A stretch of 64,000 nt of DNA from Anaerolineae bacterium (GCA_022843385.1 JALHNT010000017.1:1-64000); one strand, 5' to 3'. Shown: positions 1 to 64,000, counted from the stretch's first letter. Made by a program: numbers and translations. The notes: a model not told the origin generated them from the letters alone.

Positions 1-100
1 GAGTTGAGGTCACTTGCACCACATTAGGAGAGGTGCCACAAGCCACAACACCAAATGCAATTAATCCGCTAGTTGCAGCCAACAGAGCTTGATGTTTCAT
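1..100 (-). CDS. Lipoprotein, N-terminal part only (cut by window edge)
   Basis: The ATG at 100-98 overlaps the TGA of the preceding LysM gene (ATGA), a usual sign of translational coupling. The 33 visible residues are a short positively charged start, a hydrophobic stretch and a lipobox ending V-V-A-C at Cys21, followed by a Gly/Thr/Ser-rich linker. This is a type II signal peptide, so the mature protein should be anchored to the membrane by a lipidated cysteine. The rest lies outside the window and no function can be given. It is the last visible gene of the minus-strand run that begins at ctpA. Confidence 0.7.
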   Translation of the reverse strand, partial: MKHQALLAATSGLIAFGVVACGTSPNVVQVTST

Positions 101-1446
101 TCTGTGTTTTCCCCTCGTCCTTGCCAGGTGAACTGGCGTGACTCGGTTACAAAATAGGGTTCTTCAGGTCGATCGCGATCAATCAAACTCACCGACCAGC
201 GATAATCATGGCGAGATGCATCGTTTCCCTGCCACGCTGCTGGCAATACGTAGGAGAGTTCAGTCGTATCCGAAGTGAAGGATTGTCCAGTTGTGATGTC
301 ATCAACTTGTATTCGATAGGTTTGATCCGCGCTCAAGATTCCTGTACCCAACCAGCGCAATGTTACCAGCTCATCACTACGAAAAAAGGCGCGGTCACTG
401 GGGCCAATTAACATCGGCATGTTAAAGGTAGGCGTTGCGGTAGGTGTTGGCGTTTCGCTGCCGGACGGTGTGGGGGATAACGTTGGCGTTGGCGTCGGTG
501 CTGGTACACGTATCTGCTGACCGATGCCGATCTGCACCGTACAACCGGGACCACCTGAATCCAGACCGAAATCACATTGCGCGAACTGAATTTCAGGATT
601 CAGTTCAGATAGAACCCGCAAAGTCGTCCGATATTGTACCGCGATCACCAGGATGTTTTCGTCTGGTCGCACCTGATGCAGCGTAATTCCAGGTATCAAA
701 GTCGGTGTCGGCGGGATACGCAAACCGCTGATCGGGTCAACCACTGCCACCGCGATACCGCCTGAATCCATACTGCCGCCAGACTGAGATTCTGGTGTAG
801 AAGTCGGCGGTTGATTGGGGTCAATTGTCGGAGTAGGCCAGGGGACCAAGACGGTCTGACCAATCTGCAATTGATTGGCATCTCCAAGATTGTTGAGGTC
901 AAGAACAGCCTGAAGCAGCGACGAATAGTCCCGGTGACCACAGCGGGCCACAATGGCAATCAATGTGTCTCCTGCCTGAACCTGTTGTTCACATGGTCCT
1001 GGTGTTGGGGTCACAGTTGGCGTCTCAGTCGGTGGTGGCAAGAATAAGGTCGAGGTCACGGTAGGAAAAATCACGAGCGGCGTATTGGTTACGAAATTCA
1101 CAGTAGGGCTGGATTGCACCACTGTGGTGACAGTGAGCACATCTGGAGTATTCATATTCTGCTCGAGAAGTCGTGACATTCCAAGAACGCCGACCCCAAC
1201 ACACAGCAGCAAACCCATGACAAGTCCACCGGCCAACAGGTAGGTACTGCCGCGCCATCGCAGGCTTACTTCCAGAAGATCGGTCTCACCCTGTTCCGGC
1301 ATAGGAGCCTGAGATCGGGATGATTTCTGTTCATCGCTCGAGTGCGCTTGAGTCGCGTTTAGGTCAGCGCCGCAAGTATGACATACATTAGCGTTGCGAT
1401 GATTCGGAGAATTGCATATGGGACAAATCTTGTAGCCTTGCGACAA
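97..1446 (-). CDS. Zinc-ribbon, single-TM protein with two LysM domains
   Basis: The chosen start is TTG at 1446, with AGAGG eight bases upstream. The reading frame stays open further upstream, but that part only mirrors the preceding gene. Residues ~8-25 hold two CxxC pairs (CPIC...CHTC), a zinc ribbon that would sit in the cytoplasm. A transmembrane helix follows at ~68-90. Outside are two LysM-like modules (~150-202 and ~255-317), each beside Thr/Pro-rich linkers, and a C-terminal beta-sandwich-like region (~345-445) rich in Trp and Tyr. LysM domains bind peptidoglycan or other GlcNAc polymers, so a cell-envelope binding role is likely. It lies 17 bases after the nucleotidyltransferase gene and overlaps the next lipoprotein gene by four bases. 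The precise role is unknown. Confidence 0.8.
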   Translation of the reverse strand: MSQGYKICPICNSPNHRNANVCHTCGADLNATQAHSSDEQKSSRSQAPMPEQGETDLLEVSLRWRGSTYLLAGGLVMGLLLCVGVGVLGMSRLLEQNMNTPDVLTVTTVVQSSPTVNFVTNTPLVIFPTVTSTLFLPPPTETPTVTPTPGPCEQQVQAGDTLIAIVARCGHRDYSSLLQAVLDLNNLGDANQLQIGQTVLVPWPTPTIDPNQPPTSTPESQSGGSMDSGGIAVAVVDPISGLRIPPTPTLIPGITLHQVRPDENILVIAVQYRTTLRVLSELNPEIQFAQCDFGLDSGGPGCTVQIGIGQQIRVPAPTPTPTLSPTPSGSETPTPTATPTFNMPMLIGPSDRAFFRSDELVTLRWLGTGILSADQTYRIQVDDITTGQSFTSDTTELSYVLPAAWQGNDASRHDYRWSVSLIDRDRPEEPYFVTESRQFTWQGRGENTE

Positions 1447-1463
1447 TCTGAAGACCTCTGCCT

Positions 1464-2435
1464 TTAGCTCAGGCGTAGAACCTGACCATTGGATGCAACA
1501 ATACAGTCGGTGATATGGGTACTGGCCGCGATATTCGCCCCCTGCAAGACCACAGCCTGCTCGAGCCGCGCACGCGCACCGACGCTGCACCCTGATTCGA
1601 GATACACATAAGGGCCGATAACCGTCTGGTGCCCAACTGTAACACGCGGGTCGATGCGCACAGGGGGAATAATTTGGACATCGGCTGGAATGTCGCTCAA
1701 AATGTGGGCATCAACCTGATCGTCCAACAATAACCGACTCAACGTCAGCAAGTCGTGATCAGTCTCCACCTGAAGCACCCAGGCGGTTTCAGAAACCATC
1801 GCCCGATGTCCCGATTGGATGTAACTATTCACCAGATCAACCCATTGGCGTCCGAACGAGCGCGTATTGCCTGCCTGCTTCAAAAACTCTACAAATTCAG
1901 CCCCGGCTACTACAAGATCAGCTAGCATAAAATACCCAGCAAAGTTTGGCCCTCGCACTAATCCAACGACTTCCTGTTGCTCATTGAGTGACACATAGGT
2001 TTGCTGGAGCGACCGTGACAGATTGACTGGAGCGATGCTCAGAACCAATTGCTCAGGAGAAGATTCGCTGCGCTTCAGCAACCTTTCAGCAAAGTTCAGG
2101 TGCGTGATGGCGTTGTAGCCTGCAATGACAAAGGGGCCTTCATGCTGACGAACAATGCTAGCCAGACTCTTGAACAGGCTGGTATGTTGATCGCACCACA
2201 CAAACTCAAGGTTCACATCAGGCAACCAGCTATTCTTCAGATGATAGGCGACTGCCCCATCATCCTGCCCGACCACCACCACATAATCCCGAATACCTGC
2301 TCGATAGAGACGCTCCAATACCCGAACAACCAGTGGCTTGCCTAGTGCAGGCAGCATGCCACGCGGACGCCCATAGCCAAGTCGAGATTCGTGAAAAGAG
2401 CTTCCATATGCGATGATGATCGCTGAACTAATCAA
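1464..2435 (-). CDS. Divergent sugar-phosphate nucleotidyltransferase-like protein
   Basis: A 323-residue protein starting at TTG (2435) with GGAGAT just upstream. The N-terminal ~230 residues look like the Rossmann-type nucleotidyltransferase fold of glucose-1-phosphate thymidylyl/uridylyl transferases (AIIIAYG, then LPALGKPLVVRVLERLYRAG, then VVVVGQDDGAV). The last ~70 residues have the hexapeptide rhythm of a left-handed beta helix (VTVGHQTVIGPYVYLESGCSVGA). The signature is abnormal: the G-x-G-T-R-L loop reads YGSSFHESRLG and the usual P-K before LLP is P-R. The fold is therefore clear but activity is doubtful; it may be a regulatory subunit or use another substrate. It follows the PfkB kinase by 78 bases, so a sugar-nucleotide role in the same operon is plausible. 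Confidence 0.7.
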   Translation of the reverse strand: MISSAIIIAYGSSFHESRLGYGRPRGMLPALGKPLVVRVLERLYRAGIRDYVVVVGQDDGAVAYHLKNSWLPDVNLEFVWCDQHTSLFKSLASIVRQHEGPFVIAGYNAITHLNFAERLLKRSESSPEQLVLSIAPVNLSRSLQQTYVSLNEQQEVVGLVRGPNFAGYFMLADLVVAGAEFVEFLKQAGNTRSFGRQWVDLVNSYIQSGHRAMVSETAWVLQVETDHDLLTLSRLLLDDQVDAHILSDIPADVQIIPPVRIDPRVTVGHQTVIGPYVYLESGCSVGARARLEQAVVLQGANIAASTHITDCIVASNGQVLRLS

Positions 2436-2513
2436 ACACTATCTCCAGAGTATTCAACAATCCTGCTCCATGTTTCGCTGAGATTATACCACCCATCAGC
2501 AAGGCCAAAGGGT

Positions 2514-3635
2514 TCAAAAACCGGGAAGTCGCTTTTCCGCTAACGACCATCCGGCTGCCAGTCGGTCTTGCACTGCGTCCCAGGGGCGTATTCCACTGGT
2601 GGCATCTGGTGCTTCAACATTACACCCACCAACCGCACAGGCATATCGCAACGCTTCAACTGGGCTTAGTCCCTTGAGTAACGACGCCAAGAAGCCGGCG
2701 TATGCCGAGTCGCCTGCCCCGGTTGTTCCAGCCACCTGCACAGCATAAGCCGGTTGGTATAATTCGCATCCCAGCCAATCTGCGACATTAAGGCCCAACT
2801 GACTCAGTGCCGTATAATCCGAGGCTTTCTGAGAAGTCTTGAGATAGATGCCGTATTCACCCAATTTGAAGCCAGTGATTGGAATCCCGTGCGCTAAAAA
2901 TTCATCGGCCAGTGACGATAGGTACGCCCGATCCACATGCCGCAGAATGTCCGCTCCCCAGTCATCATAGTCAGCACGGCGAAGCATGAGAACTGTCTCC
3001 TCAATACTCGGCACAAAGATATCCATGTGGGGCAGTACTCGCCCCATGATCTTCTTCCAATTGCTGCGCGCAATCACACTACTTGGATCTGGCATTGCCA
3101 TATCCAATGATGTGACCGCGCCAGCTTTTTTTGCGCCGCGAAAAATCGCCTCAAGCTCGGCGCCATCATGCTGCACCAGACGCGGAAGCAGCGGAGGATA
3201 ACCTAAGTGAAACATAACACCTTCAGCGACCAGATCAAAATCGACATCTGCCACCCCAAACAGGTCATTGGTGCCGGTGCAATGCAAAAAAGTACGATCT
3301 GCATTTTGCGGCGAAAGCACGATAGTCGCTGATGCCGCCTGCCCAGATTTCACCTGAAGGTTCTCCGCAAGCACGGGATCATGAGCGACTAATGTCGAGC
3401 GAATGACTTGCCCCAAGGCATCATCGCCGATATTCGCCAGCAAGCGCACTTTGACTCCCAGCTTATGTAATGCCAGTCCGGTGTTGGAAACAGCACCGCC
3501 AGTCGCAATCGTCACAGGGTCAATGAAGTATAGACGACCCGGAGTCGCCATCTGTTCGGCTGTAATCGCTCGCATTCCTGGAATCAAGTCAACACATAGA
3601 TGCCCGCAAACAACAACTTCAATTGATTTATTCAT
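2514..3635 (-). CDS. PfkB-family carbohydrate kinase
   Basis: A ribokinase/PfkB-family sugar kinase of about 373 residues. The N-terminal strand VVVCGHLCVDLIPGM opens the fold. A GGAVSNTGLALHKLG motif gives the family's first glycine-rich signature. Near the C terminus GTTGAGDSAYAGF carries the anion hole and catalytic Asp of the second signature. The family phosphorylates sugars or nucleosides with ATP in the cytoplasm; the substrate cannot be told from sequence. The ATG at 3635 overlaps the end of the STAND ATPase gene by eight bases; a TTG twelve bases further upstream is possible but less likely. It is followed by the nucleotidyltransferase-like gene, which suggests shared sugar-phosphate metabolism. 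Confidence 0.87.
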   Translation of the reverse strand: MNKSIEVVVCGHLCVDLIPGMRAITAEQMATPGRLYFIDPVTIATGGAVSNTGLALHKLGVKVRLLANIGDDALGQVIRSTLVAHDPVLAENLQVKSGQAASATIVLSPQNADRTFLHCTGTNDLFGVADVDFDLVAEGVMFHLGYPPLLPRLVQHDGAELEAIFRGAKKAGAVTSLDMAMPDPSSVIARSNWKKIMGRVLPHMDIFVPSIEETVLMLRRADYDDWGADILRHVDRAYLSSLADEFLAHGIPITGFKLGEYGIYLKTSQKASDYTALSQLGLNVADWLGCELYQPAYAVQVAGTTGAGDSAYAGFLASLLKGLSPVEALRYACAVGGCNVEAPDATSGIRPWDAVQDRLAAGWSLAEKRLPGF

Positions 3636-6018
3636 GCGGTTTCTCAACTTTGCGCAATGATGACTGGTTATGCTCTGTGGCTGCTAATCCGACGACATCC
3701 TGTATTCCACTTTGGATTTTTTCGGCCTGATTCAGCAATCCTTGTGCCTCGTCATATTTGCCTGTCTGAATCTTCGCAGCAGCCAAATTTGATAGTGCTC
3801 TTCCAAGTCCCAAAGGATCGCTATTTGGAACATCAAAATACGAGGCCGAAAGCGCGAGATAAGTTTCTGCTCGAGAGTAGTCACTTAGCCCTTGATAAGC
3901 GCGTCCAATCAATGTGAGTATCCGTCCGAGTGTGCTTCGCCCCAGATCAGCCTGCTTGAGGTAGTGCTGCGCACGGACAAGGAGTTGGTCATAGTCTTGA
4001 CGAAGACAAAACAATTCCAGATACAAGATTTGCCGGCCAACACGATCCGGAAGTTGTCCCAGCAACCTTTCCAGGTACGCCACATCACTGGCCTCTAAGG
4101 CACGTTGTGCCTTTTCGAAGATGATTGCATTCCCCAATTCAGAGGAAACGTCATGCACATGGGTCAAATATTGTTCGATCTGACCGACTATCTGATCAAA
4201 CAGCGCATAATACCCCTGCAAACGATAAAGTACCGCCAGTTCAAAATTAGCTTCCACCTGAAGCAAAAATGCCCCATCTATGCCCGCTTTACGCGATACA
4301 AGCTCCAGAATCTGACGCGCATTTTCCCACTCAGCCAGATGGCGAATACAAATTGCATACCCTAATGTTAACTCCAAATCATTGCTCTCATCCCGGTAAG
4401 GATGCAGGATTTGTTTCCAGATACTCCATCGTTCAAGGGGTCGAGCCATTCTCCATAACACACGAATCCTTTCAAGGCGGAACTGCGGATCAAGTACAAT
4501 CCAGTTCGCGGCCAAGACAGCCTCAAATATCGAAATGGCGAACATATTGTCAGCCTTGTCAATTGGAATCGTCCGCAATAAGCTCTCGAAGGCTATCTGA
4601 TACGTTATATCATGCTTATAGTAAGTAGCAATCAATGAGCGGGTCGCCGTCATCACACGAATATGCTCGCGCTGCTCGTCTACATACTCAATAACATGCT
4701 TCTCCAGCAGTTCGTTCATGGCCTGTTGCTGAATAATTCCCACGAAAGAACTGAGGATGTTGTGTTGGGACACCGTCCGTGATGGGAGCAACACCAGGAT
4801 CAGCCACAAGAGACGCGTGTCAGGCGCTAAGAGCGACTCATAGATTGTCGCGACAATCAATTCAGTGCTGCGAATAACTGCCTCATGCCAGTCGAATACT
4901 TCCAGATTACGGAGCATCAGCTTAACAGCCAGTGGATTACCGCCTACAACCTCTAGAATGCGATTCACATCAAGGGCAAAAGCACCGTCCTGAATTGCGG
5001 AAACTTCGCGTTGAGTCAGTTCCTCAATCGCAGCATCATCAAGCTCACTAAGCCTAATGAGCTGCAGTCGATCCAGGGTGATGGGCTTGCGGCTGATTAC
5101 CACTACCCACGCTGCGCTAAGATAGGATAACAATCGTTCCAGTTCTGCTGAATCTTCACAGAGCGCGTCGGAATCATCCAACACAATCAAAACCCGTACC
5201 AGCATGAAATACGAGCGTAGGCTGACAGTAGACTGCGCATCCAACAGCAATTCGCGCAAGACGGACAAAATATCTGCCATACGCAAGGGAGCATCAAGCC
5301 ATACAACCCGATCGACCTGCAAAGACTCGATTAATTGTTTGGCAAGACACTCAGCAAAGTCAGTCTTGCCAATCCCTACCGTTCCTGATATGAGCAGGTG
5401 TCTCGGTTGATGGGTCAGTAACATGGTTGTGGCACGCTTCAACAAATCAGCGCGTCCAATCATCCTGATGTTCCCATAACGCGGAAGTTGTGCCAGCAGA
5501 TTATTCATCTGATAATTGCGCCTGGCACTCGCTTCTCGCTCAACCAGGTTTTCGGTCAATCGTCGAATTCCGTGCTTCTGATAGCGGCGCATCGTCCGCT
5601 CATTAATTCCAGCATACGCAGCAATTTGACCCAAGGACAGATTCCAATGAACTGCAACGAAAAAGTGGTAGAGCCAGCTCCAGCCAAATAACTCAACGCC
5701 GCCGGTCGCGAGGTCCTGCAAAATGGTGGTTTTGGGATGAGTCAATGTTTGCTGCGATTGGTCGATGGTCGTTGCCAATCCCAAGCGATAACGCAACCTT
5801 ACATATTCGGTCTTAATTGAGTTAGTAACTATTCGAAACAAAGCGTGGTGACGTGGATCATCAACATAGGATAAATCATTCTCAAGTAAATGGAGATCAA
5901 CCAGATAGAGAAATTTTAGAGGTGAATCATCGAACCGGTCACTAGTCATGATCAGTCCGTTTAGCGCCTGTCGCACACTCTCTTCGCTGATGATGTAATC
6001 AGGTCTACCATTCGGCAT
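3628..6018 (-). CDS. STAND-type P-loop ATPase with helix-turn-helix and TPR-like C terminus
   Basis: A 796-residue multidomain protein starting at ATG 6018; a longer frame upstream only mirrors the neighbouring gene. The N-terminal third ends in a helix-turn-helix-like segment (LSLGQIAAYAGINERTMRRY, ~160-180). Next is an NB-ARC/NACHT-like NTPase: Walker A GTVGIGKT, Walker B VLIVLDDSDAL, then VVISRKP resembling sensor 1 and a GNPLAVKLMLRNLE motif typical of NB-ARC modules. The C-terminal ~300 residues are helical with TPR-like pairs (SDYSRAETYLALSASYF; GKYDEAQGLLNQAEKI). STAND proteins are ATP-gated switches in signalling, transcription control or defence. The gene overlaps both neighbours (14 bases upstream, 8 downstream), so it is co-translated with otherwise ordinary genes. 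The ligand is unknown. Confidence 0.82.
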   Translation of the reverse strand: MPNGRPDYIISEESVRQALNGLIMTSDRFDDSPLKFLYLVDLHLLENDLSYVDDPRHHALFRIVTNSIKTEYVRLRYRLGLATTIDQSQQTLTHPKTTILQDLATGGVELFGWSWLYHFFVAVHWNLSLGQIAAYAGINERTMRRYQKHGIRRLTENLVEREASARRNYQMNNLLAQLPRYGNIRMIGRADLLKRATTMLLTHQPRHLLISGTVGIGKTDFAECLAKQLIESLQVDRVVWLDAPLRMADILSVLRELLLDAQSTVSLRSYFMLVRVLIVLDDSDALCEDSAELERLLSYLSAAWVVVISRKPITLDRLQLIRLSELDDAAIEELTQREVSAIQDGAFALDVNRILEVVGGNPLAVKLMLRNLEVFDWHEAVIRSTELIVATIYESLLAPDTRLLWLILVLLPSRTVSQHNILSSFVGIIQQQAMNELLEKHVIEYVDEQREHIRVMTATRSLIATYYKHDITYQIAFESLLRTIPIDKADNMFAISIFEAVLAANWIVLDPQFRLERIRVLWRMARPLERWSIWKQILHPYRDESNDLELTLGYAICIRHLAEWENARQILELVSRKAGIDGAFLLQVEANFELAVLYRLQGYYALFDQIVGQIEQYLTHVHDVSSELGNAIIFEKAQRALEASDVAYLERLLGQLPDRVGRQILYLELFCLRQDYDQLLVRAQHYLKQADLGRSTLGRILTLIGRAYQGLSDYSRAETYLALSASYFDVPNSDPLGLGRALSNLAAAKIQTGKYDEAQGLLNQAEKIQSGIQDVVGLAATEHNQSSLRKVEKPHE

Positions 6019-6790
6019 TGGGGAACGTATCGATGGTGGCATGATGACCGATGCGTTTGTACATCTGGAACCCAGTAAAGGGATGACCCAAAATACCATC
6101 ATGGATGGCCCAGGAACGTCCTCGAATCGACTTCCAAGCATCAGGCCGGCGAAACACTCGATCTTCGGTCAAGCGCTGATGGAGTTCACCGCCCGGCTGA
6201 AACTCGCGATTGATTCGCACCATTTCCTGATAACCACGCATATAGCTGAAGCCGTAGCGCTCGAAAATAATGGCGTTATGATAAGCCAATGGTTCAATCA
6301 GGAACAAGTCATGTCCCATATTCCGTACGAAATCCTCAAACAAGGGAACGGTCTGTTTGAAAACCCGTAAGCCCTTGCGAATCTGCCCTGGTGCCATCCC
6401 GGCTTTCATCGCCACTTCTTCAGCCTGCAAATTGCGTCCGGTTGTACCCAGGTGAGTCGAGTTGCCATGCTCATCAACATCGATGTTGAAACGGGGAGAA
6501 TCAAGATCGTTTACGACCACCAATAACACTAACAACTGATTATTGAAAGTATCCGCCATGTTCAGGTAGAGCATAGCATCAAGATCAGTCATATCCCGTT
6601 TAACGACCAGTTCCAAAGCACGGCTGTTGGGTGGGCAGCGCAGTCGGATGGTATTGTGTGACGAACCTGGGTGAAAAGGCGCAATTCCATATTTGCTGAA
6701 GAGCCACTCCGGCAGGAGCTTTGCGTAGATTGAACGCTTCTCTTCATCAGGCAGGTTATTTATCTCGCGGATCGAAGTCGGCCAGCTCAT
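6005..6790 (-). CDS. Conserved-looking protein of unknown function
   Basis: A 261-residue soluble protein that I do not recognise. There is no signal peptide or membrane segment. The first ~60 residues include an acidic/basic helix, then an alpha/beta core (LLVLLVVVNDLDSPRFNIDVD). A segment at ~170-200 with AYHNAIIFERYGFSYMRGYQ resembles the C-terminal part of some acyltransferases, but no acetyl-CoA motif is clear. It is rich in His, Arg and Trp toward the end. It starts five bases after smpB and overlaps the STAND ATPase gene by 14 bases, so the two are probably translated together and may act together. No ribosome binding site is obvious, which fits translational coupling. Confidence 0.75.
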   Translation of the reverse strand: MSWPTSIREINNLPDEEKRSIYAKLLPEWLFSKYGIAPFHPGSSHNTIRLRCPPNSRALELVVKRDMTDLDAMLYLNMADTFNNQLLVLLVVVNDLDSPRFNIDVDEHGNSTHLGTTGRNLQAEEVAMKAGMAPGQIRKGLRVFKQTVPLFEDFVRNMGHDLFLIEPLAYHNAIIFERYGFSYMRGYQEMVRINREFQPGGELHQRLTEDRVFRRPDAWKSIRGRSWAIHDGILGHPFTGFQMYKRIGHHATIDTFPNAEW

Positions 6791-6795
6791 GGAGG

Positions 6796-7257
6796 TCAGG
6801 AGTATTGTTCCTTCAATGTACGCCGTATTTCACGATCAGAATCGCGTTTCGAAATCGCGTCGCGCTTGTCGTATTCCTTCTTGCCCTTTGCCAGCGCAAT
6901 TTCGACTTTTGCTAACCCACGCTCCAAGAATATCATTGTAGGGACAACAGTATATCCCTTTTGCCGGCTTTTATCGATAATCTGAGCAATTTCCTTTTTG
7001 TGTAGAAGCAGCTTACGCGCTCGAAGTGGATCATCATGTCCAAACAGGCTGGCTTGCTCATAGGGGGAAATATGTACGCCGATTAACCATAATTCACCAC
7101 CCCGTTCCTGAACAAAGCCATCGCGCAGATTAACATTGTTCGCTCGTATCGACTTGATCTCGGAACCACGCAAGACGATTCCCGCCTGATAGGTACGCTC
7201 CAGGAAATAATCGTGCTGGGCTTTTCGATTCCGTGCGATGACCTTAATCTCTGCCAT
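6796..7257 (-). CDS. smpB: SsrA (tmRNA)-binding protein SmpB
   Basis: A 153-residue protein, the normal length for SmpB. It binds tmRNA and delivers it to stalled ribosomes for trans-translation. Diagnostic stretches are NRKAQHDYFLERTYQAGIVL, GSEIKSIRANNVNLRDGF and the basic C-terminal tail with KGKKEYDKRDAISKRD, which enters the mRNA channel. The ATG at 7257 directly abuts the TGA of ctpA (7260-7258), so the genes are probably cotranscribed. No tmRNA gene was found in this window. Confidence 0.96.
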   Translation of the reverse strand: MAEIKVIARNRKAQHDYFLERTYQAGIVLRGSEIKSIRANNVNLRDGFVQERGGELWLIGVHISPYEQASLFGHDDPLRARKLLLHKKEIAQIIDKSRQKGYTVVPTMIFLERGLAKVEIALAKGKKEYDKRDAISKRDSDREIRRTLKEQYS

Positions 7258-8481
7258 TCATGTCCCCTGTACTTGTTGAGCCAAATATCGGATCGCTTCC
7301 CCCAGCTCAACATCACGTCCATTCACATCGGGGATCATAGCGATGGTCGGTTCCAGACCTTTGCCATCGAGTTGAATACGATCCGGAGTAAACCATTCCG
7401 CAGCCGTAACATGCAACGATGATTCATCCGATAACCGATAGATCTGCTGTACGGTGCCTTTACCATAGGTCGTTTGTCCGATTAGGATCGCCCGTTCTCG
7501 GTCACGCAGTGCTCCAGCTACCAATTCCGCGGCGCTAGCTGTGCGATGATTCACAAGAACCACCAAGGGAATATCCGTTGCTATCCCGTTGCCAGCCGCA
7601 TTCAAGGGCAATTCCTGGCTGTTGGTACGCTCGTAAACCACTACCCCGCCATTCAGAAAAAGGCCTGCTACGTCAACCGCCTCTTGTAGAAGGCCACCAC
7701 TGTTGTTGCGTAGATCGAGGATAAGTGCTTCAACACCAGCCATTTGCTGCAATTCGGTCAACGCTGTTGTCAACTCTTCGGGGGTACGGCTGGTAAACAA
7801 CAGTATCTGGATATAGCCAATTGTCGAGTTTTCCGCCAGTGTTCGCCACACGACTGATGGCACATTGATTACACCGAAGGGCACAAATAAGGTCAACTGT
7901 GTTCCATCGCTGGTCTTCTCGATGGTCAGCTCAACGCCGCTACCTTCTTTCACCTCACCCCGCAGCATCTGGTCAAGGGCATCCGCCGGCATCGTCAGAT
8001 CTACCGGAGTTTGATTGACAGCAAGCAGCTTATCCCCTTCTTCGATTCCCGCATTCTTCGCTGGACTAGCTGCAAAGGGATGCAAAACAAGGTCGCCCTG
8101 TTCAGATCGCTGCACCAGTACGCCTATTCCACCATAGGTACCAGCCAGGACGTCCGATTCGCTCTGTGCTACTGGCGGATCGATAAAGAACGTGTAAGGA
8201 TCTCCCAGTGTAGTCAACATCCCGCGTATTGCCGCGTATTCACGCTCCTGAGGTGAAGGTTGCTCACGTAAATAAAACTGATTGAGGAGTGTCTGCACTT
8301 CCACAAGCAGAGAGTAATCCGATTTAGCCTCACTGGAAACATCCCGTGCCTGCGCCGTCTGTAAATCGATGAAACCCCGAAACAGAAAACCACCGACAAA
8401 ACATACGCCCAGCGCAAGGCCAAGGATTAGGCCAATGAGCAGAGATTGTCTATAATGTTGCAGTGCGCGTAAAGATCGCAT
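7258..8481 (-). CDS. ctpA: S41-family carboxyl-terminal processing protease
   Basis: A 407-residue secreted serine protease starting at ATG 8481; the reading frame continues upstream but there it mirrors the divergent gene. A signal anchor (LLIGLILGLALGVCFVGGFL, ~13-32) places it outside the membrane. A PDZ domain (~115-190, with GIGVLVQRSEQGDLVL) is followed by the S41 core. The catalytic serine is Ser316 in HRTASAAELVAG and the lysine is Lys341 in TYGKGTVQ; their 25-residue spacing matches the Ser/Lys dyad of Prc/CtpA proteases. These enzymes trim C termini of exported proteins and act in envelope quality control. It is the first gene of the minus-strand run and is divergent from the REC-histidine kinase, with 86 bases between the two starts. 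Confidence 0.92.
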   Translation of the reverse strand: MRSLRALQHYRQSLLIGLILGLALGVCFVGGFLFRGFIDLQTAQARDVSSEAKSDYSLLVEVQTLLNQFYLREQPSPQEREYAAIRGMLTTLGDPYTFFIDPPVAQSESDVLAGTYGGIGVLVQRSEQGDLVLHPFAASPAKNAGIEEGDKLLAVNQTPVDLTMPADALDQMLRGEVKEGSGVELTIEKTSDGTQLTLFVPFGVINVPSVVWRTLAENSTIGYIQILLFTSRTPEELTTALTELQQMAGVEALILDLRNNSGGLLQEAVDVAGLFLNGGVVVYERTNSQELPLNAAGNGIATDIPLVVLVNHRTASAAELVAGALRDRERAILIGQTTYGKGTVQQIYRLSDESSLHVTAAEWFTPDRIQLDGKGLEPTIAMIPDVNGRDVELGEAIRYLAQQVQGT

Positions 8482-8567
8482 CGTTCCATACAATTCCGAA
8501 CGTCCTGTGCTGATAAATCTAACGGCAGCAGGATAACGAACAGAGTTCTGATCTGAGGCAACCAACG

Positions 8568-10199
8568 ATGATGAATCATATACCAGAGCATCCGCTGGTG
8601 CTAGTCGCGGATGACGAAATCCCGACGAACAAAATTCTGAGCCGTATCTTTGAACGTGAAGGGTATCGCATCCATACGGCGCAGGACGGCATCGCAGCCC
8701 TGGAGTCTGCACGCAGACTGATCCCAGATCTGATCCTCCTCGACATTCAGATGCCGGGGATGAACGGCTTCGAGGTCCTTCAAGCTTTGCGTGACAATCC
8801 AGCAACCGCCGGCATACCTACCATCATCATCACAGCCAAAGCACGCCAGCCAAATGATATTGCCCGTGGCTTGGATCTAGGTGCAGATGATTTCATGGCT
8901 AAACCATTTGATCCAGGTGAACTCCTGGCACGTGCTCACAGCAAGATTCGTGCGCGAAAGCTGGAAGATGCCCTGCAGCGACGGACACAGGAACTGGAAG
9001 TCTTGTTGCGCGTCAGCGAGGCGCTTAACCAACACATCAGCATCAGCGAATTGTCGCATCTGATTCCTTTTCTGGTTCTCGACCTGCTGCCGGGCAATAT
9101 GGCAGCTATCTATATCACCGACGAACACGAAATGTTCATTCCGCAGCAAGTTGAATTCAAGAATATTGCCTCAAAAGGTCAGCACCTCGATCATGATACC
9201 GTAATTCAACGCTTCACCTATTACCATCGGCCGATGCTCTGGCCGTCAATCCACCCACCGCTTCTGGATGACTATGCGTATGGGATGGCAGTGCCATTAC
9301 AACATAGCGAGCATTTGCTGGGCATGCTGATGCTGGTATCAAATGAACATCCTTACGACGAGAACCATCTCCGACTTTTCGAAGGAATTGGTCGACAGTC
9401 TGCCCTGGCAATCAAAAACACACAGTTATACGAAATCCAGCTCAATTATTCGCTACATCTGGAAGAAATGGTCGAAGCCAAAACAGCAGAGTTGAAATCC
9501 ACACAGCAGATGTTGATCCGTGCCGAGAAACTGGCCTCTATCGGCCACTTGGCATCCAGCATTGCTCATGAAATCAACAATCCCCTCCAGCCCATCAAAA
9601 TCGTTCTAGAGGACATGATGGAGGATCTGCAAAACGGACTCCCAGTGGATATACGTGCTATCCAGATAACGCAGGAAAACGTGGAGCGAATCCGTCGAAT
9701 CGTCAACCAGTTGCTCGATTTTGCCGGAAAACGCAGCAACAATACGACAGAATTTCAGCTTATTGATCTTGGGAACATCATTGAGGATGTAGTGAGCTTG
9801 AATCGCAAGCTATTCGACAAGCAGAATATGCGAATTACTACTGAGCTTTATGCACCACTACGCACCTATGGGAACAAGGATCAGCTTAACCAGGTGTTGA
9901 TGAATCTCATCCTGAATGCTCAGGCGGCCATGGAGACAGGGGGTAATCTGCTCATTCGCGCCTGGGTTGATCGGAACGAAATCATCCTCGAGGTAAGCGA
10001 TACTGGCAGCGGCATTGCACCGGAGAACCTCAACAAGATATTTGACCCTTTTTTTTCAACCAAACAGAATGGAACAGGGCTGGGTCTGTTTGTCACATAT
10101 GGGATCATCCAGGGTCATCATGGAACAATCGAAGTCAAAAGTAAACCCAATGTAGGAACTACATTTACCATTCGGCTTCCTGCTCAACAAGCGATGTAA
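8568..10199 (+). CDS. Hybrid sensor: receiver, GAF and histidine kinase
   Basis: A 543-residue cytoplasmic signalling protein. Residues ~8-125 are a receiver domain with phospho-acceptor Asp59 in LILLDIQMPG and the conserved Lys in FMAKPFDPGE. A GAF-like domain (~145-295) follows, then a coiled coil and a HisKA region with phospho-acceptor His334 in SIAHEINNPLQP. The HATPase domain carries an N box (LILNAQAAM), G1 (DTGSGIAPENL) and G2 (GTGLGLFVTYGII). This order lets a receiver gate the attached kinase. No membrane segment is present, so the stimulus is intracellular or comes from another kinase. There is no partner regulator beside it. The gene is divergent from ctpA and convergent with the TPR membrane protein gene. 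Confidence 0.9.
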   Translation: MMNHIPEHPLVLVADDEIPTNKILSRIFEREGYRIHTAQDGIAALESARRLIPDLILLDIQMPGMNGFEVLQALRDNPATAGIPTIIITAKARQPNDIARGLDLGADDFMAKPFDPGELLARAHSKIRARKLEDALQRRTQELEVLLRVSEALNQHISISELSHLIPFLVLDLLPGNMAAIYITDEHEMFIPQQVEFKNIASKGQHLDHDTVIQRFTYYHRPMLWPSIHPPLLDDYAYGMAVPLQHSEHLLGMLMLVSNEHPYDENHLRLFEGIGRQSALAIKNTQLYEIQLNYSLHLEEMVEAKTAELKSTQQMLIRAEKLASIGHLASSIAHEINNPLQPIKIVLEDMMEDLQNGLPVDIRAIQITQENVERIRRIVNQLLDFAGKRSNNTTEFQLIDLGNIIEDVVSLNRKLFDKQNMRITTELYAPLRTYGNKDQLNQVLMNLILNAQAAMETGGNLLIRAWVDRNEIILEVSDTGSGIAPENLNKIFDPFFSTKQNGTGLGLFVTYGIIQGHHGTIEVKSKPNVGTTFTIRLPAQQAM

Positions 10200-10202
10200 G
10201 GT

Positions 10203-11165
10203 CTATTGTTGCTGAATCGGCACCCACTTCGCCTGGAACTGCTGAACATCCAAACTACCATCGGTAAATGACGCCACATCGGCGGTAGTGACACCAATCG
10301 ACCGGAGAATAGTGTTGTCGGCGGTACAATCCAACATGTTGACGCCCACAGCAGCGAACTGCCCCACGTAGGCAGAGCTGGCACGTGCCAAGGCATTCAT
10401 CGCTTCAGGCAACGCCGTACGAAGTGGCGCGCCAGGATTGGTGCAAATCTCAGCGAGCAGCGTACTCCCGAGGCTGGTCGAGACAACACGGACACCGTTT
10501 GCGCTTAGTTCAAATTGACTCAGTGCCGCTGTGACAGCCGCAATGCTATCTGCTGAAAGTTCTACCTCTGTTGGAATAATCGCTTGAGTAGGAGGTACAT
10601 CGGCAACATCCGAGACCACCGCTTGCTGTGTAGCGGGCACATCCCTAACCGCTGGAGCATCAGCCGCAAACGGGCGCAGGATGACAATCACCAATCCGGC
10701 TAAGACCAATGCAGCGACCAACGGGATATAGAACAGCGGTCTGCGATAGAAAGGTTCTTTTTCAGCAACCTCAACTTCGAAATCCACATCAGGGTCATAT
10801 TCATCCGCTGGTAGCGTCTTCTCACTGGAGGCTATCCCAGGAAGAACGCTAGGGGCACCGGGCACAAAAGCAGGTTCATCCAATGACTCATCTGCAAAAT
10901 CCAATCCTTTTTGCTGATTCTCCAACCGTCGCAACAAATCTTGAGCTTCGGGATAATTCTCGTCCAGCCGCAACACATTGTGAAGCGCCAGTCGTGCCGT
11001 CTCGGGATCTGCTACGGCATGGGCATAAAGCCACCACACATCTGGATTGTTTCGATCAGCTTCAAGCGCAGGCTTTAGTACCTGCCTGGCCTCTTCTAAC
11101 TGGTCGCCTTCAATAAAGTCATAGGCTTTCTGCAAAATGGCATTTGTATTAGAACTCATAACCAT
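10203..11165 (-). CDS. TPR-containing single-pass membrane protein
   Basis: A 320-residue protein with GAGG upstream of ATG 11165. Residues ~8-90 form two or three TPR-like helices (AYDFIEGDQLEEARQVLKPA; ARLALHNVLRLDENYPEAQ). A short acidic linker leads to one transmembrane helix (~148-166, FYIPLVAALVLAGLVIVIL). The C-terminal ~140 residues would be outside and contain two cysteines that could form a disulfide. Small proteins of this build are common in Chloroflexota and the function is unknown. It lies convergent with and three bases from the hybrid kinase gene. Confidence 0.75.
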   Translation of the reverse strand: MVMSSNTNAILQKAYDFIEGDQLEEARQVLKPALEADRNNPDVWWLYAHAVADPETARLALHNVLRLDENYPEAQDLLRRLENQQKGLDFADESLDEPAFVPGAPSVLPGIASSEKTLPADEYDPDVDFEVEVAEKEPFYRRPLFYIPLVAALVLAGLVIVILRPFAADAPAVRDVPATQQAVVSDVADVPPTQAIIPTEVELSADSIAAVTAALSQFELSANGVRVVSTSLGSTLLAEICTNPGAPLRTALPEAMNALARASSAYVGQFAAVGVNMLDCTADNTILRSIGVTTADVASFTDGSLDVQQFQAKWVPIQQQ

Positions 11166-11335
11166 TCTTTTGCTTCCTCAAGTTAGTGCAGCCACGTGCG
11201 CCAATCGATATTGAATCAATATGTATCGCAGTGTACCTTCAAGTAGGTGATGCCGCAAGCGCATAAGGCACAGCAAAGTTAGCTGGTTTCTTTAAGTCAA
11301 GTGTCCGAAGTAAAAAATGAGGATCTACGGAAGAT

Positions 11336-11417
11336 TGCCCCGGAGAGGACTCGAACCTCCAACCCGTGAGGGACACACACCTCAAGCGTGCGCGTATGCC
11401 AGTTCCGCCACCGGGGC
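11336..11417 (-). tRNA. tRNA-Leu (anticodon GAG)
   Basis: The minus strand folds into an 82-base class II tRNA. The acceptor stem GCCCCGG/CCGGGGC closes with discriminator A at 11336. The anticodon stem CACGC/GTGTG encloses loop TTGAGGT, giving anticodon GAG for CUC/CUU codons. A long variable arm and a GGTTCGAGTC T-arm complete the structure. CCA is not encoded (ATC follows). A near-perfect promoter lies directly upstream. Confidence 0.95.
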
Positions 11418-11428
11418 TAATGCACCTT

Positions 11429-11456
11429 ATTATAATCTTGACCGATACCGTGTCAA
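11429..11456 (-). promoter_or_regulatory. Consensus sigma-70 promoter of tRNA-Leu
   Basis: On the minus strand TTGACA (11456-11451) is followed after 16 bases by TATAAT (11434-11429). The tRNA 5' end lies 11 bases beyond the -10 hexamer. Both hexamers match the housekeeping consensus exactly. Confidence 0.88.
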
Positions 11457-11569
11457 TTCCTGATCTGTGTAGCCACACCCATAGATGTCCAGCCATAGAA
11501 TTGCTAACAAAGTTTTGTTATGCTTGCGTCTGAATAGCTTTTGCCCGCTCACCTTTCAAGGAAACAATC

Positions 11570-12586
11570 ATGCGGATCGCTGTGGACGCGATGGGAAGTG
11601 ATACCTACCCTGCCCCCGATGTCGAGGGGGCGGTACTGGCCGCACAGGAGTTAAGCGAGCAGATCATTCTGGTGGGCAACAAAGCACTCATTGAAAAAGA
11701 ACTTGCCAAGCACTCAACTGGTGGACTCAAGATCGAAATCCTCCATGCTGATGAGGTCATCACTATGGAGGATAAACCGGCTAACGTCGGAAAAACCAAG
11801 CCCAAATCTTCGATGCATGTCGGCATGAACCTGGTGAAGAACGGTGAAGCGGATGCCTTTGTGACGGCTGGAAACACCGGCGCTGCAATGACGATTGCAA
11901 CTTTGTTCACATTACACCGTATCAAGCATGTGAAACGTCCAGCGCTAAGTTCGATTATTCGCGTGACTAATGATCGCACGGTTATCCTGTTGGACATTGG
12001 AGCGAATACCGACTCCAAACCAGAATGGATGTATCAGTTCGCACTGATGGGCAGAATCTATGCTCAACGCGCGCTGGGATTGGCTAATCCACGTGTCGCA
12101 TTGCTTTCTAACGGAGAAGAAGAAACAAAGGGCAATGAGCTAATTCATCAGACGGCTGATCTGTTACAGGGGACATCGCTTAATTTTGTCGGCAACATTG
12201 AACCGAAGGACATGATTCGCGGGGAGGCCGATGTCATAGTGAGCGATGGTTTCGTCGGCAACATCACCATCAAAACACTTGAAGCAATGGGCAGCGCCCT
12301 CTTCAACCTCATTCGCCAGGAAATCAAGCAAGACGCAATTGCCACAGTCGGTGCGCTGCTGGCAAGGCGCGCCTTTCGCAAGGTCTATCGTCAGATTGAC
12401 CCCTTCGAGATTGGTGGAGCGCCTCTACTGGGCGTGAACGGTGTTGTCATAATTGGACATGGACGTTCAAATGCCAAAGCTGTCAAGAATGCCATTCGGC
12501 AGGCTCGATTGGCTGTAGCGGGACAAGTGATCCAGTCGATAGCAGAAGGCTTAAGTGCTGGGCCCATATCAGAAGGGCATGGTTAA
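11570..12586 (+). CDS. plsX: Phosphate acyltransferase PlsX
   Basis: A 338-residue protein, normal for PlsX, which converts acyl-ACP and phosphate to acyl-phosphate, the first step of the PlsX/PlsY route to phosphatidic acid. Diagnostic stretches are MRIAVDAMGSDTYPAPDVEG at the start, VSAGNTGA-type VTAGNTGAAMTIATL, LLDIGANTDSKPEW and the C-terminal GGAPLLGVNGVVIIGHGRSN. AAGGA precedes the ATG. fabF follows after 21 bases, so fatty acid and phospholipid synthesis are coupled. A matching plsY-type gene lies far away in the carotenoid operon (29248-29853). Confidence 0.96.
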   Translation: MRIAVDAMGSDTYPAPDVEGAVLAAQELSEQIILVGNKALIEKELAKHSTGGLKIEILHADEVITMEDKPANVGKTKPKSSMHVGMNLVKNGEADAFVTAGNTGAAMTIATLFTLHRIKHVKRPALSSIIRVTNDRTVILLDIGANTDSKPEWMYQFALMGRIYAQRALGLANPRVALLSNGEEETKGNELIHQTADLLQGTSLNFVGNIEPKDMIRGEADVIVSDGFVGNITIKTLEAMGSALFNLIRQEIKQDAIATVGALLARRAFRKVYRQIDPFEIGGAPLLGVNGVVIIGHGRSNAKAVKNAIRQARLAVAGQVIQSIAEGLSAGPISEGHG

Positions 12587-12607
12587 CAACTCAGGGGAGA
12601 AGAGAAG

Positions 12608-13876
12608 ATGGAGTTACTTAGAAATGGTCGTCCGCGTGTTGTCATCACTGGTCTAGGCTGCGTTTCAGCCCTTGGACCTGTTAAGTCCCTGTGGGAAGGT
12701 CTCAAAGCGGGTCGCTCGGGGATTCGACGTATCGAGACCATTCCGATTGAGCATGTGCCGATCAAGATTGGCGGCGAAGTACGTGACTTTGATCCTACCG
12801 AATACATCGAGCGTAAAGAAGCTCGGCGGATGGGACGCGCTTCACACTTTGCCGTAGCAGCCTCAAGCATGGCAATAGAAGATGCTGGACTGACGGCAGA
12901 GAAGATTGAAACGGAAGGTGAGCGTGTTGGGGTAGTCATTGGGTCGTCTTTAGGCGCACACGAGATGGCAGAACAAACCACCTTCAAGTACAGAACAACC
13001 AATTACTCCAAGCCCAATCCTCTTTCGCTCGTAAACTCACTGCCTAACATGCCTGCGCACTATGTCAGCAAGTTCTTCCGGTCTCTAGGGCCTCTCTATG
13101 CACCATCAGTGGCTTGCGCCTCCGGCACACAATCCGTTGGCGAAGCGTCTGACCTTATTCGGCATGGTCGGAGCGACATGATTATTGCCGGTGGTGTCGA
13201 ATCGGTTCTACAGGATTACGCTATCGCAGGCTTCGATGCTATGCAGGCGCTCGCCAGTGAAAAATACAATGACCAACCGGAAGCAGCCAGCCGACCATTC
13301 GATGCCGAACGCAGCGGTTTCGTATTCAGCGAAGGCTGTGGAATCGTCATCCTCGAAAGTCTGGCTCATGCCCTCAAGCGTGGGGCAAAAATCTACGCCG
13401 AAGTCCTTGGACATGGTTCATCATCCGATGCCTATCACATCGCTGCGCTTGACCCCGAGGGACGCGGAGCAACTCGTTCGATGCGTTGGGCGCTGGAAGA
13501 TGCACATGTGAATGCCCAGGACATCCAGTATGTCAACGCACATGGCTCGTCAACCAAAGCCAATGACGCAATGGAGACCCTCGCCATCAAGAATGTATTC
13601 GGGGAACACGCTTACAATCTTTCGGTCAGTTCCACCAAAAGCATGTTGGGCCATGCGCTGGCCGGTTCGGGTGCCCTGGAAATCATCGCCTGCGCCATGA
13701 GCCTGGTCGAACAGGTTATCCACCCTACTATCAACTACGAAACACCTGATCCGGACTGCGATCTGGATTATGTGCCGAATGTCGCTCGCGACGCCAAGGG
13801 GCTGAGGTATATCTTGTCCAACAGCTTCGGACTGGGCGGGCAGAATGCTTCGATAGTTCTGGCTGCAAGACCCTAA
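12608..13876 (+). CDS. fabF: 3-oxoacyl-ACP synthase II (FabF/KAS II)
   Basis: A 422-residue condensing enzyme that elongates acyl-ACP with malonyl-ACP. The triad is visible: Cys170 in SVACASGTQSVGEA, a first His in NAHGSSTKAND and a second His in GHALAGSGALE. The start RPRVVITGLGCVSALGP and the C-terminal NSFGLGGQNASIVL are typical. A purine-rich site (GGGGAGAAGAG) precedes the ATG. It is cotranscribed with plsX and followed by an intrinsic terminator. Confidence 0.96.
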   Translation: MELLRNGRPRVVITGLGCVSALGPVKSLWEGLKAGRSGIRRIETIPIEHVPIKIGGEVRDFDPTEYIERKEARRMGRASHFAVAASSMAIEDAGLTAEKIETEGERVGVVIGSSLGAHEMAEQTTFKYRTTNYSKPNPLSLVNSLPNMPAHYVSKFFRSLGPLYAPSVACASGTQSVGEASDLIRHGRSDMIIAGGVESVLQDYAIAGFDAMQALASEKYNDQPEAASRPFDAERSGFVFSEGCGIVILESLAHALKRGAKIYAEVLGHGSSSDAYHIAALDPEGRGATRSMRWALEDAHVNAQDIQYVNAHGSSTKANDAMETLAIKNVFGEHAYNLSVSSTKSMLGHALAGSGALEIIACAMSLVEQVIHPTINYETPDPDCDLDYVPNVARDAKGLRYILSNSFGLGGQNASIVLAARP

Positions 13877-13899
13877 GACCAGCCGCGATCACCAACCAG

Positions 13900-13933
13900 A
13901 AACGCGCACTGGATTTAAACAGGCGCGTTTTTT
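13900..13933 (+). terminator. Rho-independent terminator after fabF
   Basis: The arms AACGCGC (13901-13907) and GCGCGTT (13923-13929) pair perfectly around a 15-base loop, with a run of T residues directly after. It closes the plsX-fabF unit 24 bases after the fabF stop. Confidence 0.85.
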
Positions 13934-13994
13934 GTTGGATTTGTGATTATACTTGGCTTCAATCGCAAAAGGTGAGTTGAACAGATGGGTACGG

Positions 13995-15233
13995 ATGCAA
14001 GAACATCTTCAATCGATAGCTGATGTGCTTGAGAAGCGGGATCTCAAAAAAGCGGAAATCCTGATCGCACGTGCGCTCAAACAGACCATAGGAATCGATG
14101 AGAAAAACGCACTGCTCATTTATCGGGCGCGTGTTCGGTTGGCATCGAGCCGCCCTGATGAAGCCATACATGACTTAGACACCATCCAACTGACCGATCC
14201 ACGCTTATTTGGTCTATCAACAACCCAACAGCTCCTGGCCGATGCACTTTTTATGCGCTACGAAGTATCTCCGACTGGCTTCCTGGATCGGGATATTCTG
14301 AACAAAGCACGGGATATCTATCAGGCCATCCTTTTGAACTATCCAAACTATGAAGACAGCGGTTGGATCCATTATCAACTGGGTAGGATCAAGGTCAGCC
14401 ACATCCAGATTGATGCAGCCGTCGATTACTTCCAAAAAGCATTACTCCAGCCAACACGGGTTCGAACTCTGACGTCTCTGTGCTACGAGCGACTCGGATT
14501 CATCGCCTATTATGAAGAACGTGATTTACCTAAAGCGCGCGGATTGCTGAACCGGGCTATCGATACCTATCCCATAGATGGCGATACCAGTTTCTTGATT
14601 CAGATCTACTTGCTGCTCGCACGCATCCAAAAGGGAATTGGCGATTATGAATCGGCCATCAAGATCGCGGAGTCTGGTGTCAATCTGGCTTCGCAGCATG
14701 CCTCTCAGCGCCATGTTCTGGCAGAAGCGCTGCTCATGCACGGCGAAGTGCTGGCAGAGATACACGGGCAGGAACGCCGAGCCATCCTCCAACTCAAGAC
14801 CTTCATGGAAATTGCCCGCAGACCGGTCGGCATTGATGTCACCTGGTCTCGAGTCAATGAACTCCTGGGCAATCTGCACTTTCGTTTAGGTTTGTATGAG
14901 GAAGCTTTGGCCGCATTTTATGCCGCCTTACAACATAATCCTGATCATCCCTGGAACCTGCAATTGTCGTATCAGATCGGCTGCTGCCATTATCAAATGA
15001 AAGATTATCGAAAAGCGGCTGATGCATTGCAGCGGCTCGTCACCGCGGCAGCCACCGAGCATCAGACGATTGATGATTATCGCATTTTCGATCTCTTGGG
15101 AAACGCGCTCTTCGCTTTACAACAGTTTAGCGCAGCCGCTGAAGCTTATCGCCAAGCGCTGGAAATCGCCCCTCCTCACAAAGCCGCCATGACCATAAAA
15201 TCATATCATGATCTGGCAGTGGGATTGAGTTAG
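13995..15233 (+). CDS. Tetratricopeptide-repeat protein
   Basis: A 412-residue soluble protein made of helical TPR units from end to end. Clear repeats include [60 protein letters not shown] and [23 protein letters not shown] proteins act as scaffolds; no catalytic domain is present and the partner is unknown. The start is uncertain: ATG 13995 is chosen, but TTG 13974 directly behind AAGGTGAG or TTG 13953 in the same frame are possible. It lies between the fabF terminator and trmFO. Confidence 0.78.
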
Positions 15234-15279
15234 TCGTCCAAAAACTTTCAGACTGCACCGGAAACGCATGAGGGGCAAT

Positions 15280-16692
15280 ATGGATCACAATGTCGTCGTA
15301 ATTGGTGGTGGGTTGGCTGGCTCAGAATCCGCCTGGCAGCTCGCAGAACGAGGAATCCGGGTTAAGCTTTATGAGATGCGCCCACACAAGACCACTGGTG
15401 CGCATACGACTAGCAAACTCGCTGAACTGGTGTGCAGTAATTCGCTCGGCTCCAAGCTGCGCGATCGCGCCACCGGGCTACTCCAGACGGAAAGCAAGCT
15501 CCTGGGTTCCAAGCTCATGCAGATCGCCGAAGACGTAGCGGTTCCGGCAGGCGGTTCGCTGGCGGTTGATCGCGAGCAGTTCGCCGAGCGCGTCACGAGT
15601 CTTCTTGAAGCCCATCCGCTAATCGAGATCATTCGCCAAGAGGTGTTGACGATCCCCGAAAACCAGCCGACTATTGTGGCAACGGGCCCTTTGACCTCGG
15701 ATCGTCTGGCACAAGACATCAAACGATTGACCGGACAGGGATACCTGTACTTCTACGATGCCGTTGCTCCAATCATCGTTGCGGAAAGCATTGATATGAA
15801 CCTCGCTTTTCGCGCCAGTCGCTATGACCGGGGTGATGAAGATGAAGGGGATTACATCAACTGTCCCATGAACCGTGACGAATACAGCGCTTTCGTTCAG
15901 GCTATCCGCAACGCTTCAACCATCGAATTGCGTGATTTCGAGCGTGAAGACCCGCACTTCTTTGAGGGATGTTTGCCAATCGAGCAGCTCGTGTCACGCG
16001 GTGAAGACACGTTGGCCTATGGTCCGATGAGGCCGATAGGCTTACGCGACCCGCGCACCGGCAAACGGCCTCACGCGGTTGTCCAACTGCGCCGTGACAA
16101 CTTGGCTGGTAGCCTGTACAACATGGTCGGCTTTCAGACCAACATCCGCTGGGGTGAACAGGAACAAATCCTGCGCCTGATCCCCGGACTCGCACAGGCA
16201 GAATTCGTCCGCATGGGTCAAATGCATCGCAACACATTCATTAACTCACCAGCCCTGTTGCACCCCACACTCCAGTTCCGCACCCGCAATGATTTGTGGT
16301 TTGCCGGTCAGATCACCGGTGTGGAAGGCTATGCCGGCAATATTGCCACTGGCCTGCTGGCGGGAATCAACCTGGCAAATTCACTGGCAGGGCGCGAACC
16401 GCTACAACTCCCCAAAACAACGATGCTCGGAGCCCAATGCCACTATATTGCCAACGCTGAGCCAAAACACTTTCAGCCGATGAAAGCGAACTTCGGGATA
16501 TTGCCTGAATTACCGGTACCGATCAACAACAAACGACAACGCTATCAGGCCTATGTACAACGTGCGCTGGATGATCTGGAGGCCGAAGTCAAACAATCTT
16601 CAGACCTCAAGTTGCGCGACCATTTTGAGCATACTTATAATCAGATGAAATGGGTCGATCAACAGGCCGAAGCGACTCTTACGGGAAAGTAG
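15280..16692 (+). CDS. trmFO: tRNA m5U54 methyltransferase TrmFO (folate/FAD-dependent)
   Basis: A 470-residue flavoprotein that makes 5-methyluridine at tRNA position 54 using methylenetetrahydrofolate. The FAD fold opens with [20 protein letters not shown]. TrmFO-specific stretches are [26 protein letters not shown] with the conserved Cys, [19 protein letters not shown] and [17 protein letters not shown]. The ATG at 15280 follows AGGGG; an ATG twelve bases upstream has no such site. Confidence 0.95.
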
Positions 16693-16700
16693 CACTGGAA

Positions 16701-17909
16701 ATGTCTCAACTGGGTGAATGGCTCGAAAATCATCAGGCAATTCTCATCGACCGGGCTACCGATGCTCTGGCTCAGGATGAAACGCTCAAGACCCAATTTG
16801 CCGTCACGGTCGGTAACTTCTTCGGTGGCCTGGTTGATACCGTTCGATCCAACGACTCAATGCCACTTTACAGTGTCCTGGCAAACTGGGTCGAAGCCCG
16901 CAGCGTCCCCGTCATCGGTGAGCTGACCAGTCTGGTTTCGGTGTTGGCAACTCTCAAGGAAGTTCTGTGGGGCGTTATCCTGGAATATTGCGATGCCGAG
17001 GATGCCAGTCGGCTGATTGTGCAGAGTGATGCGATCTTCACCCAGTCAACTACCTACCTGTCCAGCCTTGAGAACGAAGCGCTGCTGCATGACATGAGAG
17101 TTCAATTACACGCAGCACAAACCCGTCTCAATTTGCTCGACAAGAGCAAATCCAACTTCATCGCAGTCATCTCGCACGAACTGCGAACCCCATTAACACT
17201 GGTTGAAGGCTACATTGACATGTTGGCGAGCGTATCAAGCGATATGCAGAGTCAGGTGATGATCGAGGGCATAAAAGGCGGCACCCGCCGGTTGCGCGCG
17301 ATCATCAACGACATTATTGACCTGTCATTGATTGAATTACAGATTATGGAGTTCCATTTTCAGCCAGTGTGGTTGGGGCAGGTCGTGAATGCAGCCGATC
17401 GCAATGTTAAAAAAGCCTTCTCCGAGCGAAACGTTTTGGTTCAGATTGATGGCAACAGCATTCCCAAAGAGCCGACTTATGGTGACCCGGATCGGTTGCT
17501 ACAGGCAGTCGAAAACGTCCTGATGAATGCTGTCAAGTACACCCCCGATGGTCGTGATGTTGTGATTCAGGCGCGTGAACTCCCTGGTTTCACCGATGTG
17601 AGCATCATCGACTCGGGTGTCGGAATCGCACCCGAAAATCTCCCTCATATCTTTGATCGCTTCTCCAGCTTGGGAAATGCATCGCTGCATTCTAGCGGTA
17701 GAACAAAGTTCAAAGGCGGTGGGCCTGGTCTGGGACTGCCGATTGCGCGCGGAATCATTGAAGCCCACGGAGGGAACATTTGGGCTGAAAGTGATGGTCA
17801 TGACGATGTTCAATGCCCTGGCAGCGCTTTCCACATCCTGATTCCGATGCACATATCAATGCCCGAAAGTCCTGCCTGGTCAAAACCTAACTCTACCAAC
17901 GCATCCTGA
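16701..17909 (+). CDS. Soluble histidine kinase with RsbRD-like N terminus
   Basis: A 402-residue kinase starting at ATG 16701, nine bases after trmFO. Residues ~1-135 are helical and resemble the RsbRD-type N-terminal sensor domain (LGEWLENHQAILIDRATDAL). The HisKA region carries His159 in VISHELRTPLTLVEGY. The ATPase domain shows NVLMNAVKYTP (N box), DSGVGIAPENL (G1) and GPGLGLPIARGII (G2). No transmembrane helix is seen, so it senses an internal or protein signal. No response regulator is adjacent and the target is unknown. Confidence 0.9.
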   Translation: MSQLGEWLENHQAILIDRATDALAQDETLKTQFAVTVGNFFGGLVDTVRSNDSMPLYSVLANWVEARSVPVIGELTSLVSVLATLKEVLWGVILEYCDAEDASRLIVQSDAIFTQSTTYLSSLENEALLHDMRVQLHAAQTRLNLLDKSKSNFIAVISHELRTPLTLVEGYIDMLASVSSDMQSQVMIEGIKGGTRRLRAIINDIIDLSLIELQIMEFHFQPVWLGQVVNAADRNVKKAFSERNVLVQIDGNSIPKEPTYGDPDRLLQAVENVLMNAVKYTPDGRDVVIQARELPGFTDVSIIDSGVGIAPENLPHIFDRFSSLGNASLHSSGRTKFKGGGPGLGLPIARGIIEAHGGNIWAESDGHDDVQCPGSAFHILIPMHISMPESPAWSKPNSTNAS

Positions 17910-17934
17910 ATGCTTCAGAAAGCAATACTGTGCT

Positions 17935-19113
17935 ATGCCACTTCCAGCGAAACGCCTATCTGCCCTACCAACCTATTTCTTTGCAACGCTCGGCCAACGT
18001 ATACAAGCGCTGAAAAGTCAGGGGATCGATGTTATCAGCCTTGATATAGGCAGCCCTGATCTTCCGCCACCACCAGCAGTGATTGAGACCCTGCACGAGT
18101 TTGCCCGCCGTGACGACACACACGGCTATACCGGCTATGTCGGCCTGCCGAATTATCGCGCCGCGGTTGCCCATTACTATCAACGACGATTTGGTGTTGA
18201 ACTCGATCCCAGCCGCGAAGTCTTACCTTTGCTGGGCAGTAAAGAAGGCATTGTCAATCTGGCATTGGCCTACCTGGATACAGGTGACAAAGCGCTCGTC
18301 CCAGACATCGCATATCCATCCTACGCAATGGGCACACGTCTGGCGGGTGGTGATGTGAACTGGATCCCGATGAGCCATGAAGATCGATTCCTTATCAAAG
18401 TCGATCAGATTCCAAGCGCCAGCCTTCAGTCAGCCAAACTGCTCTGGGTGAATTATCCCAACAATCCGACCGGAGCAACTGCCGAGCTCCAGGATTATCA
18501 ACACATGGTTGATTTTTGCCGGGAACACCAGCTTATCCTGGCTTCCGATAATCCTTATGTCGATGTCACTTATGATGACTTTGCAGCGCCAAGCGCCCTT
18601 CAGGCGCAGAATGCCAAAGAATGCACCATCGAGTTCATGTCACTGTCAAAAACATTCAACATGGGTGGCTGGCGGCTCGGCGCAGCCGTAGGCAATGCCG
18701 AGATACTCAAAACACTGCTTCAGGTGAAGAGCAACGTCGACAGTGGTCATTTTCGCCCAATCTATGAAGCCGGCACAATTGCGCTGAATACCACCCCATT
18801 GGAGTGGATCAAAACGCGTAACCTGGTTTATCAACGCCGGCGTGACCGCATTATGCAAACCCTTCCTCATATCGGTCTGCAAGCCGATAATCCTAAAGGG
18901 TCACTCTACATATGGGCGAAAACCGCCAACGGCGACGGTGAACGTTATGTAGACACCGCATTGAATGAAGCCCATGTCGCTTTCGCACCTGGCGGTGCGT
19001 ACGGTCCTGGTGGTCAGGCATACATCCGCATCAGCCTCGGCATCAGCGACGAACGGCTCGAACAAGCCCTGGATCGACTGACCCATTGGTATCATCAATC
19101 ATCACTTGTATAA
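17935..19113 (+). CDS. Class I/II PLP-dependent aminotransferase
   Basis: A 392-residue aminotransferase of fold type I, close in look to LL-diaminopimelate/aspartate aminotransferases. The N-terminal segment ISLDIGSPDLPPP, the substrate motif WVNYPNNPTGATA, SDNPYVDVTYDDF and the PLP lysine Lys239 in MSLSKTFNMGGWRLG are visible; the C-terminal YIRISLGISDERL holds the carboxylate-binding Arg. The substrate cannot be fixed from sequence alone; diaminopimelate or another amino acid is likely. It sits 25 bases after the kinase gene and six before hflX. Confidence 0.9.
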   Translation: MPLPAKRLSALPTYFFATLGQRIQALKSQGIDVISLDIGSPDLPPPPAVIETLHEFARRDDTHGYTGYVGLPNYRAAVAHYYQRRFGVELDPSREVLPLLGSKEGIVNLALAYLDTGDKALVPDIAYPSYAMGTRLAGGDVNWIPMSHEDRFLIKVDQIPSASLQSAKLLWVNYPNNPTGATAELQDYQHMVDFCREHQLILASDNPYVDVTYDDFAAPSALQAQNAKECTIEFMSLSKTFNMGGWRLGAAVGNAEILKTLLQVKSNVDSGHFRPIYEAGTIALNTTPLEWIKTRNLVYQRRRDRIMQTLPHIGLQADNPKGSLYIWAKTANGDGERYVDTALNEAHVAFAPGGAYGPGGQAYIRISLGISDERLEQALDRLTHWYHQSSLV

Positions 19114-19119
19114 GGTTAT

Positions 19120-20433
19120 ATGCGAGAACAACCCGATAATCTGATCGAACGAGAACGTGCCTATCTGGTCGGCGGCGAAGTGCGCAGCAGCCGACCACTG
19201 TTGACAGTTGAGGATTCGTTGCGCGAGTTAGCTATGCTGGCCGATACAGCCGGTATGGAGATTGTAGGACAAGCCACTCAGCGTCTTCAGCAGATTGACC
19301 CCAACACCTACATCGGATCGGGCAAAGTCGAGGAAATCAAGCTGGAACTCGAAAGCCAGGAGGCGGAAGTCGTCGTTTTTGATGATGAGCTGTCGCCTCG
19401 TCATCAGCGTCAGCTTGAAAAAGCCTTCGGCGAGTCGATCAAGGTTTTGGATCGTTCGGCGCTGATCCTTGATATTTTCGGTCAACACGCGCGCACCCGT
19501 GAAGGTGCGCTTCAGGTCGAACTGGCTCAGTACGAATATCTGCTGCCACGCCTGACCCGTCAATGGACGCACCTGGAGCGCCAGGCTGGTGGTGGCGCGG
19601 CGCGTGGTGGAACCGGGGGCGTCGGCTTACGTGGCCCCGGCGAAACCCAGCTCGAAGTTGACAAGCGCGAAATCGGGCGCAAGATCATCCGTCTCAAAGA
19701 AGAACTGGAACGGGTGCGAGCCCACCGCAGCCAGCATCGCCGTCAGCGCAGCCGTGCCGGGGTGCCAGTCATCGCACTGGTGGGCTATACCAATGCCGGC
19801 AAGTCAACCCTGCTCAAAGCCGTCACCGGAGCGGATACTTACATAGCCAACCAGTTATTCGCCACGCTTGATCCGCTCACCCGTCGTGTTGACCTGCCTT
19901 CGGGTCGCCATATCCTCCTGACTGACACCGTAGGCTTTATCCAGAAGCTACCCACCACCTTGATTGCGGCTTTTCGTGCCACACTGGAAGAAGTGACTGA
20001 GGCCGACATCCTGTTGCATGTTGTCGATGCCTCACATCCAAATGTCCTGCAACACATCGAGACCGTCGAAGACACGCTGGCGGCGATTGATATGCCGCCG
20101 GTTCCGCGCCTGTTGGTCTGGAACAAGATGGATCGACTGGAAAACTCGGTGACTCCCGTCCTTGCTGGAGCCGAAGAGTACTTTGCCGAATCAAAAGTGT
20201 CAGCCCGGAGTCATGCTGGAGTTCCCGAACTGCTGGCGACCATTGAAAATTGTCTATCCGTCTTTTTGCAGAAGACACGGCTTCTTATCCCTTACGACCG
20301 CGGTGACCTGGTATCGCATCTCTACGAGTCTGCAAATGTTGAGAAGCAGGAAGGCGTGGAAGAAGGTATCCTCCTGACCGTACAATTGCCCCCTGCCCTG
20401 GTTCCACGGTATCAGGCATTTCGAGTGAAATAG
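19120..20433 (+). CDS. hflX: GTPase HflX
   Basis: A 437-residue ribosome-associated GTPase that splits stalled or hibernating ribosomes. The N-terminal HflX domain (~25-190) includes NTYIGSGKVEEIK and VVFDDELSPRHQRQLE and ends in the glycine-rich GLRGPGETQLEVDKR. The G domain has G1 GYTNAGKSTLL, G3 DTVGF and G4 NKMD. The length and domain order match the family. It starts six bases after the aminotransferase stop and is followed by a small membrane protein. Confidence 0.96.
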   Translation: MREQPDNLIERERAYLVGGEVRSSRPLLTVEDSLRELAMLADTAGMEIVGQATQRLQQIDPNTYIGSGKVEEIKLELESQEAEVVVFDDELSPRHQRQLEKAFGESIKVLDRSALILDIFGQHARTREGALQVELAQYEYLLPRLTRQWTHLERQAGGGAARGGTGGVGLRGPGETQLEVDKREIGRKIIRLKEELERVRAHRSQHRRQRSRAGVPVIALVGYTNAGKSTLLKAVTGADTYIANQLFATLDPLTRRVDLPSGRHILLTDTVGFIQKLPTTLIAAFRATLEEVTEADILLHVVDASHPNVLQHIETVEDTLAAIDMPPVPRLLVWNKMDRLENSVTPVLAGAEEYFAESKVSARSHAGVPELLATIENCLSVFLQKTRLLIPYDRGDLVSHLYESANVEKQEGVEEGILLTVQLPPALVPRYQAFRVK

Positions 20434-20445
20434 CGAGGGTCTACA

Positions 20446-20694
20446 ATGTTCAAGCGAATTGACGAATCTCATGTGCTGGCGAGTCTCATTGCCCGAATAT
20501 CGGATTTCATTGCCAAGCGACGTGGCCTGCCGGTTGTAGTTGGGATTATCCTGGTCTTTATCAGCCTGATCCTGCAACTGGTGGACTTTTCTACCGGCAC
20601 ATCTGTTGTCCGCCTGATCGCGATCATCACCCAGAGTCTCGGCATATTGATCGCCCTCATCGGCCTTCTGTTGAGCGATCCACTAGGAAAATAG
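20446..20694 (+). CDS. Small two-helix membrane protein
   Basis: An 82-residue protein with GAGGG upstream of its ATG. Two hydrophobic helices are predicted by eye (~28-46, LPVVVGIILVFISLILQLV, and ~55-76, RLIAIITQSLGILIALIGLL), with a basic N terminus that should face the cytoplasm. It lies 12 bases after hflX and one base before the next gene, so it is clearly part of this operon. I do not recognise a function. Confidence 0.72.
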   Translation: MFKRIDESHVLASLIARISDFIAKRRGLPVVVGIILVFISLILQLVDFSTGTSVVRLIAIITQSLGILIALIGLLLSDPLGK

Positions 20695-20695
20695 C

Positions 20696-21784
20696 GTGAC
20701 AGCCTGGGACTATCGCATCATTCATGAGGCGGTTGCGCTCGAAACGGTGGTGGATCTTGAAATGGACATCTGGGGGCTAAATCCGCGTGATGCAGCACCC
20801 ACTAATCTCCTACACGCGCTGGCTCAAAATGGAGGCCTGATTGCAGGTGCCTATGATGACCAGAGGCTCATCGGTCTCTCATTGGCGTTTCCTGCCCGGC
20901 GTGGCAAGCAATGGATGCTGTGGTCGCATATGGTTGGCATCCATCGACACTATCAGGGCAAAGGTGTAGGCTTTGGTCTGAAACAGTTCCAGCGAACCTG
21001 GGGGATTGAACAGGGTTATCGGCACATGGGCTGGACATTCGATCCCCTCCAGCGAGGTAATGCGAACTTCAATCTGCATATTCTCGGTGCGACAGCCAGC
21101 ATCTATCACGAAAACTTTTATGGTGAAATGACGGACGGCATCAACGCTGGACTACCCTCAGACCGGCTAGAAGCTCACTGGGACTTATTGGATCGTCGCG
21201 TAAAGGCCTTGGCCGCCACTGGACTCGACGCGAAAACACAATCCCCCCCGCCCCAGGCTCCGAGCCTGCTGGATAGCATTACGGGTACGCCTGTCCTCCA
21301 ACCGCTCTATGGGCTGGATTTAACGGAATATCGCGTTGAAATCCCAGGAGATCTGGCGGCGCTGAAGCAGAACGCGCCATCGCTGGCGCTGGAATGGCGG
21401 ATGGCGCTGCGCCAGGCGCTTCAAACCGTTTTTGCACAAGGTTATCGCGCAGTGGACTTCTGCGAGTCCATGGGACGTCACTACTACTTGCTGGCGCGAC
21501 CTTCGCCCTGGTTCCTCTATGTCGTCATTTGTAATGACCACTCCCTCTACACAGGTATCTCGCCGGATGTCGAACGGCGTGTAGCACAGCATAACCGCAA
21601 GCGCGGGGCCACCTATACGGCCAGTCGCACTCCGGTCAAGCTGGCAGGGGCGTGGTCGTATCCAGATAGGCCGACCGCCATGCGCGCTGAATTAGCCTTC
21701 AAACGTCTGAGCCGTGACCATAAGCTGAAGCATATTGAGCTTCATTCAGCCTTCTTCGGTTCCCCATTCACCCCTGCACCGTAA
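20696..21784 (+). CDS. GNAT-type acyltransferase fused to a GIY-YIG domain
   Basis: A 362-residue protein starting at GTG one base after the previous stop. Residues ~1-260 look like a COG3375-type GNAT protein: a central VGIHRHYQGKGVGFGLKQFQ carries the Q/R-x-x-G-x-G acetyl-CoA loop, and GWTFDPLQRGNANFNLHILG follows. Residues ~272-350 are a GIY-YIG domain of the small UPF0213/YhbQ kind: FLYVVICNDHSLYTGIS replaces the G-I-Y/Y-I-G pair with Y-V-V/Y-T-G, with Arg in VERRVAQHN and Glu in MRAELAFKRL. GIY-YIG domains are nuclease folds. This pairing is unusual and the joint function is unknown. Confidence 0.82.
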   Translation: MTAWDYRIIHEAVALETVVDLEMDIWGLNPRDAAPTNLLHALAQNGGLIAGAYDDQRLIGLSLAFPARRGKQWMLWSHMVGIHRHYQGKGVGFGLKQFQRTWGIEQGYRHMGWTFDPLQRGNANFNLHILGATASIYHENFYGEMTDGINAGLPSDRLEAHWDLLDRRVKALAATGLDAKTQSPPPQAPSLLDSITGTPVLQPLYGLDLTEYRVEIPGDLAALKQNAPSLALEWRMALRQALQTVFAQGYRAVDFCESMGRHYYLLARPSPWFLYVVICNDHSLYTGISPDVERRVAQHNRKRGATYTASRTPVKLAGAWSYPDRPTAMRAELAFKRLSRDHKLKHIELHSAFFGSPFTPAP

Positions 21785-21914
21785 GCTACGTTAAAACTTG
21801 ATAAGTTTTATGAAGATTGTGTGTTGACCGCTGATGGCCTGAAGGGGTGGACATGGTACAATTTGCCGCTGGTCAGGCCTTTCAACCATGTACAATATGG
21901 AGGATCCCTCAACC

Positions 21915-23384
21915 ATGCGAATTCGATCTGGTTTGTTGTTGCTATTGTTAGCTCTATTGTCCCTTTCGCTGTTCAATGTTTCTGCTCAGGCCGGTCTGCC
22001 GGATTTGGGTGGACGTACCATCAAGGTTGCCACCGAAAATGCCTACATTCCATTCGGTTTCATCAACCAGGAAACCGGCGAAGCAGAAGGCTGGAACTAT
22101 GATGCAATTGGTGAAATCTGCGAGCGGCTGAATTGTGTGCCAGAATACATCACCACCTCCTGGGATGGTATGCTGGTCGCCATCGGCAATGGTCAGTTCG
22201 ATGTCGCTGCGGATGGCATCACCATCACTGAAGAACGCAAAGAAATTGTCGATTTCTCAGATGGTTACATCAGCGTGGAGCAGGTGATTCTGGTTCGTAG
22301 CGACGAAAGCCGCTTCACCGATGGTGCCAGCCTGGCTGCCGACACATCGCTTCGTCTCGGTTCGCAGGCCGGCACTACCAATTTCGATACATCGGTGGAA
22401 TTGGTGGGCCAGGACCGTGTTCAGGTCTATGACACATTTGGCATTGTCGTACAGGCGCTCATCGCTGGTGACGTTGATGCCGTCATCATCGACAATGTGG
22501 CCGGACAAGGTTATGTGGGCGAAAACGCTGATGTACTCAAGATCATTGGCGCACCTATTTCCTCTGATGAACTGGGCTTTGCCTTTACCAAAGGCTCAGA
22601 TCTGGTTGAGCCGTTCAATGCAGCCCTGGCGAGTATGCGCGCCGATGGCACGCTCGTCCGCATCAATGGCAAGTGGTTCCCGCCCATAGTGCCTGATCTG
22701 GGTGGACGCACCGTCACCGTCGCTGTTGAAAATGCCTATATCCCCTTCAACTTCATCAATCCCGATTCAGGTGAGGCCGAAGGCTGGGACTATGACGCGA
22801 TGGCCGAAATCTGCGAGCGCCTGAATTGCGTGCCAGAATACATCGTCACGTCATGGGACGGTATGTTGGTTGCCGTCTCCAATGGTGAATTTGATGTTGC
22901 GGCTGATGGCATCACGATCACCGAAGAACGCGACCAGACGGTGGATTTCTCTGTGGGTTACATCCGTGTCGATCAGGTACTCTTGGTGCGGATTGACGAA
23001 AGCCGCTTTGCCGGCGTCAGTGAATTCGTCGCCGACACTAACCTGCGCATTGGCTCGCAGGTTGGAACCACCAACTACAATACGGCGGTTGAACTGGTGG
23101 GTGAAGAACGCATCCAGAGCTATGATACCTTCGGTCTGGCCGTTCAGGCGCTCATCGCTGGCGATGTCGATGCTGTTGTCATTGACAATGTGGCCGGTCA
23201 GGGCTATGTCGGCGAAAATGCTGATCGCGTGACGATCATCGAAACATCGCTTCAGTCTGATCTGTTGGGCTTTGCTTTTCCCAACGGATCGGAACTTAGA
23301 GGAGCATTTGATGCTGCGTTGATTAGCATGATGAACGATGGTACACTCGACGAGATCAATGCCAAGTGGTTCCCGTCATCATAA
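21915..23384 (+). CDS. Amino-acid-type ABC substrate-binding protein, tandemly duplicated
   Basis: A 489-residue exported binding protein. ATG 21915 is chosen because GGAGGAT lies nine bases upstream; an in-frame ATG at 21888 lacks such a site. After the signal peptide ([20 protein letters not shown]) come two full SBP_bac_3 domains (~29-258 and ~260-488), strongly alike throughout: [15 protein letters not shown] versus [29 protein letters not shown] in both, and [20 protein letters not shown] versus [20 protein letters not shown]. Each keeps the Asp/Arg region that binds amino acid head groups. The permease follows after a terminator; no ATPase gene is nearby. Confidence 0.92.
21999..23379 (+). 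repeat. In-frame tandem duplication within the binding-protein gene
   Basis: Unit 1 spans about 21999-22691 and unit 2 about 22692-23379, each coding for some 230 residues of near-identical order with no large indels. Differences are scattered single substitutions, many at third codon positions, which points to an internal duplication followed by modest divergence. Confidence 0.9.
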
Positions 23385-23406
23385 GAGACTGCTGAACGTG
23401 CGATGT

Positions 23407-23431
23407 GGGGGCGATTCACTCGCCCCCTTTT
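23407..23431 (+). terminator. Intrinsic terminator between binding protein and permease genes
   Basis: The arms GGGGGCG (23407-23413) and CGCCCCC (23421-23427) pair perfectly around a seven-base loop, followed by TTTT. Partial termination here would give more binding protein than permease, a common arrangement for ABC importers. Confidence 0.88.
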
Positions 23432-23456
23432 ATTTGTGACCAGGGACAAACAGACA

Positions 23457-24638
23457 ATGACTTCTTTAAGCAACGCCGACCCAGTCGATCTATCTGACCG
23501 TTCTCAATCCAGTCTGATCTCAAAAATAATTGATACCCTGTTCACCGCCCCCTGGTGGTTGATTGTCCTTATCGCCGTTGGCTTCGTCATCGCCTATTCC
23601 TTAACCACAACAGTCGATCACATGATGATCGTACGCGAAACCGATGATCGTTCGTTCCGAAATGTGCCGCAACTCAGAGATAACCCGGACTTCCGCGTGG
23701 CAGCACTCACAGAGTCCACCAGCTATGCTGCCATGAGCGATTTAGGGTCGGACCGGATCATTTCGGTTCCGACAACTGATGAAGCGGTGCAGTTGTTGCT
23801 TAATGACGAAATCGATGGCTTGGTAGTTGACCGAGATACGGCTGATGTTCTGGAAGCCGCTAACGAAGGTCGTGTCAAGCTCATCAACACCAGTTTTCCC
23901 AGCGAGCAGTTCGCCGGTATCGCTGATTATCTGAGTGCTGGCATTCGGATGACTTTGTACATCAGCTTTGTCGCCTACAGCTTTGCCATCATCATCGGCC
24001 TGGTGGTCGGACTCATACGATCCAGTTTGCCGCAACCACCCAAGAAAGGCGCAAGTCCCGCCGATGTCGCGCTTGCTGCCCTTCGGACGCTGCTCTACAA
24101 CGTAGCCACGCTGTACGTCTCAGTGCTGCGCGGCATTCCAACTGTGGTCTTTATCCTGATCGTCGCCTTCGTCATCATCCCTTCGCTTGAAGATACCTTG
24201 AACAATAATTTACAGCTTGAGCTGGGGCTCCGAGGCACATCTGCCGAATCGGTCATCTTCGCGCTGGCATTGAACTATGGTGCCTTCATGTCCGAAACCT
24301 TTCGCGCCGGCATTCAGTCGATTGGGCGGGGACAAATCGAAGCCTCACGCTCGCTGGGCATGAACTATGTTCAGACCGTCCGTTACATCATCCTGCCGCA
24401 GGCGCTGCGTCGCATACTGCCACCGCTGGGTAACGACCTCGTTGCGATGATAAAGGACTCGTCCCTGGCTACCGTGCTGGGCGTTCGAGACATCACTCAG
24501 CTTGCCAAAGAATTTTCCAGCGCAACCTTTCGCTATCTGCCGACGTACCTCGTCGTCGCGTTCTTCTACCTCGTGATGACGGTGATAGGCTTTCTGCTGG
24601 TGCGCTTGCTCGAACGCCTGACCAAAATCGAGAATTAA
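23457..24638 (+). CDS. Polar-amino-acid ABC transporter permease with extra periplasmic segment
   Basis: A 393-residue membrane protein starting at ATG 23457 with CAGGGA upstream. One transmembrane helix (~28-48, WWLIVLIAVGFVIAYSL) is followed by ~90 soluble residues (~75-160) resembling half of a substrate-binding protein (FRVAALTESTSY, then VQLLLNDEIDGLVVDRDTAD). The rest is a HisM/GlnP-type permease: TLYISFVAYSFAIIIGLVVG, the EAA loop EASRSLGMNYVQTVRYIILP and NDLVAMIKDSSLATVLG. It should import polar amino acids with the duplicated binding protein. The ATP-binding subunit must be encoded elsewhere. Confidence 0.9.
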   Translation: MTSLSNADPVDLSDRSQSSLISKIIDTLFTAPWWLIVLIAVGFVIAYSLTTTVDHMMIVRETDDRSFRNVPQLRDNPDFRVAALTESTSYAAMSDLGSDRIISVPTTDEAVQLLLNDEIDGLVVDRDTADVLEAANEGRVKLINTSFPSEQFAGIADYLSAGIRMTLYISFVAYSFAIIIGLVVGLIRSSLPQPPKKGASPADVALAALRTLLYNVATLYVSVLRGIPTVVFILIVAFVIIPSLEDTLNNNLQLELGLRGTSAESVIFALALNYGAFMSETFRAGIQSIGRGQIEASRSLGMNYVQTVRYIILPQALRRILPPLGNDLVAMIKDSSLATVLGVRDITQLAKEFSSATFRYLPTYLVVAFFYLVMTVIGFLLVRLLERLTKIEN

Positions 24639-24647
24639 CTCAACCGG

Positions 24648-25799
24648 TCAGACATCCGTACCCGGATTGTTCTTGATATAGGCGTAAAACACCGGCGGCT
24701 CAATGCTGATGCGATTGCCCTGCAACCGCAGTAATTGCTTCTGCTGCAAGGTGGCAAAGGTTTGCTGTGTATCCAGATCATTGGCGTTGATGTTGGGCTT
24801 GGGCTTGGCAAACTCCCGCAGCAGCGCATGTTCTTTGTCAGTCAGGCTCAACCAGATGGTCTGACATTCAATGCGGACAGCTCGTTTGATCGCCAACTCA
24901 TGCACCAGTTGTTCGCTCTTGGTCATGACAATATCAGCATTCAGCTCACCCAGCGTTTCCAGCGCACGGAAAGCCGAACGCAGCAAGCCGGCATAACGAC
25001 CAGCCGCCCAAAGCAGGAATTCAACCGCATAAGACTCATACTTGCGGTTATTGCGTTTCATCAGGTCATTCACCATATTGCGCCCATCGACCTCATTGTA
25101 CGGGCCAACATACACAATGCTGTCATTGAATAACTCGGTGAATGGCTCAATATCCAGGCTCTCAATGTCCAGTCGATTGATGATGTCTGGCAGCGGCGAG
25201 CGAGTGAAGGTGAGATACGAAAGCTGACGCTTATTGGTATCGCGGATGCCCCGCAGCGTCAGAAAGAACTTCACTGGCAGTTGCTTGAGCATTTCCTCAA
25301 ACTCATCAAACATGAAGACAATCTGTGTCCCCTGCTTCATGAAGATTTCCAGGCCCAGCTCAAAATAGCGCAGCCCCATATAGGCGTACAGCGGATTGTT
25401 TCCATCCTGAAGCGCCTGATAGGTATCATAAAAAACACGGGCATCATCAGCCGACAGATTATCAAAAGGATAGAAGGCAAGGAACAGACGATGCATCATC
25501 AACTCGTAGCCAGCCCAGCAGCGAATCGCCTCCGAGTCCTGGTGGCTTTCATTCGGCAGCGGGCCCAGCAACGTCGGATCGATGATGATCGCCTTAAACG
25601 GCTTCCCACCCGCAACATCCTTCATGTAAAACGACTGTACATTTGGATCGGACAGATGTTGCAGAAGGTTCGATTTACCCACGCTCCCAACCCCGACCAG
25701 TGAGCATGAATCGGAAGCGCGCCAGCGCTCCATAACATAGCCAACTTCCTGCTGGCGAAACTCAATGGGTTGTGAGCGAGTCCGTTGTTGATTAGCCAT
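24648..25799 (-). CDS. P-loop ATPase (AAA/STAND-like), unknown role
   Basis: A 383-residue soluble ATPase. Walker A is GVGSVGKSNLL (~37-47) and Walker B IVFMFDEFEEM (~163-173); SYLTFTRSPL resembles a sensor 1 strand. The C-terminal ~80 residues look like a winged helix (LTDKEHALLREFAKPKPNIN, then TLQQKQLLRLQGNRISIEPP), giving an Orc1/Cdc6- or archaeal-ATPase-like layout. Such proteins often act as DNA-linked switches. It is convergent with the permease gene and precedes the intergenic region that carries the left inverted repeat. No partner gene is evident. Confidence 0.78.
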   Translation of the reverse strand: MANQQRTRSQPIEFRQQEVGYVMERWRASDSCSLVGVGSVGKSNLLQHLSDPNVQSFYMKDVAGGKPFKAIIIDPTLLGPLPNESHQDSEAIRCWAGYELMMHRLFLAFYPFDNLSADDARVFYDTYQALQDGNNPLYAYMGLRYFELGLEIFMKQGTQIVFMFDEFEEMLKQLPVKFFLTLRGIRDTNKRQLSYLTFTRSPLPDIINRLDIESLDIEPFTELFNDSIVYVGPYNEVDGRNMVNDLMKRNNRKYESYAVEFLLWAAGRYAGLLRSAFRALETLGELNADIVMTKSEQLVHELAIKRAVRIECQTIWLSLTDKEHALLREFAKPKPNINANDLDTQQTFATLQQKQLLRLQGNRISIEPPVFYAYIKNNPGTDV

Positions 25800-26011
25800 A
25801 AACGTTCAATTCTGGTGCAAGCGCAAATGATCGTCGTCACATTATAGACGAAATAAATCAGCAATTGAACCAGGATGATATTCTGAGCTTTAGGGGGAAC
25901 ACGCAGACAGGCGAAAATGCCTCGCGTGGGAACATTTTTTCTAACCACTTCCTAACAATTATCCAATCAATTCCGCGTTACTTTTCGCTCAAAAGGGTTG
26001 GTGGAATCCGT

Positions 26012-26201
26012 GCTTAACCCGTACCAAAAAGTTTACCAAAAGTTCACCCGTAACGGGGCAATCGGGCGTATGCTGAGGGCAAGAAGTCGCCAGTCATGAG
26101 AGGAAAGACTCGTTGCTCGTTACTCGTTACCCACTACTGACCGAACGCCAAATGTCACACAATCCAGAACTGACATTGACGACTTTGACGACTTTTCGCA
26201 G
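26012..26201 (+). repeat. Left copy of the long inverted repeat
   Basis: This 190-base sequence is the reverse complement of 41969-42149. It begins GCTTAACCCGTACC and ends TTTTCGCAG. By eye there are about a dozen mismatches and one nine-base insertion (an extra GACGACTTT-like unit in this copy). Similarity stops sharply at both edges. It contains the CGTTGCTCGTTACTCGTTAC motif. Confidence 0.93.
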
Positions 26202-26221
26202 TCGCCACTGACCAGAGGAAA

Positions 26222-26256
26222 GGCTCGTTACTTGTTACTCATTACTCGTTACTTTG
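26222..26256 (+). repeat. Short tandem repeat, GTTACTC-like units
   Basis: Four degenerate seven- to eight-base units (CGTTACTT, GTTACTC, ATTACTC, GTTACTT) follow each other. The same unit occurs inside both copies of the long inverted repeat. Confidence 0.75.
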
Positions 26257-26652
26257 AAATCAGCACTTTCTACTTTGCACCACCCCATGCCGGTCAAGTG
26301 CTCCCGTGAGTTGGCCGCGCCGACATCGACCTGTCCGCCGCCCCGACGCGTTATCAGAGGGAAACTGTATGGCTCGTTATTGGCAGTATTGCACTTTGTG
26401 CATCGCGCTTGGGTTCACAAACTACACAAAAAAGGCTGTTGGAAATGTGGCGAAAGGAATGAATCTTACGAGTTTACGGGAGCGCAACATGCCAATTCCA
26501 TCATGTCAGGATTTCAAACAGCAAAATCAGCAGCAAACCCCACTGCCGATGAATCAGCACAGCGACAAGCAGTTAAGCGCCAGTCAGGTGGGCACACCAG
26601 GGCCAGCAAGAAAAGTTTTCGCGCGGTAAGTGGGCGGCGAGCCGGAAATGAT

Positions 26653-28128
26653 TTACACACCGTCCGCCAGAACCATCTGGGCAGCAACCTTTCCCGAAAG
26701 TGTGACCATCGGCACCCCGCCACCCGGATGAGTAGTGCCACCGACGAAATACAACGCGCCAAAATCGCTCGAACGATTGTGAGGACGCAGAAACGCCGCA
26801 AAGGGATTGTTTGAGGAACTCCCGTACAATGCGCCGCGCCAGGCACCCGACTGACGCTGAATATCAAGCGGCGTCATGATCTGTTCAACCTGAATCGCGT
26901 CACGAATATCCACCCCGTAGCTCGCCAGTTGATCCAATACACGGTCACGATACGTCGCCTTGTTGTGCTCCCAATCGTAAGCCGGGCTGATTGCCGGCGC
27001 GTTCACCAGGATGAACCAATTCTCATGCCCGTCAGGCGCATCAGCCGCGTCGGTCTTGCTGGTGATGGCAACGTATATCGTCGGTTCCTGTGGAGGTAGC
27101 TGCTGCTTAAAAATGTCATCGAACTCGCGGCGATAATCACGGGAGAAGAAGATGTTATGGTGAGCCAGCCTTGGATGATCGCCTTTCACTCCTGCAAGGA
27201 TGATGAAACCAGAGCAAGAGGGTTCGATGTGCTTGAGGCGGGACCGGTAGCCGGCATCAATGGTTGCAGGGATCAAACGGGAATACACTGTCGAGACATC
27301 CACATTCGCTACGACTGCGCTGGCTTCCTGGACTGTTCCATCCACCAACCGGACGCCGACAGCGCGCTGTTCCTGAATGATGATCTCCTGGATAGCACAC
27401 CCAGTTTGGATCTGCACGCCCAGTTCGACCGCCAACTTTTCCATCGCCGTTGCGATACTGTACACTCCCCCTTTGGGATACCAGACTCCCTCATTGAGTT
27501 CGACATGGGCGATCACATTCAAGGTCGCCGGTGCGCGAAACGGATTGGCTCCGACATAGGTTGCGAAGCGCCCCAACAGCTGTCTGAGGTGTGGCGACTT
27601 GACGTAACTGCGAATAGCCTGATCCATGGTGCGCCAGGCATCAACATGGATCATATCGGGAACTGCGACCTTGGTGAAGCTGCTCAGGCGTGGTGGTTGA
27701 TCGTAGATGAATACATCACCGGTAATGCGATGGAGACGAGCTGCATAGGCCAGATACCGCAGATACCCTTCGACATCCCGCTCATCCAGCGCTTCGATCT
27801 GCTGAAGAGTCTTCGTCAGGACACTGGACACATCGAATACCACGCCATCCGAATAAAAGTAACGGGTCATGGGTTCCACTGGAACCAGATTGAGGTAATC
27901 ATCGAGCCTTCGCCCGGCAGCCTGAAACAGATCTTCAAAGACGTGGCGCATGGTCACCACCGATGGCCCGGTATCCCATCGGAAACCATCCATCTGCACC
28001 TGAGACATCTTTCCGCCGACCGTCGGATTCTGCTCATACATAATCACCCGCCGACCTGCCACTGCCAGTCGAATCGCAGCGCTGAGGCCGCCTATCCCTG
28101 CCCCAATAATGACGATAGGCTTAACCAT
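26653..28128 (-). CDS. CrtI-family carotenoid desaturase (second paralogue, CrtD-like)
   Basis: A 491-residue FAD-dependent desaturase/isomerase of the CrtI family. The dinucleotide fold IVIIGAGIGGLSAAIRLAVAG (~4-24) and GGKMSQVQMDGFRWDTGPSV follow family pattern, and the C-terminal LYFVGGTTHPGGGVPMV is the FAD-closing motif. ATG 28128 overlaps the stop of the glycosyltransferase gene. It is the last gene of the carotenoid operon and is distinct from the crtI that begins it. Beside cruF, a 3',4'-desaturase role (CrtD) on the hydroxylated end is the best guess; an oxygenase of the CrtP/CrtNb type is an alternative. Confidence 0.85.
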   Translation of the reverse strand: MVKPIVIIGAGIGGLSAAIRLAVAGRRVIMYEQNPTVGGKMSQVQMDGFRWDTGPSVVTMRHVFEDLFQAAGRRLDDYLNLVPVEPMTRYFYSDGVVFDVSSVLTKTLQQIEALDERDVEGYLRYLAYAARLHRITGDVFIYDQPPRLSSFTKVAVPDMIHVDAWRTMDQAIRSYVKSPHLRQLLGRFATYVGANPFRAPATLNVIAHVELNEGVWYPKGGVYSIATAMEKLAVELGVQIQTGCAIQEIIIQEQRAVGVRLVDGTVQEASAVVANVDVSTVYSRLIPATIDAGYRSRLKHIEPSCSGFIILAGVKGDHPRLAHHNIFFSRDYRREFDDIFKQQLPPQEPTIYVAITSKTDAADAPDGHENWFILVNAPAISPAYDWEHNKATYRDRVLDQLASYGVDIRDAIQVEQIMTPLDIQRQSGAWRGALYGSSSNNPFAAFLRPHNRSSDFGALYFVGGTTHPGGGVPMVTLSGKVAAQMVLADGV

Positions 28129-29260
28129 GAGCCACCTTATTGCTGGAGTTGATCGTGCGATCCTTCCAGACCGGGCCACCAAGCCGGATATGCCACCACA
28201 CCGAGCGCCAGGCAATCAGGGTCATCAGAAAGACCGAGACCGGCATGAACAACGCATCACCGATGCGCTGCTGTGTCATCGCGGCTGTCAGCGCACGCAC
28301 CCCTACCCCCAGCGCCACCAGCATGAGCGGCCAGATCAGCGGATGACCGGTTACCAGGGCTGCGATCAACCAAAGCCAGGGAAAGACAAAGAGGCTCCAA
28401 TGGAAAACAGTCGAGAGGGCTAGAAATATCAGACTGTTGCCATGCCCGGCCAGAATGTTCTTGGCGAAACCATCGCGCACCGTCTTCCAGTCGTGGTACA
28501 TCCGGCATCGAACTTGCGACTGCCCATCAACCATGTACAGCTTGTATCCTTTGGCTTTAGTACGCCGGGCCAAATAAACATCCTCCACAATCTGATTGCG
28601 GGCAATTCGATGTTCGCCAATCTCACGATAGATTTTTCTTCGGAACATCAGGCACTGTCCATTGGCTGCTGCGAAGGGAGTCCACGACGTATGATTGACG
28701 GCGACCACCGGCAGGTATCCGACTATGGCTAATGCCATCAACGAAACCACCAGTCGCTCCGGCCAGGTGATCGTTTCCTGGGTCGGCCAGACGGTCAGCA
28801 TATCTGCCTGTGAACGCACAGCCGTGGTCACCAGACTGTTTAACGCCTGTGGTGACCAGTTGACATCAGCATCCGTGAAGATCAACCACTCTCCCGTCGC
28901 AGCCTGGGATAGCTGCTGGCAGGCCCAGTTCTTGCCCAACCAGCCTTCAGGCAATGGCTCACCCTCCAGAACCCGCAACCGCGCGTCGCCCTTCGCCGCT
29001 TCTCGCGCCAGTTCTCCCGTTCCATCCTGTGAATGATCGTCCAGCACGATGACTTCAAAGTTGGTATAGGATTGCGCCAGCAGGGTTGAAACAGTACGTC
29101 CAATCACAACAGCTTCATTCCGTGCGGGGATGAGCAACGAGACCTTAGGAGCATTTTTCAACTGAGGCACAGGTCGCAAACGAGGAAATGTCAAAACATT
29201 CAGGATAGTCGTGAGAGCAACCACCAGGAGGCCAAACGTAATGGCAATTACGAATGCCAT
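28121..29260 (-). CDS. Membrane glycosyltransferase family 2, probable carotenoid glycosyltransferase
   Basis: A 379-residue GT2 enzyme. ATG 29260 has GAGG just upstream and overlaps the plsY-type gene by 13 bases; an in-frame ATG at 29293 is weaker. The N terminus is a membrane helix. The GT-A core shows SLLIPARNEAVVIGRTV, VLDDHSQDGTGE, the D-x-D FTDADVNW and the acceptor motif QIVEDVYLARRTKAKG. Two or more C-terminal helices follow. It resembles CruG/CrtQ-type enzymes that add sugars to carotenoids, and the neighbours (cruF, desaturase) support that. Which hydroxyl and sugar are used is unknown. Confidence 0.83.
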   Translation of the reverse strand: MAFVIAITFGLLVVALTTILNVLTFPRLRPVPQLKNAPKVSLLIPARNEAVVIGRTVSTLLAQSYTNFEVIVLDDHSQDGTGELAREAAKGDARLRVLEGEPLPEGWLGKNWACQQLSQAATGEWLIFTDADVNWSPQALNSLVTTAVRSQADMLTVWPTQETITWPERLVVSLMALAIVGYLPVVAVNHTSWTPFAAANGQCLMFRRKIYREIGEHRIARNQIVEDVYLARRTKAKGYKLYMVDGQSQVRCRMYHDWKTVRDGFAKNILAGHGNSLIFLALSTVFHWSLFVFPWLWLIAALVTGHPLIWPLMLVALGVGVRALTAAMTQQRIGDALFMPVSVFLMTLIAWRSVWWHIRLGGPVWKDRTINSSNKVAHG

Positions 29261-29853
29261 GAAAGCCTCAGGTGACGATACCAGGGTCGCCATCCAGGAT
29301 GTTGAACCAGCTCATGACGATGTTTCCAAGTCAGAATACTGAGATTGAGCACTGAGATTACCAGAAGTGTCCCATCAGGACGAGCCAGAAGCAAATATCC
29401 GACCAAGCTAATGAGCGTCAAGATAACAGCCCAACCACTCACGCGAACCGACTTAAACCAGAAGAATAGCATGATGCCCAGCACCGTTGGCCCTTCCCAG
29501 ATGGTCAGCCCCATCCAGATGCCAAACGTCACCGCAACAGCTTTTCCACCCTGAAAACGTAGGAACGGCGAAAAAGCATGTCCCAGAATTGGCGCGATGG
29601 CAATCAGCACCAGTTGCCAACCCCATATTCCAAATACAAATACAGCCACACCAACTGGAATAGCACCCTTCAATCCGTCAAGCAGGGCAGCGCAAACGCC
29701 CGCCCATTTCCCACCTGCGCGAAACACATTGGTTGCGCCGGGATTGCCATCACCATAGTGGCGGATGTCAGTCTGGAGAACCCGTTTTCCCAGCCAATAC
29801 GAGAATGGCAGGCTACCAGAGATGAAGGCGATCAGTGCCAAGAGGATAAACAT
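29248..29853 (-). CDS. plsY: PlsY-type acyl-phosphate:glycerol-3-phosphate acyltransferase
   Basis: A 201-residue polytopic membrane protein of normal PlsY length. All three family motifs are present: GSLPFSYWLGK near the N terminus, GDGNPGATNVFRAGG and GHAFSPFLRFQGGKAVAVTFG. PlsY transfers acyl groups from acyl-phosphate (made by PlsX) to glycerol-3-phosphate. Its ATG overlaps the cruF stop by one base (TAATG), so it is truly part of the carotenoid operon. Whether it serves general phospholipid synthesis or acylates another acceptor, such as a carotenoid glycoside, cannot be told from sequence. Confidence 0.9.
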   Translation of the reverse strand: MFILLALIAFISGSLPFSYWLGKRVLQTDIRHYGDGNPGATNVFRAGGKWAGVCAALLDGLKGAIPVGVAVFVFGIWGWQLVLIAIAPILGHAFSPFLRFQGGKAVAVTFGIWMGLTIWEGPTVLGIMLFFWFKSVRVSGWAVILTLISLVGYLLLARPDGTLLVISVLNLSILTWKHRHELVQHPGWRPWYRHLRLSWHS

Positions 29854-30629
29854 TAAACGTATTCCCCATACAGTTTACGCGCTGCTAACGCCAGGAAGAA
29901 GCCCATCGCCCCAAAACCTACCAGGGCCGGACCAACCAATCCCCAAAATATACCCAGGCCAATGGCCTGTAAAATCCAGGTGATGCCGTAGATCAGAACC
30001 AACGGCCCATGAGGAAGGTTATCCGGTTTGACAACGAACGTAATGAGGGAAGATGCCAGCAACCAGCCGAGAAAATTGACCCAGGGTATGCCAAAGTAAC
30101 CATCTGGATGTTCCCAGACCCAAAAACCCCAATTGACCATTTGTGGATCGAGGTAAAGATCCCATGCAGTGAAGGCTAAAGCGCTCACCATGATGAAAAC
30201 TAACCGGTTCCGCGTACCAACCAACAATGAAGCCACTGACCAGGCGCACGGCAGCATCATGAACCAGGCCAATGGGATCAGGATTGGAACATGCCCCAAC
30301 TGCGGTTGTAGCCGAGCTGAATAATCATAGCTTCCGAAGGGGAAACCGGTGGTTGATCCAACCCATTCAACCAACCATGCCAAGATTCCAACCCCAACAG
30401 CCGTCATAGCGAGTCGTTTAGACCCCCAAGATTCAAGCAGAGCCAGCGCGACAGCACCCACCTGAAACAGAGCTGCAATCGTGACCATCAGCGGTAAAAT
30501 CGTGTCACCGGTTGTCCAATTCGCAATAGGCAGCGCAATCATGCTCAGAATCCAGAGGATGACAAAATAGCCATAGACTGGCATTCGCCGGGCGGATCGG
30601 AGTGGTGAGAAATGAGACGAAATAGTCAT
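29853..30629 (-). CDS. cruF: Carotenoid 1',2'-hydratase CruF
   Basis: A 258-residue integral membrane protein of the DUF422/CruF family with about seven hydrophobic segments. Conserved stretches are WVGSTTGFPFGSYDYS, PILIPLAWFMMLP, AWDLYLDPQMV and IPWVNFLGWLLASSL. CruF adds water to the psi end of carotenoids such as lycopene or gamma-carotene to give a 1'-hydroxyl. It lies three bases after the alpha/beta hydrolase gene and overlaps the plsY-type gene by one base. Confidence 0.92.
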   Translation of the reverse strand: MTISSHFSPLRSARRMPVYGYFVILWILSMIALPIANWTTGDTILPLMVTIAALFQVGAVALALLESWGSKRLAMTAVGVGILAWLVEWVGSTTGFPFGSYDYSARLQPQLGHVPILIPLAWFMMLPCAWSVASLLVGTRNRLVFIMVSALAFTAWDLYLDPQMVNWGFWVWEHPDGYFGIPWVNFLGWLLASSLITFVVKPDNLPHGPLVLIYGITWILQAIGLGIFWGLVGPALVGFGAMGFFLALAARKLYGEYV

Positions 30630-30632
30630 GGC

Positions 30633-31505
30633 TCACCGACCAGAACTGATTGCAACGTAAGGAGCCGGATGAGCATCGATTTGTCGATTACAGAAGTCAA
30701 CAATCATTTGTTTTGTCTGGGTCCATGATGGATGGTCGGCTGAAGTCAGGTTATGGTCACCGGGTACTTCCACATAATCGACCACTTGATTGATTTCATC
30801 ACGAAGCTTCCGTGTCACACGAGGGCGCACCAGATCATCATCTAGCCCTTGCATCATCAATATGGGATATGACGACGTATTTCCCTTGAGCGATTGCTTT
30901 GCCTGCTTGCCCACTCGGTGAATTTGTGCGAATAGTTCCAAAGGTAGCTGCATATTTCGGATCGCCTGCTGAGTTTCAGGATTGTCCAGATCAGCCATCG
31001 GCATGAACCGGCTTATGGATGCGCGGGTTTCGGGCTTGGAGAAATCGATTGGGAAGAGGCGGAAGGGTCGAATGCCACGAAAGACCCTTTTCAGTATGGG
31101 TAACATACGCCATAAGACATGATCAATCTCGATGAATGGAGCCAACAGAACCAAAGCATCTGGTGGATTCCGAGCCGCTACCTGCATACAAAGCGCTCCA
31201 CCCATCGAGAAGCCAATCATGATAACCAACTTGTGCTTTTCTCTGAGCTTCGCCAAATGTCCATCAACGGCCTGGACCCAGTCTTCAGATCGTTTGTCCA
31301 ACAGCATCACGACTTCTGACCCAAATCCCGGGAGCAGCAGGCCCATTACAGCCCAATCGCTGTCGTGTAATGCGCGAGCAAGTGGGAGCATTTCAGCCGG
31401 CGTGCCAGGGAAGCCGTGTATCAGCAATACAGCACCTTTTTGCCCTTCCCACTCAAAGGGCTGATGCTCATCTCCCGCAAATGCCTGATTGATCTGGAGC
31501 GTCAT
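30633..31505 (-). CDS. Alpha/beta-hydrolase (esterase/lipase type)
   Basis: A 290-residue cytoplasmic hydrolase. The oxyanion-hole motif is LLIHGFPGTP, the nucleophile elbow is GFSMGG, the acid is in MQGLDDDLV and the His in VPGDHNLTS, so the triad is complete. The layout matches monoacylglycerol lipases and carboxylesterases. It sits inside the carotenoid operon, 14 bases after the lycopene cyclase gene and three before cruF. It may hydrolyse or transfer an acyl group in carotenoid ester metabolism, but this is inferred only from position. Confidence 0.85.
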   Translation of the reverse strand: MTLQINQAFAGDEHQPFEWEGQKGAVLLIHGFPGTPAEMLPLARALHDSDWAVMGLLLPGFGSEVVMLLDKRSEDWVQAVDGHLAKLREKHKLVIMIGFSMGGALCMQVAARNPPDALVLLAPFIEIDHVLWRMLPILKRVFRGIRPFRLFPIDFSKPETRASISRFMPMADLDNPETQQAIRNMQLPLELFAQIHRVGKQAKQSLKGNTSSYPILMMQGLDDDLVRPRVTRKLRDEINQVVDYVEVPGDHNLTSADHPSWTQTKQMIVDFCNRQIDAHPAPYVAISSGR

Positions 31506-31519
31506 GTGTTGGGCGAACC

Positions 31520-32365
31520 CTACGAGTGCTCCGGACGCCAGTCAGAGCGTCGCTGACCCCTTCGCAATGATGAACGGGGTACAGCCACATATCGTTCAGC
31601 CCGCTCTTTACTCACCGTTGAAGCGACCAATGCGATACCCAATGTCACCAGCACATTCGTCATCAGGAAAAAGAGGAACTCTTCGAGTGGCAACCGACCG
31701 AGGAGTAGAACTCCAACCGCCTGCAATGACTGCTCAGGATCAATCGTCCATACACCGTTGGCAATTGCCAGTTTATCTGAAGCGGCCAGATAGAGAGTCA
31801 TTGGGATAATGGTCAACAAAATCTTGCGCCGGTGATGCCAGAGAATATCAGCACCGAAGGCTGTCTGGATCATGACGGGAGGTAAAGCCCATACCATCAA
31901 AAGCCCCAAATACGTTCCAGGTCGCCATCCCGAAACCAGCAGTCCCACAAAGAACAACCAAAGTACAAATACAATCCCAGTTGCGATGCGCCGAATACGC
32001 AAACCATTCATCGGCTTCATCGGCAATGGCACAGGCAAATGGCGAGCCATCAGCAGTAACCAGGCACCAGTGAGGAGCGGTTGCAGAATGAAGAAGGTGT
32101 ACTCCTCAATGGGAACGTAGCCAATGAGGACACCTGTCACCAGATTGGGGTCATACCACCAGACACGGGTCGCTACCAGATAGTTATCCCAGGGCGTGGT
32201 GTAGGCGACAGCGATGATGCAGTGGGCCGCAACTATTATCCAGGACGGCCAGCTACGCATTGATGCTGGGAGCAACGTTCCGCGGCGTGCATCATAAATG
32301 TTAAGAACCCATAGCAGGACGATGGGAATGACAAGAAAGACCAGCAGAAATCCAAAATACGTCAT
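31520..32365 (-). CDS. Fused lycopene cyclase (CrtYc-CrtYd type)
   Basis: A 281-residue membrane protein built of two copies of the lycopene-cyclase domain. The first half carries TTPWDNYLVATRVWWYDP and GYVPIEEYTFFILQPLLTG; the second half carries a matching LAIANGVWTIDP and GRLPLEEFLFFLMTNVLVT. The paired P-x-E-E-x-x-F-F motifs hold the acidic residues thought to drive cyclisation. In actinobacteria the halves are separate subunits; here they are joined. It should form beta-ionone ends on lycopene. The ATG overlaps the crtB stop (ATGA). Confidence 0.93.
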   Translation of the reverse strand: MTYFGFLLVFLVIPIVLLWVLNIYDARRGTLLPASMRSWPSWIIVAAHCIIAVAYTTPWDNYLVATRVWWYDPNLVTGVLIGYVPIEEYTFFILQPLLTGAWLLLMARHLPVPLPMKPMNGLRIRRIATGIVFVLWLFFVGLLVSGWRPGTYLGLLMVWALPPVMIQTAFGADILWHHRRKILLTIIPMTLYLAASDKLAIANGVWTIDPEQSLQAVGVLLLGRLPLEEFLFFLMTNVLVTLGIALVASTVSKERAERYVAVPRSSLRRGQRRSDWRPEHS

Positions 32366-33339
32366 TGACCGATGCCATTTCTCTCAGAAGTACCATAGGA
32401 TTGCCACCAAATGCTTGGAAGGCGGCTTAGTTTTCCCCATTTGCTGACGCTCAAGCGTCCGGCAAACACATTACAATTGTTCGCTTCAATTTCATCCAGG
32501 ATGGCACGATAAAGACCAGCCGCAGACGCAATCGCAAATCGGCCATCGCGGTTGAGCATGGCAATGCCGGGCATCGCTTCGTCGTAAAGCTGTCGATTGC
32601 GCTGGATCTGGAAACGCATAAAGGCCTGCCAGCGCTCGTCCACAACTTTCGCCGAGATGTCATACTCAGTCAGTTCAAAATCAGCCAGTTCATCCTGGGG
32701 CAAATAAACACGTCCAGCCTGGTAATCTTCGTAAATATCACGCAAGATATTCGTCAATTGAAGGGCGACACCCAGCTTTACCGCATACGGAACCGCATCA
32801 TCGCTGGTGAAGCCGATGATATGCATTGCCATCAAACCCACAGTCGAAGCAACGCCGTAAGAGTATTCAGCCAGATCACCAAACGTCGCATAGCGATTCT
32901 GCGTCAGATCACGTGCCACACCCTGAATAAGCTGTTCACCATATCCAGCAGGAATGTGAAAACGAGAACGAGCATCGGCCCATGCGAGAACAACAGGATC
33001 ATGGGCTACAGGATGAGAAGCGGAAATTGTCTCCCGCCATGAATCGAGCAAATCACGTTCATCATGTCCAGAATGATTGTCATCAACCAGATTATCTGTC
33101 ACCCGACAAAAGGCATATAACGCACGAACGGCGCGTTTCTTTTCAGTGGGCAGTAGGCCGGATGCCAGATGGAAAGTTCGGCTGTGATAGCGTGTAATCT
33201 CTTCACAATAGCGATACGCAGCGTCAATCAACTGGGCATCTGCTGTGACCTTCTGCGAAACCGTCAGTGTCCTGAGTGGTTCTTGCGCCCAGTCAAGGAG
33301 ACGGTATTCCCAACCCTGGAGTGGTACTTCTAGTCTCAT
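32362..33339 (-). CDS. crtB: Phytoene synthase CrtB
   Basis: A 325-residue prenyl synthase that condenses two geranylgeranyl diphosphates to phytoene. The first Asp-rich site is in FCRVTDNLVDD and the second in LTNILRDIYEDYQAGRVYLP; YHSRTFHLASGLLP near the N terminus is also typical. The start overlaps the crtI stop (TGATG) and the stop overlaps the lycopene cyclase start. No geranylgeranyl diphosphate synthase gene is present in the window. Confidence 0.96.
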   Translation of the reverse strand: MRLEVPLQGWEYRLLDWAQEPLRTLTVSQKVTADAQLIDAAYRYCEEITRYHSRTFHLASGLLPTEKKRAVRALYAFCRVTDNLVDDNHSGHDERDLLDSWRETISASHPVAHDPVVLAWADARSRFHIPAGYGEQLIQGVARDLTQNRYATFGDLAEYSYGVASTVGLMAMHIIGFTSDDAVPYAVKLGVALQLTNILRDIYEDYQAGRVYLPQDELADFELTEYDISAKVVDERWQAFMRFQIQRNRQLYDEAMPGIAMLNRDGRFAIASAAGLYRAILDEIEANNCNVFAGRLSVSKWGKLSRLPSIWWQSYGTSERNGIGQ

Positions 33340-34856
33340 CAGACTGCTCCCTGCATCAACGGTTGAGTTACCCGTTGCTGAATAGCTGAACCAATCAAAT
33401 TCTCAACTATGATTGATGATGACAACACACCAGGTAAACCTGCACCGGGGTGCGTTCCCGCTCCCACAAAATAGAGATTGTCGAAGTCTTCCGAGCGATT
33501 GTGTGGGCGGAACCAGGCCGACTGTGTAAGGATTGGCTGGATTGAGAAGGCTGCCCCGAGATAGCTGTTAAGCGTATTCTGGAAGTGAAGCGGATCAATA
33601 TAGTGTTCGGCGATAATATTCGCTTGCAGGTCAGGGAGATAATTGTCTTCAAGGAACTGCATAATCGCATCACGATAGGGCCGCGCCGCCTTCGTCCAAT
33701 CGATACCCGATCCGAGGTGTGGAACGGGTGACAGCACATAGAAACCCTCACAACCAGCAGGGGCAATGCTCGAATCGGTGATGGTTGGCATGTGAAGGTA
33801 AAGCGAGAAGTCCTGCGAAAGGTGCTGCTTGTTAAAAATATCGGTCAGCAGACCCTTATAGCGCTCACCCAGAATGATGTTGTGATGCGCCAGACCTGAG
33901 TCGAGATAGCGTTTCTTGGTGCCGAAATAGATCACAAAGAGGGACATACTGTATTTCATGCCCTCTACTTTGCGGTTGGTGAACTTACGACGATATTGCT
34001 CTGGAATGAGATTGCGATAGGTATACGCCACATCAGCGTTCGACACAATCTCATCAGCAGGCAATACAGTACCATCCTGCAAGCGCACACCAGTGACTTT
34101 GCGACCATTAACGAGAATTTCCTGTACGCTGGTGTTCAGCGAAATCCTGCCGCCTAATTCAGAAAACAACTTCCCCATACCGCTAACAATCGCGCCAGTG
34201 CCGCCTATGGCATAATGGATACCCCACTCCCGTTCAAGGTAATGGATCATGGCGTAGATGGACGGAGCATCGAACGGGTTCCCACCGATCAGCAACGGAT
34301 GGAACGAGAAAACGCGGCGCAGGAAATCGTTCTGAACATATTGAGAGACATAGCCATAAACGCTCTTGTAGGACTGCATCCGGATGAGATCCGGGGCTAC
34401 CTTGAGCATATCCATAAAGTGGAGAAATGGCTTGTCCGCCAATTCAACAAAGCCCTTCTGGAAGATGGCTTTCGTTGTACCCATGAAACGCTGATAGCCT
34501 TCGCGGTCTGATGGGTTCCATTTCTCAATCTGTTCGAGGATAAATTGCTCATCACCGTTGTAGTCGAAACTACGCTGATTATGATCAAAGATGCGGTAGT
34601 AGGGATTGCAGGGAACGAGTTGGAAATAGTCTTCAAGGCGTCGGCCAGCAGCCTGAAACAAATCATCGAACATGAATGGAGCGGTAATGACAGTGGGGCC
34701 ACCATCAAATTTGAACCCGTTCTGCTCGTAAACATAGGCGCGTCCGCCGAGCTTGTCGCGCTGCTCCAGCAAATGAACATCATGTCCACGTGCAGCCAGG
34801 CGGACAGCGGCACCCAGGCCGCCAAAGCCGCTGCCGATAACGATTATTTTGGACAT
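33339..34856 (-). CDS. crtI: Phytoene desaturase CrtI
   Basis: A 505-residue FAD enzyme that converts phytoene to lycopene. The N-terminal [21 protein letters not shown] binds [23 protein letters not shown] follows, and the C-terminal [19 protein letters not shown] is the CrtI signature. It is the first gene of the eight-gene minus-strand carotenoid operon, with a 184-base divergent region to the P450 gene. The direct link to crtB makes it the phytoene-specific member of the two desaturases here. Confidence 0.95.
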
Positions 34857-35040
34857 TGATCTTGTTCCCCTGCAATTGAAATGGTTGTATGAGGTCTAGC
34901 AATCTACTGCGCGGACTATAGTTGACCCAAATTAAGCAGCATGAAGCACAGTATTAAAGATGCCTAAGCTGTTAAAGCATGGATAATCCACATACGGTAT
35001 CTTCTAGACACACCTGCGCCACCCACTGGATCGATGGTTC
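34857..35040. promoter_or_regulatory. Divergent control region between crtI and P450 genes
   Basis: This 184-base AT-richer stretch must hold the promoters of both units. An imperfect inverted repeat (ATGCCTAA, then GCTG, then TTAAAGCAT, 34960-34980) could be an operator. No pair of hexamers with good spacing was found; TTGACC at 34922 has no matching -10 at 16-18 bases. The call rests mainly on position. Confidence 0.45.
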
Positions 35041-36348
35041 ATGAGCCTGCCTATTCCTGTCCCCGACAGTATTCTCTCCCTCAAAGCTCTTCAAGCGATG
35101 ATAAAACAACGAAGTGTACTCGGCGCACTGGAGGTCTTCAGCAACCAGTTACAGCCGGTATTTGAGCTAACTTTACCTGGCTTCAAAACCGTCATGATGG
35201 TTGGCCCGGAAGCAGCGCGCTTTGTCCTAGTCTCAGATCGGGACGATTTTCGCTGGCGAAATGAGGCTGACCCCGTTGCGATGCTGCTGCGGCATGGCGT
35301 GTTGGTGGAAGATGGCGATTTTCATGATCGATTACGGCGCGCCATGAATCCTTCGCTGCACAAACAGATGCTCAATAGCTACGTCAACGGTATCCTGCAC
35401 TATACCGATCATGTGCTGGATCGATGGGAAGATCATAGCCCGATGGACATGCTGGATGAGATGCGGCGCATTGCGCTGCTCGTGCTGATGGGTACCCTCT
35501 ACCAAACCAACTTCGATCCAGTTATCGATCAGCTTTGGAACGCCGTGTTGAAAACCATTCAATACATCTCACCAGGATTGTGGATTTTATGGAACCAGGT
35601 CCCCAGGCCGGGCTATGCCAAAGCATTACGGGAGATAGATGATTACCTTTACCAGATTATTCGCGTCAGACGGGCTAATCCTATCGACGGGGATGATCTG
35701 CTCAGCTTACTGGTACGGCGCTCGGATATGGATGATGATCTGATTCGAGACCAACTGCTGACGATGCTCATCGCCGGACATGACACCAGCACTGCCCTAC
35801 TCAGCTGGGTATTGTATCTACTCGGAAAACACCCAGAGGCGATGTCGCAGCTTGAAGCAGAGGTCATGCGTACTGATGATCAAGCGCCCGTTACTATCGA
35901 ATCCCTGACGAAGTTGTCTTTCATGGATCAGGTCATCGATGAAACGCTGCGGTTGTACCCACCCATCCACCTCGGTTCGCGGCTGACCGCTGACGACATC
36001 GAATTCCAGGGGTATCGTCTGCCTCGCAACACACGAGTGATGTATTCGATTTATCTGACTCATCGGTTGCCCCAATACTGGGACAATCCATCGGCGTTTC
36101 GGCCTGAGCGCTTTGCTACCCGCCCCCTGCCTTACACTTACCTCCCGTTCGGAGGGGGGCCGCGCAATTGCATCGGTGCCGCCTATGCACAGGTCGAGGT
36201 CAAGATCATCCTGATGAGAATTCTACAGCGCTATCACCTCGAACTGCTTCCCAGACCCGTCCATGCACATATGGGTGCTACACTTGAGCCACGTCCAGGC
36301 GTGTGGATGCGTGTACAGAAACGGAAGCGTTTAACGCGGGTCTTCTAG
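35041..36348 (+). CDS. Cytochrome P450, possible carotenoid hydroxylase
   Basis: A 435-residue soluble P450. The I-helix oxygen motif is AGHDTS (Thr about residue 248), the K-helix E-x-x-R is DETLRLYPP, and the heme loop is FGGGPRNCIGAAYAQ with Cys377. No membrane anchor is present. The gene is divergent from the carotenoid operon and shares its control region. P450s of the CYP175 kind hydroxylate beta-carotene rings in Thermus, so a ring hydroxylase role is a reasonable inference. A redox partner gene is not seen nearby. Confidence 0.9.
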   Translation: MSLPIPVPDSILSLKALQAMIKQRSVLGALEVFSNQLQPVFELTLPGFKTVMMVGPEAARFVLVSDRDDFRWRNEADPVAMLLRHGVLVEDGDFHDRLRRAMNPSLHKQMLNSYVNGILHYTDHVLDRWEDHSPMDMLDEMRRIALLVLMGTLYQTNFDPVIDQLWNAVLKTIQYISPGLWILWNQVPRPGYAKALREIDDYLYQIIRVRRANPIDGDDLLSLLVRRSDMDDDLIRDQLLTMLIAGHDTSTALLSWVLYLLGKHPEAMSQLEAEVMRTDDQAPVTIESLTKLSFMDQVIDETLRLYPPIHLGSRLTADDIEFQGYRLPRNTRVMYSIYLTHRLPQYWDNPSAFRPERFATRPLPYTYLPFGGGPRNCIGAAYAQVEVKIILMRILQRYHLELLPRPVHAHMGATLEPRPGVWMRVQKRKRLTRVF

Positions 36349-36416
36349 CGACCATAGACTTTTGCGAAGTCGAATGCCATCATAGGCAGTATTGATCGCC
36401 TGGAATTTGATTACAC

Positions 36417-37445
36417 ATGGAACACACCATCACCGGCAAACTCAACCCCATTACGATTGGTTCCGTAAAGGTTGAAACCCCCTTATTTCTGGCTCCCATG
36501 GCCGGGCAGACCAATCACGCCTTTCGCAACTTATGTCGTGAGATGGGTGACTGCGGCATGGTATGTACCGAACTCATCAGCAGTCAGGCGATTCACTATA
36601 AGAATCAGAAAACCTGGCATATGTTCGACTGGACGCCAGATGAGCAGCCTTTCGCAGTACAGCTCTATGGCAGTGACCCACAGATGATGGCCGATGCTGC
36701 CCGGCTCGTGGTTGATGAGGGCGCAACGATTGTTGACATCAACATGGGGTGTTGGGTTCCAAAAGTCGTCAAGAAAGGTGGCGGGGCAGCCCTGCTTGGT
36801 GATCTGTGTGCGGCGACCGCTGTTGTTGAAGCTGTCGTACAAGCCGTAAATGTTCCGGTCACCGTGAAGGTCCGCAGCGGATTAACGCCCGACCATCTCA
36901 CGGCCGTTCCCTTTGCGCGAGCCGCCGAACAACTGGGTGTGAAAGCCATCGCGGTTCACGCCCGCACCGCATCACAGGGTTTCAGCGGATCAGCCGACTG
37001 GGACATCATCCGTCAGGTGAAGGACGCTGTTTCCAGTATCCCCATCATTGGTAACGGAGATGTCAAGACCAGTGCGGATGCAGAGCGAATGTTACGGGAA
37101 ACCGGCTGCGATGGCATCATGATCGGTCGCGCCGCCCTGGGCAATCCCTGGATATTCCATCAGATTGCCTATGAATTACGAACCGGGCTAGCTTTCCCAT
37201 CCCCCTCGCCTGCAGAACGAGCAAGCGCCGCCCTGAAACATGCGCGGCTGACCGTTGAAACGACAACCATCGGCGAACGACAAGCGATCTTCGAGCTGCG
37301 AGGACAATTGACCAAGTATCATCTGGGTGTGCCAGGAGCCGCCGCGCTGCGCGAAAAGCTCGTCTATGCTGAGTCGTTAGCGGATATTGAAGCGATCTTT
37401 GAACCTTATCTGAGCCATGAGCAGGCCGAATATGAGTTGGCATAA
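36417..37445 (+). CDS. dus: tRNA-dihydrouridine synthase
   Basis: A 342-residue FMN enzyme of the Dus/DusB type that reduces uridines in tRNA D loops. LFLAPMAGQTNHAFRNLCR opens the TIM barrel; VQLYGSDPQMMADAA, HARTASQGFSGSADWD and IPIIGNGDVKT are typical. The catalytic Cys112 lies in NMGCWVPKVVKKGGG, where most family members have Pro after the Cys; here it is Trp. The gene overlaps the following cytochrome gene by 14 bases. Confidence 0.93.
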   Translation: MEHTITGKLNPITIGSVKVETPLFLAPMAGQTNHAFRNLCREMGDCGMVCTELISSQAIHYKNQKTWHMFDWTPDEQPFAVQLYGSDPQMMADAARLVVDEGATIVDINMGCWVPKVVKKGGGAALLGDLCAATAVVEAVVQAVNVPVTVKVRSGLTPDHLTAVPFARAAEQLGVKAIAVHARTASQGFSGSADWDIIRQVKDAVSSIPIIGNGDVKTSADAERMLRETGCDGIMIGRAALGNPWIFHQIAYELRTGLAFPSPSPAERASAALKHARLTVETTTIGERQAIFELRGQLTKYHLGVPGAAALREKLVYAESLADIEAIFEPYLSHEQAEYELA

Positions 37446-39195
37446 GACGCTGTTGAGCTACGTTCAGCCTCGTATATGGCTGGCTGTCGTGCTGATGATT
37501 GGCCTGACAGCGTGCAGCGGTCTGGGTGGCGAGCCAGCTATTATCGCCACCTTCCCCCCAGAATCACTCGTTAGCAACCCACCACAACCGCCTGATATGG
37601 CGCGTGGAGCCATGATCTTCGCCCAGCGCTGTAGTGACTGTCACGGTCCAAACGGAGCCGGTGATGGCAGCCTGATCGGCCCGGCGGAAGGTCAAATCCC
37701 GTTTGTCCCAGAGAGTTTCCTTGACACCGCAACAGCCGAAGACCAGTCGCCAGTGGATTGGTATCTGACCATCACCAATGGGCGCATCGAGAGGCTGATG
37801 CCCCCGTGGCGCGAAGCCCTGACCGAGCAGGAACGCTGGGATGTGGCGCTCTACACTTATGCGCTGCGTTATCCAGCCGATGGACGTGACACAGGGTCAA
37901 GCCTATTGACCGCGCAGGGGATCACCATCGCCCAGCCTGAAGCGCGATGGTTCGGGCTGACGGATCGTGATATGGTCAGCCGTTTAGGGCGCTTCAATGC
38001 CGACGAACAACTCGTTGTAGCGGCTTACCTACGCAGCCTCGGAGTCGCTAACTGGCTGCCTCGCAACGAGACCGCAAACCTCGTCACACCGACCCCAGCC
38101 GGTACACTACAGATTTCAGGCCAGGTCACGAATGGGACGACGCTTTCACAAGCACCAGCCGATCTGGAAACCACGCTCTATGTCGTCTCTGATCGAGAGA
38201 CGCGACGACTGGCAGCAACGGTCACTGACGCCCAGGGAGCTTTCACGTTCTCCGGGCTGACGCTTTCCCCCGAACAGCGTTATTGGATTACCGTGAGTTA
38301 TCAGGGACGCCTGTTCGCCAGCGCCATGATGAATGACCCTTCACAACCGGCTGGTGTGGTCATCTATGAGATCACCTCCGACCCTCAAGTTATCACACTA
38401 ACTGGGGTGATTTACGAAATCAACCTCAGCGATAGTGAACTAATCGTCACACAATTGATGACGCTACGTAACGACAGCGACAGCGCCTACTCGACCGATA
38501 AGCCACTGGAAGGCGATCGCTATGCCAGCATCGAGATTCCGATTCCGACTAACGCTCGTGTGATCAGTTTCGATAGTTCAGACGCCCGTTTCGGCTTCGA
38601 TGAAAGCACCCGCGCCGTCGTTGACACGGCAGCGGTTCTGCCGGGGCAAGACCATCTGATTCAGATTGCATACGCCCTACCCTACACCGGTCAGGTGGAT
38701 TTCGAGCAGACATTGGGTTATGGCGCGGATGGCCCGGTACGCATTCTGATACCCGATGGCAGCGGTCTGAGCTTCACCAGCAGCGACCTACCGGCGCTCG
38801 GTCAGCAGGCCATCAGCAATCAGGTGTATCAGGGTTACGGTCGAACCCTTAACCAGACCTCGACAACCAGCATCCGCTTTAGCATCAGCGGCGGCCTGGC
38901 GAACACCAGCACCGCTGGCAACCTGATCCCGGCAGATCGATTGCTCATCCTGCTCATGATTGTGCTGGCCTGCATCATTATCGGTGTAGCAGCTTTCTTC
39001 CGGTTTCGATCACCTCAGAGAACAGCCGAATCCGTCTCAGACAAGCAGGCCGACATCCTGCTGGACGGATTGATTCGACAGATCGCCGAACTCGACGAGC
39101 AGCACAAACAGGGCGAAATCGGCCAGGCAACATACGAGCGACGCCGCGCAAAGTTTAAATCTCGCCTGACCGACATGATGGACAAAAGCTCATGA
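37432..39195 (+). CDS. Membrane-anchored cytochrome c lipoprotein
   Basis: A 587-residue exported protein. ATG 37432 is chosen (AGG seven bases upstream). The signal peptide ends in lipobox L-T-A-C (Cys28). A single class I heme site C-S-D-C-H (67-71) with a candidate axial Met in RLMPPW forms the cytochrome domain. A beta-rich carboxypeptidase-regulatory-like domain (~220-300) and further beta domains follow, then a transmembrane helix (LLILLMIVLACIIIGVAAFF) and a charged cytoplasmic helix with a SHOCT-like end (HKQGEIGQATYERRRAKFKS). It probably carries electrons on the outer membrane face; the partner is unknown. The stop overlaps the M42 peptidase start. Confidence 0.88.
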   Translation: MSWHKTLLSYVQPRIWLAVVLMIGLTACSGLGGEPAIIATFPPESLVSNPPQPPDMARGAMIFAQRCSDCHGPNGAGDGSLIGPAEGQIPFVPESFLDTATAEDQSPVDWYLTITNGRIERLMPPWREALTEQERWDVALYTYALRYPADGRDTGSSLLTAQGITIAQPEARWFGLTDRDMVSRLGRFNADEQLVVAAYLRSLGVANWLPRNETANLVTPTPAGTLQISGQVTNGTTLSQAPADLETTLYVVSDRETRRLAATVTDAQGAFTFSGLTLSPEQRYWITVSYQGRLFASAMMNDPSQPAGVVIYEITSDPQVITLTGVIYEINLSDSELIVTQLMTLRNDSDSAYSTDKPLEGDRYASIEIPIPTNARVISFDSSDARFGFDESTRAVVDTAAVLPGQDHLIQIAYALPYTGQVDFEQTLGYGADGPVRILIPDGSGLSFTSSDLPALGQQAISNQVYQGYGRTLNQTSTTSIRFSISGGLANTSTAGNLIPADRLLILLMIVLACIIIGVAAFFRFRSPQRTAESVSDKQADILLDGLIRQIAELDEQHKQGEIGQATYERRRAKFKSRLTDMMDKSS

Positions 39196-40238
39196 CAATC
39201 CCATTTCTCAAAGCACTCCTTTCGGCCCCTGGCCCATCCTCGCAGGAGGTGCGGCCCAGCCGTGTCTGGCGCGCCGAAGCCCAGACCTTCGCGGATGAAA
39301 TCTCGGTAGACCCACGCGGGAACAGTTTCGCACTGCTCAAAGGCGGCCAGCCGCGCGTCCTGCTGGCGGGTCACATTGATGAGATTGGCCTGATCGTCAC
39401 GTACATTGATGATGAAGGTTTCCTGTATTTCACCGGCGTTGGTGGTTGGGATGTGATGGTTCTGGTCGGGCAGCGCATCCGTTTACTGGGCAAATCAGAG
39501 GATGTCATCGGGGTGATCGGTCGAAAGCCGATTCACCTGATGAAAAACGGCGAACCCACGATTTCCAAGCTGGAAGAATTGTGGATCGACATCGGCGCAG
39601 CCAACCGCGCTGAAGCTGTCCAGCGGGTAGCCGTAGGCACCGTTGGTGTCATTGATGCCCCTATCCATGAGTTACCGAATGAACGGATTGTGTCGCGCAG
39701 CCTGGATAACCGGATCGGTGCCTATACGGTTCTGGAAGCGCTGCGACTATTGGCACAGGATCGACCACAGGCGACTGTCGCGGCCGTAGCCACCGTGCAA
39801 GAGGAAATTACGTTCGCTGGTGCCCAGACGGCGGCCTTCGGCTTCGAGCCGCAGGTGGCGATTGTAGTCGATGTGACCCACGCGACGGATTATCCGACAG
39901 CGGACAAAAAGCTGCGCGGCGAGGCCAAACTCGGTGGCGGGCCCGCCATCGCGGTTGGCTCGGTCAACAGCCCCGTCATCCAGGATAGGCTCATGACGCT
40001 GGCCGGGCAGCACAGCATCCCCTACAATGTGAAAGTCAATGCTACTTCATCAGCCACAGACGCAGACGTGATCCATATGACCCGTTCCGGCATCGCCACC
40101 GGTGTCGTCTCGATCCCCAACCGTTACATGCACTCACCCAACGAGATGATCCAGATGAGCGATGTCGTTCATGCTGCCCAATTGATAGCCCATCTGGTGC
40201 GGTCACTGACCCCCGATACCCGCTTGATCCCGGAATAA
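39192..40238 (+). CDS. M42-family metallopeptidase (aminopeptidase/endoglucanase-like)
   Basis: A 348-residue cytosolic enzyme. Metal ligands of the M42 family are visible in LLAGHIDEIGLIV, RSLDNRIGAY, VQEEITFAGAQ (catalytic and ligand Glu), VDVTHATD and PNRYMHSPNE. It should be a two-metal aminopeptidase acting on peptides, usually as a large tetrahedral assembly. The start overlaps the cytochrome stop by four bases (ATGA) and the next gene begins four bases after it. Confidence 0.93.
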   Translation: MTIPFLKALLSAPGPSSQEVRPSRVWRAEAQTFADEISVDPRGNSFALLKGGQPRVLLAGHIDEIGLIVTYIDDEGFLYFTGVGGWDVMVLVGQRIRLLGKSEDVIGVIGRKPIHLMKNGEPTISKLEELWIDIGAANRAEAVQRVAVGTVGVIDAPIHELPNERIVSRSLDNRIGAYTVLEALRLLAQDRPQATVAAVATVQEEITFAGAQTAAFGFEPQVAIVVDVTHATDYPTADKKLRGEAKLGGGPAIAVGSVNSPVIQDRLMTLAGQHSIPYNVKVNATSSATDADVIHMTRSGIATGVVSIPNRYMHSPNEMIQMSDVVHAAQLIAHLVRSLTPDTRLIPE

Positions 40239-40242
40239 CACA

Positions 40243-40698
40243 ATGGGCTATTACCTGCGCTACTTCATGGCGGACACCCGCCCTATCCAACTTCAGCAGA
40301 TCAAGGATAGGTTCGAGAGCCTCGACCCAGCCTATGGGCTGGAACCGGACATCGTGGATGATCTGGGGCGTTTGACCTACAACGGTAAGCTGATCGCCCT
40401 GATCGAGATCAACCGGGCAGGCGAAGAGATCTTTGATGATGATCTGGACGAGTTCAAAGCCCTGATCGGAACGCCGACCACTGAGGCCGAGCATCGGGTA
40501 TATGCACATCTGACTGATGCAACAGCCATCATCGCCGTTGAGGCCTTTTGGAAAGAAGCCGACATGGAGGACACATTATCGCGTATTGATCCGCTCTGGG
40601 AGTGGTTATTCAGCCAACGCGCCGGCATCCTTCAGGCCGATGGCGAGGGATTTTATGACCCGCATGGTCTGATTGTAGAGCGACGATCCGTCCTGTAA
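40243..40698 (+). CDS. Small protein of unknown function
   Basis: A 151-residue soluble acidic protein starting four bases after the M42 peptidase. It begins with MGYYLRYFMADTRPIQLQQI and is alpha/beta in character (LIALIEINRAGEEIFDDDLD; AIIAVEAFWKEADMED). I see no known motif. Coupling to the peptidase gene suggests a related role. It is convergent with, and abuts, the P460-type cytochrome gene. Confidence 0.78.
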   Translation: MGYYLRYFMADTRPIQLQQIKDRFESLDPAYGLEPDIVDDLGRLTYNGKLIALIEINRAGEEIFDDDLDEFKALIGTPTTEAEHRVYAHLTDATAIIAVEAFWKEADMEDTLSRIDPLWEWLFSQRAGILQADGEGFYDPHGLIVERRSVL

Positions 40699-41322
40699 TC
40701 AGTCGCAGGGTGTGCGCCCAGTCTGTTCACACAAATAGACTTGCAAATCACCTGAACGTCGATAACTCGCCAGCAGCGGGGCGGTATACAGAAAATCCTG
40801 CGGTGCCACCTGATGGCAGTTGAAGCAGGCATTCAGGCTCTCAGCAAATGGTTCACCCGTCAGTCGATCAAATGACCCGTAATTCCAGGCACCATTGCGT
40901 AGATCACTCACAAAATCGGTATCCGACCAATCACGACGTTTCTCCCGGACGTGCAGCGCTGGAAAAGGTTCCCCAATCTGATAGCGCCCCTCAGCATCGA
41001 GTATCGGCGCACCGGTTTCATCTTTGAGCGCATAAAAGCCTTCGATGACGATCATAGTACCATCCGGGAGAACATCCGAGACGCCTAAGTTTTCCAGCGC
41101 TTCAGGGTTGATATACAGATAACGAATGGTCGCATCCGGTCGTTGGATGACAGCATAACGGACGAAGCGAGTCCTGAAGTCGGAACCGAGTGTCATGCCG
41201 CTAGCCGAAGCAGCAGCCGGCTCTTCATCATCAACCATTGAACTAAGCAGTAACGGGAAACCGATAACTGCCAGAACGGTCAGGATTGATAGAATGAGGG
41301 TGAAGGGTGATCGTCTGGTCAT
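40699..41322 (-). CDS. Cytochrome P460-type heme protein, membrane-anchored
   Basis: A 207-residue protein from ATG 41322; an in-frame extension upstream has poor character. A signal anchor (FTLILSILTVLAVIGFPLLL, ~6-25) exports it. The core matches the cytochrome P460 domain family (TMIVIEGFYALKDETGAPIL, then FPALHVREKRRDW), and a single c-type heme site C-F-N-C-H lies at 166-170. The family includes hydroxylamine- or NO-converting and electron-transfer heme proteins; the activity here is unknown. It is the last gene before the repeat-rich right flank. Confidence 0.85.
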   Translation of the reverse strand: MTRRSPFTLILSILTVLAVIGFPLLLSSMVDDEEPAAASASGMTLGSDFRTRFVRYAVIQRPDATIRYLYINPEALENLGVSDVLPDGTMIVIEGFYALKDETGAPILDAEGRYQIGEPFPALHVREKRRDWSDTDFVSDLRNGAWNYGSFDRLTGEPFAESLNACFNCHQVAPQDFLYTAPLLASYRRSGDLQVYLCEQTGRTPCD

Positions 41323-41385
41323 AGCCACAGTCTCAGCCAATATGATTACCCAAGTATAACAGCCTGTCGTCATCAAGATGCCAAG

Positions 41386-41474
41386 AAAGAAGAAGAATTG
41401 AACCACAGAGAACACAGAGGACACAGAGAGCAATCAGAGGTCTTTTCCTTTTAACTTTGCACTTTGCACTTTCC
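41386..41474 (+). repeat. ACACAGAG-rich direct repeat, copy 1
   Basis: The core CACAGAGGACACAGAGAGC plus AATCAGAG is shared exactly with copy 2, and both copies share a preceding AAAGAAGAA stretch and a following CTTT/GCACTT-rich tail. It is non-coding. Confidence 0.85.
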
Positions 41475-41749
41475 TGCGTTGATTCGTCAGATTCGCATCA
41501 CTCTATTTTTCGATTCGCGAATCCGTCATCCGAAAGCGTCTTCAGGGTTTTGTGCTGCTGATTGACCATCCCCCCCTTTGCTGCTGATTTTGCTGATTGG
41601 TGCCACCAACTGAAGAATGTAATGAGGTAATTTTCCCTCATGCGGTACAGAATCAGCCGGTGTTATCACTGGCATTGGACACCTTTTTGTGCAACTTTGG
41701 CTCTGTATCGTTGTCGGAAAGACACACAATTTCGCCACCAATCCCGTCA

Positions 41750-41843
41750 GGAACAAAAGAAGAACCGACCACAGCGACACAGAGGACACAGAGAGCAATC
41801 AGAGCCTTTCACTTTCAACTTGGCACTCAGCACTTAGCACTTC
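41750..41843 (+). repeat. ACACAGAG-rich direct repeat, copy 2
   Basis: This copy lies 364 bases downstream of copy 1 in the same orientation. The tail reads CACTTTCAACTTGGCACTC where copy 1 has a CTTTTAACTTTGCACTTTG variant. Short elements of this kind probably recur elsewhere in the genome. Confidence 0.85.
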
Positions 41844-41968
41844 CGCTCTGCCGCCGGCGGATCGGCCTTGGTGGTGGCATAACGACGGGAGCGATCCGCC
41901 ACCCGCTGCATTGACGCGGAGCAAACATGGGCTTGAACCACAGAGGCGCGGAGGACAGAGAGCGAAAT

Positions 41969-42149
41969 CTGCGAAATGTCGTCAATGTCAGTTCTCGATT
42001 GTGTGACATTTGGCAGTCAGTCAGTAACGGGTAACGAGCTACGAGCAACGAGTCTTTCCTCTCATAACGGACGACTTCTTGCCCTCAGCATACGCCCGAT
42101 TGCCCCGTTACGGGTGAACTTTTGGTAAACTTTTTGGTACGAGTTAAGC
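41969..42149 (-). repeat. Right copy of the long inverted repeat
   Basis: Read on the minus strand from 42149 it matches 26012-26201 from end to end: an 80-base first part with one mismatch, then scattered mismatches and a nine-base deletion before the shared TTTCGCAG end. Similarity stops at both edges, so the element is about 181-190 bases long. The two copies bracket roughly 15.8 kb. Confidence 0.93.
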
Positions 42150-42275
42150 TGAGTCGGCGTTAACGAATTTGAGGGAGGGGAAACGTATCAGATGTTCATC
42201 AGTGGTTGGAAAACGGTTAACGAAATCAGCACTTGAGGGAGCGCAAAATCGCCCTATCTTTTCACATGAGAATGT

Positions 42276-42305
42276 TTGCGCAGCGGGTCAGGTGCCTTAT
42301 ACAAT
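42276..42305 (+). promoter_or_regulatory. Possible promoter of the pullulanase gene
   Basis: TTGCGC (42276-42281) is followed after 18 bases by TACAAT (42300-42305), about 150 bases before the ATG. The -10 is good and the -35 weak, so the call is tentative. Confidence 0.35.
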
Positions 42306-42458
42306 CCAAATGTTGTTTTTGCTATAGAGGGCTTTCGCGCTTGAAGGGTTAGCAAATCCTAATCTTTGCCTGTTCTTGCCTGTTTATCAGGTCCTAAGCC
42401 TGCGCTCAACTGCATAAGCCCTGAAGTTTTTAAAGTAAGTCAACTTGCTGGAGGGATA

Positions 42459-45400
42459 ATGACTCTTAAGAAGAGCTTGATCGCGCTGATGTCGTTGCTG
42501 TTGTGCATCGGTTTCGTCGTCGTCGCCAGCGATGATACGACACAGCCCACCCTGGTGGTGATCGCCGGTTCATTCCAGGCCAGCCTGGGTTGTGATGAGG
42601 ATTGGCAGCCGGGATGCGAGGCGACCGCGCTGGTTTATGACGCTGAGGATGATGTCTGGCAGGCGAGCTTTGAACTGGCGGCCGGCGATTATGAGTATAA
42701 AGCCGCGCTCAATGGGACATGGGATGAGAATTATGGGGCGAATGCGGCTGCCGGGGGTGACAACATTTCGCTGTCGCTGACTGAAGCAGCGGTAGTCCAA
42801 TTCTTCTACGATCACAAGACCCATTGGGTGACAGACGATGTCAATTCGACCATCATCGTGGCGATTGGCGACTTCCAGAGTGAGCTGGGCTGCGACGAGG
42901 ATGATGCGCCCGACTGCCTGCGCTCCTGGTTGCAGGATGAAGATGGTAACGGCGTCTACAGCTTCGCTACAACGGCGATACCGGTTGGCAATTATGCCGC
43001 ACGGGTGGCGCTGAACCAGTCGATGGACGAAGTATACGGTGCAGGTGGAGAGTTGAATGGCGATCCCATTGCCTTTGAAGTCCCAACCGAGGGCATGAAG
43101 ACAACTATCGGCTTCAGCCCATCGCGCCAACTGCTGAACGTGCGCGTGAGCGACCCCGCTCAGGTGGCTGCGCCGGCTGTTCAACCAACAGCGGTGGTTG
43201 AGCGCCTGACCGGTCTGTTCGTCACCGCGCCGGGGAGTTACCAGAGCGAAATCGGCTGCCCGGAAGACCTGGGGGCTAGCGGCGACTGGGCACCGGATTG
43301 TAATCTGTCGTTGATGACCGATGACGATAGCGACGGCATCTACATGATTACGCTTGCCTCGATTCCGGCGGGCGATTATGAAGTCAAGGTGGCGATTGGC
43401 GGAAGCTGGTCGGAGAACTATGGGGCCGATGGCGCACGCGACGGGGCCAACATCCCCTTCACGGTGCCGGTGGATTTCGCGCAGGTGGTCTTGGCCTGGG
43501 ATTCGGCGACGCGCATCCTGGCGATAACAATAGATGGCTCGGTCATCGGTGCACCGTCTGCTGCCAGCGGATCAGTTCCGATTGTCGTGCCGGTCGCCGC
43601 AGAGGCGCAGCCCGATCAAGTGGTCATTCCTGGCACCCTTCAGAGCGTGCTGGGATGTGAGGGGGACTGGCAGCCGGATTGTGCTGCTACTGCGTTGACC
43701 TTCTCCGAAGAAGACGGCATCTGGCAAGGCGCATTTGATATTCCTGCCGGGAGCTATGAGTATAAGGTGGCGATCAATGGCACCTGGGATGAGAATTATG
43801 GTGGCAATGCTGATGCGGGCGGCCCGAATATAGTCCTGAATCTGGCTGAAGATACCACCGTTCGTTTCTACTACGACCACACCACGCACTGGGTAGCCGA
43901 TAGCAGTCGCAATGTCATCGCCACCGCCCCCGGCAGCTTCCAGGATGAAATCGGCTGCCCTGGCGACTGGCAACCCGACTGCCTGCGCTCGTGGCTACAA
44001 GACCCGGATGGAGATGGTCTATACGTATTCGCCACCGATGCGATACCGGCTGGCGATTATGAAGTCAAGGTTGCGCTCAATGAAAGCTGGACAGATAACT
44101 ATGGACTGGATGGCGTCAAGGATGGCCCGAATATCCCCTTCACGGTACCAGAAGATGGAACGCCGGTGGCCTTGGTCTACAACACATCGAGCAACATCAT
44201 GCTGGTCGGCGTGGGGACGATGCCGATGACCGGCCCGGTGGCGGTGACGCCTGATCTGAGCAGTCAGAGGGCCTACTGGGTGACGCGCGATACGATTGCC
44301 TGGGACATCGCCGTTCCTGAAGGCGCGACGGCCAAACTCTACTATGCGCCGGAAGCGGGCATGACCGGCGACGCCAGCGGTTTCGCCGACGGCACCGCAA
44401 TTGACCTGACATGGGACGAGAATGGCCTGAGCGATGAGGTTGTGCAGCGCTTCCCCCATCTGGCTGGTTACACGGCCTTCAGGATCGGCGCGGACAGTCT
44501 CGACCTGGTGCCGGGACTGGTGCGGATGCAAGTGGGGATCGCGCTGCTCGATGCCAATGGTCAGGCGTTGGACGGCACCGGGCTGCAAATTCCAGGCGTC
44601 CTGGATGATCTCTTCCGCTATGAGGGCGAGCTGGGCATCAGCTTCACCGACGGAGTCCCCACCCTCCGCGTCTGGGCACCCACTGCCCAGCGGGTACGGC
44701 TGCGGCTGTTCGACAATGCCAATCCTGATGCCCAACCGGAAACGGTTCGGATGGACTTTGACCGCGCGACCGGTGTTTGGAGCGTGACCGGTGACGCCAG
44801 TTGGGTCGGTAAATTCTATCTGTACGACGTGCGGGTTTATGCCCCCAGCACGCAGCGGATTGAAAACAATCTGGTGACTGATCCATACTCGATCAGCCTG
44901 GCGCTGAACAGCACCCGCAGCCAGATTGTTGATCTGAATGATCCGGCCTATATGCCGGACGGCTGGCTGGAGTTGGAAAAGCCAGCGCTGGCGGCACCGG
45001 AAGACATCGTGCTGTACGAGCTGCATGTGCGCGATTTCAGCATTACCGATGAAACAGTTCCTGAAGCCTTGCGCGGGACATTCAAGGCCTTCACGGTCAC
45101 CGACTCAAACGGGATGCAACATCTGACCGCGTTGGCTCAGGCAGGGTTGACCCACATTCATCTGCTGCCAGCGTTTGACATCGCCACCATCAACGAGGAC
45201 GCCAGCCAGCGCACCGAACCGGACGCAGCAGCGCTGGCCGCCCTGCCCCCTGACTCGGAAGAACAGCAAGCCATCATCGACCCCATCCGTGATCTGGATG
45301 GCTTCAACTGGGGTTATGATCCATATCACTTCAACGTGCCGGAAGGCAGCTATTCGACTGATCCCAACGGACCCACGCGCGTTCTGGAATTCCGCGAGAT

Positions 45401-46877
45401 GGTGCAGGCGCTCAGTCAGGCCGGGCTGCGAGTGGTGATGGATGTGGTGTACAACCACACCAACGCCAGCGGGCAGAGTGATCGCTCGGTGCTGGATAAG
45501 ATTGTCCCAGGCTACTATCACCGCCTGAATGGACGAGGCAAGGTCGAGACCAGCACGTGCTGCCAGAACACAGCCACCGAGCATTACATGATGGAACGGC
45601 TGATGATCGACTCAGTGGTGTTGTGGGCGACGGCCTACAAGGTCGATGGCTATCGCTTCGACCTGATGGGACATCACATGCGGGCCAACATGGAAAATGT
45701 CCGCGCTGCGCTCGATGGTCTGACGCCTGAAGCCGATGGGGTTGATGGGTCACAGATTTATGTCTATGGCGAAGGCTGGAACTTTGGTGAGGTACAGGAC
45801 AATGCGCGCGGCGTGAATGCCACTCAGCTCAACATGGGCGGGACGGGCATCGGCACCTTCAATGATCGGCTGCGTGATGCGGTGCGCGGTGGCAGTCCAT
45901 TCGGCGGCTGGCAGGATCAAGGCTTCGCTGCTGGTCTGTATGTCGATCCCAACGGATTGACGCAGGGTACGCCGGAAGAACAACTGGCGCGAATCCGGTT
46001 GTTCCAGGATCAGATCCGGGTGGGACTGGCTGGTAATCTGCGCGATTACACTTTCATGGGAGCTAATGGCGAGATGGTAACGGGCAGCGAGGTGCTGTAC
46101 AACGGCTCGCCAGCCGGCTACACCCTCGACCCGCAGGAACATATCATCTATATCTCAGCGCATGACAATGAGACGATCTTCGACGCTATCCAGATGAAAG
46201 CGCCCGCTACGGCCAGCATCGCCGAACGTGCACGCATGATTCAACTGGGCAATGCCGTTGTCATGTTCAGCCAGGGCATCCCCTTCTTCCATGCCGGCGA
46301 TGAACTGCTGCGCTCGAAATCAGGCGACCGCAACAGCTATAACTCCGGCGACTGGTTCAACCGGTTGGATTTCACCTACAGCAGCAACAACTGGGGCGTT
46401 GGACTGCCACCGGCAGGAGCGAATCGGGAAAACTATGAGATTCTCCAACCCCTGCTGGCAAATCCAGATCTGATACCGACGCCAGAAGTCATCACCGCTA
46501 CGCTAAATGTCTTCCGTGAGCAGTTACAAATTCGTAAGGACTCGCCGTTGTTCCGTCTGCAAACGGCAGAAGCGGTGCAGCAACGAGTCAGTTTCCTCAA
46601 CACGGGGGTCGATCAGCAGCCGGGTTTGATTGTGATGGTGCTGGCTGATGACGGTGATCTGGCTGATCTTGACCCGAAATACGAGAAAATCGTGGTCATT
46701 TTCAATGCGTCGCCTGAGGCAATCGAGTTCAGTGACGCGATGCTGAATGATGGCACCTATATCCTGCATCCGATCCTGAGCGAGTCGAGTGACCCGATTG
46801 TTCGGTCGGCCAGCTTTGGCGATGGCATCTTTAGCGTACCGGGCCGCAGTTATGCCGTCTTCGTGATGCCGCAGTAA
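42459..46877 (+). CDS. Large secreted pullulanase (GH13) with five N-terminal modules
   Basis: A 1472-residue exported alpha-1,6-glucan hydrolase. ATG 42459 follows GGAGGG. The signal peptide is SLIALMSLLLCIGFVVVAS. Five related ~90-residue modules of the starch-binding X25 kind come next (about 34-120, 125-225, 240-350, 370-455, 460-560), each with a G-D/S-F-Q-x-E-L/I-G-C-x-x-D start and an A-L-N/I-G-x-W-x-E-N-Y-G end. A pullulanase N-domain and CBM48 (TLRVWAPTAQRVRLRLF) lead into the GH13 barrel: VVMDVVYNHTN (~991), nucleophile Asp about 1068 in VDGYRFDLMGHH, acid Glu about 1104 in YGEGWNF, and YISAHDNET (~1234). YNWGYDP of type I pullulanases appears as FNWGYDPYHFNVPEG. It likely degrades pullulan or branched starch outside the cell. 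Confidence 0.94.
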   Translation: MTLKKSLIALMSLLLCIGFVVVASDDTTQPTLVVIAGSFQASLGCDEDWQPGCEATALVYDAEDDVWQASFELAAGDYEYKAALNGTWDENYGANAAAGGDNISLSLTEAAVVQFFYDHKTHWVTDDVNSTIIVAIGDFQSELGCDEDDAPDCLRSWLQDEDGNGVYSFATTAIPVGNYAARVALNQSMDEVYGAGGELNGDPIAFEVPTEGMKTTIGFSPSRQLLNVRVSDPAQVAAPAVQPTAVVERLTGLFVTAPGSYQSEIGCPEDLGASGDWAPDCNLSLMTDDDSDGIYMITLASIPAGDYEVKVAIGGSWSENYGADGARDGANIPFTVPVDFAQVVLAWDSATRILAITIDGSVIGAPSAASGSVPIVVPVAAEAQPDQVVIPGTLQSVLGCEGDWQPDCAATALTFSEEDGIWQGAFDIPAGSYEYKVAINGTWDENYGGNADAGGPNIVLNLAEDTTVRFYYDHTTHWVADSSRNVIATAPGSFQDEIGCPGDWQPDCLRSWLQDPDGDGLYVFATDAIPAGDYEVKVALNESWTDNYGLDGVKDGPNIPFTVPEDGTPVALVYNTSSNIMLVGVGTMPMTGPVAVTPDLSSQRAYWVTRDTIAWDIAVPEGATAKLYYAPEAGMTGDASGFADGTAIDLTWDENGLSDEVVQRFPHLAGYTAFRIGADSLDLVPGLVRMQVGIALLDANGQALDGTGLQIPGVLDDLFRYEGELGISFTDGVPTLRVWAPTAQRVRLRLFDNANPDAQPETVRMDFDRATGVWSVTGDASWVGKFYLYDVRVYAPSTQRIENNLVTDPYSISLALNSTRSQIVDLNDPAYMPDGWLELEKPALAAPEDIVLYELHVRDFSITDETVPEALRGTFKAFTVTDSNGMQHLTALAQAGLTHIHLLPAFDIATINEDASQRTEPDAAALAALPPDSEEQQAIIDPIRDLDGFNWGYDPYHFNVPEGSYSTDPNGPTRVLEFREMVQALSQAGLRVVMDVVYNHTNASGQSDRSVLDKIVPGYYHRLNGRGKVETSTCCQNTATEHYMMERLMIDSVVLWATAYKVDGYRFDLMGHHMRANMENVRAALDGLTPEADGVDGSQIYVYGEGWNFGEVQDNARGVNATQLNMGGTGIGTFNDRLRDAVRGGSPFGGWQDQGFAAGLYVDPNGLTQGTPEEQLARIRLFQDQIRVGLAGNLRDYTFMGANGEMVTGSEVLYNGSPAGYTLDPQEHIIYISAHDNETIFDAIQMKAPATASIAERARMIQLGNAVVMFSQGIPFFHAGDELLRSKSGDRNSYNSGDWFNRLDFTYSSNNWGVGLPPAGANRENYEILQPLLANPDLIPTPEVITATLNVFREQLQIRKDSPLFRLQTAEAVQQRVSFLNTGVDQQPGLIVMVLADDGDLADLDPKYEKIVVIFNASPEAIEFSDAMLNDGTYILHPILSESSDPIVRSASFGDGIFSVPGRSYAVFVMPQ

Positions 46878-46894
46878 AGTAAATCCATTCACTT

Positions 46895-46926
46895 GAGGGA
46901 GAACCTGACGATCAGGGTTCTCCCTC
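46895..46926. terminator. Hairpin terminator after pullulanase
   Basis: The 11-base arms GAGGGAGAACC (46895-46905) and GGTTCTCCCTC (46916-46926) pair perfectly around ten bases. No T run follows at once, so strength is uncertain, but the site 18 bases after the stop fits a terminator. Confidence 0.65.
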
Positions 46927-47014
46927 ATCCATCATGAAAGCACAGATTTTTCAATTTTCGCATATAATGTCACAGCAAAAGTATGTGTAGTATGAAGGAT
47001 CACACAACTCTGTT

Positions 47015-47032
47015 ATGGGAAACTTTTCCCAT
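47015..47032. promoter_or_regulatory. Perfect palindrome upstream of the TIR operon (possible operator)
   Basis: ATGGGAAA and TTTCCCAT flank two central bases, giving a perfect 8+2+8 inverted repeat. It lies 62 bases before the first TIR start, between two TATAAT boxes (46963-46968 and 47044-47049), and would overlap the -35 area of the second. This is where a dimeric repressor would be expected. Confidence 0.5.
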
Positions 47033-47094
47033 GTAAACACTTATATAATTAGTTGTAACTATTGAAGCGATCAGCATTCAACATACCTAAACTG

Positions 47095-50000
47095 ATGACA
47101 GCATCGTTCGTGTGGCTTAGCTACCATAATTTTGATTTGGAACGCGCCCTTGCGATTTCAGGACACCTGCAATCGGAAGGCGTTCAGATTGTCTTTGATT
47201 ACTTCCAGACCAACAAACAGCCTGATGCGGTCATCAATGCCCTCCAGCAAGCCGATGGATTCATCGCGCTCTTCAGCCCGGCCTACTTACAATCCCCCTA
47301 TTGCAGACAGGAGTTAGAAGAGGCGCACAACCGGAACATTCCCATCTATCCGATTTTGCTTGAACCGATCAGTCTGGAATTGTGGCCGACCGGCCTGAGC
47401 CTGTCTTCGCCATTTGATTTCTCGTATGAAAACACCCTCGCCGACGCCTGGCGAGCATTGAAACAGGCGATCCGCGACAACAATGCCGAAGCTATCAACC
47501 CCGCACTTCCCCCTATCGCTGAATCGGTCTATGACATCATTCGTCGGTTCAATATCACCGACAATCTGCTGTACCACCTGGAAGTCGTTAACCTGGAACA
47601 GACGGTGCATCAGTATCGCCCGATCCTGACCCAATCCCAGGAATACCTGGTTCAGGATCGGTTCATGCCCATCCGACAAGCGGGAGCCTATCAGGGACGA
47701 AACACATCGCTGCGACTGATGGACCTCTTCGACAAGTATCAGCGATTGGTCATTTGTGGTAACCATGCTTCGGCGTATCTTGGACAACTTGGGGCATCTA
47801 TCGCCCGCAAGCATGTTGAGCTGGCGGGAGCTTATCCGCAACCATACTGGGTGGATTGCGCGGTGCTGGATGAAGATGGACTGAGCGTCGATCATTTCAT
47901 CGACCTTATTCGCCAGCAGGCTGCACACATCGCCAGAGAAGCCATCGTGCTTCTGGATCATATTGACAGCTTATGGCAGCGCACAGATCGTAACGCGCTC
48001 TTGCAAGAAATCGTCGCGCTCATCCCCTCCGGCTGCCGGGTTGTATGTGCGAGCCAGCAGCCTTCGCTCATCCCACTCGGCTTCGAACAATGTACGTTGG
48101 ATACAGCAGCCATAGAACGTGAGCTATCCCAGGAGCAGGAATCGGCCGCCGCAAACCAATTGTGGACGCAAACCCGCACGGTCTGGATACAGTCGCGCAA
48201 TCCGGTATTGGCACAGGCCAGCTACCTCGTCCAGGCTGATCCGCCAATCGCCAGTCTATCAGCCTTCATCCAATTGCTGACTGAGCGGATGCAGCAGAAG
48301 ATTGGTCTGAACAGCCGATTCAGCGGAATTTCGCCGGCAACGCTACAGCGTCTATTGATAAAGGCCGCCAAGTATTGCGCATTTTCAGCCGATGCTCATC
48401 GGATTGCGCGTGTACGTGGCCATGTTCAGGATGAGCCGGTTCTGGCAGCCGCCATCGCCACCGGACTCCTGAATGTACGAAATGGGCAACTTCGCTTTAT
48501 CGATTCCACCATTCAGGCTCATTACCTGAACCAGGCGCTGGACGAAGAAGCGCTGATCGAACAGATCAGGCCACCAGCTATTCACAATCATCAGCAACGG
48601 TTGACGCAGATCTGGGATGAGGCTATTCATCTCCTGACGCAAGCAGCGGCACACAAGGATCATCTGCTGATCCAGGTAGCCGAAAAAGACCCTTATCTGG
48701 CACTGGAATGCGTGACTCGTGGCGCAGCGGTCACTGCTTCAACCTATAGCGTCGTGATGCAGCATACCCTTCACCAACTGCGCGAAGGCGGCGATAACCG
48801 TTTGGTGCTGGCAAACAGCCTCATCGAAATCGACGCCCCCTCAGCACAGGCGCTTTTGCTGGAGGTGGCCCGTAATGCTGCCTGGGGACTCCGTCTCCTT
48901 GCAACTGATCGCATAATCGAACTCGGCATCGATTGTTCGCCAGGCCTTGAAGAAGCGCTGCAACATCCAGAGGTGTTCGCCGGCGAGGAACGCTTCGCCA
49001 CACTCTGGAATATGGCACAAGCTTCGCTGCCCGCCCTGCTGCGCGAACTGCGGGAAGGCAATACCCAGAGAAGGCGAACCGCGGCCTGGATACTGGGTGA
49101 ATTGCGCGATAAGGCAGCGGTGCCGGCACTCGTCGCCACGATTTCAGATAACCACCGGGATGTTGCTATCACGGCACTCCAGGCTGTCAGCAAAATCGAG
49201 CAACTGCCCAATGCGATTGAGCCGGCTCGAACGAATGCTCCCTCACTGGATGTCTTAAGTCGGGTGGCTCAAACGGCAACTCAACCGGATGGTACCGATA
49301 TTCAGGTGGATGCTATTTTTTTCAATGCGCTTAAGCGTCTGATACCCGATTTACCGGAAGCGCTGTTACTTCAACTCTCTTATCACTCGAATGCGGATGT
49401 ACGTAGTGTTGCGATTGAAGGATTGAGGAATCATATGATGAGTCCTAACGTGGTACAACGCCTAGCTGAAGCCATCACCGATTACGCGAAATCGCGCTGG
49501 TCCAAGAAGAGTATCGCTGAGATTGCCAGCATGGCGGTTGCCAATAAGCCCGAAAAAGTGGATGCATCCGCATCGGCAACGCTGGGTAAGGAACGGCTGC
49601 TGAAAGTTCGGACCAGCACAACGGAAGCGATTGCCGTGATGGCAGAGGAATCAACAGCAATACCCGTCCCATCCAACCCGGCGCCACATCTGAATGGCAG
49701 AATTCAGGAAGAATTTCAGCGCATACTCCGTGAGATACGACATCACCGCTGGACTGATACCAATGGTAGACTGGGAAATGTGCGCGCCCTAATTCAGGAT
49801 GTTCCAGACAGCGACACAGCCGATCTTGTGCCGCATATCCTTACCGGTACACGCGATGAAAACTGGATCGTGCGGTGGGCATGTGTCGAGAGTCTGGGGT
49901 TACTCAAGGATAACCGAGCCATTGAGGCGGCCCTCAACAGCCTGAAGGATCAGCAATGGCAGGTGCGAGTCGCTGCCATTCGGGCGCTGGAAGAGATGAA

Positions 50001-50472
50001 TAACAGCAATGCCGCGCCGCACATTGCGCTGGCGCTGGCGGACGATAATCAGGTGGTACGCGAAGCCGCGGCTGAAGCGCTGGGGCGATGCAGCGATGAG
50101 AAAAGCATTCCGTATCTGATGAACGCGGCTGTCGCCGACGAGCCGTTTGTGCGTATCGCAGCGGTAGAAGCGCTGGGCAATATCAAGGCACCCGCCGCGC
50201 AAATGGCGCTCATCACTGCCCTGCAAGACCCCAGCGATCATGTGCGTTGGGCGGCGATCAATGCCCTGGTTGAAACCGCAACCCCGGCAATGGTAGGGGC
50301 ATTGAGCCGAAGTCTGAGCGATACCGGTGGTCCATACTGGGAGCAGAAGCGGATTTGCGATGTTGCGGCAGCGATTCTGGAAAAACTTGGCAGCTATGAA
50401 GCTCAGGCTGTTTTGAATGTTTGGAAAAACAGAGCGGTTGAACCGACTCTACACTCAGCAGGACCAGTGTAA
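47095..50472 (+). CDS. TIR domain protein with degenerate NTPase region and HEAT repeats
   Basis: An 1125-residue protein. ATG 47095 is chosen (a TTG at 47062 is in frame); neither has a clear ribosome site. Residues ~4-140 are a TIR domain: SFVWLSYHNFDLERALAISG, ADGFIALFSPAYLQSPYCRQ and ELEEAHNRNIPIYPILL, with the conserved TIR Glu after the Cys. A NACHT-like region (~190-330) keeps a Walker-B-like IVLLDHIDSL, but the P-loop position reads ICGNHASAYLGQLG without G-K-S/T. Helical HEAT-type repeats follow (~650-720; ~905-1110, e.g. WQVRVAAIRALEEMNNSNAA, VREAAAEALGRCSDEKSIPY). TIR domains can cleave NAD or make signalling nucleotides; HEAT repeats bind partners. It begins the TIR pair and is two bases from the second gene. 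Confidence 0.88.
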   Translation: MTASFVWLSYHNFDLERALAISGHLQSEGVQIVFDYFQTNKQPDAVINALQQADGFIALFSPAYLQSPYCRQELEEAHNRNIPIYPILLEPISLELWPTGLSLSSPFDFSYENTLADAWRALKQAIRDNNAEAINPALPPIAESVYDIIRRFNITDNLLYHLEVVNLEQTVHQYRPILTQSQEYLVQDRFMPIRQAGAYQGRNTSLRLMDLFDKYQRLVICGNHASAYLGQLGASIARKHVELAGAYPQPYWVDCAVLDEDGLSVDHFIDLIRQQAAHIAREAIVLLDHIDSLWQRTDRNALLQEIVALIPSGCRVVCASQQPSLIPLGFEQCTLDTAAIERELSQEQESAAANQLWTQTRTVWIQSRNPVLAQASYLVQADPPIASLSAFIQLLTERMQQKIGLNSRFSGISPATLQRLLIKAAKYCAFSADAHRIARVRGHVQDEPVLAAAIATGLLNVRNGQLRFIDSTIQAHYLNQALDEEALIEQIRPPAIHNHQQRLTQIWDEAIHLLTQAAAHKDHLLIQVAEKDPYLALECVTRGAAVTASTYSVVMQHTLHQLREGGDNRLVLANSLIEIDAPSAQALLLEVARNAAWGLRLLATDRIIELGIDCSPGLEEALQHPEVFAGEERFATLWNMAQASLPALLRELREGNTQRRRTAAWILGELRDKAAVPALVATISDNHRDVAITALQAVSKIEQLPNAIEPARTNAPSLDVLSRVAQTATQPDGTDIQVDAIFFNALKRLIPDLPEALLLQLSYHSNADVRSVAIEGLRNHMMSPNVVQRLAEAITDYAKSRWSKKSIAEIASMAVANKPEKVDASASATLGKERLLKVRTSTTEAIAVMAEESTAIPVPSNPAPHLNGRIQEEFQRILREIRHHRWTDTNGRLGNVRALIQDVPDSDTADLVPHILTGTRDENWIVRWACVESLGLLKDNRAIEAALNSLKDQQWQVRVAAIRALEEMNNSNAAPHIALALADDNQVVREAAAEALGRCSDEKSIPYLMNAAVADEPFVRIAAVEALGNIKAPAAQMALITALQDPSDHVRWAAINALVETATPAMVGALSRSLSDTGGPYWEQKRICDVAAAILEKLGSYEAQAVLNVWKNRAVEPTLHSAGPV

Positions 50473-50474
50473 CA

Positions 50475-52058
50475 ATGCGTATATTTGTCAGTTATGCCCG
50501 GGTGGACAAACCCTATTGTATTCAGATTGTCGATACCGTTGATGTGCATGAAACGTGGTACGACCAGCGTTTGTATGCTGGACAGAATTGGTGGAAGGAG
50601 ATCCTGCGCCGTCTCGACTGGTGCGATGGATTCATCTACCTCCTATCGCCTGATTCGATGGGATCGGAGTATTGCCGCAAGGAATTTGAACTGGCACAAA
50701 GCCTGGGCAAACATATCTTCCCGGTGTTGATTCGAGAACGCACAACACTGCCCGAAGCGTTGAAGGGACTACAGTATGTTGATTTCACCGAAGGGATCAC
50801 CCCGGATGGTGTGAAGTCACTGCTGAATTCAATTTATATTGCTGAACGGAATAAGCAACCCACGCTCCCGGTTTCCCAGATTGAGTCAGAAAAGATCGCC
50901 CTGCCCACCGTTAATCCAGCCAACGTCATCAGCGTGGCAGCCGGTTCGATGGAAAATGGACAATTTGACCAGGCTGTTTATTTACTCAAACAGGCTAAAG
51001 AAAGCGGATACAATTCACGCTTCATCAATATCGATGCCCTGCTGGCCGAGGCTGAAGCAGCCCTGGATCGATTGACCTATCTGCGCGAAGCCGAGCGCGA
51101 ATACAAACAGATTGCAGATCTCGTCAAACATAGCATGACGCGACGGCTAGGGTTGGAGGCGTTCAAGGCCTTCCGCAAGGATTTCCCCGATTACGACCCA
51201 GACGGACTGGAAAAGCTCCTCTCCAATGCTGCAGAAGTTGTGGTGCAACCAGCGTCCATCATCATCCCTGCCGTGGCGGCACCACCGCCGGCACCCAGCT
51301 TCAATGTGCCGATGTTGGAGTGGTGCGATGTACCGGCGGGGATTGTGATCGTCGAAGAAACTGAAAAAGAAGCCAGCGTTGCTCCGCGCAAGTTCTCGGT
51401 CGAGACTTTCCGCATTAGCAAGTTTCCCATCACACACGCGCAATACGACATCTTCCGCGATGACGGGGATGGCTATGCCAATACCCAGTGGTGGGAGTAT
51501 TCACCCGAAGCCTATAACTGGCGCATGAACAATCCGGAACCCAAAGCGGGGCGCTTCAAGGGGGAAGAACGCCCACGCGAGATGGTGAACTGGTACGATG
51601 CGGTTGCCTTCTGCCTGTGGCTTTCGACCAAATACAAAACCCAGATCACGCTGCCAACCGCACTCCAATGGCAGCGAGCCGCACGTGGCGACGACAATCG
51701 GCTGTATCCCTGGGGTAGCGAGTTTGATCGGAGCCGCTGCAACACACGTGAGAGCGAAATCAAGATGACATCGCTGGTCATGCGGTATAACAACGGAATC
51801 AGTCCGTACAACGTGTATGATATGGCTGGCAATGTATGGGAGTGGTGCCTGAACACCAAGCCAAAAGTCAATGGAACGACGCCATCGACGAATGGGGTGG
51901 GCCGAAGCTCAATCGAGATTGCAACAATGGGAGAACGGGCTGTATTTGGTGGATCATTCGTGAGCGCTTATCAACGCTCACAGATTCCATTTCACTACTA
52001 TCTGGATCCGTTGTGTTACCACGCCACGATTGGGTTCAGGATCGTACAGAAGACTTAG
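50475..52058 (+). CDS. TIR domain fused to FGE-sulfatase (C-type-lectin-like) domain
   Basis: A 527-residue soluble protein. Residues 1-125 are a TIR domain: MRIFVSYARVDKPYC, CDGFIYLLSPDSMGSEYCRK and EFELAQSLGKHIFPVLI, retaining the conserved Glu. A helical linker (~150-255; MENGQFDQAVYLLKQAKESG, ALEAFKAFRKDFPDYDP-like) follows. Residues ~280-527 are an FGE-sulfatase domain: FRISKFPITHAQYDIF, PREMVNWYDAVAFCLWL, LPTALQWQRAARG, YDMAGNVWEWC and VFGGSFVSAY with the closing IGFRIV. The paired catalytic Cys of true formylglycine enzymes is not evident, so a binding role is likelier. It follows the TIR-HEAT gene by two bases and ends seven bases before tRNA-Glu. Confidence 0.9.
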   Translation: MRIFVSYARVDKPYCIQIVDTVDVHETWYDQRLYAGQNWWKEILRRLDWCDGFIYLLSPDSMGSEYCRKEFELAQSLGKHIFPVLIRERTTLPEALKGLQYVDFTEGITPDGVKSLLNSIYIAERNKQPTLPVSQIESEKIALPTVNPANVISVAAGSMENGQFDQAVYLLKQAKESGYNSRFINIDALLAEAEAALDRLTYLREAEREYKQIADLVKHSMTRRLGLEAFKAFRKDFPDYDPDGLEKLLSNAAEVVVQPASIIIPAVAAPPPAPSFNVPMLEWCDVPAGIVIVEETEKEASVAPRKFSVETFRISKFPITHAQYDIFRDDGDGYANTQWWEYSPEAYNWRMNNPEPKAGRFKGEERPREMVNWYDAVAFCLWLSTKYKTQITLPTALQWQRAARGDDNRLYPWGSEFDRSRCNTRESEIKMTSLVMRYNNGISPYNVYDMAGNVWEWCLNTKPKVNGTTPSTNGVGRSSIEIATMGERAVFGGSFVSAYQRSQIPFHYYLDPLCYHATIGFRIVQKT

Positions 52059-52064
52059 CGAGGA

Positions 52065-52137
52065 TGCCCCATAGGAGATTCGAACTCCTGTTTTAGCCTT
52101 GAGAGGGCTACGTCCTAGGCCTCTAGACGAATGGGGC
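52065..52137 (-). tRNA. tRNA-Glu (anticodon CTC)
   Basis: The minus strand folds into a 73-base tRNA: acceptor stem GCCCCAT/ATGGGGC, anticodon stem TAGCC/GGCTA with loop CTCTCAA (anticodon CTC), and T-arm AGGAG/CTCCT around TTCGAAT. The discriminator is A (52065) and CCA is not encoded. It converges on the TIR-FGE gene. Confidence 0.95.
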
Positions 52138-52151
52138 TAGAAGCTAGGTTG

Positions 52152-52180
52152 ATTGTAACGGGAAGGCATAACCTGGTCAA
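52152..52180 (-). promoter_or_regulatory. Sigma-70 promoter of tRNA-Glu
   Basis: On the minus strand TTGACC (52180-52175) is followed after 17 bases by TACAAT (52157-52152), 14 bases before the tRNA 5' end. Confidence 0.82.
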
Positions 52181-52205
52181 GTATCATCTGACGTTGTCAC
52201 AATCC

Positions 52206-52234
52206 TTGTCAGCGACCGATTTTCGCCTTACAAT
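52206..52234 (+). promoter_or_regulatory. Sigma-70 promoter of the MglA-like GTPase gene
   Basis: TTGTCA (52206-52211) and TACAAT (52229-52234) are separated by 17 bases and lie 39 bases before the ATG at 52274, which has GGGGAGG upstream. Confidence 0.78.
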
Positions 52235-52273
52235 CTCTTCATATCTACACGATTGGGATATGGGGAGGTTGGT

Positions 52274-52801
52274 ATGTCTTCGTTCAAGATTGTTGTGACC
52301 GGCCCCTTCAATTCCGGCAAAACACAGTTCATCAAGACCATTTCCGACATCCCTGTGGTTTCCACCGAAAAAAAAATCACCACCGAAGATCGCGGCATTA
52401 AGGCCGAGACCACGGTGGCGATGGATTACGGTCGGTTGATACTCGATGGCGATACGCTGTTCTTGTACGGCACACCTGGGCAGGCACGCTTCGATTTCAT
52501 GTGGGAAATCCTCTCCGATGAAATGGATGGATTTCTCGTCCTGGTGGACAGCACCGATATCCACTCATTTGCAGAAGTGGCCGCCATGGCCGAGACCTTC
52601 TCCCAGTTTCAGGATGTTCCGCATCTGATCGTCTCAAACAAGACTGACTTACCCAACGCCGCCAAGTTATCCGATGTTCGGCGCGGCACCCATGCCAGTG
52701 GAAATGTCACAGTCATGCCGTGTGTTGCCACACAAAAGTCCAGTGTGCGGCAGGTCTTGCTGCAAATCGTGGAGCTCATGAAGAACCAGCCCGCCACCTG
52801 A
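52274..52801 (+). CDS. Small Ras-like GTPase (MglA/ARF type)
   Basis: A 175-residue GTPase from ATG 52274 with GGGGAGG just upstream. G1 is GPFNSGKT (~10-17), G3 is YGTPGQARFDFMW, and G4 is NKTD. The GTPG (not DTAG) form of G3 is common in bacterial MglA-like proteins. These act as spatial or signalling switches with roadblock/LC7 partners as regulators. A matching roadblock protein is encoded 2.9 kb away on the other strand (55683-56054). Confidence 0.9.
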   Translation: MSSFKIVVTGPFNSGKTQFIKTISDIPVVSTEKKITTEDRGIKAETTVAMDYGRLILDGDTLFLYGTPGQARFDFMWEILSDEMDGFLVLVDSTDIHSFAEVAAMAETFSQFQDVPHLIVSNKTDLPNAAKLSDVRRGTHASGNVTVMPCVATQKSSVRQVLLQIVELMKNQPAT

Positions 52802-52835
52802 TTAGCTTGCTTCGGTGACAGGCACCCGGTTCAGG

Positions 52836-53876
52836 TTATGGAGCGCTGGTCTCCAGGGTCACTTCATGCTGGTCGCGCAGCCCAACATAATCCTGAGCGA
52901 ATTTCTCCAGCATCGCAGCTTTTTCGTCATCTGGCAAAGCACTGGCGCGTAGCGCATTCAGGCTCAATTCTTCCATTTCACGAATGCTGAAACCGCCCTT
53001 CTCTACTGCGTCAATCATCTCCTGGGTTAGTGATGTCTTGTAGAGCGAGGGCATTTCTGAACAAAGATGCACCAGCAAACCATCATCGACCAGTTTTCGC
53101 AGCGGGAACTCAGTGTAGCTGGTCACATAACCTAGGCGTATTGCCGCAGACACACACACGCCAAAAGCGATCTGTTTCTCCCGGATGGCATCGGAGTCGG
53201 TGGCCGTGTCAAAACCGCCAACGATGCGATGCGGTTCAAGATGCTGGATGATTTCCTGAATCTCTTCTCCGGTCACATTGGTATGCACCACACAGGGAAG
53301 TGACTTCTTCTGTGCCGTCTTGATCGGGCGTTCAAAATCAGAAGCCGACTGGAATTCTTCGCGGCCAATTAATCCAACCCCGACGATACCACCCTTTCGC
53401 CCCGCTGCACTGGTTGCCCATCGGACAACGTCATCGGCGCGGCGCACATCATTACGATTGATGTTTAGAACCCAACCTAGTTGTACCTGCCAGGCGCGTT
53501 CCAGTCGATTACGACCGTCATTCAATGCGGTCAGGAGCTGCTCGAAAGTAAAACCGTTGTCGGTGTATAACAGCGGGTTGATGCTGACTTCAGCGTATCT
53601 GATGTTCTGTTTGCCCAACCCAACACCCAGATCATAAACCAGACGGGTCAGGTCATCAGGTACCTGTATCCAGCGTACAATGGTCTTGACAAGGTCATCC
53701 AGGCGGCTGTATTCGGGCTTGTCCAGCGCCGCAACCCACTGCTTGTAGTTCTTTTGCGTCAACGGAATATCATTCTGCTCTGCAATCAACAGGAGCGTAT
53801 CTTTGGGGAGTGCGCCCTCAAATTGCAGATTCAGCTCGACTTTCGGAATCGCTTGAACGAAACTTGCTATCGACAT
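52836..53876 (-). CDS. Adenosine-deaminase-fold protein lacking metal ligands
   Basis: A 346-residue protein that follows the adenosine deaminase fold from end to end but lacks most active-site residues. The usual PKxELHxHxxG reads PKVELNLQFEG (11-21), so both metal His residues are gone. HAGE reads VHTNVTGEE (only the His remains), RIGHG reads RIVGGFD, and the NTDDP region reads HLCSEMPSLYK. Length and helix order are otherwise normal. It is therefore probably a catalytically dead or repurposed member. It starts four bases after pyrG, so it is cotranscribed with CTP synthase, which suggests a nucleotide-sensing or structural role. Confidence 0.82.
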   Translation of the reverse strand: MSIASFVQAIPKVELNLQFEGALPKDTLLLIAEQNDIPLTQKNYKQWVAALDKPEYSRLDDLVKTIVRWIQVPDDLTRLVYDLGVGLGKQNIRYAEVSINPLLYTDNGFTFEQLLTALNDGRNRLERAWQVQLGWVLNINRNDVRRADDVVRWATSAAGRKGGIVGVGLIGREEFQSASDFERPIKTAQKKSLPCVVHTNVTGEEIQEIIQHLEPHRIVGGFDTATDSDAIREKQIAFGVCVSAAIRLGYVTSYTEFPLRKLVDDGLLVHLCSEMPSLYKTSLTQEMIDAVEKGGFSIREMEELSLNALRASALPDDEKAAMLEKFAQDYVGLRDQHEVTLETSAP

Positions 53877-53880
53877 GATG

Positions 53881-55632
<1,752 letters not shown>

Positions 55633-55682
55633 TTAGCTGCAATTGAGAACGAAAACACGAATGGCGCGAGAAGATTGCGCGT

Positions 55683-56054
55683 CTACACGAGCTTTTCGAG
55701 ATCGTCCGCCGTGCGACGCATATCCAAGAAGATGAGGCCCAGTTTCGCACCTTCACGAACCAGAGTGGTCAACACCGCTTCATCGCCAACAGACATCAGA
55801 ATGACGTAGCCTTCTTTACCCTTGATATACACCTGGTCAAGCAAGCCGCGCCCCAACTCTGTTGAAATCCGTTCGCCGAGGGAGAGCATGGCCGCAGACA
55901 TCGCTGAAACACGATCTTCTTCAACACCTGCAGGGAGAGAGGACGCCATAATGAGACCATCAACGCTCACCACAGCCGAAGCCTCGATCTCGGGAGTCGT
56001 GGACTGAAGATCGCGCAAACGGTCAACCATGAGTTCTGTTCGCGATTTTGCCAT
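55683..56054 (-). CDS. Roadblock/LC7 (MglB-like) protein
   Basis: A 123-residue protein of the roadblock/LC7 fold. AVVSVDGLIMASSLPAGVEE, SAMSAAMLSLGERISTEL and the strand GYVILMSVGDEAVLTTLV match the MglB-like subfamily that acts as GTPase-activating or scaffold partner of MglA-type GTPases. It lies 113 bases upstream of pyrG on the same strand and has its own likely promoter. Confidence 0.9.
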   Translation of the reverse strand: MAKSRTELMVDRLRDLQSTTPEIEASAVVSVDGLIMASSLPAGVEEDRVSAMSAAMLSLGERISTELGRGLLDQVYIKGKEGYVILMSVGDEAVLTTLVREGAKLGLIFLDMRRTADDLEKLV

Positions 56055-56190
56055 ACTCGTACTCCTCTCAAGAAAAGTCAGGACTCATTGTCCTGTACAG
56101 GAGATTCTCGTCAACAACCATTATAGGATGATTTCAATCGGGAATCACATCAACTCAGGAAGGCGAATTAAACCACCTGTCTTGCCGCTT

Positions 56191-56218
56191 ATTATACTAA
56201 ACACACGACAAAGGGCAA
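56191..56218 (-). promoter_or_regulatory. Likely promoter of the roadblock gene
   Basis: On the minus strand TTGCCC (56218-56213) is followed after 16 bases by TATAAT (56196-56191). The ATG lies 137 bases downstream, leaving a long leader. The -10 is perfect, the -35 fair. Confidence 0.55.
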
Positions 56219-56336
56219 GTCACACACTCAGACTGTTTCTATCATTATATTCCGCTATACTGTGGGGATAGCGTAGGGAAATCAGCAGGTTGCTTGGGCT
56301 GTCTTTGTGTCATAATGAACCGAAAAAGCAGGTCAT

Positions 56337-57350
56337 ATGCCGGAATACTCACAGGAAACACGCCAGACACCGCGTGCATCGGCCAACGCTGTGCCTCAAC
56401 AAATCAATATTGTCCAGGCAGTCTCGGAACGTATTGCGCAAAGCGTCAGTCAGGTCATTATCGGGAAACGCAATGAAGTACGGTTAGCCGTACTCGGGTT
56501 GCTCTGCAAAGGGCATATCCTGATTGAAGACATTCCCGGCGTCGGCAAGACAATGCTGGCGCGGGCGTTAGCGCGGGTCGTCGGCTGCACCTTCAGCCGT
56601 ATCCAGTTTACGCCGGATATGCTGCCCTCCGATGTTACGGGAATTTCACTGTTTAACCAGAAGACCCGCGAGTTCGAATTTCGCGCTGGCCCCATCATGG
56701 CGCAGGTTGTGCTGGCAGACGAAATCAACCGTGCCACGCCCAAAACACAATCCGCCTTGCTGGAAGCGATGGAAGAACGGCAGGTGACGGTAGATGGCGT
56801 CACGTATCCGATGGCCGATCCGTTCATCATCCTGGCAACCCAGAATCCGATTGAGTATGAAGGCACTTTCCCTCTGCCAGAAGCACAGCTTGATCGATTC
56901 ATGATGCGCATCCAACTGGGCTATCCTAGCCCTGCAGAGGAGCTGACGGTACTTTCGGCGCAGCAATACGCCCATCCCATCAACAACATGCAGCAGGTCG
57001 TCAGCGTCCAGGATTTGGTCGCCGCCCAGCAGGCAGTACGGGAAATCTATGTTGCCGATGAAGTCAAGCGCTATATTATTGATCTGGTGAGCGCCTCGCG
57101 ACAACATCCAGATGTGTATCTGGGCAGCAGCCCCCGCGGGTCGTTGGCCCTGTTCAGAACAGCCCAGGCCAGAGCGGCAATGGCCGGGCGCGATTACGTC
57201 ATCCCTGATGATATCAAGGCGCTGGCGGAGGTGACTCTGGCTCATCGCGTGATGGTCGGCCCGGCGGCGCGCATTAAGGATATTTCATCCCGTACCATCA
57301 TCCAGGATATTCTCAGTTCAACCCCGGTGCCGGGTGCAAACGCGCGCTGA
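56337..57350 (+). CDS. MoxR-family AAA+ ATPase
   Basis: A 337-residue ATPase. Walker A is [11 protein letters not shown], Walker [16 protein letters not shown], and the family loop [13 protein letters not shown] plus [15 protein letters not shown] are clear. MoxR proteins help mature or assemble other proteins, often with VWA/DUF58 partners. A DUF58 gene follows after five bases, the usual pair. Confidence 0.95.
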
Positions 57351-57355
57351 AATCG

Positions 57356-58609
57356 ATGCATAATCGTCGCAATGCCGTTCACCTGCTCGTCATTGCCTGT
57401 CTGCTGATTGGACTGGTGACAGGACGATCATTCTTCTTCACCCTGGCAATCCTGTTCGGCGGCATCCTCTTCACCTCCTTCATCTGGTCATGGTTAGCGG
57501 TGCGCTGGATCATTGTCAGCCGCAAGACACGCGCCCGACGCGCCCAGGTGGGACGCAAGCTGGACGAGACGTTTATCGTGCAGAACCGCAGTTTCCTGCC
57601 GAAGTTGTGGCTGGAAGTGCGCGACCACTCTACCCTTCCAGGGCATCGTGCCAGCCAGGTCGTGCCAGCTTTGGCACCCCGCCGCAATTATCGCTGGTAC
57701 GTGGAAACGCCATGTCTGGTGCGCGGCGAATTCGAATTGGGTCCGGTCACCTTGTCGAGCGGTGATCCATTCGGCTTCTTCCTCTCGCCGCGCCGCATTG
57801 ACGCGACCTCGAAAGTCGTTGTCTATCCAGCCACAGTCGCGCTCACGCATGTCGATATGCCGATGGGTCAGATTTCAGGTGGCGATGCACAGCGACGACG
57901 CGCCTTCAATGTGACGACCAACGCAGCCGGCGTGCGCGAATACGTCCCTGGTGACAGTTTCAATCGCATCCATTGGGCTTCAACGGCCCGCCGCGACAAA
58001 CTTATCGTCAAGGAATTTGAGATTGATCCATTGGTTGATATCTGGCTGTTCATGGATTTCTCCAGCGATTCAATCTATGAAGATCCGATACTGGAACGGA
58101 TAGACGGCATTGGCCCGTTGATCCCTACCAGCCATCATATTCCGCCTTCAACCGAGGAATATGGGGTCATCATCGCAGCATCGCTCGCCAAGTATTTCAT
58201 CGACTCTGAGCGCGCCCTCGGTTTTGCAGCTTACGGACCGCATCGTGAAATTCTGCAACCGGAACACGGTTTACGCCAACTCAACCGCATCCTACAAATC
58301 CTGGCGGTAGCGCGCAGCCGCAGCCCCTATACGCTCGGCCAGATGCTGACGCTGGAAACGCCGTATTTTACGCGTGGGACGACCCTCGTTATAATCACGT
58401 CGTCGCTCGACCCATCGTGGGTGACACAAGCCCAGATTCTCTCGCGGCGCGGGATCCGTCCCATGTGTATTCTGGTCGATTCGCATTCGTTTGGCGCACC
58501 AACAGCGGCCACAGAAACGTTGGCGATGCTGCGGCTCGCCCGAATTCCGACGATCCCTATCCGCAAGAACGACGACATTGCGGCAGCGCTGGCACAGCGC
58601 CCACTCTAG
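57356..58609 (+). CDS. DUF58-domain membrane protein
   Basis: A 417-residue protein. Two N-terminal transmembrane helices (~9-45) are followed by a beta-rich region and the DUF58 signature REYVPGDSFNRIHWASTARR, then a VWA-like segment (DIWLFMDFSSDSIYE). DUF58 proteins act with MoxR ATPases, probably as chaperone targets in cell-envelope assembly. It starts five bases after the MoxR gene. Confidence 0.93.
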   Translation: MHNRRNAVHLLVIACLLIGLVTGRSFFFTLAILFGGILFTSFIWSWLAVRWIIVSRKTRARRAQVGRKLDETFIVQNRSFLPKLWLEVRDHSTLPGHRASQVVPALAPRRNYRWYVETPCLVRGEFELGPVTLSSGDPFGFFLSPRRIDATSKVVVYPATVALTHVDMPMGQISGGDAQRRRAFNVTTNAAGVREYVPGDSFNRIHWASTARRDKLIVKEFEIDPLVDIWLFMDFSSDSIYEDPILERIDGIGPLIPTSHHIPPSTEEYGVIIAASLAKYFIDSERALGFAAYGPHREILQPEHGLRQLNRILQILAVARSRSPYTLGQMLTLETPYFTRGTTLVIITSSLDPSWVTQAQILSRRGIRPMCILVDSHSFGAPTAATETLAMLRLARIPTIPIRKNDDIAAALAQRPL

Positions 58610-58625
58610 GTAGAGGAAAATCAGC

Positions 58626-59762
58626 ATGACTCACTATGATTCGATTATTCTTGGCGCGGGTGCGCTGGGCAGCGCAGCAGCCTATCATCTGGCGAAGAGT
58701 GGTCAGAAGGTCTTGCTGTTGGAACAATTTGAACTCAATCATCAGCTTGGTAGTTCATACGGTTTGTCGCGCATCATTCGTTATGCTTATGACTATACGC
58801 AGTATATCGATCTGGCGAAGGCTGTCTTCCCGATGTGGGCGATGATCGAAGAAGAAGCCGGTGAAAAGCTCTATACCCGTACAGGAGGCCTGGACTTTGG
58901 TCGTCACGATCAGGAAAGCCTGACAGCAGTCATCGCTTGCCTGAGACAAACGGACATTCCGCATGAGATTCTATCGCCGAGTGAAGCCCAGTTACGCTTC
59001 CCTCAATTTCGCTTCGACGATGATATGACGATTCTTTACCAGGCGGACACGGGCATTCTGGCGGCCTCGCAATGTGTTCTGGCACAACTCCGTTTGGCTG
59101 AACGGCATGGCGCGACTGTCCAGCCTGACACGGCCATTACCCGAATCATCCCGCATCCGAGCAGTGTGGAAGTCCAAACAGCACAGGGTAACTATACAGC
59201 CGGCACGCTGGTCATTGCAGCCGGTTCATGGATGCGCCCGCTGCTGAAGACGCTAGGACTCGATCTTCCGTTATATCCTGAGAAATGTCAGGAGATGTAT
59301 TTTGACACAAGCAATCCCCCGGCTTACGAGCCAGAGCGCTTTCCCGCTTTTATCGCCCATATGAAGTACCGTTTTCCCTACCAACCCTACGGCATCGCCA
59401 GCCGCGAAGGATCGGGTGTCAAGGTAGCGGCGCATGGGGGCAAGCGACTTAACGACATCTCAGAAGTGGATTATGTTCCTGAGCAGAATGCCATTGAACT
59501 CGCGCAGACTTTCTCTCAAACCTATCTGCCTGAAGTGGGTCAGCTTCGATCAAGCCGGGTATGTTTGTATACCATGACGCCCGATGAACACTGGGTGATC
59601 GACAAACACCCGGAGTTTCCGCAGATTGTCTTCGCCGGTGGTTGTTCCGGTCATGCCTTCAAGTTCGCGATCATCATTGGCGAGATTCTGAAGGATCTGG
59701 CGCTTTCCGGAACTACCCAGCGCGACATCAGTCTGTTCCAAGCAGCCCGCTTCAATGGTTAA
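58626..59762 (+). CDS. Monomeric sarcosine oxidase-type FAD enzyme
   Basis: A 378-residue flavoprotein of the MSOX/SolA (N-methyltryptophan oxidase) family. The N-terminal SIILGAGALGSAAAYHLAKSG binds FAD; GSSYGLSRIIRYAYD and the C-terminal GGCSGHAFKFA are family motifs. The Cys in VCLYTMTPDEHWVIDKHP matches the position of the covalently flavinylated Cys of MSOX. It should oxidise an N-methylated amino acid to release formaldehyde and peroxide; the substrate is unknown. It is 16 bases after the DUF58 gene. Confidence 0.9.
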   Translation: MTHYDSIILGAGALGSAAAYHLAKSGQKVLLLEQFELNHQLGSSYGLSRIIRYAYDYTQYIDLAKAVFPMWAMIEEEAGEKLYTRTGGLDFGRHDQESLTAVIACLRQTDIPHEILSPSEAQLRFPQFRFDDDMTILYQADTGILAASQCVLAQLRLAERHGATVQPDTAITRIIPHPSSVEVQTAQGNYTAGTLVIAAGSWMRPLLKTLGLDLPLYPEKCQEMYFDTSNPPAYEPERFPAFIAHMKYRFPYQPYGIASREGSGVKVAAHGGKRLNDISEVDYVPEQNAIELAQTFSQTYLPEVGQLRSSRVCLYTMTPDEHWVIDKHPEFPQIVFAGGCSGHAFKFAIIIGEILKDLALSGTTQRDISLFQAARFNG

Positions 59763-59765
59763 CCC

Positions 59766-61379
59766 ATGATTGCTAATCGCATCTTTGCTGGAAATCGTTA
59801 CCTGTACCTGGCCGTATTCGTCAGTGGTATGACGACGCTGGCCGTCGAGCTATCCGCACAACGATTGCTGGGCAACGTGTTTGGCAGCAGCAATATTGTC
59901 TGGGCCAATGTCATTGGATTGATTCTGCTATATCTGACGATTGGCTATTTCCTCGGCGGACGCTGGGCAGATCGCTCACCCTACCCCACTACCTTCTACC
60001 GTATCCTTATCTGGAGCGCCTTCCTCAGCGCCCTGACGCCACTGGTCGCGCGTCCAATTGTGCGCGTGGCTGCCAGCGCGGTCGCCGGAGTGGATGCAGG
60101 TCTAGCTATCGGCTCATTCATCTCAATTCTTGTTCTCTTCTCCATACCGATCACCCTTCTCGGTTGTGTATCGCCTTTTGCTATTCGGTTGGCAGCGGAA
60201 AACAATCAGGATGCGCGCACCATTGGCGGGCTTTCCGGGCGACTTTATGCCATCAGCACGCTGGGCAGTCTGCTCGGAACGTTCCTGCCCGTGCTATTTC
60301 TGATACCGGAACTCGGAACGATCCTGACTTTTCTGGTGTTTGCGACCACGTTGTTCGTGGTCGGCCTGTTCGGTCTATGGCAGCATCAGGGGCCGGGTGC
60401 ACTGCGCTGGCTATGGATGCCAGTGGTGATTGTGGTGCTGGCGCTGTTCGTGATGAGTGGCCCGCTGCGTCCGGCGCTGGCAGGCCAAACGCTGTTGTAT
60501 GAAGCGGAGAGCGCCTACAACTACATTCAGGTGCAGGAGGACGCAGGTGGTAACCGCTATCTGTATCTCAACGAGGGACAGGGCATTCACAGCCAGTGGA
60601 GTCCAACTACGGTCGGCGATAACCATCGGACATGGAGCTTCTTCCTGACAGCACCTTACTTCAACGCGACGGGATTTGGGCCAGATCAGGTTGATTCGTT
60701 GGCAATAGTCGGGTTGGCAGCGGGTACAATCGCGCGGCAGCATCTGGCGGTCTATCCGAATTTGCCGATTGACGGGATCGAAATCGATGCTGGCATTATT
60801 GAGGCCGGCGCATTGTATTTCGACATGAATGCGGTCATGATGCCTTCGCTCAATGTCTACGCGCAAGACGGCCGTTACATGTTGAATCGGCTGGAGCGTC
60901 AGTACAGTGTGATCGCGCTCGATGCCTATCGTCCACCCTATATCCCCTGGCATCTCACCACTGTTGAATTTTTCCAGGAGGTCAGCGCCAAACTCACCGA
61001 CAATGGTGTGGTTGCAATCAATGTAGGCAGAACGCAGACTGACCGACGACTCGTGGATGCCTTGACCAATACATTACTCAAGGTTTTCCCGTCGGTGCAC
61101 GCGATGGATGTTCCTCTGTCCTTCAATACCATCCTGGTTGCCACTCAACAACCAACTGCTGACATTAATCTGGTGAACAATCTGTCCATTCTGCCGGAAG
61201 CGGTGCATCCGCTGTTGCGCGAAACCTTGATGTGGGGAGTCAATCAACAGGTGCCGCTGGGGAATTCGACAGACATCGTATTCACAGATGATCGTGCGCC
61301 GGTTGAAACGCTGGTGGACTCGCTGGTCATCAACTTTTTGCTGTCCGGTCAGACTCAACAATTAGCCGCACCTCAATAA
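59766..61379 (+). CDS. Membrane protein with spermidine-synthase-like domain
   Basis: A 537-residue protein with about seven N-terminal transmembrane helices (~1-235; MTTLAVELSAQRLLGNVFGS at the start) fused to a soluble spermidine-synthase-like domain (~245-520). The SAM-type loop reads LAIVGLAAGTIAR rather than the usual glycine-rich GGGDG, with GIEIDAGIIEAGALYF and YAQDGRYML following. Such fusions are common and their aminopropyl transfer activity is often unproven. It starts four bases after the oxidase gene. Confidence 0.87.
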   Translation: MIANRIFAGNRYLYLAVFVSGMTTLAVELSAQRLLGNVFGSSNIVWANVIGLILLYLTIGYFLGGRWADRSPYPTTFYRILIWSAFLSALTPLVARPIVRVAASAVAGVDAGLAIGSFISILVLFSIPITLLGCVSPFAIRLAAENNQDARTIGGLSGRLYAISTLGSLLGTFLPVLFLIPELGTILTFLVFATTLFVVGLFGLWQHQGPGALRWLWMPVVIVVLALFVMSGPLRPALAGQTLLYEAESAYNYIQVQEDAGGNRYLYLNEGQGIHSQWSPTTVGDNHRTWSFFLTAPYFNATGFGPDQVDSLAIVGLAAGTIARQHLAVYPNLPIDGIEIDAGIIEAGALYFDMNAVMMPSLNVYAQDGRYMLNRLERQYSVIALDAYRPPYIPWHLTTVEFFQEVSAKLTDNGVVAINVGRTQTDRRLVDALTNTLLKVFPSVHAMDVPLSFNTILVATQQPTADINLVNNLSILPEAVHPLLRETLMWGVNQQVPLGNSTDIVFTDDRAPVETLVDSLVINFLLSGQTQQLAAPQ

Positions 61380-61382
61380 TCC

Positions 61383-62066
61383 ATGTCAACACTTCCGCCT
61401 ACCCCACAGCCGGTATTGGGCATCCTCTGTCAGTGGTTGGTCACACTGGCCTATCCCTTTGTGGTCGTCCTCCTGTTTGTACGGCTGGTGATGACGCCGA
61501 TTTATCTGCAAATCGAGTACACCCGTCCGGGATTTCCCGCCGATCCCTTTGGTTTCACAACAGAAGATCGCCTGCGCTATGCTCCGCTGGCGCTGGAGTA
61601 TCTGCTGAATGGCGCTGACATCTCTTTTCTGGGAAATCTTCGCTTTGAGAACGGGCTGGAAATGTACAATGTTCGTGAACTCCAGCATATGCGGGATGTC
61701 AAGGCAGTAACCCAGATCATGTTTACGGCTGCAAGCGTGATCGGTCTCATGGTTCTCGCCAGTCTGGCGTGGCTCTGGCGAACATCACCCACAAGAGTGA
61801 GGCAAGGCCTGTTGAACGGTAGCCTTCTGACTCTGAGCCTGATTGCGGTCATTGTTATCCTGGCGATCACCAGTTGGGATGTGTTCTTCACCGGATTTCA
61901 CGATCTATTCTTCGCGGATGGCACGTGGCAGTTCGCCTATTCAGATACCCTGATTCGACTGTTCCCAGAGCAGTTCTGGTTCGACGCTGCCCTGGTCATC
62001 GGTGGGCTGACGAGTTTGACGGCTGTCACAACTCTGTTCATGGCACTGCGGCTGAAAACGCCCTAA
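61383..62066 (+). CDS. TIGR01906/DUF1461-type integral membrane protein
   Basis: A 227-residue membrane protein with about four transmembrane helices. The family hallmark is near the C terminus: FFTGFHDLFFADGTWQFAYS followed by DTLIRLFPEQFWFDA. The function of the family is unknown. It begins four bases after the spermidine-synthase-like gene and is therefore cotranscribed. Confidence 0.88.
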   Translation: MSTLPPTPQPVLGILCQWLVTLAYPFVVVLLFVRLVMTPIYLQIEYTRPGFPADPFGFTTEDRLRYAPLALEYLLNGADISFLGNLRFENGLEMYNVRELQHMRDVKAVTQIMFTAASVIGLMVLASLAWLWRTSPTRVRQGLLNGSLLTLSLIAVIVILAITSWDVFFTGFHDLFFADGTWQFAYSDTLIRLFPEQFWFDAALVIGGLTSLTAVTTLFMALRLKTP

Positions 62067-62187
62067 GCGAAATAGGTGAATAACGTCATGGGCGAAGCAT
62101 CGCTTTCGTCCGTTGATGACCTTTGACTCTGGACTCAGACAATGTTAATCTTCATGGGCATACGGGTGCAGTGTAAATGTCAGGTCT

Positions 62188-63498
62188 ATGTGGCGAATTC
62201 AGGCACTTACCAAATGGCTCACACCAGGGATCGGTGTCAAACGCTGGATCATTTTGCTCCTGGTCGGAGTGACGCTGGTATCATTGGGTATCTCCCAGAT
62301 CATGCTGAGCCTGATTGGTCTGCATGTCCTCACGCAGGTTGCTGAGGCCACCTGGATTGAATATGCCCTGTCAGTGCTGATGATTGCTGGCGGCTTCACC
62401 GTCGTGGCCTTCGCCGTTGTCAAGTGGTCCCGTGCCATTCTTGCACCGTATCGACGCAACCAGCAGGGTCGTGTTGTTGATGCCGTGTATTCACACAGTC
62501 AACGCCATAAGGGGTTAAAAGTCGTTGCTATCGGTGGTGGAACTGGGCTGCCATCGGTCCTGCGAGGCTTCAAACCGTATACCAGCAATATCACGGCGGT
62601 GGTGACGGTGGCTGACGATGGAGGGAGTTCAGGACGGCTGCGGCGCGATCTGGGCGTCCTGCCCCCAGGCGATCTCCGCAACAATATCGCAGCACTGGCG
62701 GATGACGAAAGCCTGATGACACGTTTGTTTCAACATCGATTTGACGGTGGTGAATTGGGTGGACACGCCTTCGGCAATCTGTTCATTACCGCGTTAGCCG
62801 CAGTGACCGGTAGCATTGAAACGGCGCTCATCGAAACCGAGCGCGTTCTGAACATTCAGGGACGTGTATTGCCAGCAACACTGGATGATGTTAATCTGAC
62901 AGCGCAGCTTCGTTTGCCGGGCAGTAACCGCGTCAGTCAGGTGACAGGCGAATCCAACATTACGAAGGCGGGCGGAAGCATCGAGCAGATTGGTCTCGTG
63001 CCGCCCGATGCAGAGGCCTATAGCGAGAGCGTGCAAGCGATCCTGGATGCTGATCTGGTGGTGATTGGGCCAGGGAGTCTGTTCACCAGTATTCTGCCGA
63101 ACCTGCTGGTGCGCGGCATTGCCGAAGCCTTACGCGGCACAAAGGCCTATATCATCTATGTGTGCAATGTCGCCACACAGGCCGGAGAAACCGAGGGTTT
63201 TACGGTAGCAGAGCATGTGATGGCGCTGGAACGCCACATCGGGCGAGGCGTGTTTCATGTGGTGCTGGCAAATGACACCTATTCAACGATGAATGCCGGG
63301 AAGAATACCCACTATGTGCAACCGGTGCCGGAGCATCATGAAGTATTGCAACGATACGAAGTCCGTTACACCGATCTGACTGATGTCGAGCGCCCGTGGC
63401 GACATGATGCAATCAAGCTGGTCAGCGCGATTATGCAAGTGAGTCAGGAAGAACGGGGCGGCAATCTGAATCCGAGAATGGCCTTTACAGAAGTTTAA
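62188..63498 (+). CDS. YvcK/CofD-like protein with membrane N terminus
   Basis: A 436-residue protein with two N-terminal transmembrane helices (~22-44, ~60-85) then a YvcK domain: VVAIGGGTGLPSVLRGFKPY, VTVADDGGSSGRLRRDLGV, PPGDLRNNIAAL and IGPGSLFTSILPNLLV. YvcK-like proteins bind UDP-sugars and govern carbon flow and cell-wall synthesis. The start lies before gap (GAPDH), which fits a link to central carbon metabolism. Confidence 0.92.
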   Translation: MWRIQALTKWLTPGIGVKRWIILLLVGVTLVSLGISQIMLSLIGLHVLTQVAEATWIEYALSVLMIAGGFTVVAFAVVKWSRAILAPYRRNQQGRVVDAVYSHSQRHKGLKVVAIGGGTGLPSVLRGFKPYTSNITAVVTVADDGGSSGRLRRDLGVLPPGDLRNNIAALADDESLMTRLFQHRFDGGELGGHAFGNLFITALAAVTGSIETALIETERVLNIQGRVLPATLDDVNLTAQLRLPGSNRVSQVTGESNITKAGGSIEQIGLVPPDAEAYSESVQAILDADLVVIGPGSLFTSILPNLLVRGIAEALRGTKAYIIYVCNVATQAGETEGFTVAEHVMALERHIGRGVFHVVLANDTYSTMNAGKNTHYVQPVPEHHEVLQRYEVRYTDLTDVERPWRHDAIKLVSAIMQVSQEERGGNLNPRMAFTEV

Positions 63499-63511
63499 TC
63501 GAAATAATTCG

Positions 63512-63540
63512 TTGTTTAGGTGTGGACTCGGTACATTATG
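63512..63540 (+). promoter_or_regulatory. Possible promoter of gap
   Basis: TTGTTT (63512-63517) and ATTATG (63535-63540) are 17 bases apart, about 30 bases before the ATG. Both hexamers are weak matches. Confidence 0.3.
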
Positions 63541-63570
63541 ATCGTACTGCATCACAAGGAGTGATACACA

Positions 63571-64000
63571 ATGGCAAAGATTCGCGTCGGGATTAATGGT
63601 TTTGGACGTATTGGCCGCCAGGTGCTGCGCGCGATACGTCAGTACTATCCCAATGACATTGATGTGATTGCCTTCAACGACCTGGGCGATCTGGAGACGA
63701 TGGCGCATCTGTTCCGCCACGACTCGAACTACGGCAGCTATCATGGCACGGTTGAAGTCAAGGATGGTGCCTTGATTGTCGATGGCGATGAGATCAAGGC
63801 GCTGGCCGAGAAAGACCCGGCGGCGCTGCCCTGGAAGGCGCACAATGTCGATATCGTTATCGAAAGCACCGGGCGCTTCACCGATAAGGAAACTGCCGGC
63901 AAGCACCTGACCGCTGGCGCAAAGAAAGTCATCATCTCAGCCCCGGCCAAGAATGAAGATATTACCGTATGTCTGGGCGTCAATGACGATATGTATGACC
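63571..64000 (+). CDS. gap: Glyceraldehyde-3-phosphate dehydrogenase, N-terminal part
   Basis: The 143 visible residues begin [20 protein letters not shown], the NAD-binding start of type I GAPDH, followed by [18 protein letters not shown] and [19 protein letters not shown]. The window ends before the catalytic Cys. AAGGAG lies ten bases upstream of the ATG. It catalyses the oxidative phosphorylation step of glycolysis. Confidence 0.95.

Follow-up and report, generated by a model that had tools for sequence, protein, structure and literature searches.

The 64,000-nucleotide stretch analysed here (the window), from an Anaerolineae bacterium, contains two genes for TIR proteins in immediate succession. 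The question raised by this locus is whether the two proteins form a unit and, if they do, what the unit serves; the original prediction was a paired sensor-effector design of bacterial defence or signalling. The 7.85-Mb source genome (GCA_022843385.1, Chloroflexota) has 57 TIR_2 and 17 NACHT matches, so that a single TIR gene is unremarkable there and conservation of the pair becomes the real question.

Both genes lie on the plus strand. Gene A, coding for a TIR domain, a degenerate NACHT-type NTPase domain and HEAT repeats, ends at 50472 and begins either with a TTG at 47062, from which its 1136 amino acids are counted, or with an ATG at 47095, which fits as well because the relatives begin near the TIR domain. 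Gene B (50475 to 52058, 527 amino acids) codes for a TIR domain, a helical linker and an FGE/C-type-lectin-like domain. ORF calling in the window found both frames long and intact, arranged head to tail with A first, and separated, as predicted, by only two bases between the TAA of A and the ATG of B. Directly downstream, a tRNA-Glu(CTC) gene occupies 52065 to 52137 of the minus strand, its 3′ end 7 nt from the stop of B. Beyond the tRNA, nucleotides 52253 to 52801 encode a small Ras/Arf-like GTPase of 182 amino acids. Directly upstream of the pair, a very long pullulanase-type protein (42366 to 46877, 1503 amino acids) has five copies of the X25 domain, encoded by diverged direct repeats.

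Domains and folds of A and B

In A, Pfam recognizes a TIR_2 domain (47110 to 47430; 50.6 bits against a cut-off of 28) and HEAT_2 repeats (136 bits). The presumed catalytic glutamate is residue 84, within the motif YCRQEL (47299-47316), and the DRLDxxPGDDW loop usual in the family (the BB-loop motif) is lost from the TIR domain of the window copy. The C-terminal HEAT solenoid, residues about 878-1126 (49693 to 50439), is the best-conserved section of A in the whole family. Between the TIR domain and the solenoid the window copy has no Pfam NACHT match and no Walker A: the degenerate site at 47749-47784 reads VICGNHASAYLG, without GK[ST], and is followed by the Walker-B-like IVLLDHID (47944-47967). 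A search of the PDB with the N-terminal 463 amino acids returned weak TIR matches only, the best of them to RPS4 (E 0.076).

The fold of this region was examined in an AlphaFold model of A (mean pLDDT 79). In VIA structure matching, modelled residues 150-579 (47509 to 48798) have a NOD2/NLRP-like NACHT fold; the match to NOD2 (5irn) has a Z score of 17.9, with 358 residues aligned at 4.7 Å, and NLRP9 and NLRP3 match as well, the three scores lying between 16 and 18 and the Z exceeding the level that the tool cautions about for helical models. The NACHT match came from VIA; Foldseek with the whole model returned HEAT-type solenoids only, among the matches listed. The region thus remains a NACHT module by fold, in which the nucleotide-binding loop is lost.

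The majority of A relatives retain the complete TIR-NACHT-HEAT architecture. The intact relatives L137 and L166, for instance, have TIR_2, NACHT above the Pfam cut-off and HEAT, and the Walker motifs of intact relatives read, for example, GGPGSGKTT (A) and LFLDGLNE (B). At the family level the STAND/NACHT layout is therefore present: an N-terminal effector, a NACHT module and C-terminal repeats. Judged by these homologues, A is shown to descend from an intact TIR-NACHT-HEAT receptor. The term NACHT-like, used for A in the original prediction, holds for its descent and its modelled fold; it does not hold for the window copy in the stricter sense of a Walker A and a Pfam match.

In protein B, the TIR_2 domain (50475 to 50822, found by Pfam at 70.9 bits and in the model) has the motif YCRKEF (50670-50687) with Glu70, so that each of the two TIR proteins keeps the glutamate, as had been claimed. 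A helical, TPR-like linker domain follows (50916 to 51260); elsewhere in the source genome it occurs only in a paralogue, B2, plus two other frames that match weakly. The FGE-sulfatase/C-type-lectin-like domain (51306 to 52049) was found by Pfam with 120.8 bits (cut-off 23.3) and in the model (pLDDT 89), and HEAT repeats in A and an FGE domain in B were thus both identified as expected. The modelled TIR domain matches the SPARTA TIR (8i87) with a Z score of 17.6, SPARTA TIRs being the TIR entries among the matches listed. The FGE part matches TvpA, PvdO, EgtB and FGE with Z scores of 22-26, TvpA reaching 26.

The catalytic cysteines of FGE (GGSxxCxxxxC) are absent from nearly all members of the B family (0/53 at the first site and 2/53 at the second). 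In the window copy the segment reads GGSFVSAYQRS (51948-51980), and no invariant histidine was found in the FGE domain across the family. An FGE/EgtB-type enzyme role for B was rejected on the missing cysteines and the lack of an invariant histidine. On this evidence the FGE domain of B is probably a binding domain and not an enzyme, in line with the original view of a fold suited to ligand binding.

Pairing of A and B and divergence of A

A search of 61 relatives found B homologues beside A homologues in many of them, and 78 loci came from scanning the GTDB species genomes for the B family. In 57 pairs, the window's included, A immediately precedes B in the same orientation; in 26 of these the two genes overlap by exactly 4 nt, a sign of coupled translation. 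A is also upstream in L149, where the gene caller missed B. Where the upstream side of a B1 gene could be assessed, a codirectional A immediately precedes it in 58 of 59 cases; the sole exception (L172) is a second copy in an assembly, UBA6055, that also carries a pair (L161). The recurrence of the pair across tens of species is beyond chance, and co-occurrence in other genomes, which the original prediction had named as a check, was found.

The pairwise distances of A and B are correlated with r = 0.90 over 51 pairs, the maximum of 2000 permutations being 0.26. At the level of sequence these comparisons demonstrate that A and B are inherited and evolve together, and we regard the pair as ancient. 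They do so at different rates, B being the slower-evolving and A the faster-evolving partner. The TIR glutamate is kept in 54/54 B proteins and in 47/53 A proteins, and Walker A in 45/53 A proteins.

Non-paired B genes belong almost entirely (20/22) to one weakly supported group, B2. As a rule B2 genes stand in divergent orientation beside conserved genes for glycosyltransferases, ParA and a solute-binding protein; across the order the locus contains three glycosyltransferases, ParA and an SBP_bac_3 protein. The source genome has such a gene at G000:C10:113172-114677 (L126 9173-10684), which encodes a TIR-linker-FGE protein and has no A beside it. The role of B2 may be non-defensive. An extended arrangement was seen in one family of the order, where L099 and L100 (169-11879) have four TIR genes in a row, in the order TIR-nSTAND/AAA (664 amino acids), TIR-ATPase (1083 amino acids), A and B.

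By their B proteins, the window, L133, L134, L169 and L176 make up one clade. Within it, the window, L133, L134 and L176 share 70-95% identity in the domains of B; for the TIR and NACHT parts of A the values are 19-28% and 10-18%. The A proteins of this clade were scored with leave-out profiles derived from A proteins outside it. All five scored low with the TIR profile (30-82 bits versus a median of 153 for the others) and with the NACHT profile (11-90 bits versus 206, the window copy giving 10.9 bits), and 235-284 bits versus 303 with the C-terminal HEAT profile. All five frames are open over 1136-1175 amino acids, with no stop. This erosion of the TIR-NACHT half of A in the window clade, with the C-terminal HEAT of A and all of B conserved, goes beyond the original prediction. 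We read it as relaxed or changed selection on the switch and the TIR domain of A, the role of the C-terminal HEAT presumably being conserved. In the window lineage, A has ceased to be an ordinary ATP-switch receptor. Changes of Walker A also occur outside this clade, in L163, L167 and L208, which read GSGIT, GSGGT and GSGRT, respectively, with loss of the P-loop.

Genomic distribution and possible function

The B family is present in 88 of 154 genomes of the order, a count that includes B2 paralogues, so that genomes with the full pair are somewhat fewer. Among 400 genomes drawn from the phylum, two had a B-family match at E 1e-60, the genome of the window being one of the two; as far as these searches reach, the family appears essentially confined to one order. 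In genus g17 it was found in 34/34 genomes among those listed, nearly always in single copy, a distribution that looks like that of a core locus and not of a mobile defence cassette; 46 genomes of the order that gave no match fall outside this listing. Among the 89 flanking proteins scanned, the frequent families are ABC transporters, response regulators, oxygenases and enzymes of metabolism; NACHT, nSTAND and defence-model matches occur a few times. The junction between B and tRNA-Glu(CTC) is common to the window and L176 (tRNA at 9629-9701). Integration of a mobile element at tRNA-Glu was considered and rejected: no direct repeat matching the 3′ end of the tRNA was found in 40600-52300, and the shared gene order in L176 also opposes it. 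In these lineages the pair has a stable place on the chromosome and does not form a typical defence island; the patchy distribution among defence genes that characterizes anti-phage islands was not observed.

The reading that we favour, with a probability of about 0.52, is that the pair is a translationally linked, NLR-like module of two TIR proteins, B acting as the NAD+-cleaving executor and A as its regulator or scaffold, with NAD+ loss or an ADP-ribose-type signal as the output. The FGE domain of B and the HEAT solenoid of A would bind a ligand and each other, and ligand bound by either of them would lead to assembly of the TIR domains and switch B on. The TIR domain of B is the candidate executor because its glutamate is kept in every member and B evolves more slowly than A. 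In the window lineage A, having no Walker A and having lost much of its TIR signature, would most likely act on B as scaffold or regulator through its C-terminal HEAT, a division of roles akin to that of sensor and executor in some paired plant NLRs. The output would most likely bring about cell death or dormancy on invasion. Catalysis, contact between A and B, and the immune role are what we infer; conservation by itself suggests the direction of control, from A to B. A defence role is plausible.

Several observations speak against this explanation. Core-like presence in g17 and mostly metabolic neighbours are unusual for a defence system, B2 has no A beside it, and in G027 what comes after an A-type gene, close to the end of the contig, is not B. 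The sensor-effector pair originally envisaged is well supported as a two-protein design by the near-obligate pairing and the co-evolution; a use in anti-phage defence is opposed by the core-like distribution, the metabolic neighbours and the occurrence of B2 alone in a stable glycosyltransferase locus. The pair might instead be a housekeeping signalling module concerned with the cell envelope, nutrient or developmental state and not with immunity. The FGE domain would then read a metabolite or glycan of the cell itself, and the assembly of TIR domains or the turnover of NAD would provide a mild regulatory signal. Such a module would suit the near-constant single copy in g17, the transporters, regulators and metabolic enzymes alongside, the B-tRNA-Glu synteny of the window and L176, and the conserved glycosyltransferase/ParA/SBP_bac_3 locus of B2. 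We nevertheless consider it rather unlikely: A has NLR architecture, evolves fast and is eroded in its N-terminal half in one clade, all of which is more usual for conflict proteins, and the numbers of TIR and NACHT matches in the genome are typical of immune-gene expansion.

The state of A in the window could also mean that A is a decaying relic in this species, persisting through its operon linkage or serving as a simple chaperone, and that B alone works. Loss of Walker A and of the BB-loop motif agrees with decay, as does the very low NACHT score. However, a true relic would lose both its open frame and its HEAT scores, and the five clade species keep full-length frames and C-terminal HEAT scores in the normal range of the family, which makes decay improbable. 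Even less credible is a catalytic FGE domain, engaged in sulfatase maturation or sulfoxide synthesis, with the TIR domains as mere protein-protein scaffolds. It would account for the high Pfam score and for the fold matches to FGE and EgtB, but it conflicts with the loss of the cysteines, the lack of an invariant histidine and the invariant TIR glutamate of B, and we regard it as very improbable.

Relation to known systems

A known PADLOC system was rejected, as the matches cover only TIR or HEAT fragments. The TIR domains with their NADase glutamate are like those of Thoeris ThsB and SPARTA TIR-APAZ, and PADLOC ThsB models match the TIR domain of B weakly. With Pfam, no SIR2 or SLOG domain of Thoeris ThsA and no Ago or APAZ domain of SPARTA/short pAgo was found in A, B or the four neighbours tested. 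Bacterial TIR/STAND defence NTPases of the Avs and bNACHT type combine an N-terminal effector, a STAND/NACHT switch and C-terminal repeats, a layout shared by the intact relatives of A. Unlike these NTPases, A has a near-obligate second TIR protein as partner, lacks the P-loop in the window copy and is core-like in one genus.

In plants, the paired TNLs RPS4/RRS1 are encoded by adjacent genes and both have TIR domains; one partner is the executor, and an extra integrated domain serves recognition (PMC5435354, PMC4246468). Both plant partners are NLRs, whereas here A alone is NLR-like and B has a lectin-like domain instead. We regard the likeness as a functional analogy only and claim no homology of the pair. 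A bolder version of our favoured reading makes the bacterial pair a core, vertically inherited counterpart of the plant paired TIR-NLRs, in which the NLR half has repeatedly been freed of the ATP switch, and of TIR catalysis as well, and regulates a strictly conserved TIR-lectin executor; this we hold to be unlikely in its full form. TIR and NACHT proteins connect the immunity of bacteria, plants and animals, and the bacterial ones are usually treated as mobile cassettes. If the bolder version were true, a whole bacterial order would have here a fixed locus of innate immunity and not a mobile defence cassette. An order-wide pair with a natural series from intact to switch-less NLR halves and a fixed partner would allow a direct test of the sensing versus the killing half. 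It would also show whether bacteria and plants evolved the division between sensor and executor independently.

The literature search for a pair with TIR, FGE and HEAT found only papers on conflict systems (PMC7159879, PMC8195603, PMC10907252) and, among the papers searched, no named system; together with the partial PADLOC matches this agrees with the original statement that exactly this pair has no name. In the FGS-centred systems (eLife 2021, PMC8195603), STAND NTPase, FGS and TIR are split between neighbouring genes, with one adaptor domain common to the partners; FGS was proposed as an intracellular invader sensor, and the systems are enriched in multicellular bacteria. The present pair likewise divides a STAND NTPase, TIR and an FGE/FGS lectin-like domain between neighbouring genes. 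In those systems, however, FGS is fused to the NTPase and bDLD3 or EAD is shared. In the present pair FGS sits on the partner without the NTPase, TIR is the domain that the two proteins share, the NTPase protein has HEAT repeats at its end, and there is no linked DGR. No EAD/bDLD adaptor was matched by Pfam in A or B, and the linker domain of B was assigned to no family, although fast-evolving death-like domains can escape detection. Within the broad FGS/FGE-STAND-TIR kind to which it belongs, the pair stands apart by the way its domains are distributed, by a TIR domain in each partner, by the absence of a linked DGR and by its core-like presence in g17.

DGR-diversified FGE antigen sensors have been tied to NACHT and TIR proteins (PNAS 2024, PMC10907252), and the combination of an FGE domain of C-type-lectin fold with STAND/NACHT and TIR components is common to them and to the pair. 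Unlike in those sensors, no reverse transcriptase was found on contig C17, which carries the pair, and the C-terminal tail of the FGE domain, the part that varies in DGR-diversified domains, hardly differs among four species. On these two results B does not look hypermutated, and DGR diversification was rejected; an FGE domain that has no catalytic cysteines and is not hypervariable likewise goes beyond the original prediction. Elsewhere in the source genome, at G000:C15:101166-104188, a reverse transcriptase lies about 330 nt from a 1265-amino-acid frame in which NACHT and FGE occur together; this is probably a NACHT-FGE sensor diversified by a DGR. At G000:C3:52364-54286, reverse transcriptase and TIR domains are both assigned to frames of 875 amino acids, apparently a single RT-TIR fusion.
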